Assembly (NCBI GenBank): GCA_017557425.1
Contig: JAFYYU010000008.1
Location: 1-38,273, forward strand
Direction of reading: 5' to 3'
Length of the DNA stretch: 38,273 nucleotides
Source of the DNA: Muribaculaceae bacterium
Lineage (GTDB): Bacteria; Bacteroidota; Bacteroidia; Bacteroidales; Muribaculaceae
The notes below the pieces were generated by a model. That model saw nothing but the letters and a program-made list of their open reading frames with translations. It was not told the origin of the DNA and searched no databases. Below, one piece after another: positions 1-38,273 of this stretch. A program made the translations under genes and the position numbers. The number at the start of each line of letters is the position of its first letter. Position 1 is the stretch's first letter.

Positions 1-149
1 ACGTTGGCGGTACCGCCACGCTGTTCAGGACCGTAAGAGGGGAGCCAGCAAACCTCCTTGTCTTCCATCAGACCAGAGTAGGCAAGAATCTTACCCATTG
101 ACAATACACCCTGTCCGCCGAAACCGGCAATAACTATTTCATTAATCAT
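1..149 (-). CDS. 2-oxoacid:ferredoxin oxidoreductase gamma subunit (partial, N-terminal end)
   Basis: Only the first 49 codons are in the window; the gene runs off the left edge. Reading the minus strand from the ATG at 149 gives [20 protein letters not shown], followed by a region ending in [10 protein letters not shown]. The GFGGQGV stretch near the start and the later RGG segment are typical of the gamma (POR/KOR gamma) subunit of 2-oxoacid:ferredoxin oxidoreductases, which helps bind coenzyme A and close the active site. It follows the beta subunit with a gap of about 15 bases, so it is the last visible gene of the four-gene operon. The family call is firm. Substrate choice (branched-chain 2-oxoacids rather than pyruvate or 2-oxoglutarate) rests on the VorB-like alpha subunit. 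Confidence 0.9.
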
Positions 150-164
150 AGTGTCTTCTAAATT

Positions 165-944
165 TTAGCGTTGAATACCATCTTTCAAGTCCTTCAAGTC
201 ACCCAGGGGATACTTGGCGAACATATTCTCTTCCATCCACTTGTTGGCCTTCTCGGGAGTGAGTTTCCAACCGGTGTTGCAGGCGCTGACGATCTCGACA
301 ACCGATGTGCCCTTGCAGTTGATGCTGTTCTCGAATGCCTTCTTCAGCGCGGCTTTTGCCTTGCGTACGTTGGCGGGCGTGTGAACGCTCTGACGGGTCA
401 CGTAGCAGGTACCGTCGAGTTGAGCCAGCAGCGGGGTGATGGCCAGGGGATAACCATTGAGGTCCGGACGGCGGCCGTAGGGGCAGGTAGCGGTCTTCTG
501 GCCCAGCAGGGTCGTGGGAGCCATCTGTCCACCGGTCATGCCGTAGATAGCGTTGTTGATGAAGATGATGACGATGTTCTCGCCACGGTTGCAAGCGTGA
601 ATCGACTCGCAGGTACCGATAGCCGAGAAGTCACCGTCGCCCTGATAGGTGAATACCAGGTTCTCGGGCCACAGGCGCTTTACAGCGGTAGCCAGTGCGG
701 TGGCACGGCCGTGGGGAGCCTCTTCCCAGTCAACGTCAATGTAGTTGTAGGCAAATACGGCGCAACCTACGGGTGAAACGCCGACGGTCTTTTCGGCAAC
801 GCCCATCTCCTCAATGACCTGTGCAACGAGTTTGTGAACAACGCCATGGGAGCAACCCGGGCAATAGTGCATGTGGACCCTATTCAATAATTTAGGTTCT
901 GAATAGACCTTATTCTCAGGTTTAATGATATCGTTAAGTTCCAT
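165..944 (-). CDS. 2-oxoacid:ferredoxin oxidoreductase beta subunit, TPP-binding
   Basis: A 259-residue protein with the thiamine-pyrophosphate fold of the beta subunits of 2-oxoacid:ferredoxin oxidoreductases. These enzymes oxidatively decarboxylate a 2-oxoacid to its acyl-CoA in the cytoplasm and reduce ferredoxin. An early CPGCSHG motif (about residues 28-34) is the usual start of the domain. The TPP/Mg signature is GDGDFSAIGTCESIHA (about 102-117) followed by NNAIYGMTGGQ (about 130-140). The length is normal for a stand-alone beta subunit. It sits 7 bases downstream of the alpha gene and just upstream of gamma, so the subunits are almost certainly co-translated. The exact substrate cannot be read from this subunit alone. 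Confidence 0.93.
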   Translation of the reverse strand: MELNDIIKPENKVYSEPKLLNRVHMHYCPGCSHGVVHKLVAQVIEEMGVAEKTVGVSPVGCAVFAYNYIDVDWEEAPHGRATALATAVKRLWPENLVFTYQGDGDFSAIGTCESIHACNRGENIVIIFINNAIYGMTGGQMAPTTLLGQKTATCPYGRRPDLNGYPLAITPLLAQLDGTCYVTRQSVHTPANVRKAKAALKKAFENSINCKGTSVVEIVSACNTGWKLTPEKANKWMEENMFAKYPLGDLKDLKDGIQR

Positions 945-951
945 TGCGATC

Positions 952-2037
952 TTACTTATTAATGAGTTTCTCTTTCAGTACGTTCAACAACTCGTCGGGG
1001 GTGGGCACGTTGCCGCCGAAACGGCCATAGTGCTCAACCGGCATCTTGCATTCAACGGCAAGCTTCACATCCTCGACCATCTGGCCGGCGTTGAGCTCAA
1101 CGCACAGGATGCCCTTGACGTTCTTGGCGGCCTCGCGCAGCTGCTTCTCGGGGAAGGGCCACAGAGTGATAGGACGGAACATGCCCACCTTGATACCCTC
1201 GGCGCGGGCCAGCTCCATCGTCTTCATGGCGACGCGGGCGGTAGTACCGAAGGCGGTGATCAGGTAGTCGCAGTCCTCGGTGTCAATGAGCTCGCAACGG
1301 GTCTCGTTCTTCTCGATCTCGCGATAGCAAGCCTGGAAGCGCCAGTTGTTCTCCTCCATCTTGTCGTCGTCGAGCTCGAGGCTGGTAACGACATTGCTGG
1401 GACGCATGCCCTTGCGGCCATTCACGGCCCACGGGCACTGCTCGCGGATCTCATCGTCGGTGCGGCGCGGACGCTGCTCGGGGAGCACGACCTTCTCCAT
1501 GAGCTGACCGATAGTACCATCGGCCAGGATCATCGACACGCAACGATACTTGAAAGCCAGGTCAAAGCCCAGGGCAACCATATCGGCCATCTCCTGGACA
1601 CTGCTGGGAGCGAGCACGATCATGTGGTAGTCACCGTGGCCGCCACCCTTGCAAGCCTGGAAGTAGTCGGCCTGCGAGGCATGGATGGTTCCCAGACCGG
1701 GGCCACCGCGCTGCACGTTGATCAACAGAGCGGGCACCTCGCTGGCAGCGAGATAGGACACACCCTCCTGCATGAGGCTGAAGCCGGGGCTGGAGGTGGA
1801 AGTGCAGACAGCCTTGCCGGTCATGGCACCGCCATAGACCATGTTGATGGCAGCGACCTCGCTCTCGGCCTGCAGCACGACCATACCAGTAGTTTCCCAA
1901 GGCATTTCTTCCTCGAGTTTCTCAAGCACCTCACTCTGCGGAGTGATCGGGTATCCGAAATATCCGTCGGCGCCATAGCGGATCATGGCCATGGCGAGGG
2001 CTTCGTTACCCTTCATCAATGTTACTTTATCGTTCAT
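952..2037 (-). CDS. vorB: 3-methyl-2-oxobutanoate (2-ketoisovalerate) ferredoxin oxidoreductase alpha subunit VorB
   Basis: A 361-residue alpha subunit. It begins with the pyrimidine-binding domain (MKGNEALAMAMIRYGADGYF, then GYPITPQSE around residues 29-37) and continues with ESEVAAINMVYGGAMTGK and TSTSSPGFSLMQEG, the usual core of the family. The later part (about 240-350) is the transketolase C-terminal-like domain, with DYLITAFGTTARVA and FRPITLWPFPE. Gene order, length and the N-terminal block match the proteins called VorB in Bacteroidales, which make branched-chain acyl-CoA from 2-oxoacids of valine, leucine and isoleucine, or run in reverse. Assignment to branched-chain rather than 2-oxoglutarate substrates is from family resemblance as I remember it, so the gene symbol is less certain than the enzyme class. 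Confidence 0.88.
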   Translation of the reverse strand: MNDKVTLMKGNEALAMAMIRYGADGYFGYPITPQSEVLEKLEEEMPWETTGMVVLQAESEVAAINMVYGGAMTGKAVCTSTSSPGFSLMQEGVSYLAASEVPALLINVQRGGPGLGTIHASQADYFQACKGGGHGDYHMIVLAPSSVQEMADMVALGFDLAFKYRCVSMILADGTIGQLMEKVVLPEQRPRRTDDEIREQCPWAVNGRKGMRPSNVVTSLELDDDKMEENNWRFQACYREIEKNETRCELIDTEDCDYLITAFGTTARVAMKTMELARAEGIKVGMFRPITLWPFPEKQLREAAKNVKGILCVELNAGQMVEDVKLAVECKMPVEHYGRFGGNVPTPDELLNVLKEKLINK

Positions 2038-2071
2038 ATTGTTCGACAGTAATTTAAATGGTTAGTCACTA

Positions 2072-2302
2072 TTAATTCTCGGCTGCACGATACACCTCGA
2101 TGCAGGCATCGGGGCAAACGAGAGCACAACTCTGGCAACCGATACAAGCCTCAGGTTGCTCCATATACGCGAAGTGATATCCGCGGTCATTCACCTCTTT
2201 TTCTTTGAGGTTCAGCACATTGCATGGGCATGCCACAACACACAGGCGGCATCCCTTGCACCGTTCCGTATTTACTACTACGGCTCCATGAAATTTTGCC
2301 AT
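2072..2302 (-). CDS. 2[4Fe-4S] ferredoxin-type delta subunit of the oxidoreductase
   Basis: A 76-residue protein made almost wholly of two 4Fe-4S binding motifs: CKGCRLCVVACPCN (about residues 15-28) and CIGCQSCALVCPDAC (about 53-67), each of the CxxCxxCxxxCP form. In this enzyme family the small delta subunit passes electrons from the TPP centre to external ferredoxin. It is the first gene of the minus-strand operon, 34 bases upstream of vorB. A Bacteroidetes-type promoter sits about 50 bases upstream of its start. As a free-standing gene it could be read as a plain ferredoxin, but its place before alpha, beta and gamma makes the subunit role much more likely. Confidence 0.92.
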   Translation of the reverse strand: MAKFHGAVVVNTERCKGCRLCVVACPCNVLNLKEKEVNDRGYHFAYMEQPEACIGCQSCALVCPDACIEVYRAAEN

Positions 2303-2351
2303 AAAAGAAATAGTTTAAAGGTTATAAATTATAAGTTCGTTTAAGTACCCA

Positions 2352-2386
2352 CAAAAATACTCCTTTTTGGGGACATGGCAAGCAAA
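2352..2386 (-). promoter_or_regulatory. Candidate promoter of the oxidoreductase operon
   Basis: On the minus strand, TATTTTTG at 2359-2352 fits the Bacteroidetes -7 box TAnnTTTG. A -33-like CTTG lies at 2382-2379 (19-base spacer) and a TTTG at 2386-2383 (23-base spacer). Transcription would start about 40 bases before the delta-subunit start codon. It is a motif match only. Confidence 0.5.
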
Positions 2387-2536
2387 AATGCATGATTATT
2401 TACCAACAAATGGTGATTTTTTTGAGAAATCCCTGCAGGGCTAATGCCAGCACTGGGAATAACAACCAAAATTCCATGCCCCACGCTAAGGCGCCAAGCC
2501 GCTAAAAACTAAAAATCATGACGCAAAATCCGTTTA

Positions 2537-2579
2537 TAGCGAGCCAAAACTCAACTTTTTTTCAAGTTTTGGCTTGCTA
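2537..2579. repeat. 15-bp inverted repeat (hairpin)
   Basis: Arms 2537-2551 and 2565-2579 are complementary at 14 of 15 positions, and the odd pair is a G-T wobble. They are separated by a 13-base loop containing seven T. No T-run follows on either side, so it is not a classical terminator. It lies between the two divergent promoters. Confidence 0.7.
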
Positions 2580-2702
2580 TGAACAGAAAATCAGGAATCA
2601 TTTGTTGAATGTACAAACAAAATAAACAAGTCAAACTCCGTTGTCAATCAAATCATTGTGTTGGTCTATTATGGGCGAGTGCAAGCGCCTCATGAACATA
2701 AT

Positions 2703-2734
2703 TTTGGGAAATAGAGGACTTTGTTGTATCTTTG
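2703..2734 (+). promoter_or_regulatory. Bacteroidetes-type promoter of the DUF805 gene
   Basis: TTTG at 2703-2706 and TATCTTTG at 2727-2734 with a 20-base spacer, the consensus arrangement for the Bacteroidetes primary sigma factor. The start codon of the next gene is about 93 bases downstream. Confidence 0.7.
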
Positions 2735-2826
2735 CAAAAATGTGTACAAACAAGCAAGGGTTTGTATGAAAACAACATTTTGGCAAACTCTCCTTTATTC
2801 ATTTCAAAAATTTTTTAGTCTATATT

Positions 2827-3300
2827 ATGGCAATCATTGAGCAATGTAACCAGTGTGGGCGGAGTTTGGGTAGTTGCCCATATTTTATCCAAGAGGAAGT
2901 TAATCCATGTCAAAACTATCTTAAGCCGATTGATAATAGTGGCTTTTTTAGTCATTTTTTGAGCCCGAGAGGAAGAATTGGACGCATTCAATATTTAGTA
3001 ACCACATTAGTCGCAATAGTTTTCTGTGTAGTTCTCTACTTTATTATCAGTGCACTTGTTGGGCCATCGGCATTTCAGAACAATGCAGAACTTATTCTTC
3101 TATTTTGTTTGATTCCTACTGTGGCCCTAATTATTTTGGCCGGAATAAAGCGGTGCCATGATTTTGGTGAGGATTGGCAGTTCGCTATGACTGGATTCAT
3201 CCACATGTATTGCAAAGATGGCGATGAAGGAGTGAATGCTTTTGGCACAGAGCCACTTAAACCATATGAAGAACAAATTGTTTGGCAACAGGAGACATAG
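2827..3300 (+). CDS. DUF805 family membrane protein with a cysteine-rich N-terminus
   Basis: A 157-residue protein. Residues 1-30 hold CNQCGRSLGSCP and a further cysteine (NPC), which looks like a small zinc-binding knuckle. From about residue 48 the DUF805 domain starts with SPRGRIGRIQY, followed by two hydrophobic helices (about 59-80 and 88-107). The characteristic KRCHDFGEDWQFAM and the C-terminal DGDEGVNAFGTEP complete the family pattern. DUF805 proteins are small inner-membrane proteins of unknown function, sometimes near phage or stress loci. Base composition is more AT-rich than that of the operons on either side. It is probably transcribed alone from its own promoter. Confidence 0.85.
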   Translation: MAIIEQCNQCGRSLGSCPYFIQEEVNPCQNYLKPIDNSGFFSHFLSPRGRIGRIQYLVTTLVAIVFCVVLYFIISALVGPSAFQNNAELILLFCLIPTVALIILAGIKRCHDFGEDWQFAMTGFIHMYCKDGDEGVNAFGTEPLKPYEEQIVWQQET

Positions 3301-3513
3301 CACAGGCACATGATTTGTCTTCTCCCATCATTCGCGGTTGAAGTACTTATACCAAAATTGTGAAGCTTAAGGCGAATACCAGTGACTCAAGAACAATCAC
3401 CGAAATCTATGAGAAGATGAGTATATGGCGAAAAATCGGTATCTATTTGTAAACTTTCAGATACTCCGGAGAGTCTAAAGAGTGAGAACGATAACCAATT
3501 AATTTGAGGCGTT

Positions 3514-4056
3514 ATGAAACTGGATGATTTATACAACCTGAGCCGAGATGAATGCTTCGAGAGAATTAAGGGAGAAAGTCTGTCACAAGCAAAGAGGGGA
3601 CTCTGCATCGGTGCTTTGATTCTGATAATATTCTTATTTGGCTTGTATGTTTGGCACGATTTTGAACCGAGTCTTGTTCCCATCTGCGACTTTTCTGTTG
3701 GATGTCTTGCTGCTGCCTGCATAGCCGTTAACAATCTCCTGTTTCTCCACAGGCTGGATAGCCTTAGCACTCCAGAACTGTTGTTGCATCAGTATAAAAA
3801 GAGGTTTAATAATGATCGAAAGGCAATATGCTTTGCTTTGATTGGAGGGTTGATTTTCAATATTCGGCTGTGGGAAGATATCATCAATTTCAACTGGGGT
3901 TGGTTGGTGATTGAATTGACGCTTTTTGGCGTTTTGATAGTAGGGTTGATATACGCCTATTTTAAGGAATATGATGATACTGCCTTAAATGGAGTTCTGA
4001 CTCGGCGCGACGAGGAGATTATCGGTAGATTGGAAGACCTTGTTGAGAAAAAATAA
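3514..4056 (+). CDS. Hypothetical four-helix membrane protein
   Basis: A 180-residue protein I do not recognise. It has a charged N-terminus (about 1-28), two hydrophobic segments (about 29-47 and 56-78), a basic linker containing YKKRFNNDRK, two more hydrophobic segments (about 105-119 and 126-148), and a charged C-terminal tail with RRDEEIIGRLEDLVEKK that may form a short coiled coil. Both ends are probably cytoplasmic. It begins about 210 bases after the DUF805 gene, in the same AT-rich patch. The sequence after its stop (from 4067) shares TCAAGGCATACGCG with the sequence after the FISUMP gene, which suggests duplicated gene tails. Confidence 0.7.
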   Translation: MKLDDLYNLSRDECFERIKGESLSQAKRGLCIGALILIIFLFGLYVWHDFEPSLVPICDFSVGCLAAACIAVNNLLFLHRLDSLSTPELLLHQYKKRFNNDRKAICFALIGGLIFNIRLWEDIINFNWGWLVIELTLFGVLIVGLIYAYFKEYDDTALNGVLTRRDEEIIGRLEDLVEKK

Positions 4057-4170
4057 CATCGTCTTCTCAAGGCATACGCGTTTGAGAAAGTCTGGACGAG
4101 TACCAACGCCTCATGAACCATGAGTAGCAGAAAAGAAATTGAAAATGAGTGTTTAGAGCTAAAAATTCGC

Positions 4171-4178
4171 TACCTTTG
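4171..4178 (+). promoter_or_regulatory. -7 box upstream of the 45-residue small protein
   Basis: TACCTTTG is an exact match to TAnnTTTG, 29 bases before the small gene's ATG. No TTTG is seen at the expected -33 position, so the match is partial. Confidence 0.5.
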
Positions 4179-4207
4179 CAAGCAGCAGAATGATTTATCT
4201 TGAAGTT

Positions 4208-4345
4208 ATGTCTGATAATGAAAAAGTAAAAAAAGAGAGAAGAAAGATGATTATCTTTAAGTCTTGCTTTATTGGCTTTTTGATAGTATGCTGCCTCTGT
4301 GTTATTTTGTACATTTTACTCGCTATCGCTTTGGGCGGCTTATAA
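4208..4345 (+). CDS. 45-residue single-helix membrane protein
   Basis: A short reading frame of 45 codons starting at the ATG at 4208. The first 13 residues are strongly charged (MSDNEKVKKERRK), followed by one long hydrophobic, cysteine-containing helix (roughly residues 14-42, with CCLCV) and a GGL end. A -7 promoter box lies 29 bases upstream and a strong hairpin with a T-rich tail (4393-4432) lies just downstream, so it has a complete small transcription unit of its own. A basic N-terminus followed by one helix suggests insertion with the N-terminus in the cytoplasm. Family and function are unknown; it could be a small regulator of a membrane complex or a toxin-like peptide. Confidence 0.6.
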   Translation: MSDNEKVKKERRKMIIFKSCFIGFLIVCCLCVILYILLAIALGGL

Positions 4346-4667
4346 GAAGATGGTTCAAGTGTTTTAGAGATTCCAACTTTTCAAGGCACAAACGGTTGAT
4401 TTACCTTTGCGGCAAATCAACCGCTATTTTTTATGATATTCACCATCAAAGGACCCGCATGATTCAGATTACGTGGATACAATGATAATTAAGATTTATA
4501 GTTGGGAGTGAGTGTTTACATGGTGTTGAATGGGCGGTAAAAACTGATAAAAAACCATAAAATGGGTTGCGTTTATACTATAAGGAACACCTGGTTCGTT
4601 ATTATAGGGTAACAAGTCAAAAGCAGATTACTAATAAGCACTTTGATTTATCCTATCAAATAGTTTT
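4346..4667. other. Intergenic region with a terminator and no clear gene
   Basis: Apart from the hairpin terminator at 4393-4432, I see no supported gene in these 320 bases. The stretch is AT-rich. No canonical promoter is visible close to the FISUMP lipoprotein gene that follows. Confidence 0.5.
4393..4432 (+). terminator. Hairpin terminator, copy 1 of a repeated cassette
   Basis: CGGTTGATTT (4393-4402) pairs with AAATCAACCG (4414-4423), and a T-rich stretch follows. The hairpin and the TCAAGGCA just upstream closely resemble the terminator at 5427-5462. Confidence 0.75.
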
Positions 4668-5354
4668 ATGAAGAAGATTCTTTTGTTAATGGCCATTGCA
4701 CTGCCTATTGTATTCATCTTATCATGTAGTGACGATAAAGATAAAGACGAACCAGTGACTCCTGATAATCATGAGTACGTGGATTTGGGCCTGCCCAGCG
4801 GCACGCTGTGGGCAACGTGCAACGTCGGTGCCACCACTCCCGAGGACTTGGGCGACTACTTCGCCTGGGGAGAGACTGCTCCCAAGGCGATATATGAAAT
4901 GGATAACTACAAGTGGTATGACAGTACCAGCGACAAGTTGACGAAATATTGCACCGATGACAACTATGGCGCCGTTGACTATAAGACCGAGTTGCTTCCT
5001 GAGGACGATGCCGCCTACGTGAACTGGGGGCCATCGTGGCGTATGCCCACTCTGGAACAACAGCAAGAACTGATTGAAAGGTGCACATGGCAGTGGGTTG
5101 AGAGAGACGGCGTTTACGGTCGATTAGTTACTGGCCCCAACGGAAACACCTTATTCTTGCCTGCTGCGGACTATCGTGGCGACCATTCCCCCGACAACGC
5201 ACGCTCCTGCGGCGCATATTGGTCGCGCACCCTCGAATCCGGCTACCCGTCCGGCCTTTACTTCCTCAACTTTGATTGGGAGAGTGTTTATTTGTTCTCC
5301 CATATCCGCAGCCACGGGTTTACGGTGCGTCCAGTGCGTGTCTCAAAGAAATAG
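4668..5354 (+). CDS. FISUMP-domain lipoprotein
   Basis: A 228-residue secreted lipoprotein. The signal sequence ends in a lipobox with cysteine at residue 20 (FILSCSDD), and a short acidic linker follows. The rest is one Fibrobacter succinogenes major paralogous (FISUMP) domain. It opens with YVDLGLPSGTLWATCNVGA (about 37-55), continues with GDYFAWGE and WRMPTLEQQQEL (about 124-135), and ends with CGAYWSRT and GFTVRPVR. These domains are common on surface proteins of Bacteroidales, have a C-type-lectin-like pattern, and have no agreed function. The spacing and motifs look intact. It lies in the accessory patch with its own terminator at 5427-5462. Confidence 0.85.
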   Translation: MKKILLLMAIALPIVFILSCSDDKDKDEPVTPDNHEYVDLGLPSGTLWATCNVGATTPEDLGDYFAWGETAPKAIYEMDNYKWYDSTSDKLTKYCTDDNYGAVDYKTELLPEDDAAYVNWGPSWRMPTLEQQQELIERCTWQWVERDGVYGRLVTGPNGNTLFLPAADYRGDHSPDNARSCGAYWSRTLESGYPSGLYFLNFDWESVYLFSHIRSHGFTVRPVRVSKK

Positions 5355-5355
5355 C

Positions 5356-5451
5356 GCTCTTACTACCCATCGACGAGGAAGCACGCAACCTGATGCGTGA
5401 TGCCGACCAACTTATCAAGGCATACGCGGTTGACTTACCACAAAGGTAAAT
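5356..5451 (+). pseudogene. Possible C-terminal gene relic after the FISUMP gene
   Basis: After the stop of the FISUMP gene, frame 5356-5451 stays open for 31 codons without a start codon. It reads as a hydrophilic, coding-like stretch including DEEARNLMRDADQLIKAYAVD and then stops. The last part shares 14 exact bases (TCAAGGCATACGCG) with the region after the 3514-4056 gene. I interpret it as the leftover 3' end of a lost gene, but random open frame is not excluded. Confidence 0.3.
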
Positions 5452-5462
5452 CAACCGTTTTT
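5427..5462 (+). terminator. Hairpin terminator, copy 2 of a repeated cassette
   Basis: CGGTTGACTTACC (5427-5439) pairs with GGTAAATCAACCG (5445-5457) around a 5-base loop, and five T follow. It is a strong intrinsic terminator and closely related to the one at 4393-4432. Confidence 0.85.
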
Positions 5463-5580
5463 ATCACCTCAAACATTCATGAATAATTCGTGGACATTCA
5501 TGGACATTCATGTAAAAAATCACTGGGCATTTCATACTCAGTTTTTAGTGCAATAGATATGTCTTGTGCAAGAAATGTTG

Positions 5581-5588
5581 TAACTTTG
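5581..5588 (+). promoter_or_regulatory. -7 box that decides the start of the first immunity-type gene
   Basis: TAACTTTG matches TAnnTTTG exactly. Transcription from it would begin near 5595, downstream of the first in-frame ATG (5564). The ATG at 5612 is therefore the likely start. The -33 element is weak. Confidence 0.5.
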
Positions 5589-5611
5589 GCGCTATAATCA
5601 ATGACGAAAGA

Positions 5612-6049
5612 ATGAAACAGTTGATCAATATAAAGTTTTCTTTTGTGCTAAAGAATTTATTCATAGCATTGTGTTTTTTGCTGCTTTGGTCATGTGGGCA
5701 TAAAAGCACTAAATTCGATGACAGTGGCTTGTTTATTTTGGCAGAAGATACTATATTCGGTGGTATATCCTATGAAGATCGCATCCGACCAGTTTTTGAA
5801 GGCTATGGGTCAGATGAGGCAAGAGGTCTGGTGCCAGATAAAGAGACAGCCATTAAGATAGCCGAGAGTATCTGGTATCCAATTTTTGGCTCCCAAATAT
5901 ATAACGAACAGCCGTTTGAGGCTGTTCTGGAAGGGGATTCTGTCTGGTTTGTCCATGTTAATTTGCCACCAGATAAGCGAGGCGGTTGTGCTGAAATAAG
6001 AATCCGAAAAAAGGATTCTTCTATCATATCTGTCGCTCATCAAAAATAA
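5612..6049 (+). CDS. NTF2-fold immunity-type lipoprotein, copy 1
   Basis: A 145-residue lipoprotein. The start at 5612 is preferred over 5564 because a promoter box lies between the two and because the paralogue at 6513 begins with the same residues (MKQLINIKF). A basic N-terminus and hydrophobic stretch end in a lipobox with cysteine about residue 28 (LLLWSCGHKS). The mature part contains VPDKETAIKIAESIWYPIFG, then PFEAVLEGDSVW, and ends with a GGCAEIRIRKKDSSI strand. This order matches the NTF2-fold immunity family (Imm-NTF2-2), whose members protect against toxins delivered between bacteria. The family call is from memory of that pattern. No partner toxin is in the window, so it may be an orphan defence gene. 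Confidence 0.72.
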   Translation: MKQLINIKFSFVLKNLFIALCFLLLWSCGHKSTKFDDSGLFILAEDTIFGGISYEDRIRPVFEGYGSDEARGLVPDKETAIKIAESIWYPIFGSQIYNEQPFEAVLEGDSVWFVHVNLPPDKRGGCAEIRIRKKDSSIISVAHQK

Positions 6050-6075
6050 TTTATGTTGTAGTTTAGCCATAACCA

Positions 6076-6441
6076 ATGGAAAAGACTGAAAAGAGCATAC
6101 GCAACTTAGGGACCTATTTCTTGGTAATGGGATTCATCTGTGCCTGCCTACCTCCGATGTATTCAGGTTTTCGCATAGTTGTGACTCTTTGTGTCATTCT
6201 GATGTGTGCTCCACGATTAATGTACAACATCAAGAAGTGGGCGAGTGTGCTGCTCATGATTAGTGCCATCTTGACGACATTGGCACTGCTGTTTATTGAC
6301 GGATTTCTAATCCTGTTAACCCGTTCCTTCGGGCAAATGGATTTTTTAAGTGCCATCATTTTAAGTATTATCACAGTCACGGCGTTGTTGAACTTTTACC
6401 TGTGTTACAAACTTTACAAGTTGCTTTTCAAGACTCAATAG
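6076..6441 (+). CDS. Hypothetical small membrane protein between the two immunity-type genes
   Basis: A 121-residue, mostly hydrophobic protein with about four transmembrane segments (roughly residues 12-27, 31-46, 55-75 and 88-112), short loops and a basic C-terminal YKLYKLLFKTQ. I do not recognise the family. It starts 26 bases after the first immunity-type gene and ends 71 bases before the second, so the three are probably one transcription unit. Its position suggests that the second immunity copy may depend on read-through from here. It could be a membrane-acting immunity protein, but only the neighbours suggest this. Confidence 0.65.
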   Translation: MEKTEKSIRNLGTYFLVMGFICACLPPMYSGFRIVVTLCVILMCAPRLMYNIKKWASVLLMISAILTTLALLFIDGFLILLTRSFGQMDFLSAIILSIITVTALLNFYLCYKLYKLLFKTQ

Positions 6442-6512
6442 ATGGACACCATGTGGAGAATAGGGGAACGCTTATTGCGACGGGGAACATTGGCTCTATA
6501 AATGAAAGAATA

Positions 6513-6959
6513 ATGAAACAGTTGATCAATATAAAGTTTTGTTTTATGCTAAAGAATGTGGTTTTTGTATTGTGTTTTTTGCTGCTTTGGTCATGTGGGC
6601 ATAAAAGCAATATTAAATACCATGAAAGTGGCTTGTATGTTTTGGTAGAAGATGGGGATTATATAAACCTTGAACCTCGCACGCAACCAGTTATTGAAGG
6701 CTATGGGATAGACGAGGCATATCGAAGAGGTATGGTGCCAGATAAAGAGACAGCCATTAAGATAGCCGAGAGTATCTGGTATCCAATTTATGGCTCCCAT
6801 ATATATACAGAACTGCCATTTGAGGCTGACCTGGAAGGGGATTCCGTCTGGACTGTCCATGGTACTTTTCCACATGGAGAAGGTTGGGTAGGCGGTTGTG
6901 CTAAAATAAGAATCCAAAAAAAGGATGCCTCTATCATATATGTCATTCATGAACTTTAA
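6513..6959 (+). CDS. NTF2-fold immunity-type lipoprotein, copy 2
   Basis: A 148-residue near-duplicate of the protein at 5612-6049. The start at 6513 aligns with the paralogue (MKQLINIKF); the longer frame from 6402 would overlap the preceding gene and lacks a paralogous counterpart. The lipobox is LLLWSCGHKS. The central block MVPDKETAIKIAESIWYPIY is nearly identical, and 55 bases are exactly shared (5831-5885 and 6735-6789). The mature N-terminal part and a loop near FPHGEGWVGG differ, which would be the expected place for toxin specificity to diverge. The promoter box seen before copy 1 is degenerate here. The predicted role is periplasm-facing immunity, inferred from the family. Confidence 0.72.
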   Translation: MKQLINIKFCFMLKNVVFVLCFLLLWSCGHKSNIKYHESGLYVLVEDGDYINLEPRTQPVIEGYGIDEAYRRGMVPDKETAIKIAESIWYPIYGSHIYTELPFEADLEGDSVWTVHGTFPHGEGWVGGCAKIRIQKKDASIIYVIHEL

Positions 6960-7036
6960 TTATTGATTATTGAAAAAACACATCAAAGGGCAAGCCGCCC
7001 TCAAGAATTGCTCGTCTATATTATAGGCATAAATCA

Positions 7037-7067
7037 GGCGACGGGACCAAGGTGAGGTCTCGCCGCC
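7037..7067. terminator. Hairpin between convergent genes
   Basis: GGCGACGGGACC (7037-7048) pairs with GGTCTCGCCGCC (7056-7067) with one mismatch and one wobble. Flanking TATAGGC and GCCTATA can extend it. A T-rich stretch is found on both strands, so it may end transcription from both the immunity-type genes and the pyrophosphatase gene. Confidence 0.6.
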
Positions 7068-7108
7068 TATATTTACGGGGGCTCGCAATTAAGCCCTAAA
7101 AGGGATTC

Positions 7109-9532
7109 TTATTTCTTGTAGGCGTCGATGATGTTGTCGATGTTGTCGTCGATGCGCATGCGGTAGAACGAGCGCCATACGAAGTAGATAGCGACAATCA
7201 CGAAGATGATGCCTACCCAGGGAGCAAACTCACGGAAGTTCTCGCTGATAGCCATCTCCATCGCCAGCAGACCGAACAGGGTGGTGAACTTGATGATGGG
7301 GTTCAGCGAAACGGATGAGGTGTCCTTGAAGGGATCGCCCACGGTGTCACCGACAACCGATGCGTCGTGCAGGTCGGTGCCCTTGAGGTCAAGATCCACC
7401 TCAACGACCTTCTTGCTGTTGTCCCAGCTACCACCGGCATTGGCCATGAATACAGCCTGGAACAGACCGAAGAGGGCAATCGAAATCAGGTAGGAGACGA
7501 AGAGCGAAACGGCATTGTTGCCGCCCACGCTACCAGGCGATGCCAAGCAGGCGAAGCCCAGCGCGAAGAAGAAGATGGCCAGGAAGATGTTGAACATACC
7601 CTTCTGGGCATACTGTGTGCAGATCTTAACGACCTCGACCGAGGACTTGGTGTCAGCCTTCTTGGGCGCGTTGGGATCGAGCTTGATGTGGTCCTTGATG
7701 AAGGCAACGGCGCGGTTGGCGCCCACGGTAACGGCCTGGGTCGAAGCACCGGTGAACCAGTAGATAACACAGCCACCCAGCAGGAAGCCGATGATGGTGT
7801 AAGGATTCAACAGGTTCAACAGGCTGGCGGGATCCACTCCGAGGGTCTTCTGAATCACAAGGATGATGGAGAAAATCATCGTGGTAGCGCCCACAACGGC
7901 GGTACCGATGAGCACGGGCTTGGCAGTAGCCTTGAAGGTGTTGCCTGCGCCGTCGTTCTCCTCCAGGTAGTGTTTGGACTTCTCCCAGTCGGGCTTGAAG
8001 CCGAAGTCACGCTCGATTTCCTCGTCCTTGTTGGGCACTTCCTCGATGAGGGAGAGCTCATAGACGCTCTGGGCGTTGTCGGTCACGGGGCCGTAGCTGT
8101 CCACAGCGATGGTCACGGGACCCATACCCAGCATACCGAAGGCCACGAGGCCGAAGGCAAAGACGGCGGGATAGGACATCAGGGCCTCAGGGATGTCGAT
8201 GGAGAAGGCATAGCCCACGAACATGAGCAGCACGAAGGCCAAACCCGTCCAGAAGCCCGAGAAGTTACCGGCCACGAAACCGCTGAGGATGTTCAGCGAA
8301 GCGCCGCCGTGGTGTGAAGCCTTAACGACCTCCATGACATGGCCGCTCTTGGGCGAAGTGAAAATCTTGGTAATCTCGGGGATGAGGGCGGCACCCAGCG
8401 TACCCATCGAGATGATGCTGGCCAACTGCCACCACAGGTTGGGCTGCCCGGCGATATTGCCCAACTGCAGATAGGAAACGACGTAAGTAACGGCGATACT
8501 CAGCACGCTGGCGAACCACACGAGCGAGGTCAGCGGTTTCTCGAAATCCAGGCTGTCCTTCCCGGCATATTTGGCCTTGCAGAAAGCCTTGTTGACCCAG
8601 TAGGCCACGATGCTGGTAATCACCATGAGGATACGCATCGAGAAGATCCACACGAGCAGGTTCTTCTGCATCTCGGGATCCTTGACGGCGAGCAGGATGA
8701 ACGATACCAGAGCCACACCCGTCACGCCATAGGTCTCAAAGCCGTCGGCCGTGGGACCGACACTGTCACCGGCGTTGTCGCCCGTGCAGTCGGCAATCAC
8801 ACCGGGGTTGCGGGGATCGTCCTCACCGATCTTGAAGACCACCTTCATCAAGTCACTGCCGATGTCGGCAATCTTGGTAAAGATACCTCCGGCGATACGC
8901 AGCGCACTGGCACCGAGGCTCTCACCGATGGCGAAGCCGATGAGGCATACACCAGCCAAGGTCTCGGGGACAAACAACAGGATGACCAGCATGATGATGA
9001 GCTCAACGCACACCAGCATCACACCGATGCTCATACCCGCGTTCAAGGGGATGTTGAGCAGGCGCAGCGGGTCGCGGCGCAACGAGGCGAACGCCATGCG
9101 GGCGTTAGCGTAGGTGTTCATGCGGATACCGTAGGCTGCCACGGCATAGGAGCCGAGCATACCGATTACGGTGGACAGCAGGATAATGAGCACCTCACCC
9201 ACCGACATCTGGCTCAAACCACCAAAGTAGAATGCCACCACCACGCCGATGAAAACGAACAGGATGGCGAGGAAACGGCCCTGCTGCTTGAGGTAAGTCG
9301 AACAGGTCTTGTAAATCACCTCACCAATCTCGCGCATGGCAGGATGCACAGGCAGGCTCTTGGTCTTCAAGAAATGATAGACGCCAAAGCACATTCCCAA
9401 GATGCAAACCAGGAATCCCCAATGCAGGAAACTGAGGTCATGCAGCGACTGCGGCATCACCAGGTCGGCTTCGCTGGCGCTCAACCCCAGCGAGGAGGCC
9501 AATGCCAACAACAGAATAAAGGATTTCTTCAT
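7109..9532 (-). CDS. hppA: Membrane-bound ion-translocating pyrophosphatase (divergent type)
   Basis: An 807-residue multi-helix inner-membrane enzyme that hydrolyses pyrophosphate and pumps H+ and/or Na+. Core signatures are EDDPRNPGVIADCTGDNAGD (about 237-256) with ADGFETYG (262-269), DSYGPVTDNAQSVYE (478-492), ASHHGGASLNILSGF (405-419), and DTVGDPFKDTSSVSLNP near the C-terminus. It differs from the common form. The usual DVGADLVGKVE block reads DIGSDLMKVVFKIG and is one residue shorter. About 30 residues rich in charged side chains separate the DNA block from GNTFKA. Lysine 534 stands where K+-dependent enzymes usually have alanine. A signal-peptide-like helix starts the protein. It is likely a member of a divergent clade; its ion specificity is unknown. 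Confidence 0.9.
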   Translation of the reverse strand: MKKSFILLLALASSLGLSASEADLVMPQSLHDLSFLHWGFLVCILGMCFGVYHFLKTKSLPVHPAMREIGEVIYKTCSTYLKQQGRFLAILFVFIGVVVAFYFGGLSQMSVGEVLIILLSTVIGMLGSYAVAAYGIRMNTYANARMAFASLRRDPLRLLNIPLNAGMSIGVMLVCVELIIMLVILLFVPETLAGVCLIGFAIGESLGASALRIAGGIFTKIADIGSDLMKVVFKIGEDDPRNPGVIADCTGDNAGDSVGPTADGFETYGVTGVALVSFILLAVKDPEMQKNLLVWIFSMRILMVITSIVAYWVNKAFCKAKYAGKDSLDFEKPLTSLVWFASVLSIAVTYVVSYLQLGNIAGQPNLWWQLASIISMGTLGAALIPEITKIFTSPKSGHVMEVVKASHHGGASLNILSGFVAGNFSGFWTGLAFVLLMFVGYAFSIDIPEALMSYPAVFAFGLVAFGMLGMGPVTIAVDSYGPVTDNAQSVYELSLIEEVPNKDEEIERDFGFKPDWEKSKHYLEENDGAGNTFKATAKPVLIGTAVVGATTMIFSIILVIQKTLGVDPASLLNLLNPYTIIGFLLGGCVIYWFTGASTQAVTVGANRAVAFIKDHIKLDPNAPKKADTKSSVEVVKICTQYAQKGMFNIFLAIFFFALGFACLASPGSVGGNNAVSLFVSYLISIALFGLFQAVFMANAGGSWDNSKKVVEVDLDLKGTDLHDASVVGDTVGDPFKDTSSVSLNPIIKFTTLFGLLAMEMAISENFREFAPWVGIIFVIVAIYFVWRSFYRMRIDDNIDNIIDAYKK

Positions 9533-9618
9533 AGATGTTTTGAATTTTACTTGCGTTTATGTTGAATTGTTAATGTTGTCAGTAAAGGTTTTCAGGTCAT
9601 TTTTCTTGAAAACGTGTG

Positions 9619-9626
9619 CAAAGATA
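9619..9626 (-). promoter_or_regulatory. -7 box upstream of the pyrophosphatase gene
   Basis: On the minus strand, TATCTTTG at 9626-9619 matches the Bacteroidetes -7 box, about 87 bases before the start codon. A TTTG lies 24 bases further upstream (9654-9651), a slightly long spacer. Confidence 0.5.
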
Positions 9627-9756
9627 CTACCATTTTTTTAAGTAGGTGTACAAATATTGAGAAATTAACACCCGTCGCGCGAAAAAAATCTGTTTCACGA
9701 CGCTAAAAGGGCTAAAATGATGGCAAAAGAAGCGCGTTTTAGCGGTTTTCGGTGAC

Positions 9757-9792
9757 AAAATGACGAGGGTTTCGGCAAATTGCTGTCATTTT
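9757..9792 (-). terminator. Possible terminator hairpin after the DUF2461 gene
   Basis: AAAATGAC (9757-9764) pairs with GTCATTTT (9785-9792), about 30 bases beyond the DUF2461 stop. The T stretch is part of the stem, so termination strength is uncertain. Confidence 0.35.
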
Positions 9793-9822
9793 CCCAGGTT
9801 ACGATTTATAACTAAGCAGGGC

Positions 9823-10488
9823 TTATTCAAACACATAATTAAGGAAATCATGCAAAGGTTTGAGAGGTTGTAAGTCGCATGCCACCCGCTCAACCCAGTC
9901 ACCGCAGTCAAAATAACGCTCATCGACATGCATGACCATGAGATACTCCTTCATTTTCAGGTATTGGGCGAGCGGATGGTCCTTGGGATAGCCCTTGGGC
10001 ATGGATTTCAGGCTTTGGGACATCCACTGGTAGCGGGAGGTGATATCGGGATGATTGACGATGGCCAGGAACTCCTCGGGTTCGGCATCGATAAGTCCGC
10101 GCAGCTGGTCCAGAATGGGTTTTTCTGGCCACCAGATGCCACCGCACAGCATCAGTTCGTCAACACCGATGTGCACATAGTAGCCCGACTGCACCGTGTG
10201 GCGCCCGCCGCGGCCGATGACACCCGAGAAATAGGTCTTATACGGGCTCTTGTCGTGGGAGAAGCGGATGTCACGGTAGATGCGGTACACGCAATCCTTG
10301 ACTGCGAGGCCGCGCACATCAGGGAAAAATTCGGCGATGAGCGCGATGAGGCGTTCCATATCCTGCTCCCAGGGTGCACGCAGGGCGTCATATTCGCCTT
10401 TGTGCGCCTTGAACCATGTGCGGTCGTTATTGACAACCAACTGTCGCAGGAAAGTGAGAATGTCAGAAATATTGCTGGCAGATTTCAT
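9823..10488 (-). CDS. DUF2461 family protein
   Basis: A 221-residue protein from the ATG at 10488. The longer frame to 10524 is rejected because a perfect promoter (-7 box 10519-10512) lies within it. The DUF2461 (TIGR02453-type) pattern is clear: FLRQLVVNNDRTWFKAHKGEY near the start, YRIYRDIRFSHDKSPYKTYF (about 72-91), GYYVHIGVDELMLCGGIWWP (about 106-125) and a C-terminal KEYLMVMH stretch. Members are widespread, soluble and of unknown function; the fold is thought to be alpha/beta. It is a single-gene transcription unit, divergent from the C10 peptidase gene at 10749, with which it shares the intergenic region. Confidence 0.88.
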   Translation of the reverse strand: MKSASNISDILTFLRQLVVNNDRTWFKAHKGEYDALRAPWEQDMERLIALIAEFFPDVRGLAVKDCVYRIYRDIRFSHDKSPYKTYFSGVIGRGGRHTVQSGYYVHIGVDELMLCGGIWWPEKPILDQLRGLIDAEPEEFLAIVNHPDITSRYQWMSQSLKSMPKGYPKDHPLAQYLKMKEYLMVMHVDERYFDCGDWVERVACDLQPLKPLHDFLNYVFE

Positions 10489-10511
10489 CGTTATCTTGGA
10501 TTTATATGCCG

Positions 10512-10543
10512 CAAAGATAATCACTTAAGGCCAAATCAGCAAA
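10512..10543 (-). promoter_or_regulatory. Consensus promoter of the DUF2461 gene
   Basis: On the minus strand, TTTG at 10543-10540 and TATCTTTG at 10519-10512 with a 20-base spacer. It fixes the start codon at 10488 rather than 10524. Confidence 0.75.
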
Positions 10544-10628
10544 CATTTTATGGCTCTGTTTTGGGGCCATCTGCCAAAAGACAATTACTTACAAAAAACA
10601 GCGGTTTATTGAAAAACATTGATTTTTA

Positions 10629-10660
10629 TTTGCAGGAATGGCGACAAACTATTATCTTTG
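10629..10660 (+). promoter_or_regulatory. Consensus promoter of the large C10 peptidase gene
   Basis: TTTG at 10629-10632 and TATCTTTG at 10653-10660 with a 20-base spacer. Transcription would begin near 10667, giving an AT-rich leader of about 80 bases and excluding the upstream in-frame ATG at 10638. Confidence 0.8.
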
Positions 10661-10748
10661 TGGCGCTGTTAAATCTAATTTATTAGAATACATCTTATTA
10701 AATACAATAACCTTAATAAACATTAATTACTACTTAAACTTAATGCTT

Positions 10749-13700
10749 ATGAAGAAATTTTTATTTTTTCTGTCTGCCATAATTATGGCAATGTCATTGT
10801 CGGCTGCACCTGTCGATCAGTTTACAGCCGCTAGAAAAGCACAGAGTTTCTTAACCAATGAGCTGTATGCAGGTAAAATCATGTCACCTGCAGCAGTCAC
10901 ACCTGTGCTGCTCAAGGCAGAGATGGGCATTTCAAAGCTTAACCAGCCCGTCTATTACATCTACAACACCGCCACTACATTCATCGTAGTTGCCGGTGAT
11001 GACCGCGCTGTTGACATCCTCATGGTGGGCGACCGTCCCCTGAGAGACGTGAACAACCTGCCCGGTGGTATGCAGGACATGCTCGGACAGTACAAGGACC
11101 AGATCATGTTCCTCCAGGAGCACCCGGGCCTGCGTCCTACGAGCGTAGAAGAGCCCTCTGCACCGATGCTCAATGCTACCACCTATGGCCCGCTGCTGAC
11201 TTGCAACTGGGACCAGGAAGCACCCTACTACAACCAGTGTAAGTTCAGCAACTATCAGTGTCTGACTGGCTGCCCCGCAACATCGGCTTCGATGGTGTTC
11301 TACTTCTGGAAGTATCCCACTGGTGAAACGGGTGTTGTACCCGGCTACAAGTCAACCATCAGTATATCGAACTACAGCTCGAAGAGCTATACCCACTCGG
11401 CACTGCCCTCGACCACATTTGACTGGGCCAACATGCTTGACAGCTACACCGGCAGCTACACTACCGCCCAGGGTACTGCTGTTGCCACGTTGATGCACTA
11501 TGTAGGACAGGCCGAGCGCATGGGCTATGGTGTTAACGGTAGTGGTGTGAGTGTGGACAGCGTCTGCAACATCCGTGACGCGTTCCTCCGTTTTGGCTAT
11601 GACTCAAGCACCACCCGCTTCGTGAAGAAGACCAGCGCCTACAGCGGTGGCAGCACGCTCTACAGTGACTCACAATGGGCTTCCATGATTCAAGAGGAGA
11701 TGGCCGCAGGCCGTCCCATCGTCTTCTGTGCCGTTAGCTCCAGTGCTGGTGGCCACGCCTTCAACGTTGACGGTTACAACAGCAGCACCAACAAGTACCA
11801 CATCAACTTCGGTTGGAGTGGCGAGGGTAACGCTTGGTGCGCACTGAACTCCTTCGGCTACAGCAGCTACAACTTCAACGTTTATCAGCAGATGGTAATC
11901 GGTATCCAGCCGCCCAGCGGCAGCTCCGCTACTCCCACGCTGACCGTTAGCCCCACCTCGCTGTCATTCAGCGCTACTGCAGGTGAGACCGTGAGCAAGA
12001 CCTTCACCGTTACCGGTACCAACCTCACCGGCAATGTAACCCTGACCAAGACCGATGCAAACGGTGTTTATACCATTTCGCCCTCGACCATCACTGCCAG
12101 CGCTGCAGCCAGCGGTGCCACCGTTACCGTGACCTACAAGCCCACTGCAGCCGGCACCCACACGGGCAGCATCGCCATTGCCAGCAGCGGTGCAACGAGC
12201 AAGACCGTTTCGCTCTCGGGTACTGCAAGTGCAGCCGCCCTCACGACCTATACTCCCGTGATGAGCGCCGCCAACAGCAGCTACATCACCACGTCGAGCT
12301 TCCGCGCCGACTGGACCGACCAGACCGCAAGCGCTAACGTATCGAGCTACACCCTCCAAGTGAACGGCCAGGGTTCGACCCCGTCGAACGAGGTTACTCT
12401 GCTGGGTACCATCAACGGCAGCAACTACACCGGCAGCTACACCAACATCACGCTGACTGCTCCTTGGGGCGGCTCCAACGTGAGGGGTGGTAACAACGCT
12501 GTTTACACCAAGAACTCGTCGGGTACCGGTAACATCACGTTCACTGTACCCTCGGGTTACACCAATGCCACCTTCAGCGTACAGATCACGACTGTATCCG
12601 GCACCTATGGCACGGGTAACATCACCGTGAAGTCGGCCAGCACATCAGCACTGGGCCACACCTTCTCAAAGGGCGAGACCTACACCTGGATTGTAACTGC
12701 CAGCTCAGGCGACAAGATCACCATCTACTCGACCGACAGCAGCTACTCACCCGATATGTCGCTGATTAAGGTATATGCAGGCAACATCAACCTCAATGCC
12801 AGCGAGACCGGCGACGCCAATGCCCGTACCATCACCGGCATCACCAACAAGTATTACACCGTTAGCAACCTGACGGCAGGTGCCACCTATACTTATAAGG
12901 TAAAGGCCCTCTACACCGATGGTACTTCTAGTGCTTGGAGTAATGAGCAGAGCGTTACCCTCAACGAGGAGCAGCAGACCGCTACCCCGACCCTGACGGT
13001 AACTCCCACCAGCCTGAGCATGAGTGCTAAGGTAGGTGCCACCAAGACCGCTACCTTCAAGGTAACTGGTGCCGACCTGACCGGCAACGTAACGCTCAGC
13101 CTGAGCGGTGCCAGCGTCTTCAGCATCTCGACGACCAGCATCACGGCAGCCAATGCCGCTAACGGCGTGAACGTGACTGTGACTTATGCTCCCACTGCTT
13201 ATGGCACGCAGACGGCTACCGTAACTGTTGCCAGCTCGGGTGCTACCAGCAAGACCGTTGCCCTGACCGGTAACGCTACCCTGGACAAGGCAGATCCCGT
13301 CCTGAATGCTGCCACCAACATCAGCAGCACCGGCTTCACGGCTAATTGGACCCACGATGTTGATGCATCGAGCGTATCGAGCTACTCGTTGTATGCTACA
13401 CGCACCGCCGTGCCCGACGATGATGAGCCCACCGGCTCCACCCTGCTTGGCAGCCTCGACGGCAGCAACTACACCGGCAGCTACGCCAGCATCACGCTGA
13501 CCTCGCCTTGGGGCGGTTCTAACGTGAAGGCAGGTAATGGAGCTATCTACACCAAGAACTCTACATCATGGTGGGGCTCTTCTTCGACCCGCGGCTACAT
13601 TACTTACACGATTCCTTCGGGCTACAGCAATGCCACCTTCACTGTCCAGATCACTACCGCCAGCACCAGCTACGGCAGTGGTAACATCACAGTGATGTCG

Positions 13701-14213
13701 ACCAAGACTTCGGCTGTTGGTCATAGCTTCTCAAAGGGCGAAACCTACACTTGGACGGTAACCGGTAGCGCCGGCGACGTGATCAAGCTCTACTCGACCG
13801 ACAGTAGCTACTCGCCCGACATGACAATGATCGCCATCTATGCAGGCACGTTGAACCTCAACGCTAGTGTCAGCGGCGACCAGGCCGAGTTTGTAGTCAC
13901 CGACATCGATGCCGGCACAACGGGCATCACCCTGAGCAACCTCACTGAGGGTGCCACCTACTCCTACTACCTTGTTGCCAACTATGTTGACGGCACCACC
14001 GCAACCAGCAACACTCAGGAGGTAACCCTTGTCACCGTTAACTTGGGCAACAATACCGCCATCAACGCTATCGCCGCTGACGTCGACGAGGTTGAGTCGG
14101 TAACCTACGTTAACATGTCCGGTGTTCAGAGCAAGCAGCCTTGGGATGGCGTTAACATTGTGGTTACCCGTTACAAGAACGGCACGATGAAGAGCACCAA
14201 GGTTCGTTATTAA
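10749..14213 (+). CDS. Secreted C10 (streptopain-type) cysteine peptidase with duplicated beta-sandwich modules and a sorting-like tail
   Basis: 1154 residues from the ATG at 10749 (10743 is possible). A signal peptide (about 1-20) precedes a SpeB-like propeptide (about 20-140, with VVAGDDRAVDILMVG). The catalytic domain (about 145-388) has the nucleophile in LTGCPATSASMVFYFW (Cys about 175) and the histidine in GGHAFNVDG (His about 336), with INFGWSGEGN after it. Two tandem modules of about 350 residues follow (11931-12980 and 12984-14037). Each has a beta-sandwich starting TPTLTV and an FnIII-like domain interrupted by another beta domain. The C-terminus has YVNMSGVQSK then DGVNIVVTRYKNGT, resembling a type IX sorting signal. 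Relatives such as interpain and streptopain degrade host proteins. It has no dockerin, unlike the two paralogues downstream. Confidence 0.88.
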   Translation: MKKFLFFLSAIIMAMSLSAAPVDQFTAARKAQSFLTNELYAGKIMSPAAVTPVLLKAEMGISKLNQPVYYIYNTATTFIVVAGDDRAVDILMVGDRPLRDVNNLPGGMQDMLGQYKDQIMFLQEHPGLRPTSVEEPSAPMLNATTYGPLLTCNWDQEAPYYNQCKFSNYQCLTGCPATSASMVFYFWKYPTGETGVVPGYKSTISISNYSSKSYTHSALPSTTFDWANMLDSYTGSYTTAQGTAVATLMHYVGQAERMGYGVNGSGVSVDSVCNIRDAFLRFGYDSSTTRFVKKTSAYSGGSTLYSDSQWASMIQEEMAAGRPIVFCAVSSSAGGHAFNVDGYNSSTNKYHINFGWSGEGNAWCALNSFGYSSYNFNVYQQMVIGIQPPSGSSATPTLTVSPTSLSFSATAGETVSKTFTVTGTNLTGNVTLTKTDANGVYTISPSTITASAAASGATVTVTYKPTAAGTHTGSIAIASSGATSKTVSLSGTASAAALTTYTPVMSAANSSYITTSSFRADWTDQTASANVSSYTLQVNGQGSTPSNEVTLLGTINGSNYTGSYTNITLTAPWGGSNVRGGNNAVYTKNSSGTGNITFTVPSGYTNATFSVQITTVSGTYGTGNITVKSASTSALGHTFSKGETYTWIVTASSGDKITIYSTDSSYSPDMSLIKVYAGNINLNASETGDANARTITGITNKYYTVSNLTAGATYTYKVKALYTDGTSSAWSNEQSVTLNEEQQTATPTLTVTPTSLSMSAKVGATKTATFKVTGADLTGNVTLSLSGASVFSISTTSITAANAANGVNVTVTYAPTAYGTQTATVTVASSGATSKTVALTGNATLDKADPVLNAATNISSTGFTANWTHDVDASSVSSYSLYATRTAVPDDDEPTGSTLLGSLDGSNYTGSYASITLTSPWGGSNVKAGNGAIYTKNSTSWWGSSSTRGYITYTIPSGYSNATFTVQITTASTSYGSGNITVMSTKTSAVGHSFSKGETYTWTVTGSAGDVIKLYSTDSSYSPDMTMIAIYAGTLNLNASVSGDQAEFVVTDIDAGTTGITLSNLTEGATYSYYLVANYVDGTTATSNTQEVTLVTVNLGNNTAINAIAADVDEVESVTYVNMSGVQSKQPWDGVNIVVTRYKNGTMKSTKVRY
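11931..12980 (+). repeat. Internal module, copy 1
   Basis: About 1050 bases coding for a beta-sandwich (TPTLTVSPTSLSFSA onward), an FnIII-like half, an inserted beta domain (GSNYTGSYTNITLT to KVYAGNINLNA) and the closing FnIII half. It is repeated at 12984-14037 with long near-identical DNA stretches around 12415-12490 and 13458-13530. Confidence 0.75.
12984..14037 (+). repeat. Internal module, copy 2
   Basis: Second copy of the module at 11931-12980, starting TPTLTVTPTSLSMSA. The inserted beta domain is best conserved (GSNYTGSYASITLT, SFSKGETYTW, YSTDSSYSPDM). The closing FnIII half is more diverged than in copy 1. Confidence 0.75.
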
Positions 14214-14257
14214 GAACTATGCGTTAGTATTCCAATATACTAATAATCAAACGCTTT

Positions 14258-14300
14258 AATAAGGGCGGCGCCGGTGTTGGCGCCGCCCTTATTGTTTTTT
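14258..14300 (+). terminator. Strong intrinsic terminator after the large peptidase gene
   Basis: A perfect 15-bp stem (14258-14272 with 14279-14293), GC-rich, six-base loop, followed by G and six T. It ends the peptidase transcript and insulates the TetR operon. Confidence 0.92.
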
Positions 14301-14338
14301 AAACCAAAAATAATACCATTACGAAGCACTAAAACCAA

Positions 14339-14366
14339 GAAAACTTTTGGAGTTTTAAAAGTTTTC
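14339..14366. promoter_or_regulatory. Palindromic operator, probably for the adjacent TetR regulator
   Basis: GAAAACTTTT (14339-14348) and AAAAGTTTTC (14357-14366) form a perfect 10-bp inverted repeat with an 8-base spacer. The left arm overlaps the -33 TTTG of the regulator's promoter, so binding would block RNA polymerase. Symmetry, position and the adjacent TetR gene point to autoregulation of the whole efflux operon. Confidence 0.7.
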
Positions 14367-14376
14367 TCTAATTTTG
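14346..14376 (+). promoter_or_regulatory. Promoter of the TetR-efflux operon
   Basis: TTTG at 14346-14349 and TAATTTTG at 14369-14376 with a 19-base spacer, about 30 bases before the TetR start codon. It overlaps the palindrome at 14339-14366. Confidence 0.8.
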
Positions 14377-14406
14377 CACCCCAAATAGAATTACTAAGCT
14401 AACCCA

Positions 14407-15018
14407 ATGGATACAAGAGAACGTATTGTGAACGAATGCAGCCAGATGCTCATGAGCGTGGGGCCTACATCCATGACCATGGACGACGTAGCACGCGCCT
14501 GCGGCATCTCTAAGCGTACACTTTATGAGACATTCCCTGACAAGCGCACACTCATCGGCGAGTGTATCCACCATGAACACGAGCTCAAGAATGCGGCGCT
14601 GAAAGAGATTTTCAATACATCGTCGAACTGCTTCGAGGCGATGTACAGGGTGTATCAGCGCGCACGCAAGATGTATGAGGCGACATCAGTGGCCTTTTTC
14701 AACGATATCAAGCGCCTGTACCCCGATATTTTTGAAAAACATATCGAAAACGAGAAGACCGTGATCAACGGTATCGCATCGGTACTGCGCCAAGCCCAGG
14801 ACGAAGGCTTGGTCATCAAGCGCATCAATCCCGAGATTGCCGCCTACCTGTTCTCCCAGTCCCTGCGTGCACTGCATGAGAACTCCAACGGCGCCAAATA
14901 CGGCTTCAAAGATGAGGACATGTTTGACCATGTATTCATCAGCTTCCTGCGCGGCGTGGCAACCATCAAGGGCATCGAGATGATTGAGTATCTCGAACAA
15001 CAACAGCAAAATCAATAA
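14407..15018 (+). CDS. TetR/AcrR family transcriptional regulator of the efflux operon
   Basis: A 203-residue DNA-binding protein. The N-terminal TetR domain is clear: RERIVNECSQMLMSVGPTSM, then the helix-turn-helix TMDDVARACGISKRTLYETF (about 23-42) and PDKRTLIGECI. The rest is an all-helical ligand-binding and dimer domain that varies between members. It is the first gene of a collinear set encoding a TolC-type channel, adaptor and RND pump, starting only 14 bases before the channel gene. A palindrome overlapping its own promoter suggests that it represses itself and the pump until a ligand binds. The ligand cannot be inferred. Confidence 0.92.
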   Translation: MDTRERIVNECSQMLMSVGPTSMTMDDVARACGISKRTLYETFPDKRTLIGECIHHEHELKNAALKEIFNTSSNCFEAMYRVYQRARKMYEATSVAFFNDIKRLYPDIFEKHIENEKTVINGIASVLRQAQDEGLVIKRINPEIAAYLFSQSLRALHENSNGAKYGFKDEDMFDHVFISFLRGVATIKGIEMIEYLEQQQQNQ

Positions 15019-15032
15019 AACTACACGATACA

Positions 15033-16370
15033 ATGTTCAACAAGAAGTTTTTCTACATTATTCTATTAATGTTAACAGGCGGTGCCTTGAGTGCCCAAGC
15101 ACAGCTGGCATTGTCGCTCGACGAGTGCGTGCGCATCGCATTGAACGAGAATCCCACCATCAAGGTGCAGGAGATGGAGATTACCCGAGTGGACTACAGC
15201 CGCAAGGAGGTGTTGGGACAGTTGTTCCCCACCATCAACCTGGCAGGCCAGTACACCCGCAACCTGTCGCTGCAGACGATGTACATGGACACCGATGCCG
15301 GTACCATGGCCATCAAGATGGGTAGCGACAACAACCACAGCGGCGGTTTCAACGCCTCGATTCCCCTGGTAGTCCCCCAGCTGTGGAAATCCATCAAATT
15401 GAGTGAAAACCAGATTCTGCAGAATGTGGAGGCGGCACGCGCCAACAAGCTGTCGCTGGTGAATCAAGTGGAAAAAACCTATTATGCCCTGCTACTCGCC
15501 CAAGATAGCAAACGCGTCATCGAAGAGAATCACGCCACTGCGAAGTTGAATGCCGACATTTTCCAAAAGAAATATGAACTGGGTGCCGCGTCAGAGTATG
15601 ACGTGCTTCGCGCCAACGTCGCCGTGAGCAATCTCGAGCCATCGATTCTCGAGGCCGAGAACTCCATCAATGCCCTGATGCTCCAGTTAAAGGTGCTCAT
15701 GGGCATGGACGTACGCAACGAAATCGTACCGAGCCAGGAACTGAGCGACTTCAGGGGCGAGATGTATGAGCGGGTGCTGAGCAACACCCTGGGCAGCGAC
15801 ACCACGCTGGCCAACAACACCAGCCTCAAGGCATTGGATCTGCAGACCGACTACCTGAAGAAAGTGCTCGATGTGCAGAAGATGGCCTGGTACCCCACCT
15901 TGACCGGTAGTGCCAGCTTGATGTGGCACTCGATGAACAACGGCAGCCCCTTGAGCGGTTTCCGCTGGAGCCGCGCGTCCAATGTGGGCCTGACCGTCGC
16001 TTTCCCCATTTTCCAGGGCGGACAGCGCTACTACAAGCAGAAACAGGCCGAAATCGCCGTTGAGGAGATGAAGTGGCAACGTGAGAACCTGGAGCGCAGC
16101 CTGCACATGCAGGTCGCCACCCAAAACGACGCCATTGCCAAGAACCTCAAGCAGATTGAGAGTAACGAGAACGGCGTCCACATGGCAGAGAAGGCCAACG
16201 ACATCATGCAGAAGAGCTTTAAGATCGGTGCCGCCTCGTTCATTCAGTTGCGAGACACCGAGGACGCCTTGATGGCAGCCCGCCTCGCCTATTATCAGGC
16301 CATCTACAACTATCTGGTGGCTGAGAGCGACCTGGAATATGTGCTGGGCAATACCCACTATGTGAGGTAA
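15033..16370 (+). CDS. TolC-family outer-membrane efflux channel
   Basis: A 445-residue protein with a signal peptide (about 1-23, ending ALSAQAQ) and two outer-membrane efflux protein repeats. The first is recognisable from LSLDECVRIALNENPTIK (about 27-44) and the second from the long helices around residues 225-440, with FPIFQGGQRYYKQKQAEIAV and KSFKIGAASFIQLRDTEDAL. Trimers of such proteins form the outer-membrane channel and periplasmic tunnel of tripartite pumps. It follows the TetR gene by 14 bases and precedes the adaptor and pump genes, so all three parts of a complete efflux machine are encoded together. Confidence 0.93.
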   Translation: MFNKKFFYIILLMLTGGALSAQAQLALSLDECVRIALNENPTIKVQEMEITRVDYSRKEVLGQLFPTINLAGQYTRNLSLQTMYMDTDAGTMAIKMGSDNNHSGGFNASIPLVVPQLWKSIKLSENQILQNVEAARANKLSLVNQVEKTYYALLLAQDSKRVIEENHATAKLNADIFQKKYELGAASEYDVLRANVAVSNLEPSILEAENSINALMLQLKVLMGMDVRNEIVPSQELSDFRGEMYERVLSNTLGSDTTLANNTSLKALDLQTDYLKKVLDVQKMAWYPTLTGSASLMWHSMNNGSPLSGFRWSRASNVGLTVAFPIFQGGQRYYKQKQAEIAVEEMKWQRENLERSLHMQVATQNDAIAKNLKQIESNENGVHMAEKANDIMQKSFKIGAASFIQLRDTEDALMAARLAYYQAIYNYLVAESDLEYVLGNTHYVR

Positions 16371-16374
16371 CAAA

Positions 16375-16406
16375 CTAGACTGTCTAGATGATCTAGAAAT
16401 TCTAGA
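16375..16406. repeat. Four CTAGA repeats with an exact 9-bp period
   Basis: CTAGA occurs at 16375, 16384, 16393 and 16402, just after the stop of the channel gene. Three of the four lie within TCTAGA palindromes. The rest of each unit varies, so the regular spacing looks non-random. Confidence 0.75.
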
Positions 16407-16445
16407 AAAACAAGAAAACTAACAACAAACAATATAATCACTACA

Positions 16446-17459
16446 ATGAAGACAAGTAAACTTTTAACGATTGTGATGTTCGTGCTGGCACTGGCATCCT
16501 GTAGCAGTAAAGACGACAAGAAAGCCGTTGAAATGAAGGAAGAACTGCCCATCGTAGAGGTAGTGACCATCGGAGAGGAAGCCGTCAAACAGAAAAGCGA
16601 GTACACCGGTACTGTCGAGGCATTCAAGACCAACAACATCTCGTCGAACAGCGGGTCGCGCATCAAGCGCATCCTGGTTGACGTGGGTTCGCGCGTGGCA
16701 CGCGGCCAGCGCCTGGTCATCCTTGACGACGTGAACATCGCACAACAGCAGATTGCTCTTGCTAATACGAAACGCGAACTGGACCGCGCCCGCGAACTGG
16801 TAAAAATCGGCGGCGGCACCCAGCAGACAGTGGACCAGCTGCAGGCACAGTATGATGCCACCGCCCGCTCGATCCGCACGATGCAGGAGAACACCGTGCT
16901 CACCTCGCCCGTGAGCGGCGTGGTAACCGCCAAGAACTATGACGCCGGTGACCTGCCCTCTGGACTGCCTATCCTCACCATCGAGCAGCAACAGCCGCTC
17001 AAGGTCATCGTCAACGTCAACGAGAGCGAGTATCCCCACGTGAAAAAGGGCATGCCCGTGATTGTAAAATTTGACACCTACGGCGACGAGGTCTTCAACG
17101 GCCAGGTTTACCTGATTCATCCCACGGTTGACGCCACGAGTCGCACCTTCCAGGTCGAGGTGGCCATCACCAACCGCAGTGACAAAGTGCGCACCGGCAT
17201 GTTTGCCCGCGTGGGCTTCAACTACGGCACCACCCACAGCGTTGTCGTGCCTGACCGTGCCGTGCAGAAGCAGGTGGGCTCTGGCGTACGTTACGTATGG
17301 GTTTACCAGGGTGGCGAAGTCGAGCTGCGTGAGGTGGAACTGGGCCAGCGCCTGGAAGACCGTTACGAGGTTAAGGGCGGCCTGGCTGCCGGCAGCCAAG
17401 TCGTTATCGCCGGTGCATCACGTCTGCAGGACGGTGCTAAAGTTCAACTCAAGAAATAA
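16446..17459 (+). CDS. RND efflux periplasmic adaptor subunit (membrane fusion protein), lipoprotein
   Basis: A 337-residue adaptor. The signal sequence ends in a lipobox with cysteine at residue 19 (LALASCSSKDD), so it should be lipid-anchored in the inner membrane facing the periplasm. The order of domains is typical: a beta-barrel strand, then the first lipoyl half (GTVEAFKTNNISSNSGSRI, about 58-76), a short coiled hairpin (about 100-145), the second lipoyl half (TVLTSPVSGVVTAKNYDAGD, about 153-172), the beta-barrel domain (VNVNESEYPHVKKGMPV) and a membrane-proximal end. It bridges the TolC-type channel and the RND pump. The hairpin is short compared with AcrA. It ends 12 bases before the pump gene. 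Confidence 0.93.
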   Translation: MKTSKLLTIVMFVLALASCSSKDDKKAVEMKEELPIVEVVTIGEEAVKQKSEYTGTVEAFKTNNISSNSGSRIKRILVDVGSRVARGQRLVILDDVNIAQQQIALANTKRELDRARELVKIGGGTQQTVDQLQAQYDATARSIRTMQENTVLTSPVSGVVTAKNYDAGDLPSGLPILTIEQQQPLKVIVNVNESEYPHVKKGMPVIVKFDTYGDEVFNGQVYLIHPTVDATSRTFQVEVAITNRSDKVRTGMFARVGFNYGTTHSVVVPDRAVQKQVGSGVRYVWVYQGGEVELREVELGQRLEDRYEVKGGLAAGSQVVIAGASRLQDGAKVQLKK

Positions 17460-17471
17460 CCGTCATCAGTC

Positions 17472-20400
17472 ATGAGTCTTTATTCCAGTTCAGTCAAACG
17501 ACCGGTAACCACGATTCTTATTTTCGTGGCAATCATCGTGCTGGGTCTGTTCTCGCTGAGGAGCCTGCCCATTGACCTGTTCCCCGACGTGGAGACCAAC
17601 ACCATCATGGTGATGACCAGCTATGCGGGAACCAGTGCATCGGACATCGAGCAGAACGTGACCCGCCCCCTCGAGAACAGCCTTAACTCGGTGGAGCACC
17701 TCAAGCACATCACCTCGAACAGCCGCGAGAATATCTCGATTGTTACCCTGGAGTTTGAATACGGTTATGACATTGAAGCGTTGACCAACGACGTGCGCGA
17801 CAAACTCGACATGGTGTCGAGCATGTTGCCCGACGATGCCAATACGCCCATTATTTTCAAGTTCAGCAGCGACATGATTCCTATCGTGCTGCTGTCGGTA
17901 CAGGCCGGACAGAGCATGCCGGGTCTTTATAAAATCCTTGACGAGAACGTCGCCAACCCGCTGGCGCGTGTCGATGGTGTGGGTTCGGTATCCATTGCCG
18001 GTGCTCCCAAGCGTGAGGTCCACGTCTATCTGGACCCCCTGCGCATGGAAGCCTATAACCTGAGCGTCGAGACCGTGGCCTCGCTCATCGGTGCCGAGAA
18101 CCGCAACATCCCTGGCGGTACTTTTGACATCGGTAACGAGACCTACCCCCTGCGCGTGCAGGGCGAGTTCAGCGATCCCCAGCAGATGGGCGCTATGGTC
18201 GTGGGCATGTCGCCCAGCGGCGGTGTTGTCCACCTGCGTGACGTGGCCCGCATCGACGACTCGCTTGAGGAGCGTGCCCAGGAGAGCTACAACAACGGCC
18301 AGAAGGGTGCGATGATTATCGTGCAGAAGCAGTCCGGTGCCAACTCGGTACAGATTTCTACCAAGATTGCCGAAGAACTGCCCAAGATCCAGAAGAACCT
18401 GCCCAGCGACATCAAATTGGGCTACATTGTCGATACAAGCGACAACATCCGCAGCACCATCGCCTCGCTGGTCGAGACCGTGCTTTTCGCGCTGTTGTTC
18501 GTAGGTATTGTGGTGTTTGTGTTCCTGGGACGTTGGCGCGCAACCGTCATCGTGCTGGTAACCATCCCCATCTCGCTGATTGCGTCGTTCATCTACCTGT
18601 ATGCAACAGGTAACTCACTGAATATCGTGTCATTGTCGGCCTTGTCCATCGCTATCGGTATGGTGGTCGATGACGCCATTGTGGTGCTCGAGAACGTCAC
18701 GACACACATCGAGCGCGGTTCGGCACCCATGCAGGCGGCCGTCAACGGTACCAACGAGGTCGCCCTCTCGGTTATGGCCTCGACCTTGACGCTGATTGCC
18801 GTGTTCTTCCCGCTGACGCTGGTCAAGGGTATGACGGGTGTGCTGTTCAAGCAGTTGGGTTGGATGGTAACCATCATGATGGTACTGTCACTGATCTGCG
18901 CCTTGATGCTGACGCCGATGTTGTGCTCCCGCTTGCTGCGTCTCAACGTGGGCGAGACCAAAATCTTCCAAAAAGTGTATCGTCCCATCCTTAAGGTGCT
19001 CGACAAAATCGACGATTTCTATGCAAAGGTACTGGATAAATGCGTTGCCCACCGCTGGATCACCGCTGCTACCGCATTGGGTATTTTTGTGTTCTCCATC
19101 TTCCTGATGAAATTCGTCGGCACTGAGTTCTTCCCCACCAACGACAACGGCCGTCTGGGTGTCTCGCTGGAGTTGCCCATCGGTTCCCGCGTGGATTTGG
19201 CTAAGGACGTAAGTCAACGCCTCTACAAGGAGTGGACCGAGAAATATCCTGAGATTCAGTCCTTCAACTACACTGTGGGCCAGGCAAGCAGTGACAACAC
19301 CTATGCCTCGATGCAGAGCAATGGTAGCCATATCATCTCGATGAACATCATGCTCAGCAAGTCCAACGAGCGCAAACGCGGCATCACTGAGATTGCCGGC
19401 TCGATGCGTGAAGACCTCAAGCACTACCCCGAACTTAAGCGAGCTATGGTTAATGTGGGTGGTGGCCGTGGCGGCGGCATGAGCGGACAGAACACGCTGA
19501 GCTATGAGATTTACGGCTATGATTTCTCCAAGACCGATAGTGTCGCCCAACGCTTGAAACGAATCCTGGAGAAAGTGCCCGGAGCAGCTGACATCAACAT
19601 CAGCCGTAGCGACTACCAGCCAGAATACCACGTCGATTTTGACCGCGAGAAACTGGCGCTGTACGGCCTCAACCTGAGCACCGCCGCAACCGCATTGCGT
19701 AACCGCATCAACGGTACGACGGCCAGCTACTTCCGCGAGGACGGTATGGAGTATGACATCAAGGTAATGTATGATCCCGAGCACCGCCGCAGCATCAGCG
19801 ATATCGAGAACATCATGCTCTACAATGCCATGGGCACGGGCGTCCGCCTCAAGGAGGTGGGTACCGTGACCGAGCAGTTCTACCCGCCCACCATCGAGCG
19901 CAAGGACCGCGAGCGCATCATTACCGTCTCGACGGTAGTTCAAGACCGCGCTATGAGTGAGGTTATCGCCGATGCCCAGCCGCTTATCGACAAAATGGAT
20001 AAGCCTGGTGACGTCTTCATCGAACTGAGCGGTAGCTACGAGGACCAGCAGGATTCGTTCAGAGACCTGGCAGTGTTGGGTCTGCTCATCATCCTGCTCG
20101 TTTATATCGTGATGGCCAGCCAGTTTGAGTCGTTCACCTATCCCGGCATCATCATGACGTCGATCATGTTCGCCTTCTCGGGTATCGTGCTCATCCTGCT
20201 GCTGACGCGCACCAACCTGAACATCATGTCGATGATCGGCGCCATCATGCTGATTGGTATTGTGGTGAAGAACGGTATCGTGCTCATCGACTACATCAAC
20301 CTGAACCGTGAGCGCGGCATGAGCATCCGCCGAGCCGTTATCAACGGCGGTCACTCGCGTCTGCGTCCCGTGCTCATGACCTCGTTGACCACCATCCTGG

Positions 20401-20591
20401 GTATGGTGCCCATGGCTGTGGGTACCGGTGTGGGTAGTGAGATGTGGCGCCCGATGGGTATCGCCGTTATCGGCGGTCTGGCCATGTCCACGCTGATGAC
20501 CCTGCTGTTCGTTCCCACGATGTACACCATCTTCGCCCTGACCGGAATCCGCCGCACCCGCAAGAAAATTGGCAAGGAGCACGCTAAATAG
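17472..20591 (+). CDS. RND family efflux permease (AcrB/HAE1-like)
   Basis: A 1039-residue inner-membrane pump with the standard twelve-helix, two large periplasmic loop layout. The first helix begins KRPVTTILIFVAIIVLG, and the porter domain starts SLPIDLFPDVETNTI. The proton-relay aspartates are present in IGMVVDDAIVVLENV (Asp 400 and 401), and the matching lysine is in GIVVKNGIVLIDY near residue 935. These residues favour a drug/hydrophobe exporter rather than a non-transporting homologue. It would assemble with the adaptor and channel encoded just upstream and be controlled by the TetR protein. Substrates cannot be predicted; bile acids, dyes or antibiotics are typical for the class. Confidence 0.95.
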   Translation: MSLYSSSVKRPVTTILIFVAIIVLGLFSLRSLPIDLFPDVETNTIMVMTSYAGTSASDIEQNVTRPLENSLNSVEHLKHITSNSRENISIVTLEFEYGYDIEALTNDVRDKLDMVSSMLPDDANTPIIFKFSSDMIPIVLLSVQAGQSMPGLYKILDENVANPLARVDGVGSVSIAGAPKREVHVYLDPLRMEAYNLSVETVASLIGAENRNIPGGTFDIGNETYPLRVQGEFSDPQQMGAMVVGMSPSGGVVHLRDVARIDDSLEERAQESYNNGQKGAMIIVQKQSGANSVQISTKIAEELPKIQKNLPSDIKLGYIVDTSDNIRSTIASLVETVLFALLFVGIVVFVFLGRWRATVIVLVTIPISLIASFIYLYATGNSLNIVSLSALSIAIGMVVDDAIVVLENVTTHIERGSAPMQAAVNGTNEVALSVMASTLTLIAVFFPLTLVKGMTGVLFKQLGWMVTIMMVLSLICALMLTPMLCSRLLRLNVGETKIFQKVYRPILKVLDKIDDFYAKVLDKCVAHRWITAATALGIFVFSIFLMKFVGTEFFPTNDNGRLGVSLELPIGSRVDLAKDVSQRLYKEWTEKYPEIQSFNYTVGQASSDNTYASMQSNGSHIISMNIMLSKSNERKRGITEIAGSMREDLKHYPELKRAMVNVGGGRGGGMSGQNTLSYEIYGYDFSKTDSVAQRLKRILEKVPGAADINISRSDYQPEYHVDFDREKLALYGLNLSTAATALRNRINGTTASYFREDGMEYDIKVMYDPEHRRSISDIENIMLYNAMGTGVRLKEVGTVTEQFYPPTIERKDRERIITVSTVVQDRAMSEVIADAQPLIDKMDKPGDVFIELSGSYEDQQDSFRDLAVLGLLIILLVYIVMASQFESFTYPGIIMTSIMFAFSGIVLILLLTRTNLNIMSMIGAIMLIGIVVKNGIVLIDYINLNRERGMSIRRAVINGGHSRLRPVLMTSLTTILGMVPMAVGTGVGSEMWRPMGIAVIGGLAMSTLMTLLFVPTMYTIFALTGIRRTRKKIGKEHAK

Positions 20592-20608
20592 ATAATAGAT
20601 ATCAGATA
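20589..20608. repeat. Dispersed 20-bp repeat, copy 1
   Basis: The 20 bases starting at the stop of the pump gene are identical to 37860-37879, after xseB. An inverted and slightly changed copy lies at 37950-37973. Such AT-rich strings sit in intergenic gaps and may be a small mobile or structural repeat family. Confidence 0.7.
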
Positions 20609-20647
20609 AAAGATAATGGTTGACAGTTTTAAGCATTACTAATCATA

Positions 20648-20675
20648 CTTAAAACTTAAAACTTAAAACTTAAAA
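20648..20675. repeat. Four exact CTTAAAA heptamers
   Basis: CTTAAAA is repeated exactly four times at 20648, 20655, 20662 and 20669, ending two bases before the start codon of the next gene. It forms an A-rich leader suited to Bacteroidetes translation starts. Copy number could vary by slippage. Confidence 0.8.
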
Positions 20676-20677
20676 CA

Positions 20678-20971
20678 ATGAAAGCGATATTTATAGCCTT
20701 TGACGAGGCCTATTATGAGCGCATCGTCGAAAAGTTGAACCTGCTCAACTGCCGTGGCTTCACCGGCTGGCGCGAGGTGCAAGGCCGTGGGAGCAAGACG
20801 GGTGAGCCGCACTATGCGACCCATGCCTGGCCCTCGATTGCCTCGGCCATCCTGACCGTGGTTGACGACCGCCGCGTGGACGCTGTGCTTGACGAACTGC
20901 ACCAGATGGACGTGGCGACACCCAAACTGGGTCTGCGCGCCTTTGTCCTCCCCGTTGAACGCACCATTTAG
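20678..20971 (+). CDS. Small PII-like protein in the efflux operon
   Basis: A 97-residue soluble protein with the ferredoxin-like beta-alpha-beta pattern of PII/GlnB-type proteins. It starts MKAIFIAFDEAYYERIVEKL, has a central loop GFTGWREVQGRGSKTGEPHY and ends with a second half (AILTVVDDRRVDAVLDELHQM). The central part sits where PII proteins carry their T-loop and may bind a ligand. There is no transmembrane region. It lies 86 bases after the RND pump and 6 bases before the porin gene, so it is probably expressed with them. PII-like proteins near metal or drug efflux pumps are known in other bacteria and are thought to sense ligands or adjust the pump. That role here is an inference from the neighbours. 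Confidence 0.7.
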   Translation: MKAIFIAFDEAYYERIVEKLNLLNCRGFTGWREVQGRGSKTGEPHYATHAWPSIASAILTVVDDRRVDAVLDELHQMDVATPKLGLRAFVLPVERTI

Positions 20972-20977
20972 ACATCA

Positions 20978-22984
20978 ATGAAGAAAGTACTGGTTATATT
21001 GGCCATGGTGACCGTTGCCGCGACGATGAATGTTGCGGTGGCACAGTTTGTCCAAGAAAGTTCCTCCAAGCCTGCCAAGAGCAAGAAGCAGCGGGTGGAG
21101 CCGTCGGTGGCATGGACTGTGAGTGAGCCGTTGGGCCTGCATTATCCCTCGACCATCGACACCATCCACCTGGACTATCACCGCACGATGGTGCCGTCAC
21201 TGGTGAGTGACGCATGGCTCACCACGGGCAACTATGGCGCGCCGGGCCAAAACCAGATTTTCTTTGAACGTCCCGCGACGAGTGAGTTCTTCTTTGAAGA
21301 CGCCATCGAGGCATGGCTGCACGACACGGGGAAGATGCGCTACTATAACACGCGCATCCCCATGACGCTGCTCAGCCACTCGACGGGCGGCGACAAGTAC
21401 AGCAACCTGGACAGAACGAAGCTGGAATTCTCGGGCAACGTGAACCGCAAGACCCAGGTGGGAGGTGCCATTGACTATATCTACAGTAAGGGATCCTACG
21501 ACATGCAGGCCAACAAGGACTTCACCTGGCGCCTGTTCGGCTCACACATGGGCGACCGCTACGAGCTGCAGACGTTCTTCAACCACTACAACTACACCAC
21601 CAAGGAGAGCGGCGGCATCACCGATGACCGTTACATCACCGACCCCGCCGAGGTGCAAGGTGGCGTGACCCGTGTGGACAACAAGAGCATCCCTACCCTG
21701 CTGAGTGCCACACACAACCACCTGGAGGGCAGCCAACTGTACCTGAACCAGCTTTACAAGGTAGGCTTCTACCGCTACCGCCGTGACAGCGTGACGGACA
21801 CCATCATCGATCGCACCTATGTGCCGGTGACTAGTTTCATCTGGACGCTTGACTTCAAACACGGCAAGCATCAGTTCCTGAACACTGCGGGCTATGAGGA
21901 CACCACCTTCTTTGACCACACCTATCTGACTTTGGGCGGCACCGACGAGACGACAAAATATTGGCGGTTGCGCAATACCGTGGGCGTGTCGATGCTGGAG
22001 GGTTTCAACAAGTATGCCAAATTCGGCTTTGCCGTCTATGGCACCCATGAAGTGAGACGTTACACCCAAGTGACCGACAGCGTGAGCGGGACAGTATTGT
22101 CCAATGGCCTGGAAACGCTTCCAGCCACCGTTCCCCACAGCGAGACACAAAACCTGTTCTGGTTGGGTGGCCAGTTGACCAAACAGCAGGGATCGTTGCT
22201 ACGTTACAACGCCACGGCACAATTCGGTGTCATGGGTGACGTGGCCGGCGAGGTGGACCTGACTGGCGATGTGACCACGCGCTTCAAAATGCTGGGCGAC
22301 AGCGTAAGCATCAAGGGCTACGGCTACTTCAAGAACCTGGCAGTGCCCTATCTGCTCAAGCATTTCGTCTCCAACCACTATGCGTGGGATAATGACTTCT
22401 CCAAAACCAAACGCGTACGCGTGGGCGGCGAACTGGACATCCCCTTCACCTGGACCAACGTCAATGTGGGCTATGAGACCTTGACTGACTACATCTACTG
22501 GAATGCCGACGGCCTGCCTGCCCAACATGGCGGCGCCATTCATGTGCTGAGCGCCCGCTGGCATCAGGGCCTGCACTTCAAGGCCTTCAACTGGGACAAC
22601 AGCGTGACGCTGCAGACCAGCAGCAACGAGGAGGTGTTGCCGTTGCCCAAGTTCGCGGTTTACAGCAACCTGTACGCCACCTTCATCATCGCCCGAGTGC
22701 TGCATGTGCAGATGGGCGTGGATTGCAACTATTACACCAAGTACTACGCCCCCGCCTACAACCCCGCGACGATGACGTTCCACAGCCAACAGGAAATGAA
22801 ATGCGGCGGCTTCCCGATGATGAACCTGTATGCCAACTTCAAGATGAAGCAGGCACGGTTCTTTGTCGCCTGGAACCACTTTAACCAAAAAATCCACAGC
22901 GGTGACGCCTATTTCGCCACACCGCACTACCCGCTCAATCCTGCCCGCCTGCAGATAGGCGTTTCGGTCAACTTTGTCAACTGA
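20978..22984 (+). CDS. Putative porin (Porin_10 family) outer-membrane beta-barrel
   Basis: A 668-residue protein with a signal peptide (about 1-22, ending NVAVAQ), a basic linker (KPAKSKKQR) and a large beta-barrel. The start SEPLGLHYPSTIDTIHLDYH and the following TMVPSLVSDAWLTTGNYGAP, then TPMTLLSHSTGG-like and KLEFSGNVNRKTQVGGAIDY segments, fit the Bacteroidetes putative porin family Porin_10. The C-terminal half has alternating aromatic strands and ends LQIGVSVNFVN, with a hydrophobic residue pattern expected for a barrel's last strand. It is 6 bases after the PII-like gene. Its link with the efflux operon is positional only, and a strong terminator follows it. Confidence 0.85.
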   Translation: MKKVLVILAMVTVAATMNVAVAQFVQESSSKPAKSKKQRVEPSVAWTVSEPLGLHYPSTIDTIHLDYHRTMVPSLVSDAWLTTGNYGAPGQNQIFFERPATSEFFFEDAIEAWLHDTGKMRYYNTRIPMTLLSHSTGGDKYSNLDRTKLEFSGNVNRKTQVGGAIDYIYSKGSYDMQANKDFTWRLFGSHMGDRYELQTFFNHYNYTTKESGGITDDRYITDPAEVQGGVTRVDNKSIPTLLSATHNHLEGSQLYLNQLYKVGFYRYRRDSVTDTIIDRTYVPVTSFIWTLDFKHGKHQFLNTAGYEDTTFFDHTYLTLGGTDETTKYWRLRNTVGVSMLEGFNKYAKFGFAVYGTHEVRRYTQVTDSVSGTVLSNGLETLPATVPHSETQNLFWLGGQLTKQQGSLLRYNATAQFGVMGDVAGEVDLTGDVTTRFKMLGDSVSIKGYGYFKNLAVPYLLKHFVSNHYAWDNDFSKTKRVRVGGELDIPFTWTNVNVGYETLTDYIYWNADGLPAQHGGAIHVLSARWHQGLHFKAFNWDNSVTLQTSSNEEVLPLPKFAVYSNLYATFIIARVLHVQMGVDCNYYTKYYAPAYNPATMTFHSQQEMKCGGFPMMNLYANFKMKQARFFVAWNHFNQKIHSGDAYFATPHYPLNPARLQIGVSVNFVN

Positions 22985-23010
22985 TTAAATTCCAGAAGAA
23001 GATTACATAC

Positions 23011-23056
23011 CGATTTCCGCTTTTTCAATCCCATTGATGAAAAAAAGCGGAAATCG
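23011..23056 (+). terminator. Terminator hairpin after the porin gene
   Basis: Fifteen bases at 23011-23025 are perfectly complementary to 23042-23056, with a 16-base loop. The stem contains an A/T run. It closes the TetR-efflux-porin unit. Confidence 0.75.
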
Positions 23057-23160
23057 ACATTATTATTCCTTAAATAATAGTAACTTAGCACCCTAAACTG
23101 ACACAAAGGATACTAATTTATTTTGTTTTAACTCACTTTTTAACCATTAACTACTTATTT

Positions 23161-25551
23161 ATGAGAAAGTTACTTTTCCTTACCGCCCTACTGCTCGCGG
23201 CATCGTCGGCCATGGCCGGCAATGTTGATTTATCAACTGCCCAGACCAAGGCTGCCAACTTCTTGCGTGCCAAGGCCACCCAAGGCCGCCTAATGACCTC
23301 GACCCCCACTGTAAAGTGGACCCATGAAGTGAAGAACTCGAGCAATATCGCTCTTACCACTCTTTACATCGTCAATACCGACAAGGGTTACGCCATTGTT
23401 GCCGGCGACGACCGTGCCAAGGAGGTTCTTGCCTATGGCGAAGGGTGCCTCGAGAGCATAAATGACCTGCCCGAAGCTGTTCACTATTTCTTGGACATCT
23501 ATCAGAAACAGCTGGAATACCTCCAGGCCCATCCTGGAATGATGCCCCAAAAACTCACTGCGAACCGTGGCATCAGCGTTGAACCCCTGTTGCAGACTGC
23601 ATGGAACCAGGGCAAGCCTTACAACATGAAGACCCCGCGCAAGGGTTCTGGTTCAGACCCCTATTGCAGGGTGGGTTGTGCGGCTGTAGCTCTGACTCAA
23701 GTGATGAACTTCTGGAAATATCCCGTTTCCTCGCCTGCCCTGCCCGGCTACACAACCGAGACCATGGGCTATGTGATGGATCCGCTTCCTGAGTACACCT
23801 TTGACTATGAACACCTGCTGAACACTTACCGCACCAACACCGACCAATACACTGACGTGCAGCTGGATGCCATTGGTTATCTGATGCTCTATACCGGTTA
23901 TGCTATGAACATGGACTATGCCACTAACCAGAGCGGTGCCGAGTATGACGAGATTGAGCAGGCCATCCGCACCTTCAGCTTCGACCCGGGTTTCAGCATT
24001 GAGATGAAGTGGGACTATGATGACGGTACCGTCAACTACACTGAGGAACAGTGGGCTACCTTGATTCAGACTGAGTTGGCAGCTGGTCGCCCCCTGGTTT
24101 ACTGCGCCTTTGACATGTCAAGCGACTCGACAGGTATTGGCGGTCACGCTTTCAACGTGGATGGTTACGATGCCGCCAACGACCTGTATCATGTGAACTT
24201 CGGCATGAGTGCAGATAAGAACACTTACTATGCGCTCAATGCCTTCACCCTGGATAATGGCATGACGGTCTATGACTTCTATCCCTTGCTGTTCGCCGGC
24301 TTGCAGCCCCCCGGCATGACCAACGATCCCCGCATCGGTGTTAACACGTCGAGCCTGAACATGGAATGCTATGTTGGTGAAACGGATACCGCAACCTTCA
24401 ACGTGACAGGTGTCAACCTGATTGACGATATCACCCTGACGCTCACCGACGATAGCGGCGCATTCAGCATTGATGCGACTACCATCAGTAAGGATGATGC
24501 CGGTAATGCCACCGTTACGGTAATCTACGCTCCCCAAGCCGTGGGCAACCATACTGGCAAGATTACCCTGACCAGCACCGACGCCAACGAAGCCACCGTC
24601 ACCCTCCATGGAACTGCTACCAATGCTCCTCTCGTGGTCTATGACCCCGTGATGCTGCCCGCTGACAGCGCGCATATCGCACTGACCTCGTTCCGTGCCG
24701 ACTGGACCGACCAGACTGCTGCCGAGAACGTGGTAAGTTACACCCTGCAAGTGAACGAGAAGCCAACCAGCGGCCTCATCGCCGAGGCTGACTGGAGCAA
24801 TGTTCCCTCGTCGGGTTATGCCAATAGCTACTTGCCTGAGGGCTGGGAAGTTGGTCCCTATAACATCTATTGTGAGGGTGGCTGCATCTCGATTACCAGC
24901 GACAGTTATATCAGGACCAATACACTTGACCTGACTGGCTTTGACAAGGTTACAGTAGTTTTCAAGGCTAAAAACTACTACACTTGGACCAATTCCGCGC
25001 TTACGGTACAAACCAGTGTTGACGAGAAATATTTCCAGCTCACCAACGACTGGCAGGAGTACACGGTTGTCTTGAATTGCGCATCAAGTGACCAAGTCAC
25101 TTTCTTCGCAAACACTTACTACCCCCAGCTCCAGTGGGTTAAGATCTATGCCGGCGAATATGAGGCTCCGCAGCTGCGCGCCACCGAGGAAGGTAATCAG
25201 ACCTATCGCTTGATTACCGGTATCACCGACAAGTTCTACACCGTGAACAATCTGCTCGCTGAGGGCACCTTCCTCTACAAAGTGAAGGCCATCTATACCG
25301 ACGGCACTGAGAGTGCTTGGAGCAACACGCAGATGGTGACCCTGTTTGATAACGGTCCCGCACCTCACGAGTTTGCTATTGGTGACGTGAACCATGACAA
25401 GTCTGTCAACATCGCCGACGTCACCACGCTCATCGACTACCTCTTGGGTAGCGGCGACGTCTGCCTGATTTGCGCCGATGTCAATCAAGACCAGGCTATC
25501 AACATTGCCGATGTGACCGCACTTATCGACGTGCTCTTGACAGGCCACTAA
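23161..25551 (+). CDS. Secreted C10 cysteine peptidase with C-terminal dockerin (first dockerin paralogue)
   Basis: A 796-residue protein. A signal peptide (about 1-19, ending SSAMAG) is followed by a propeptide with IVAGDDRAKEVLAYG and a C10 catalytic domain. The nucleophile is in CRVGCAAVALTQVMNFW (Cys 173) and the histidine in IGGHAFNVDGY (His 329). After the histidine the usual GWG-type loop reads HVNFGMSADKN, so the conserved tryptophan is methionine 349, which may alter activity. Next come a beta-sandwich (from about 393), an FnIII-like domain (FRADWTDQTAAENV, about 522) interrupted by a jelly-roll-like insert, and a dockerin (about 740-794) with repeats GDVNHDKSVNIADV and ADVNQDQAINIADV. 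No sorting tail follows the dockerin. Confidence 0.87.
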   Translation: MRKLLFLTALLLAASSAMAGNVDLSTAQTKAANFLRAKATQGRLMTSTPTVKWTHEVKNSSNIALTTLYIVNTDKGYAIVAGDDRAKEVLAYGEGCLESINDLPEAVHYFLDIYQKQLEYLQAHPGMMPQKLTANRGISVEPLLQTAWNQGKPYNMKTPRKGSGSDPYCRVGCAAVALTQVMNFWKYPVSSPALPGYTTETMGYVMDPLPEYTFDYEHLLNTYRTNTDQYTDVQLDAIGYLMLYTGYAMNMDYATNQSGAEYDEIEQAIRTFSFDPGFSIEMKWDYDDGTVNYTEEQWATLIQTELAAGRPLVYCAFDMSSDSTGIGGHAFNVDGYDAANDLYHVNFGMSADKNTYYALNAFTLDNGMTVYDFYPLLFAGLQPPGMTNDPRIGVNTSSLNMECYVGETDTATFNVTGVNLIDDITLTLTDDSGAFSIDATTISKDDAGNATVTVIYAPQAVGNHTGKITLTSTDANEATVTLHGTATNAPLVVYDPVMLPADSAHIALTSFRADWTDQTAAENVVSYTLQVNEKPTSGLIAEADWSNVPSSGYANSYLPEGWEVGPYNIYCEGGCISITSDSYIRTNTLDLTGFDKVTVVFKAKNYYTWTNSALTVQTSVDEKYFQLTNDWQEYTVVLNCASSDQVTFFANTYYPQLQWVKIYAGEYEAPQLRATEEGNQTYRLITGITDKFYTVNNLLAEGTFLYKVKAIYTDGTESAWSNTQMVTLFDNGPAPHEFAIGDVNHDKSVNIADVTTLIDYLLGSGDVCLICADVNQDQAINIADVTALIDVLLTGH

Positions 25552-25576
25552 TTTTGCCGATAATCGCCACTAGTTT

Positions 25577-25617
25577 AAAGGCTCCATGCGATCGAGTAAG
25601 TCGCTGGAGCCTTTTTT
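25577..25617 (+). terminator. Intrinsic terminator after the first dockerin peptidase
   Basis: AAAGGCTCCA (25577-25586) pairs with TGGAGCCTTT (25605-25614) and the T-run continues to 25617. Confidence 0.88.
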
Positions 25618-25757
25618 CAAGCCCGAGGGGTCGGTAGACCTGTTGCTAAGCGCTCATTAATAGCCTTTTAGCGCCCATTACAAGGAACGGCGATTTTGTT
25701 GATTTTCACATTATGGCCGTTTTTTGTTGTGTATTATTGCTAAATGATGTGAAAAAA

Positions 25758-25790
25758 TTTGTTGTTAACATCAAAAAAAGTGTAATTTTG
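25758..25790 (+). promoter_or_regulatory. Promoter of the second dockerin peptidase gene
   Basis: TTTG at 25758-25761 and TAATTTTG at 25783-25790 with a 21-base spacer. The predicted leader is about 115 bases and AT-rich. Confidence 0.7.
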
Positions 25791-25912
25791 CAATCCTTTT
25801 ACTGAAGCCGATTTTAGTGAAGGTGGCACCCAAAGTGTAATCACATTAACTGCTGAAGCGAATATTCGTATAATTAACAATATAACAATCATTTAAACTA
25901 ACCAAATCATTT

Positions 25913-28330
25913 ATGAGAAGAATCTTACTGTGTGCCGCAGTACTTTTTGCGGCAATCGGGCTTACGGCTGCTCCTGTTGACATGAGGACGGCTCAAACCA
26001 AAGCCCAAAACTTTGTACAGCAAAAATTGTATGGTGGAAAACTAAGGGCTCCTATCAGCGGGGAGATGAAATTGGCACATGCCGAGATGAACTCTCAGAT
26101 GATGGACCGTGCCGTTTACTATATTTTCAACAGTCAAAATGGATTTGTGATTGTTTCGGGTGATGACCGTGCCGAGGAAATCTTGGGCTACGGTGACCGT
26201 CCCCTTGACATCAATAATATTCCCTGCAACATGAAGGCTTGGTTGGGCACTTACAAGGAGCAGATCGAGTACTTGCAGGCTCATCAAGGCTTACAGGTCG
26301 AGACCCCTTCGATGATGGCGCCGACATTGCGCACGGCATCGGTTGAGCCCCTGCTGACCGCCAAATGGGACCAGGAGTCGCCCTATTGGAACCAGTGCAA
26401 ATTCAATAACACCCAGTGCCTGACGGGCTGCCCTGCCACCTCAGCATCGATGGTGTTCTATTACTGGAGATATCCCGACTATCCGACCCCTGAGGTGCCC
26501 GCTTACCGGTTCAGCATGTCGCAGGGTTGGAGCGGTTCCACTACGGTAAACGTGCCTGCATTGCCCTCGGTTACCTTTGACTGGAACAACATGCGCGACA
26601 CTTACACCAGCGGCAGCTACAACACCACTGAGGCCAATGCCGTGGCAACACTGATGCGCTATGTCGGCCAGGCCGAGCACATGGAATATGGCTCAGACGG
26701 CAGCGGTATTGACGCCGACAGCGTTATCCTCATCGTTAATGCGTTCAAGCTCTTCGGTTATGACGAGGAGACCGTGCGCATGGTCAAGAAGACCAGCTCC
26801 TACAGCGGAGGCCAGACGCTCTACACCGATGCAGAGTGGGCTGCCATCATGCAAGAGGAACTGAGCGAGGGCCGTCCCATAGTTTTCTGCGCCGTCGCAG
26901 GTGGCTGGTTCGGTGGTGGCCATGCCTTCAATGTCGATGGCTATGATTCCAACACCAACAAGTACCACATCAACTGGGGTTGGAGCGGGCAATACAACAA
27001 CTACTTCGCTATCAACGCCTTCAATGGCGGCGGTTCTACCTACAACCAGTACCAGCAGATGGTTATCGGTATTCAGCCTCCCATCAAGATGCCGCGCCTC
27101 AAAGCCGACAAGAACGAATTATCGTTTGAGTGCTTCAAGAACCATACTGCTTCCGGCAAGTTCACTATCACCGGCCGCAATCTGGAAGACTATGTGACTA
27201 TCACGCTCAATGATGAGAACGGTGTGTTCAGCATCGATCAAAGTGGTGTTACTCCCGACGAGGACGACAGGGTACAGCAGGAAATCAACGTCACCTATGC
27301 CCCCCAGACTGAGGGTGATTATACTGCCACTATCGTGCTCAGCACTCGTGGTACCGATGACTTTGTCATCACGCTGCACGGCTCATCAGATTACGAGCTG
27401 TATCGTCCCTATATGCTGCCGCCGAACGAAGAGGCTATCACCTCTACCTCGTTCCTTGCCGAGTGGGCCGATGAGACTCCCGCCGAGAACGTTGTCAGCT
27501 ACACGCTGCAAGTGCAATCCAAACCCGATGTGATTCTGCTCACCGAGGGCGATTGGAGCGAAGTTCCCCAAGACAATACCAACCATGCAGCCGACGCAGC
27601 CGACTATATGCCTGAGGGCTGGACATTCCAGGGTGACAAGCTCTTCCTGGACGGCGGTTTCCTTTCACCGGGCCGCAACTCGATCATCAAGGTCAATACC
27701 GACTATGCCGGCTACAGCAAAGTGAGCGTTATCATCAAAGCCAAAGCCTATACCAAGGGCAGCAACACTACCCTGACGGTAGCTTCAAGCCTCGGTTCAG
27801 AAACCTTAATACTTGCCAAGGAAGTCGATACCTATCTCGTCGTTCTCGAATTGGGCGACCATGACTTTGTTCAATTCAATACAGGCTATTATCCTGAGAT
27901 TCAAAGCATCAAGATTTATGGCGGCGAGATCACCGATCCTGAGCCCTTCTCTCTGAGGGATGCCAACGTGACCGGCGATGCCACTTCGATGTTGATCGAG
28001 GGCATTACCCCCGACAAGTTCTACACCGTGACCGGTCTGCTACCCGCCACTTCTTACCTGTATCGCGTGAAATCCTTCTATGTGAACGGTACCGAGAGCT
28101 TGTGGAGCGGCTACAAGGAAGTGCTGCTCAAGGAAGGTGGCGAAAGCATGCAGGGCGACGTAAACAATGACGGCAAGGTAAGCATCGATGACGTGACGAT
28201 GCTTATCGACTACCTGCTTGCCGGTTCCGGCGACATCAATATGACAAATGCCGACATTGACGGCAACGGAACTGTCAGCATCGATGACGTGACCTCACTT
28301 ATCGACTACTTACTCAGCGGAAACTGGTAA
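25913..28330 (+). CDS. Secreted C10 cysteine peptidase with C-terminal dockerin (second dockerin paralogue)
   Basis: An 805-residue protein. It has a signal peptide (about 1-20), a propeptide with IVSGDDRAEEILGYGDRP, and a C10 catalytic domain with Cys 173 in LTGCPATSASMVFYYW and His 337 in GGGHAFNVDGYD. The intact loop INWGWSGQYN holds the tryptophan lost in the neighbour at 23161. A beta-sandwich (from about 392) and an FnIII-like domain (FLAEWADETPAENV) follow, the latter split by an inserted domain containing YMPEGWTFQGDKLFLDGG. The dockerin (about 746-802) has GDVNNDGKVSIDDV and ADIDGNGTVSIDDV, both with a good calcium-ligand pattern. The catalytic domain is closer to that of the 10749 peptidase, whereas the tail resembles that of the 23161 peptidase. 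It is a single-gene unit with its own promoter and terminator. Confidence 0.88.
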   Translation: MRRILLCAAVLFAAIGLTAAPVDMRTAQTKAQNFVQQKLYGGKLRAPISGEMKLAHAEMNSQMMDRAVYYIFNSQNGFVIVSGDDRAEEILGYGDRPLDINNIPCNMKAWLGTYKEQIEYLQAHQGLQVETPSMMAPTLRTASVEPLLTAKWDQESPYWNQCKFNNTQCLTGCPATSASMVFYYWRYPDYPTPEVPAYRFSMSQGWSGSTTVNVPALPSVTFDWNNMRDTYTSGSYNTTEANAVATLMRYVGQAEHMEYGSDGSGIDADSVILIVNAFKLFGYDEETVRMVKKTSSYSGGQTLYTDAEWAAIMQEELSEGRPIVFCAVAGGWFGGGHAFNVDGYDSNTNKYHINWGWSGQYNNYFAINAFNGGGSTYNQYQQMVIGIQPPIKMPRLKADKNELSFECFKNHTASGKFTITGRNLEDYVTITLNDENGVFSIDQSGVTPDEDDRVQQEINVTYAPQTEGDYTATIVLSTRGTDDFVITLHGSSDYELYRPYMLPPNEEAITSTSFLAEWADETPAENVVSYTLQVQSKPDVILLTEGDWSEVPQDNTNHAADAADYMPEGWTFQGDKLFLDGGFLSPGRNSIIKVNTDYAGYSKVSVIIKAKAYTKGSNTTLTVASSLGSETLILAKEVDTYLVVLELGDHDFVQFNTGYYPEIQSIKIYGGEITDPEPFSLRDANVTGDATSMLIEGITPDKFYTVTGLLPATSYLYRVKSFYVNGTESLWSGYKEVLLKEGGESMQGDVNNDGKVSIDDVTMLIDYLLAGSGDINMTNADIDGNGTVSIDDVTSLIDYLLSGNW

Positions 28331-28349
28331 TCCGTTGATTCACAAAACT

Positions 28350-28389
28350 AAAGGGCTGGCATGCATGAGGTGCGCCAGCCCTTTGTTTT
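28350..28389 (+). terminator. Intrinsic terminator after the second dockerin peptidase
   Basis: AAAGGGCTGGC (28350-28360) pairs with GCCAGCCCTTT (28374-28384), followed by GTTTT. Confidence 0.9.
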
Positions 28390-28445
28390 AGTCTGGATAA
28401 AAAACTAAAAATCGTTAAAACATAGTGTGGGCAACGAAATTTGTG

Positions 28446-28453
28446 TACATTTG
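28446..28453 (+). promoter_or_regulatory. -7 box of the first leucine-rich-repeat gene
   Basis: TACATTTG matches TAnnTTTG, 35 bases before the start codon. No clear -33 TTTG is visible. Confidence 0.5.
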
Positions 28454-28488
28454 CAGGTTAATAATAGAAACCAAGACTAGAAAACGAT

Positions 28489-30600
28489 ATGCGCAATTTG
28501 TTTTTCACGCTGCTCTTGGCAGCCTTGACCAGCCTGGGCGTGAACGCCTTGACCGTCAATAACACCGCGGGCGGACTGTCACAACGCGTTAGCGACACTC
28601 AGATCACCCAGTTAAAGGTCACCGGCACGATGGATGCCCGTGACTTCCTGTTCATCACCGAACAGCTTAACGAACTGACGGTCGTTGACCTTAGCCAGGT
28701 AACAATTGTTTCCTATAATGGCGGTAGAGCCCTGTATGGCACGATTACCTCTTATGCCGAGGGAGAAGTGCCCCGCACGGCATTCTTCGGCAAAAAGTTG
28801 ACCAGTGTCACCCTTCCTGCCGGCATCCAGTCGATCGGATTTGCCGCCTTTGCCGGCTGTGACCGCCTGCAGAGTGTCACGCTGCCGGCATCGCTGGTTT
28901 ATCTGGCCGATTATGCCTTTGCCGGTTGTGGTCTGATCAGCATCAATCTGTCATCATCTATTCTCGACATGGGAAAGGGTGTATTTTCCCGTTGCGAGTC
29001 GATGACGAGTGCAGTCATCAACGCCAGGAGCGTGGGAGACTTCGCTTTTCTGGGCAACACGGCGCTGAGCAATGTGAGCCTGGGTGCTAATGTACAATAC
29101 ATCATGCGCGGAGCCTTCAACGGATGTAATTCCCTGAAAGGCATCACTATCGATCCCGCCACGCACCTGTATCGCATCGACGAGGAAGCGTTCATCAACT
29201 CTGGTTTGGAGAACATCGACATCAAGGCGATGGCTGTGGGCACCGTTGGTGACTGGGCTTTTGCACAAACCAAGTTGTCGAGCATGGACCTGAGCGACGG
29301 CATGACCAATCTGGGTGTCGGAGCTTTAGCCCACAACCCGCTGCTCACTACGGTGACTTTGCCTGGTGTTGGCCACGACAACACTGATAACGGACGCGGC
29401 AATGGCAACCCCGGGGGACGCCGTGGCGTTGCCGCTGCTCCTGTGCACACACTGGAGGCCATTAAGGACTATACCTTTGCAGGCGATGCGCTGCTCAATG
29501 CAGGCGACCTGCTAAAGAAGGATGTCACCACTATCGGCAACTACGCCTTCTACAACGTGAGTGCCAACATTGACACCATGCGCTTGCCCGAGACTATCGT
29601 TTATCTGGGCGACTATGCCATGGCCGGCATGACGGGCATGAAGGTGCTCAAGACCGATGCAACGACCGTTCCCGAGCTGGGCGAAAATGTGTGGGCCGGC
29701 GTGAACCAGCCCGCTGTGCCCCTGATTGCCCCCGATGACGAAAGCACCGAACTGTATAAAGCGGCCGACCAGTGGATGAACTTTTTCTTCCAGGGCGAGG
29801 ACGATTTCCTGTTGGGTGACGTGAACGAAGACGGCGCGGTCAACATCGCCGATGTCACTTCGCTCATCGACTACCTGCTGGGCAGTGGCAATAACATCAA
29901 TCTCAGGAACGCTGATGTCAACCAGGATGGCGCCATCAACATTGCCGACGTGACGGCACTCATCGACCTGTTGCTCGGCGGCAGCAAGAGCAAGCTGTTA
30001 CACCAGATCGGCGATCAGCTGACCGCTAAGTTCCCCAAAACGAATGACTATCTGTCGATGAGCGGCTTGACACTGCGTCCCGGTGAAACGGCTACCGTTG
30101 ATGTGGCTCTCAACAACGATGATAACTACATTGCCATGCAATGCGAGCTCGTACTGCCGCAGGGCGTGAAACTCGTGAGCGTTGACGGCATCGAGCGTGG
30201 CAGCAAGCACTCCAACTACAACACCAGGCACGATGTTGAAACCAACGTTTACACGCTGATAAATGTCTCGACGAGCCTCGACAGCTATGCCGGCCATGAG
30301 GGCAAGATGATGCGCCTGACTGTTGCCGCCGACGAGACCTTCAATGGAGGCGTTGCCGAGTTGAGGTTGGCCAACGTAACGCTCATCACCGAGAATCATG
30401 CGATTGTCCTTGCCAGCGATGCTGTAGCTGATGTCAACAACGGTACCGGCATCAACCAGATTACTGCAACGAAGGAAGTTGCAGCTGTCCGCTACATCAA
30501 CATTGCCGGTCAGGAGAGCGACACCCCGTTCGAGGGCGTCAATATCGTGGTGACCACCTATACTGACGGCACCTCGACGACCGCCAAGGTTATCAAGTAA
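28489..30600 (+). CDS. BspA-like leucine-rich-repeat surface protein with dockerin, cohesin-like domain and sorting-like tail
   Basis: A 703-residue protein. A signal peptide (about 1-20) precedes LRR_5/BspA-type repeats (about 60-400) with the recurring pattern seen in LTSVTLPAGIQSIGFAAFAG and LQSVTLPASLVYLADYAFAG. A Gly/Asn/Arg-rich stretch (about 296-314) interrupts the repeats. A type I dockerin follows (about 442-497) with GDVNEDGAVNIADV and ADVNQDGAINIADV. Residues about 505-650 form a beta-sandwich (MSGLTLRPGETATVDVALNN, then MQCELVLPQGVKLVSV) that resembles a cohesin or related fold. The C-terminus, YINIAGQESD followed by EGVNIVVTTYTDGT, is close to the tail of the 10749 peptidase. 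BspA-like proteins are surface adhesins. The cohesin call is a pattern reading and needs structure comparison. Confidence 0.83.
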   Translation: MRNLFFTLLLAALTSLGVNALTVNNTAGGLSQRVSDTQITQLKVTGTMDARDFLFITEQLNELTVVDLSQVTIVSYNGGRALYGTITSYAEGEVPRTAFFGKKLTSVTLPAGIQSIGFAAFAGCDRLQSVTLPASLVYLADYAFAGCGLISINLSSSILDMGKGVFSRCESMTSAVINARSVGDFAFLGNTALSNVSLGANVQYIMRGAFNGCNSLKGITIDPATHLYRIDEEAFINSGLENIDIKAMAVGTVGDWAFAQTKLSSMDLSDGMTNLGVGALAHNPLLTTVTLPGVGHDNTDNGRGNGNPGGRRGVAAAPVHTLEAIKDYTFAGDALLNAGDLLKKDVTTIGNYAFYNVSANIDTMRLPETIVYLGDYAMAGMTGMKVLKTDATTVPELGENVWAGVNQPAVPLIAPDDESTELYKAADQWMNFFFQGEDDFLLGDVNEDGAVNIADVTSLIDYLLGSGNNINLRNADVNQDGAINIADVTALIDLLLGGSKSKLLHQIGDQLTAKFPKTNDYLSMSGLTLRPGETATVDVALNNDDNYIAMQCELVLPQGVKLVSVDGIERGSKHSNYNTRHDVETNVYTLINVSTSLDSYAGHEGKMMRLTVAADETFNGGVAELRLANVTLITENHAIVLASDAVADVNNGTGINQITATKEVAAVRYINIAGQESDTPFEGVNIVVTTYTDGTSTTAKVIK

Positions 30601-30624
30601 GAGATAGTAACAGTTTTTTTCACG

Positions 30625-30657
30625 CGCCGCAGTCCTTACGGGTTGCGGCGTTTTTTT
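30625..30657 (+). terminator. Intrinsic terminator after the first leucine-rich-repeat gene
   Basis: CGCCGCA (30625-30631) pairs with TGCGGCG (30644-30650), followed by seven T. Confidence 0.9.
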
Positions 30658-30732
30658 GGCCTCGAACCTACGGTTTTTTCTCTTTAACCAGCATTTTCTA
30701 TGAAAACGATGGGGAATTTCCCGAAAATGCCT

Positions 30733-30740
30733 TATATTTG
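30733..30740 (+). promoter_or_regulatory. -7 box of the second leucine-rich-repeat gene
   Basis: TATATTTG matches TAnnTTTG, 27 bases before the start codon. The -33 element is not clear. It may also serve trmB and the genes after it. Confidence 0.5.
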
Positions 30741-30766
30741 CACGTTTAAAGCTATCATACAAGACT

Positions 30767-32731
30767 ATGCGCAACCGAATCATATTGGCCATAATAGCCG
30801 TGGTGCTGGCCCTGCAATCCCCCGCCCTGGAGGTGCAGAACACGGCAGGCACCCTGTCCACCCGGATCAGCGACCCTAACGTGACATCGTTGACCGTCAC
30901 CGGCACGATGAATGCCGAGGACTTCCATTTCATCTCCGCCACGCTGCACGGGCTCACCGTGATTGACCTGTCGGGCGTGACGGTGACGGCCTGCCGCACG
31001 GCAGAACTCCACTACTGGCAGCAGGACTTTGGCGACGGAGAGTTGCCCGCGGGAACCTTTGGCGGCATGGCGCTGACGAGCGTCAAACTGCCGTCAACCC
31101 TCAAGTACATAGGCAAAGGGGCCTTTGCCGCCTGCCACCAGCTGACCAGCGTGACCATGCCCGCCGAGCTCGACAGCATCGGCGACTATGCCTTTGCCGC
31201 CTGCACGGCACTGGAGACCGTCACGCTGCCCGCCAGCGTCGTGAAAGTGGGCCGCGGCGCCTTCATGCGGTGCACTGCACTGACCACCCTGCAGGTACAG
31301 CAGCCCTCACGTCTGCAACAGATGGACGCCACCGCACTTATGGACTGCCCCGCACTGACGACATTGAAGTTGGGTGATGCGCTGCAGGCCGTCGGCGAGC
31401 GTTCGCTGGCAGGAACAGGCATCCAGCAGCTGGACCTGACCGGCAGCACGAATCTGAACGAGATGGGGGACTGGGTAATGGTAAAAACGCCGGTCACACA
31501 GGCCAAACTGCCGTCGAGCGTCACATCAGTCGGCCGGGGAGCGTTCCTGTACGATACCGCCCTGAATGAAGTCATTCTCGGAGGACAATTACCCCAACTC
31601 AACGACTATATGCTGGCCGGCACAGGGCTCACCGCACTCGACCTGACGGGTGTGAACGCCCTGGGCGACTATGCCCTGTACAACTCCGACCGCTTGTCGG
31701 TGGTCGAGCTGCCTGCCACGGTAACCTGGCTGGGCACGCGTTCCATGGCCGGCATGATCGGCATGACCGCCATTACCAGCAATGCCACCGAGGTGCCCGC
31801 CCTGGGCGAGAACGTGTGGCAGGGCGTGAACCAGCCCGCAATCCCCTTAACAGTGCCCACTGGAGCGATAGACAGTTATAAAGAAGCCGAGCAATGGAAA
31901 GAATTCCTGTTCGATTCAGGCTGGCTCATGGGAGACGTGAACCTCGACGGCGAGGTCAACATCGCCGATATCAATGTAATCATCAGGATTATCCAGGGTA
32001 GTGAGTACGATGAGGGCACCATGATGCGCGCCGACGTGAACGGCGACGAAGAGATCAATATCGCCGATATCAACGTGATTATCAGGATTATCCAGACCGG
32101 CAGCGCTTATGCGCCAGCCCACGTCAATGTTAACGACCAGCTGCACCTTGACGATGTAGCCATGCGGCCCGGCGAAGAGCGCACACTGGCAGTCACCCTC
32201 GACAATGCCCAGGACTACAACGCCCTGCAATGCGACATTATCTTGCCTGAAGGTTTGTCGCTGGTAAACAGCAGGGTCGATCGCAATCACACCAGTGAGA
32301 CTTGTGGCCTGGATGAGTCAACCTCCCGCACCGTGCTCTATTCGGCACAGACTACGCACTTCGATGAGGACTGCGCTGTACTTTATATCACTGTGCGGGC
32401 CGATAATGTCCTAGCCCATGACAGCCAAATTCTGCTGAGCAACATCGTTCTTGCCGATGACAATGACGTGGCATGGCATGCCGCAGACTGCACTGCACAG
32501 GTGAAGAACAGCACCGGCATCGAGGACCTGAACGCCATGGCCGACCGCGTGTGGGTCGAGGGCAGCATCTTGTGTATCGACGCGTGCCATGATGGCACCG
32601 CACAAGTAAGCGCCATCAACGGCACCACACGTACGCTCATGCTCACTGCGGGCGTGAACCGTCAAGAACTGGAGGCCGGATTCTATGTGGTCGTCATTAA
32701 CGGCAAGAGCCACAAAATCGCCATCAAATAA
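30767..32731 (+). CDS. BspA-like leucine-rich-repeat surface protein with dockerin, cohesin-like domain and T9SS-type tail
   Basis: A 654-residue paralogue of the 28489 protein, with the same N-terminal block (SLTVTGTMNAEDFHFI). It has a signal peptide (about 1-20), LRR_5 repeats (about 60-365), a dockerin (about 389-443) with GDVNLDGEVNIADI and ADVNGDEEINIADI, and a cohesin-like beta-sandwich (about 459-590: VAMRPGEERTLAVTLDN, LQCDIILPEGLSLVN). Its dockerin helices read INVIIRIIQ rather than the LIDYLL of the other three, so binding preference may differ. The C-terminal part ends with LEAGFYVVVINGKSHKIAIK, typical of a type IX secretion sorting domain. It ends 12 bases before trmB with no terminator, so it probably reads into the housekeeping genes. 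Confidence 0.83.
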   Translation: MRNRIILAIIAVVLALQSPALEVQNTAGTLSTRISDPNVTSLTVTGTMNAEDFHFISATLHGLTVIDLSGVTVTACRTAELHYWQQDFGDGELPAGTFGGMALTSVKLPSTLKYIGKGAFAACHQLTSVTMPAELDSIGDYAFAACTALETVTLPASVVKVGRGAFMRCTALTTLQVQQPSRLQQMDATALMDCPALTTLKLGDALQAVGERSLAGTGIQQLDLTGSTNLNEMGDWVMVKTPVTQAKLPSSVTSVGRGAFLYDTALNEVILGGQLPQLNDYMLAGTGLTALDLTGVNALGDYALYNSDRLSVVELPATVTWLGTRSMAGMIGMTAITSNATEVPALGENVWQGVNQPAIPLTVPTGAIDSYKEAEQWKEFLFDSGWLMGDVNLDGEVNIADINVIIRIIQGSEYDEGTMMRADVNGDEEINIADINVIIRIIQTGSAYAPAHVNVNDQLHLDDVAMRPGEERTLAVTLDNAQDYNALQCDIILPEGLSLVNSRVDRNHTSETCGLDESTSRTVLYSAQTTHFDEDCAVLYITVRADNVLAHDSQILLSNIVLADDNDVAWHAADCTAQVKNSTGIEDLNAMADRVWVEGSILCIDACHDGTAQVSAINGTTRTLMLTAGVNRQELEAGFYVVVINGKSHKIAIK

Positions 32732-32743
32732 AACTGATACAGG

Positions 32744-33526
32744 ATGGGAAAGAACAAACTCAAGAAATTTGCCGACATGGAGCGCATGGCATGTGTGTTC
32801 CAGTTCCCCTCTGCAGTAGTGAAGCAGGAGGGGGGCTGCCCCATGCGCGGCAAGTGGAATGAGGAGTATTTCAAGAACGACAATCCCATCGTGCTGGAAC
32901 TGGGCTGCGGCAAGGGAGAATATGCCGTGGGACTGGCACAGCGTTTTCCCAATAAGAACTACATCGGCGTGGACATCAAGGGCGCCCGCATGTGGACCGG
33001 CGCTAAACTGGCCACCGAACTTGGCTTGCCCAACGTGGCCTTCCTGCGCACCAACATCGAGTTGATTGACTGTATGTTCGCCCCCGATGAGGTGTCCGAA
33101 ATCTGGATCACTTTCCCCGACCCGCAGATGAAAAAGGTGAATAAACGCCTCACTTCGACGCGCTTCCTGGACAATTACCGCAAAATCCTGCGCGATGGCG
33201 GGATCATCCACTTGAAGACCGACAGTCCGTTCCTCTACACCTATACCCACGCGCTGGTCGAGGAGAACCGCTTGCCTGTCGAGACCGACACCGATGACCT
33301 GTATGCCAGCGGCCTTGCCGACGACATCCTGGACATCAAAACGCATTATGAGATGCAGTGGCTGCAACGCGGATTGACCATCAAGTACATCCGCTTTGCC
33401 CTGCCTCACGGCGTGGAACTCGTTGAGCCCGACATCGACATCGAGCCCGACACCTACCGCAGCTACAACCGCGGTTACATCCAGATGCCGCAACTCATGC
33501 AAGAAGAACAAAAAACTAAAGACTAG
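32744..33526 (+). CDS. trmB: tRNA (guanine-46-N7)-methyltransferase
   Basis: A 260-residue cytoplasmic enzyme that methylates G46 in the variable loop of tRNAs using S-adenosylmethionine. The SAM-binding motif is [16 protein letters not shown] (about 50-65), followed by [16 protein letters not shown] (about 73-88). The TrmB-specific [18 protein letters not shown] stretch (about 121-138) and [12 protein letters not shown] (about 157-168) are intact. Bacteroidetes forms often carry an N-terminal extension such as the KKFADMERM seen here. It begins 12 bases after the leucine-rich-repeat gene and ends 2 bases before mrp. Confidence 0.95.
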
Positions 33527-33528
33527 AT

Positions 33529-34632
33529 ATGACTATTTATCCTAATCTGATACTGGATGCCCTGCGCACGGTGCGTTATCCCGGCTCGGGACGCGACATC
33601 GTGGACATGGGCATGGTGAATGACGACATCCGCATCGACGGCAACCGCGTGAGCTTCTCGCTGACATTTGAGAAGCCCACCGACCCCTTCATCAAGAGTG
33701 TGGTGAAGGCTGCCGAGGCCGCTATCCTCGCCCATGTGGGCAACGAAGTGGACATCAAGGGCAACATCGGTGTGAAAACCGCTCAGGACAACCCTGTGCG
33801 CAAAATAGAAAAACCCCTGCCCGGCGTCAAGAACATCATCGCCGTGAGCTCGGGCAAGGGCGGCGTGGGCAAATCGACCATCGCCTGCAACCTGGCTGTG
33901 GCACTCGCCATGCAGGGCTACCGCGTGGGACTGCTGGATGCCGACATATTCGGGCCCTCGATGCCCAAGATGTTCGGTGCCGAGGACGAGCAGCTCTACA
34001 TGCACGAGGTTGACGGCAAGAACCTGATTATCCCCCTTGAGAAATATGGCGTGAAGATGCTCTCGCTGGGTTTCCTGGTGGACAAGGAGAAGGCTATCCT
34101 GTGGCGCGGCGCCATGGCGAGCAATGCCCTGCGCCAACTCATCAACGAAGCCGATTGGGGCGAACTGGACTATTTTGTCATCGATCTGCCTCCAGGCACG
34201 AGTGACATCCACCTGACCCTGGTACAGACGCTAGCCATCACGGGCGCCATCGTGGTCACTACGCCGCAGCAGGTGGCCCTGGCCGACGCTCGCAAGGGCA
34301 TCTCGATGTTCCTAGGCGAACACGTGAACGTGCCTGTTCTGGGCATTGTCGAGAACATGTCGTGGTTCACGCCCGCCAGCCATCCCGATGAAAAGTACTT
34401 CATTTTCGGCCATGACGGCGGCAAGAAGCTGGCCGAGACGCTGAATGTTGATCTTTTAGGCCAAATCCCACTGGTAGCCGGCATCTGCAAGGGCAGTGAC
34501 GACGGTCTGCCCGTGGTGCGCATGAACGATGTGAGCGGAGTCGCCTTCAAGCAGCTTGCCACACGTGTCGTCGAGGCGATTGACCGCCGCAACGCCTCCT
34601 TGCCGCCTACCGAAATTGTGCAAACTCATTAG
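33529..34632 (+). CDS. mrp: Mrp/ApbC-type iron-sulfur cluster carrier ATPase, without the CxxC motif
   Basis: A 367-residue P-loop ATPase. An N-terminal DUF59/MIP18-like domain (about 1-85, with GSGRDIVDMGMVNDD) is followed by the deviant Walker A motif SGKGGVGKSTIACNLAVALA (about 108-127), Walker B LLDADIFGPSMPKMFG and the DLPPGTSDIHLTL block. Relatives carry and transfer Fe-S clusters. In enterobacterial ApbC a CxxC pair binds the shared cluster; here the equivalent place reads ENMSWFTPASHPDEKYF with no cysteine. Only two cysteines are present in the whole protein, and they are far apart. From memory this variant is usual in Bacteroidetes. It follows trmB by 2 bases. Confidence 0.92.
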   Translation: MTIYPNLILDALRTVRYPGSGRDIVDMGMVNDDIRIDGNRVSFSLTFEKPTDPFIKSVVKAAEAAILAHVGNEVDIKGNIGVKTAQDNPVRKIEKPLPGVKNIIAVSSGKGGVGKSTIACNLAVALAMQGYRVGLLDADIFGPSMPKMFGAEDEQLYMHEVDGKNLIIPLEKYGVKMLSLGFLVDKEKAILWRGAMASNALRQLINEADWGELDYFVIDLPPGTSDIHLTLVQTLAITGAIVVTTPQQVALADARKGISMFLGEHVNVPVLGIVENMSWFTPASHPDEKYFIFGHDGGKKLAETLNVDLLGQIPLVAGICKGSDDGLPVVRMNDVSGVAFKQLATRVVEAIDRRNASLPPTEIVQTH

Positions 34633-34664
34633 TTCATAGATATTAACCAAAAAATCATCTGATT

Positions 34665-35465
34665 ATGAAAAAGATTATCGCAATGCTGGCAGTAGCCGCT
34701 ATGTTACTCACCAGCTGTGGCTCAGTACCTATCACGGGCCGCAAACAGTTGAACCTTGTCAGTGATCAAGAAGTGTTGGCAGCAAGTCTCCAGCAGTATG
34801 CCTCCTTCATGCAGACGGCACCCATCTCCACCAACAAGACCCAGAGTGCCCAGGTGACCCGCGTGGGACAGCGCATCGCTGCCGCTACCGAGGCCTACCT
34901 CCGCTATGCAGGCCTTGAGAGTGAACTCCAGAACTTCGCTTGGGAGTTCAATCTGGTAAGGAGTGATGACATCAACGCCTGGTGTATGCCTGGCGGCAAG
35001 ATTGTAGTGTATGAAGGCATCATGAACCTCGTGAGCAGCGACGACGAGCTGGCTGTGGTCATTGGCCATGAGGTGGCTCACGCCGTGGCCAAACACAGTA
35101 ACGAGCGCATGAGCCAACAGGTGCTGGCCGAGTATGGCGCCAACGCAATCGGCATCCTCACCAGCGGCAAGAGCGCTGCCACACAGCAGATTGCGCAGCA
35201 GGTCTATGGTCTGGGCGCACAGTATGGCGTGATGCAGCCCTTCTCGCGCAAGCACGAGAGCGAGGCCGACAAAATGGGTCTGGTGCTGATGACCATCGCC
35301 GGTTACAACCCCGATGTGGCCATCACGTTCTGGCAGAAGATGTCAGCCACCTCCAGTCAGGAGCCGCCCGAATTCATGAGTTCGCACCCGAGTCATGCTA
35401 CCCGCATCTCTGACATCCAGAAGTGGCTGCCCGAGGTTAAAAAGCAGTACGGAGGCGCCAACTAA
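34665..35465 (+). CDS. M48 family metallopeptidase, lipoprotein
   Basis: A 266-residue secreted zinc peptidase. The lipobox is AAMLLTSCGS (Cys 18), followed by VPITGRKQLNLVSDQE, the usual start of the mature LoiP/YcaL-like proteins. The zinc-binding HEVAHAVAKH has His 135, Glu 136 and His 139. The third ligand is in KHESEADKMG (Glu 196), and a late SHPSHATRI motif (about 244-252) is typical of the family. Relatives degrade misfolded periplasmic or outer-membrane proteins. It is anchored to a membrane by its lipid. It is followed with no gap at all by the DUF3256 gene, which suggests coupled translation. Confidence 0.92.
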   Translation: MKKIIAMLAVAAMLLTSCGSVPITGRKQLNLVSDQEVLAASLQQYASFMQTAPISTNKTQSAQVTRVGQRIAAATEAYLRYAGLESELQNFAWEFNLVRSDDINAWCMPGGKIVVYEGIMNLVSSDDELAVVIGHEVAHAVAKHSNERMSQQVLAEYGANAIGILTSGKSAATQQIAQQVYGLGAQYGVMQPFSRKHESEADKMGLVLMTIAGYNPDVAITFWQKMSATSSQEPPEFMSSHPSHATRISDIQKWLPEVKKQYGGAN

Positions 35466-36104
35466 ATGAAACGCTTTTTGAGCATCCTGTTCCTGTCATT
35501 GGCGTTACTGCCATTGACAGGAACGGCACGCACCATAGCCGACTTTTTTGCGAGTGAGCCGGGGAACATCTTTCCCCTGCTCACCCGCACTAATCGGCTT
35601 GACATGGTGGACTATCACAAGAGCGGGCAGACGGTAGCCATCGCCAACAACCTGACCGGGGAAAGCAGGTTGCTTGAACTGGACAGCACCTACATCAAGG
35701 TACAGACCAGCGGCGCCAAGATGGTGGAGATGCTGATGAGAACGGCGGGCAAGGATACCGTGATTACCGTCATCGAGACGGTGATGACTCCCGTGCCCGA
35801 CAGCCGCCTCACCCAGTGGAATGTCCACTGGCAGCGATTTACCAGCGACCGCCTGTTCGCGATGCCCGCGATTGACGACTTCATCGTCAAGAAGATGCCG
35901 CAGCAGCTGCGCGCCGACCTGCAGGATGCGATGATTTTCCCGCTCATCAGGCTCACCTTCACGGGAGAGAAGCATGACACCATCGAGGCGTCACACGGCC
36001 TGGAACAGTTCCTGGCGTCCAACGAGTATCAGCGCTTTGCCGCTTACCTCAAGCCCTCGCTCAAATACCGTTTCAATGGCCTGAAAATCAAGCCCGTCAA
36101 GTGA
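35466..36104 (+). CDS. DUF3256 family protein
   Basis: A 212-residue protein with a signal peptide (about 1-21, ending TGTARTIADFFAS). It has the DUF3256 layout known from Bacteroidales. FFASEPGNIFPLLTRTNRLD opens the domain, LVDYH-like and SRLLELDSTYIKVQTS segments follow, and it ends with LEQFLASNEYQRFAAYLK. Function is unknown; it is probably periplasmic. It begins directly after the stop of the M48 gene and its TGA overlaps the GTG start of xseA by four bases, so the three genes are tightly coupled. Confidence 0.85.
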   Translation: MKRFLSILFLSLALLPLTGTARTIADFFASEPGNIFPLLTRTNRLDMVDYHKSGQTVAIANNLTGESRLLELDSTYIKVQTSGAKMVEMLMRTAGKDTVITVIETVMTPVPDSRLTQWNVHWQRFTSDRLFAMPAIDDFIVKKMPQQLRADLQDAMIFPLIRLTFTGEKHDTIEASHGLEQFLASNEYQRFAAYLKPSLKYRFNGLKIKPVK

Positions 36105-37447
36105 ATTCACTAGGCTACATACCGCAACAGCCGCAGGGCATGACCTTGAGCGAGTTCAACGCACTTATCGAGGCGCATATCAACGGCCAGGCCGACATCC
36201 AAAACCAGTGGGTGATTGCCGAGACCAGTGACCTGCGCCTGAACCGCAGCGGGCACTGTTATACCGAACTCATCGAGAAGGATTCGAAGGGGGTGACCGT
36301 GGCCAAAGTGGATGCCGCGATTTGGGCAAACAATTACGCGAAGCTGTATTATAAGTTCAAGGAAGCCACGGGGCAGGTTTTGGCATCGGGGATGAAGGTG
36401 CTGGTCAATGTCACGGCCAACTACCACCACCTCTATGGCCTCAAGGTCAAGATCAACGACATCGACCCCAACTACACCCTGGGCGACATGGCGCGCCAAA
36501 GGCAGGAAATCATCAACCGCCTCACCGCCGAGGGCATTATCGACATGAACAAGGAGCTGCCCTGGCCCGAGGTGCCCCAGCGCATCGCTATCATCAGTGC
36601 CGAGGGGGCTGCAGGGTATGGCGACTTTATGAACCAACTGCAGGGCAACTCCTATGGCCTGCAGTTCTATACGTGCCTGTTCAGCGCTGTCATGCAGGGG
36701 AGCCAGACGGTGCCTACCGTGCTTGCCGCCCTGGACCATGTCAACGACCACATCGACCTGTTTGACTGCGTGGTCATCATCCGCGGCGGCGGCTCGACCA
36801 GCGACCTCAACTCCTTTGACAACTATGACCTGGCTTCGACAGTGGCCCAGTTCCCCATCCCCGTGATTGTGGGCATCGGGCACGAGCGCGACGTAACGGT
36901 GCTGGACTATGTAGCCGCCATGCGCGTCAAGACGCCCACTGCCGCTGCCGAGTGGCTCATCCAGCGCGGCACTACGGCCCTGGCGCGGCTCAATGAGTTG
37001 CAGGATGCCGTGGTGACCTCGGTACGCGACACCGTCGCACAGGCGAGGGAGCAGTTGGCCTATTTCACCAGCATGATTCCCGCCACGGCGCGCCGCATCA
37101 TCGACACCAACCGCGTCCGCCTCGACAACCACGCCAAGAACATCCCGTTTGCTGCTGCAAACCTCATTATGGGGCAGCGTACCCGCCTGGAGCGCATCGT
37201 GGAACGCATGGGCGACATCGTCACTGGCGCCATGCAACGCGAGCAACAACGCTTGCAGGCCCTGAATGACAAAGCCACCCTGCTGTCACCCGTCAACACC
37301 CTGCGCCGAGGCTATTCCCTGGTCAAATTGGGAGACAAATATGTCACCTCAACTGACCAGTTGGCCCCCAGCGATAAAGTGACCCTGCAATTCGCCAACG
37401 GCACCGCCGCCGCCACCGTAACCAATATCCCTAATAGTAAGGAGTAA
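36101..37447 (+). CDS. xseA: Exodeoxyribonuclease VII large subunit
   Basis: A 448-residue nuclease subunit. With XseB it forms exonuclease VII, which degrades single-stranded DNA from both ends in mismatch repair and recombination clean-up. The N-terminal OB fold starts at MTLSEFNALIEAHIN (about 14-28) with SGHCYTELIEKDSKG. The catalytic domain contains IAIISAEGAAGYGDFMNQL, VVIIRGGGSTSDLNSFDN (about 226-243), VGIGHERDVTVLDYVA and RVKTPTAAAEWL. A long helical region and a C-terminal LRRGYSLVK segment follow. The start is a GTG at 36101, overlapping the previous stop as GTGA; an ATG at residue 14 (36140) is the alternative and would still keep the OB fold. Confidence 0.93.
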   Translation: MNSLGYIPQQPQGMTLSEFNALIEAHINGQADIQNQWVIAETSDLRLNRSGHCYTELIEKDSKGVTVAKVDAAIWANNYAKLYYKFKEATGQVLASGMKVLVNVTANYHHLYGLKVKINDIDPNYTLGDMARQRQEIINRLTAEGIIDMNKELPWPEVPQRIAIISAEGAAGYGDFMNQLQGNSYGLQFYTCLFSAVMQGSQTVPTVLAALDHVNDHIDLFDCVVIIRGGGSTSDLNSFDNYDLASTVAQFPIPVIVGIGHERDVTVLDYVAAMRVKTPTAAAEWLIQRGTTALARLNELQDAVVTSVRDTVAQAREQLAYFTSMIPATARRIIDTNRVRLDNHAKNIPFAAANLIMGQRTRLERIVERMGDIVTGAMQREQQRLQALNDKATLLSPVNTLRRGYSLVKLGDKYVTSTDQLAPSDKVTLQFANGTAAATVTNIPNSKE

Positions 37448-37466
37448 GGAGAGAGGAGAGGAGTGT

Positions 37467-37645
37467 AACGCGGATGCCAATCAGTATAATCCGTTTAATC
37501 CGCCGACAAAAAAAGAACGCGGATGCCAATCAGTATAATTCGCTTAATCCGCCGACAGATAAAGAACGCGGATGCCAACAATTAGTATAATTTGTTTAAT
37601 TCGCCGACAAAGAAAGAACGCGGATGCCAATAATCAGTAAAATGG
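37467..37645. repeat. 49-bp tandem repeat between xseA and xseB
   Basis: Three full units begin at 37467, 37516 and 37565 (periods 49, 49 and 52), and a partial fourth begins at 37617. Each starts AACGCGGATGCCAA and includes AGTATAAT. In units 1 and 2 GCGGAT can pair with ATCCGC near the end; in unit 3 the partner is ATTCGC, which still pairs through a wobble. The fourth unit runs into the start region of xseB. Confidence 0.9.
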
Positions 37646-37848
37646 AAGAGAACACCGAAATGACCTATACCCAGGCAGTTACCGAGCTCGAAGAGCTAGT
37701 ACAGAAGATGCAGGACCCGCAGTGCAGCATCGACAACCTGAGCGCCTATACCAAACGCAGCAAAGAGCTCCTCGACATCTGCCGCAAGAAACTCACCGCG
37801 GCCGACGAGCAACTCAAGCAAATCCTCGCCGACATCCAGCAAGGGTAA
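37642..37848 (+). CDS. xseB: Exodeoxyribonuclease VII small subunit
   Basis: A 68-residue helical protein from the ATG at 37642. It has the typical MTYTQAVTELEELVQKMQDP start (from residue 7), a middle with CSIDNLSAYTKRSKELLDIC and a C-terminal helix with KLTAADEQLKQILADIQ. XseB subunits form a coiled array on XseA. An in-frame ATG at 37624 lies within the fourth copy of the 49-bp repeat and would add six residues. The later start fits the family length better, and another ATG at 37660 is also possible. It is about 190 bases after xseA, which is unusual because the two are often adjacent; the repeats fill the gap. Confidence 0.9.
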   Translation: MEENTEMTYTQAVTELEELVQKMQDPQCSIDNLSAYTKRSKELLDICRKKLTAADEQLKQILADIQQG

Positions 37849-37859
37849 TCATTAGATAC

Positions 37860-37973
37860 TAGATAATAGATATCAGATAATAGATATTAGATGACTGATA
37901 TTGGTTGAGTAATCACAGCCTCAAAAAGGGCCGAAAAAGCAACTATTCTCCATTATCTGTTCTCTATTATCTA
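37860..37973. repeat. Dispersed repeat, copy 2, with an inverted partner
   Basis: 37860-37879 is identical to 20589-20608. The 24 bases at 37860-37883 are complementary to 37950-37973 at 21 of 24 positions, so the region could fold into a long hairpin or may be a small inverted-repeat element. It lies between xseB and the tRNA. Confidence 0.7.
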
Positions 37974-37982
37974 AAAAAAGAC

Positions 37983-37990
37983 TACCTTTG
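37983..37990 (+). promoter_or_regulatory. -7 box of the tRNA gene
   Basis: TACCTTTG matches TAnnTTTG exactly and lies 13 bases before the mature tRNA, as expected for a short leader. The -33 element is not clear. Confidence 0.6.
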
Positions 37991-38003
37991 TCGGTCAAAA
38001 GCC

Positions 38004-38085
38004 GCGCCTGTGGCGAAATTGGTAGACGCGCCAGACTTAGGATCTGGTAACTCCGGTTGTGTAGGTTCGAGTCCTATCAGGCGCA
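38004..38085 (+). tRNA. tRNA-Leu (anticodon UAG)
   Basis: The acceptor stem GCGCCTG (38004-38010) pairs with CAGGCGC (38078-38084), and A38085 is the discriminator base. The anticodon stem CCAGA/TCTGG (38031-38035 and 38043-38047) encloses CTTAGGA, giving anticodon TAG (38038-38040). A long variable arm is present as expected for leucine, and the T arm has GTTCGAGTC. CCA is not encoded. It is followed by a terminator. Confidence 0.95.
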
Positions 38086-38087
38086 CG

Positions 38088-38124
38088 ATAACTCGCTAAA
38101 TATCAGCGAGTTATATTATTTTAG
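38088..38124 (+). terminator. Intrinsic terminator after tRNA-Leu
   Basis: ATAACTCGCT (38088-38097) pairs with AGCGAGTTAT (38105-38114), followed by an A/T-rich, T-containing tail. Confidence 0.75.
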
Positions 38125-38205
38125 CGCCCCCTCACGCTCCCCCTCTCGGCTAATTAGTCGTTCCTCAAAAAGTCACTTTTCGCCATTGTTATAAAGCAGG
38201 CATGG

Positions 38206-38273
38206 TCAAACGGCCTGTGTGGCGACGGGTAAAATCAGATTCTCCATGCAAAATTCGATGGCTTGGATGAGGT
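38206..38273 (-). CDS. Possible C-terminal end of an unknown minus-strand gene
   Basis: Reading the minus strand in from the right edge, one frame gives LIQAIEFCMENLILPVATQA then V and a stop at 38206-38208. It looks like the end of a helical protein, but only about 22 codons are visible and a second frame is also open, so this is weak. I do not recognise it. Confidence 0.25.
   Translation of the reverse strand, partial: LIQAIEFCMENLILPVATQAV

Follow-up and report, generated by a model that had tools for sequence, protein, structure and literature searches.

Two secreted C10 peptidases that end in dockerins, followed by two LRR proteins that combine a dockerin with a cohesin-like β-sandwich, raise the question of what the peptidase dockerins bind and whether the neighboring LRR proteins are their partners. 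The four genes (P1 to P4) lie on one strand of the window, the stretch of 38,273 nucleotides of Muribaculaceae DNA that was analyzed as a whole. A third C10 peptidase encoded in the window served as a contrast case. The features are as follows.

10638..14213, + strand: third C10 peptidase of the window, contrast case, with a P3-type sorting tail and without a dockerin
23161..25551, + strand: P1, a C10 (streptopain-like) peptidase with a signal-peptide-like start, an I69 inhibitor prodomain, a C10 domain, an Ig-like region and a C-terminal dockerin, without a sorting tail
25381..25536, + strand: type I dockerin of P1, two calcium-loop repeats, ending 4 residues before the C-terminus
25913..28330, + strand: P2, a C10 peptidase with the same architecture as P1
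28154..28315, + strand: type I dockerin of P2, C-terminal, two repeats, ending 4 residues before the stop
28489..30600, + strand: P3, a BspA-type LRR protein with a dockerin, a cohesin and a sorting-like tail, likely a cohesin anchor
29812..29976, + strand: dockerin of P3, sharing its sequence type with most enzyme dockerins of the genome; the nearest solved structure is the CelS dockerin 2mte (E value, 2.1e-10)
30046..30441, + strand: cohesin domain of P3, under the Pfam cut-off and a cohesin by predicted structure
30454..30597, + strand: C-terminal sorting-like tail of P3, a tail family of its own with 20 places in the genome at an E value of ≤1
30767..32731, + strand: P4, a second BspA-type LRR protein with a dockerin, a cohesin and a sorting-like tail
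31931..32092, + strand: dockerin of P4, of a second sequence type (ADINVIIRII)
32135..32509, + strand: putative cohesin domain of P4, assigned by profile
32603..32722, + strand: weak Por_Secre_tail-like end of P4 (TIGR04183, 13.0 bits, under the cut-off)

All four genes are intact, and the domain order described in the first-pass annotation was confirmed: C10 domain and dockerin in both P1 and P2, then LRR region, dockerin, sandwich and tail in both P3 and P4. PF01640 (Peptidase_C10) scored 139 bits for P1 and 155.6 bits for P2, which places both in the C10 family. Both peptidases carry the GC and GHAF motifs, which we take to hold the catalytic Cys and His of C10 peptidases, while the NWGW motif is intact in P2 and reads NFGM in P1. 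Type I dockerins were recognized in P1 to P4 by PF00404 at 30.9 to 47.3 bits (cut-off, 22.9), and the solved dockerins nearest to that of P3 are those of clostridial cellulosomal enzymes. The sandwiches of P3 and P4, which are about 130 residues long, missed the curated cut-off of PF00963 (24.1 bits), with 16.5 bits for P3 and no match for P4. An LRR anchor from elsewhere in the genome (L072) scored 26.3 bits against the same profile in one search and 21.7 bits in another. A sequence-only search of the PDB with a cohesin profile returned no cohesin (best E value, 0.2, as expected by chance), and an NCBIfam scan of P3 and P4 gave nothing informative beyond LRR and dockerin fragments. Fold comparison alone found cohesins: the P3 domain was predicted with a pLDDT of 95.7, and the top structures in the Foldseek and VIA comparison of this model were cohesins. 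A model of the dockerin-cohesin-tail part of P3 (pLDDT, 87.4) gave PDB matches confined to the cohesin part. By its predicted fold, the P3 sandwich is thus a cohesin, as the first-pass annotation had supposed. Its further suggestion that the LRR proteins are surface anchors also held up, since P3 and P4, with a cohesin and a sorting-like tail each, look like surface-anchored cohesin carriers.

The genome that contains the window is a 2.58-Mb bin (85% complete, 4.5% contamination, with overlapping contigs), and its nearest named relatives are mostly bins from the rumen and other ruminant guts, labeled Muribaculaceae, Prevotellaceae, Porphyromonadaceae or Bacteroidales. A search of this genome with PF00404 (Dockerin_1) gave at least 133 matches at an E value of ≤10 among the best 150 of 209 candidates scored. 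Chance as the origin of such matches was rejected: 9 of 14 control genomes matched at an E value of ≤10, and only 2 of these exceeded the cut-off. For a census of open reading frames (ORFs), a profile was built from the genome's own dockerins, and 80 stretches around matches were analyzed together with the window. The census comprised 122 dockerin ORFs, 121 of them closed (L059 is open at a contig end and was left out). The dockerin was C-terminal (15 residues or fewer to the end) in 99 of the closed ORFs, close to the N-terminus (complete by residue 125 of the frame) in 12 and internal in 10. By a crude rule, 116 of 120 dockerin ORFs have a signal-peptide-like start. Among the remaining open frames of these stretches with a length of 250 residues or more, many of them not genes, 62 of 228 passed the rule.

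A Pfam scan covered 98 of the 99 C-terminal dockerin ORFs (L075, a fragment of 53 residues at the end of a contig, was omitted) and matched Dockerin_1 itself in 96 of them at an E value of ≤0.001. The families found in these 98 ORFs included Peptidase_C10 (16), CotH (7), S8 (5), M6 (5), alpha-amylase (5), several LRR proteins, Endonuclease I (2), GHL10 (2) and GH32 (1). The 19 non-C-terminal dockerin ORFs scanned gave CotH (four), FGE-sulfatase-like (four), GH53 (one), SusD, Cthe_2159, Endonuclease I and others. The tallies for the C-terminal ORFs leave aside the 2, 12 and 5 rarest entries of three scan batches. Peptidase matches amounted to up to 26 of the 98, a figure worded in this way because three family counts were summed and one protein may have been counted twice, versus five for alpha-amylase. 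Peptidases were the largest recognized enzyme class among the scanned dockerin proteins, in keeping with the early expectation that the enzymes of this assembly would be proteases. The cellulase families GH5, GH9 and GH48 were absent among the Pfam families listed for these two groups of 98 and 19 proteins. Therefore, we refer to the set as cellulosome-like and not as a cellulosome.

Cohesins were found at seven places of the same genome with a profile built from the five initial cohesins and at eight with a broader profile, and these eight were graded as five strong, one moderate and two weak partial matches. They comprise P3, P4, three cohesins in L072, one in a 257-residue protein (L149) and the weak partial matches in L044 and L237. 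L072 encodes a 634-residue LRR protein, arranged as LRR-cohesin-dockerin-cohesin-tail, two being the most cohesins seen in one protein of this genome, and a neighboring protein of 223 residues that consists of a cohesin and a dockerin. The cohesin carriers of the genome have either a dockerin or a sorting-like tail at the C-terminus (judged by eye for L149), and LRR-cohesin proteins of two further genomes, G040 and G060, have tails of the GIYIVGGKKVIVR type, again judged by eye. G060, which belongs to the same genus, also encodes a scaffoldin-like protein of 919 residues (L144), in which a signal-peptide-like start precedes six cohesins in tandem and a dockerin; Pfam found no cohesin in it at an E value of ≤0.1. 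The ratio of dockerins to cohesins in the genome of the window is about 120 to 8. With about 120 dockerin proteins genome-wide, few cohesins would therefore have to serve many clients. The genome also encodes the type IX translocon SprA (TIGR04189, 2651 bits).

More than 100 apparently exported proteins carry a dockerin, and cohesins occur on proteins with sorting-like tails; therefore, the enzymes are probably held on the cell surface, similar to what cellulosome bacteria do. We propose, with a probability of roughly 0.75, that this rumen Bacteroidales genus possesses a protease-rich, cellulosome-like cohesin-dockerin system, which is probably fixed to the surface via type IX secretion. Judging by their sequences, the enzymes would cross the inner membrane by means of signal peptides. 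Cohesin carriers with type IX-like tails would, from what is known of such families, reach the surface and stay there. LRR proteins such as P3 and P4 may act as anchors, and small cohesin-dockerin or multi-cohesin-dockerin proteins may act as adaptors or scaffoldins. Fold, architecture, co-occurrence and a recognition code suggest that the enzyme dockerins bind the cohesins of carriers, adaptors or scaffoldins, which would result in a complex on the cell surface. P1 and P2 would then be two of many clients and not exclusive partners of P3 and P4. A further idea, which we regard as unlikely, is piggyback export: in the periplasm, the tail-less dockerin enzymes might associate with a cohesin carrier, for example P3 or P4, and pass through SprA together with this carrier, whose tail would do the sorting. 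If this were true, a few carriers would serve a large share of the secretome, and type IX sorting signals would be uncoupled from cargo.

The proposed pairing between enzymes and carriers has to be weighed against an improbable alternative in which the dockerin of an LRR protein binds that protein's own cohesin, within one chain or between copies, while the enzyme dockerins bind polysaccharide, an unknown receptor or something else. The distribution of the two domains bears on this point. A family survey covered 119 genomes, 7 in the genus and 112 outside it. The six other genus genomes sampled (95 to 98% complete, about 1% contamination) contained 60 to 122 dockerins each at an E value of ≤1e-3, and G001, from another genus, contained 31. 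At an E value of ≤1e-5, at which the counts for the seven genus genomes are lower bounds, the genomes outside the genus had 30 dockerins (G001), 1 to 6 (24 genomes) or none (87 genomes). Cohesin matches, weak and partial ones included, numbered 4 to 16 per genus genome (n = 7). Across all 119 genomes, 22 had both domains, 8 only cohesins, 10 only dockerins and 79 neither (Fisher P = 3e-10); outside the genus, the corresponding numbers were 15, 8, 10 and 79 (P = 4e-7). This co-occurrence is weaker than its P value suggests, because the genomes are related and because 16 of 29 family-genome loci with a cohesin ORF join both domains in one protein.

Such joint ORFs are what self-pairing would predict, and the same can be said of the 32 loci, among 33 related to P3, in which dockerin and cohesin are neighbors, of the several genera that have a cohesin and just one or two dockerins, and of G001, in which neither profile detected a cohesin. 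G001 and the eight cohesin-positive family genomes in which no dockerin was found at an E value of ≤1e-5 are exceptions to the co-occurrence and count against the proposed system. Self-pairing is at odds, however, with the genus's six-cohesin scaffoldin and with its cohesin proteins in which a dockerin was not found (L149; L147 of G040, 1032 residues; and L248 of G109, 463 residues). Moreover, the P3 dockerin and the enzyme dockerins share one sequence type, and the recognition positions are common to unrelated enzymes of one genome.

These positions were studied in a set of 117 dockerins from the genome of the window and 6 to 10 from each of five other genomes, for which 40 stretches were chosen among the best Pfam scorers. 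The mean dockerin identity was 0.54 to 0.72 within a genome compared to 0.37 to 0.56 between genomes, and none of 2000 label shuffles reached this difference. The columns that distinguish the genomes lie at the calcium-loop ends of both repeats, with, for example, NIADVT in the genome of the window, TGSDVT in G040 and TSADVT in G060. Positions 10, 11, 17, 18 and 22 are given as the determinants of cellulosomal dockerin specificity in the accessible part of PMC5748583. This published set of positions carried a mean of 0.83 bits of genome-specific information versus 0.29 bits in the remaining columns (both in excess of shuffled labels; P = 4.9e-5), in a test run with the column ranking already known. 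Position 9 (columns 10 and 43), which lies outside the published set, ranked equally high. The likeness of dockerins within a genome may come partly from duplication. Descent of paralogues contributes to the pattern; alone, it does not place the differences at cohesin-binding positions.

In the C10 peptidases of the genus, the dockerin occupies the place of the type IX sorting tail of their relatives. Thirty C10 ORFs were fetched from family genomes, 24 of which were closed (the six that run off their locus were not counted). Twenty-three of these, all from other genera, end in type IX-like tails as judged by eye, and the remaining one, from the genus itself, ends in a dockerin; TIGR04183 matched 15 of the 24 scanned tails at an E value of ≤0.01. 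The C10 peptidase of G001 keeps the sorting tail. The other genomes of the genus provided 11 closed C10 ORFs, 10 with a terminal dockerin by HMM and the eleventh with one visible repeat. The genome of the window has 19 closed C10-matching ORFs: 16 have a terminal dockerin, the one at 10638 has the P3-type tail, and the two at L023 show neither by HMM. Eighteen ORFs of this genome carry a P3-type tail, and the two among them that have a dockerin as well are both cohesin carriers. An overall loss of type IX tails in the genus was not supported, with a median of 10 TIGR04183 matches per genus genome versus 15 elsewhere (P = 0.11; counts rest on at most the best 44 candidates per genome). As this decrease is not significant, the replacement of tails is invisible genome-wide. 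As a separate observation, one of the two C10-matching ORFs at L023 has a degenerate dockerin-like end.

Replacement of the tail in C10 peptidases, together with the extreme C-terminal position of the dockerin in 99 of 121 proteins, could also mean that the dockerin is itself a secretion or sorting signal that stands in for the type IX C-terminal domain and acts without cohesins. We consider this quite improbable: a C-terminal signal is not expected to tolerate the placing found in the 12 proteins with a dockerin near the N-terminus and the 10 with an internal one, cohesin binders have the same kind of sequence with two calcium-loop repeats, and cohesins are present and co-occur. We give very little weight to the idea that the cohesin-fold domains of these Bacteroidales are general β-sandwiches without dockerin binding, whose co-occurrence with dockerins is incidental.

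This leaves the question of the neighborhood itself. Among the 33 loci found with P3, the LRR-dockerin-cohesin gene was kept in 32, and an LRR pair followed by trmB was seen in 18. Only L111 had C10-dockerin genes directly upstream on the same strand, and a conserved C10-LRR cluster was rejected on this count. The fetched flanks of L135, L136 and L137 contain a C10-dockerin gene on the opposite strand, and L113, L129 and L133 hold too little upstream DNA for C10-dockerin neighbors to be judged. The LRR gene is thus mostly kept without a same-strand C10-dockerin gene upstream, and therefore the neighborhood says little about pairing. The first-pass annotation had taken the clustering to mark P3 and P4 as specific anchors of P1 and P2, which is the least probable of the readings considered. 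Adjacency on one strand in the window and in L111 speaks for it; against it, the other testable relatives keep the LRR gene without such neighbors directly upstream, and about 120 other dockerin proteins exist, most with the same motif. The earlier interpretation was right in kind, as a cohesin-dockerin system, and too local in scale, as the set is genome-wide.

Should binding be borne out, this rumen genus of the Bacteroidales would display much of its secretome, proteases foremost, through a cohesin-dockerin layer. This would change the reading of rumen protein breakdown and of tail-based surface-protein prediction in Bacteroidota, and it would provide new, possibly orthogonal cohesin-dockerin pairs. 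As far as the accessible text of a rumen gene catalogue goes (PMC7260996), the role of Bacteroidetes dockerins is unclear, either because its bins lack recognizable cohesins or because their cohesins may be too distant for recognition. Our data support the second option, and the analysis supplies a cohesin profile, coordinates and a fold for testing it. Other studies, cited here from the parts available, contain scattered reports of Bacteroidetes cohesins. Cohesins were reported in certain Bacteroidetes of the camel rumen, where other Bacteroidetes bins had 11 dockerins and no cohesin (PMC6071333), and a two-cohesin protein was reported in the Prevotellaceae bin RUG606 from the cow rumen (PMC5830445). 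In another camel survey, Firmicutes_A was the only group with cohesins (PMC9177762), and a study of T9SS cellulases identified neither cohesins nor dockerins in its Bacteroidetes genome (PMC5831590). In the literature covered, which largely excludes subscription papers and preprints and was accessible in part, we found no report of a Bacteroidales dockerin set of comparable size or of dockerins replacing sorting tails.

Among known systems, the clostridial and ruminococcal cellulosomes (Clostridium thermocellum CipA and Ruminococcus flavefaciens Sca) share with the present set type I dockerins on exported enzymes, the cohesin fold, a dockerin-bearing multi-cohesin protein, small adaptors of cohesin and dockerin, and dockerin variation at positions 10, 11, 17, 18 and 22. 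Cellulosome anchors carry SLH domains or sortase motifs, whereas the anchors here carry type IX-like tails. The set described here also differs in its Bacteroidales host, its protease-rich clients, the families listed, among which GH5, GH9 and GH48 do not occur, and its cohesins, most of which PF00963 does not recognize. LRR, Cthe_2159 and CotH proteins are among the clients in both cases, according to the accessible sections of PMC7480376 and PMC12484212. The latter source, in the part available, reports an R. flavefaciens cysteine peptidase with a dockerin and a C. thermocellum S8 peptidase with a double dockerin, proposes docking at the cell surface and describes such peptidases as accessory, whereas peptidases are the largest recognized enzyme class here. 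The Ruminococcus bromii amylosome, which is named in the available text of PMC6118326, is likewise a non-cellulolytic cohesin-dockerin complex, and some alpha-amylases here are dockerin-tagged; however, peptidase matches exceed them (up to 26 versus 5 of 98). The same text portrays anchoring of the R. albus type, with many dockerins, few cohesins and enzymes probably anchored singly and not in large complexes. The numerical imbalance is similar here, and enzymes are probably anchored singly here too; the present set differs in that the cohesin carriers are several, one sampled species has a multi-cohesin protein, and the tails are type IX-like.

A cellulosome-like assembly has also been inferred from bins of Candidatus Stygibacter (Cloacimonadota), and the excerpts available of that study (PMC8542988) describe dockerin-bearing glycosidases and S8 and C25 peptidases, together with a cohesin scaffoldin whose type IX-type C-terminal domain serves attachment to the cell's own surface. 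In both systems, exported enzymes, S8 and gingipain-like peptidases and glycoside hydrolases among them, have a dockerin at the C-terminus, and a cohesin protein bears a conserved C-terminal domain of the type IX kind there and a type IX-like tail here. Stygibacter belongs to another phylum, however, and its cohesins and dockerins were found by standard domain tools. Those excerpts name one large scaffoldin with carbohydrate-binding domains and few dockerin enzymes, compared to about 120 dockerin proteins here, and do not describe the tail replacement that the C10 peptidases of our genus show. The type IX cargo of Bacteroidota (Por_Secre_tail, TIGR04183) resembles the present set in that C10 peptidases are exported, the genome's cohesin carriers have tail-like ends and SprA is present; in contrast to that cargo, nearly all enzymes of the dockerin set carry a dockerin in place of a tail.

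The third C10 (streptopain-like) peptidase of the window, which contains an I69 prodomain, lacks a dockerin and ends in a sorting-like tail of the type carried by the LRR protein P3; thus, two kinds of C-terminus coexist. Genes noted in the window and in the genome bin that holds it (G000) were as follows.

5564-6049 and 6402-6959, + strand: two NTF2-fold immunity protein genes (PF15631), close together
10638-14213, + strand: third C10 peptidase, 1191 residues
14407-20591, + strand: ordinary RND efflux operon, in which a TetR-type regulator gene precedes those for an outer membrane efflux protein and for HlyD-type and AcrB-type proteins
G000 contig C9, 157000-163000 (L023): four adjoining C10-matching ORFs

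Two of the four L023 ORFs carried a dockerin, and none was detected by HMM in the other two, which are possibly decaying copies; the end of one of these resembled a degenerate dockerin. Identically scored dockerin matches recurred on the G000 contig pairs C1/C13, C9/C17, C5/C12 and C11/C19, with a constant offset across ~31 kb for C9/C17. From this pattern, the bin seems to contain overlapping contigs. Second copies on paired contigs were left out of the fetched G000 dockerin stretches.

Within these stretches, the dockerin was located near the N-terminus, after a signal-peptide-like start, in twelve proteins (loci L004, L005, L007, L010, L012, L029, L041, L045, L049 and L057), including CotH, GH53, FGE-sulfatase-like, SusD-like and Cthe_2159 proteins. 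Unusual dockerins, with widely separated split repeats or one repeat only, were observed in ORFs of 666 aa (L036) and 184 aa (L063).

In G001, a genome from another genus of the same family, neither of two cohesin profiles detected a cohesin despite the presence of 31 dockerins; the one C10 peptidase examined there retained the sorting tail. The LRR-cohesin pair was found upstream of a TrmB methyltransferase gene in the window (28489-33526) and in 18 of the 33 relative loci found with P3 (L111-L143). The relatives with this arrangement were mostly of ruminant-gut origin.
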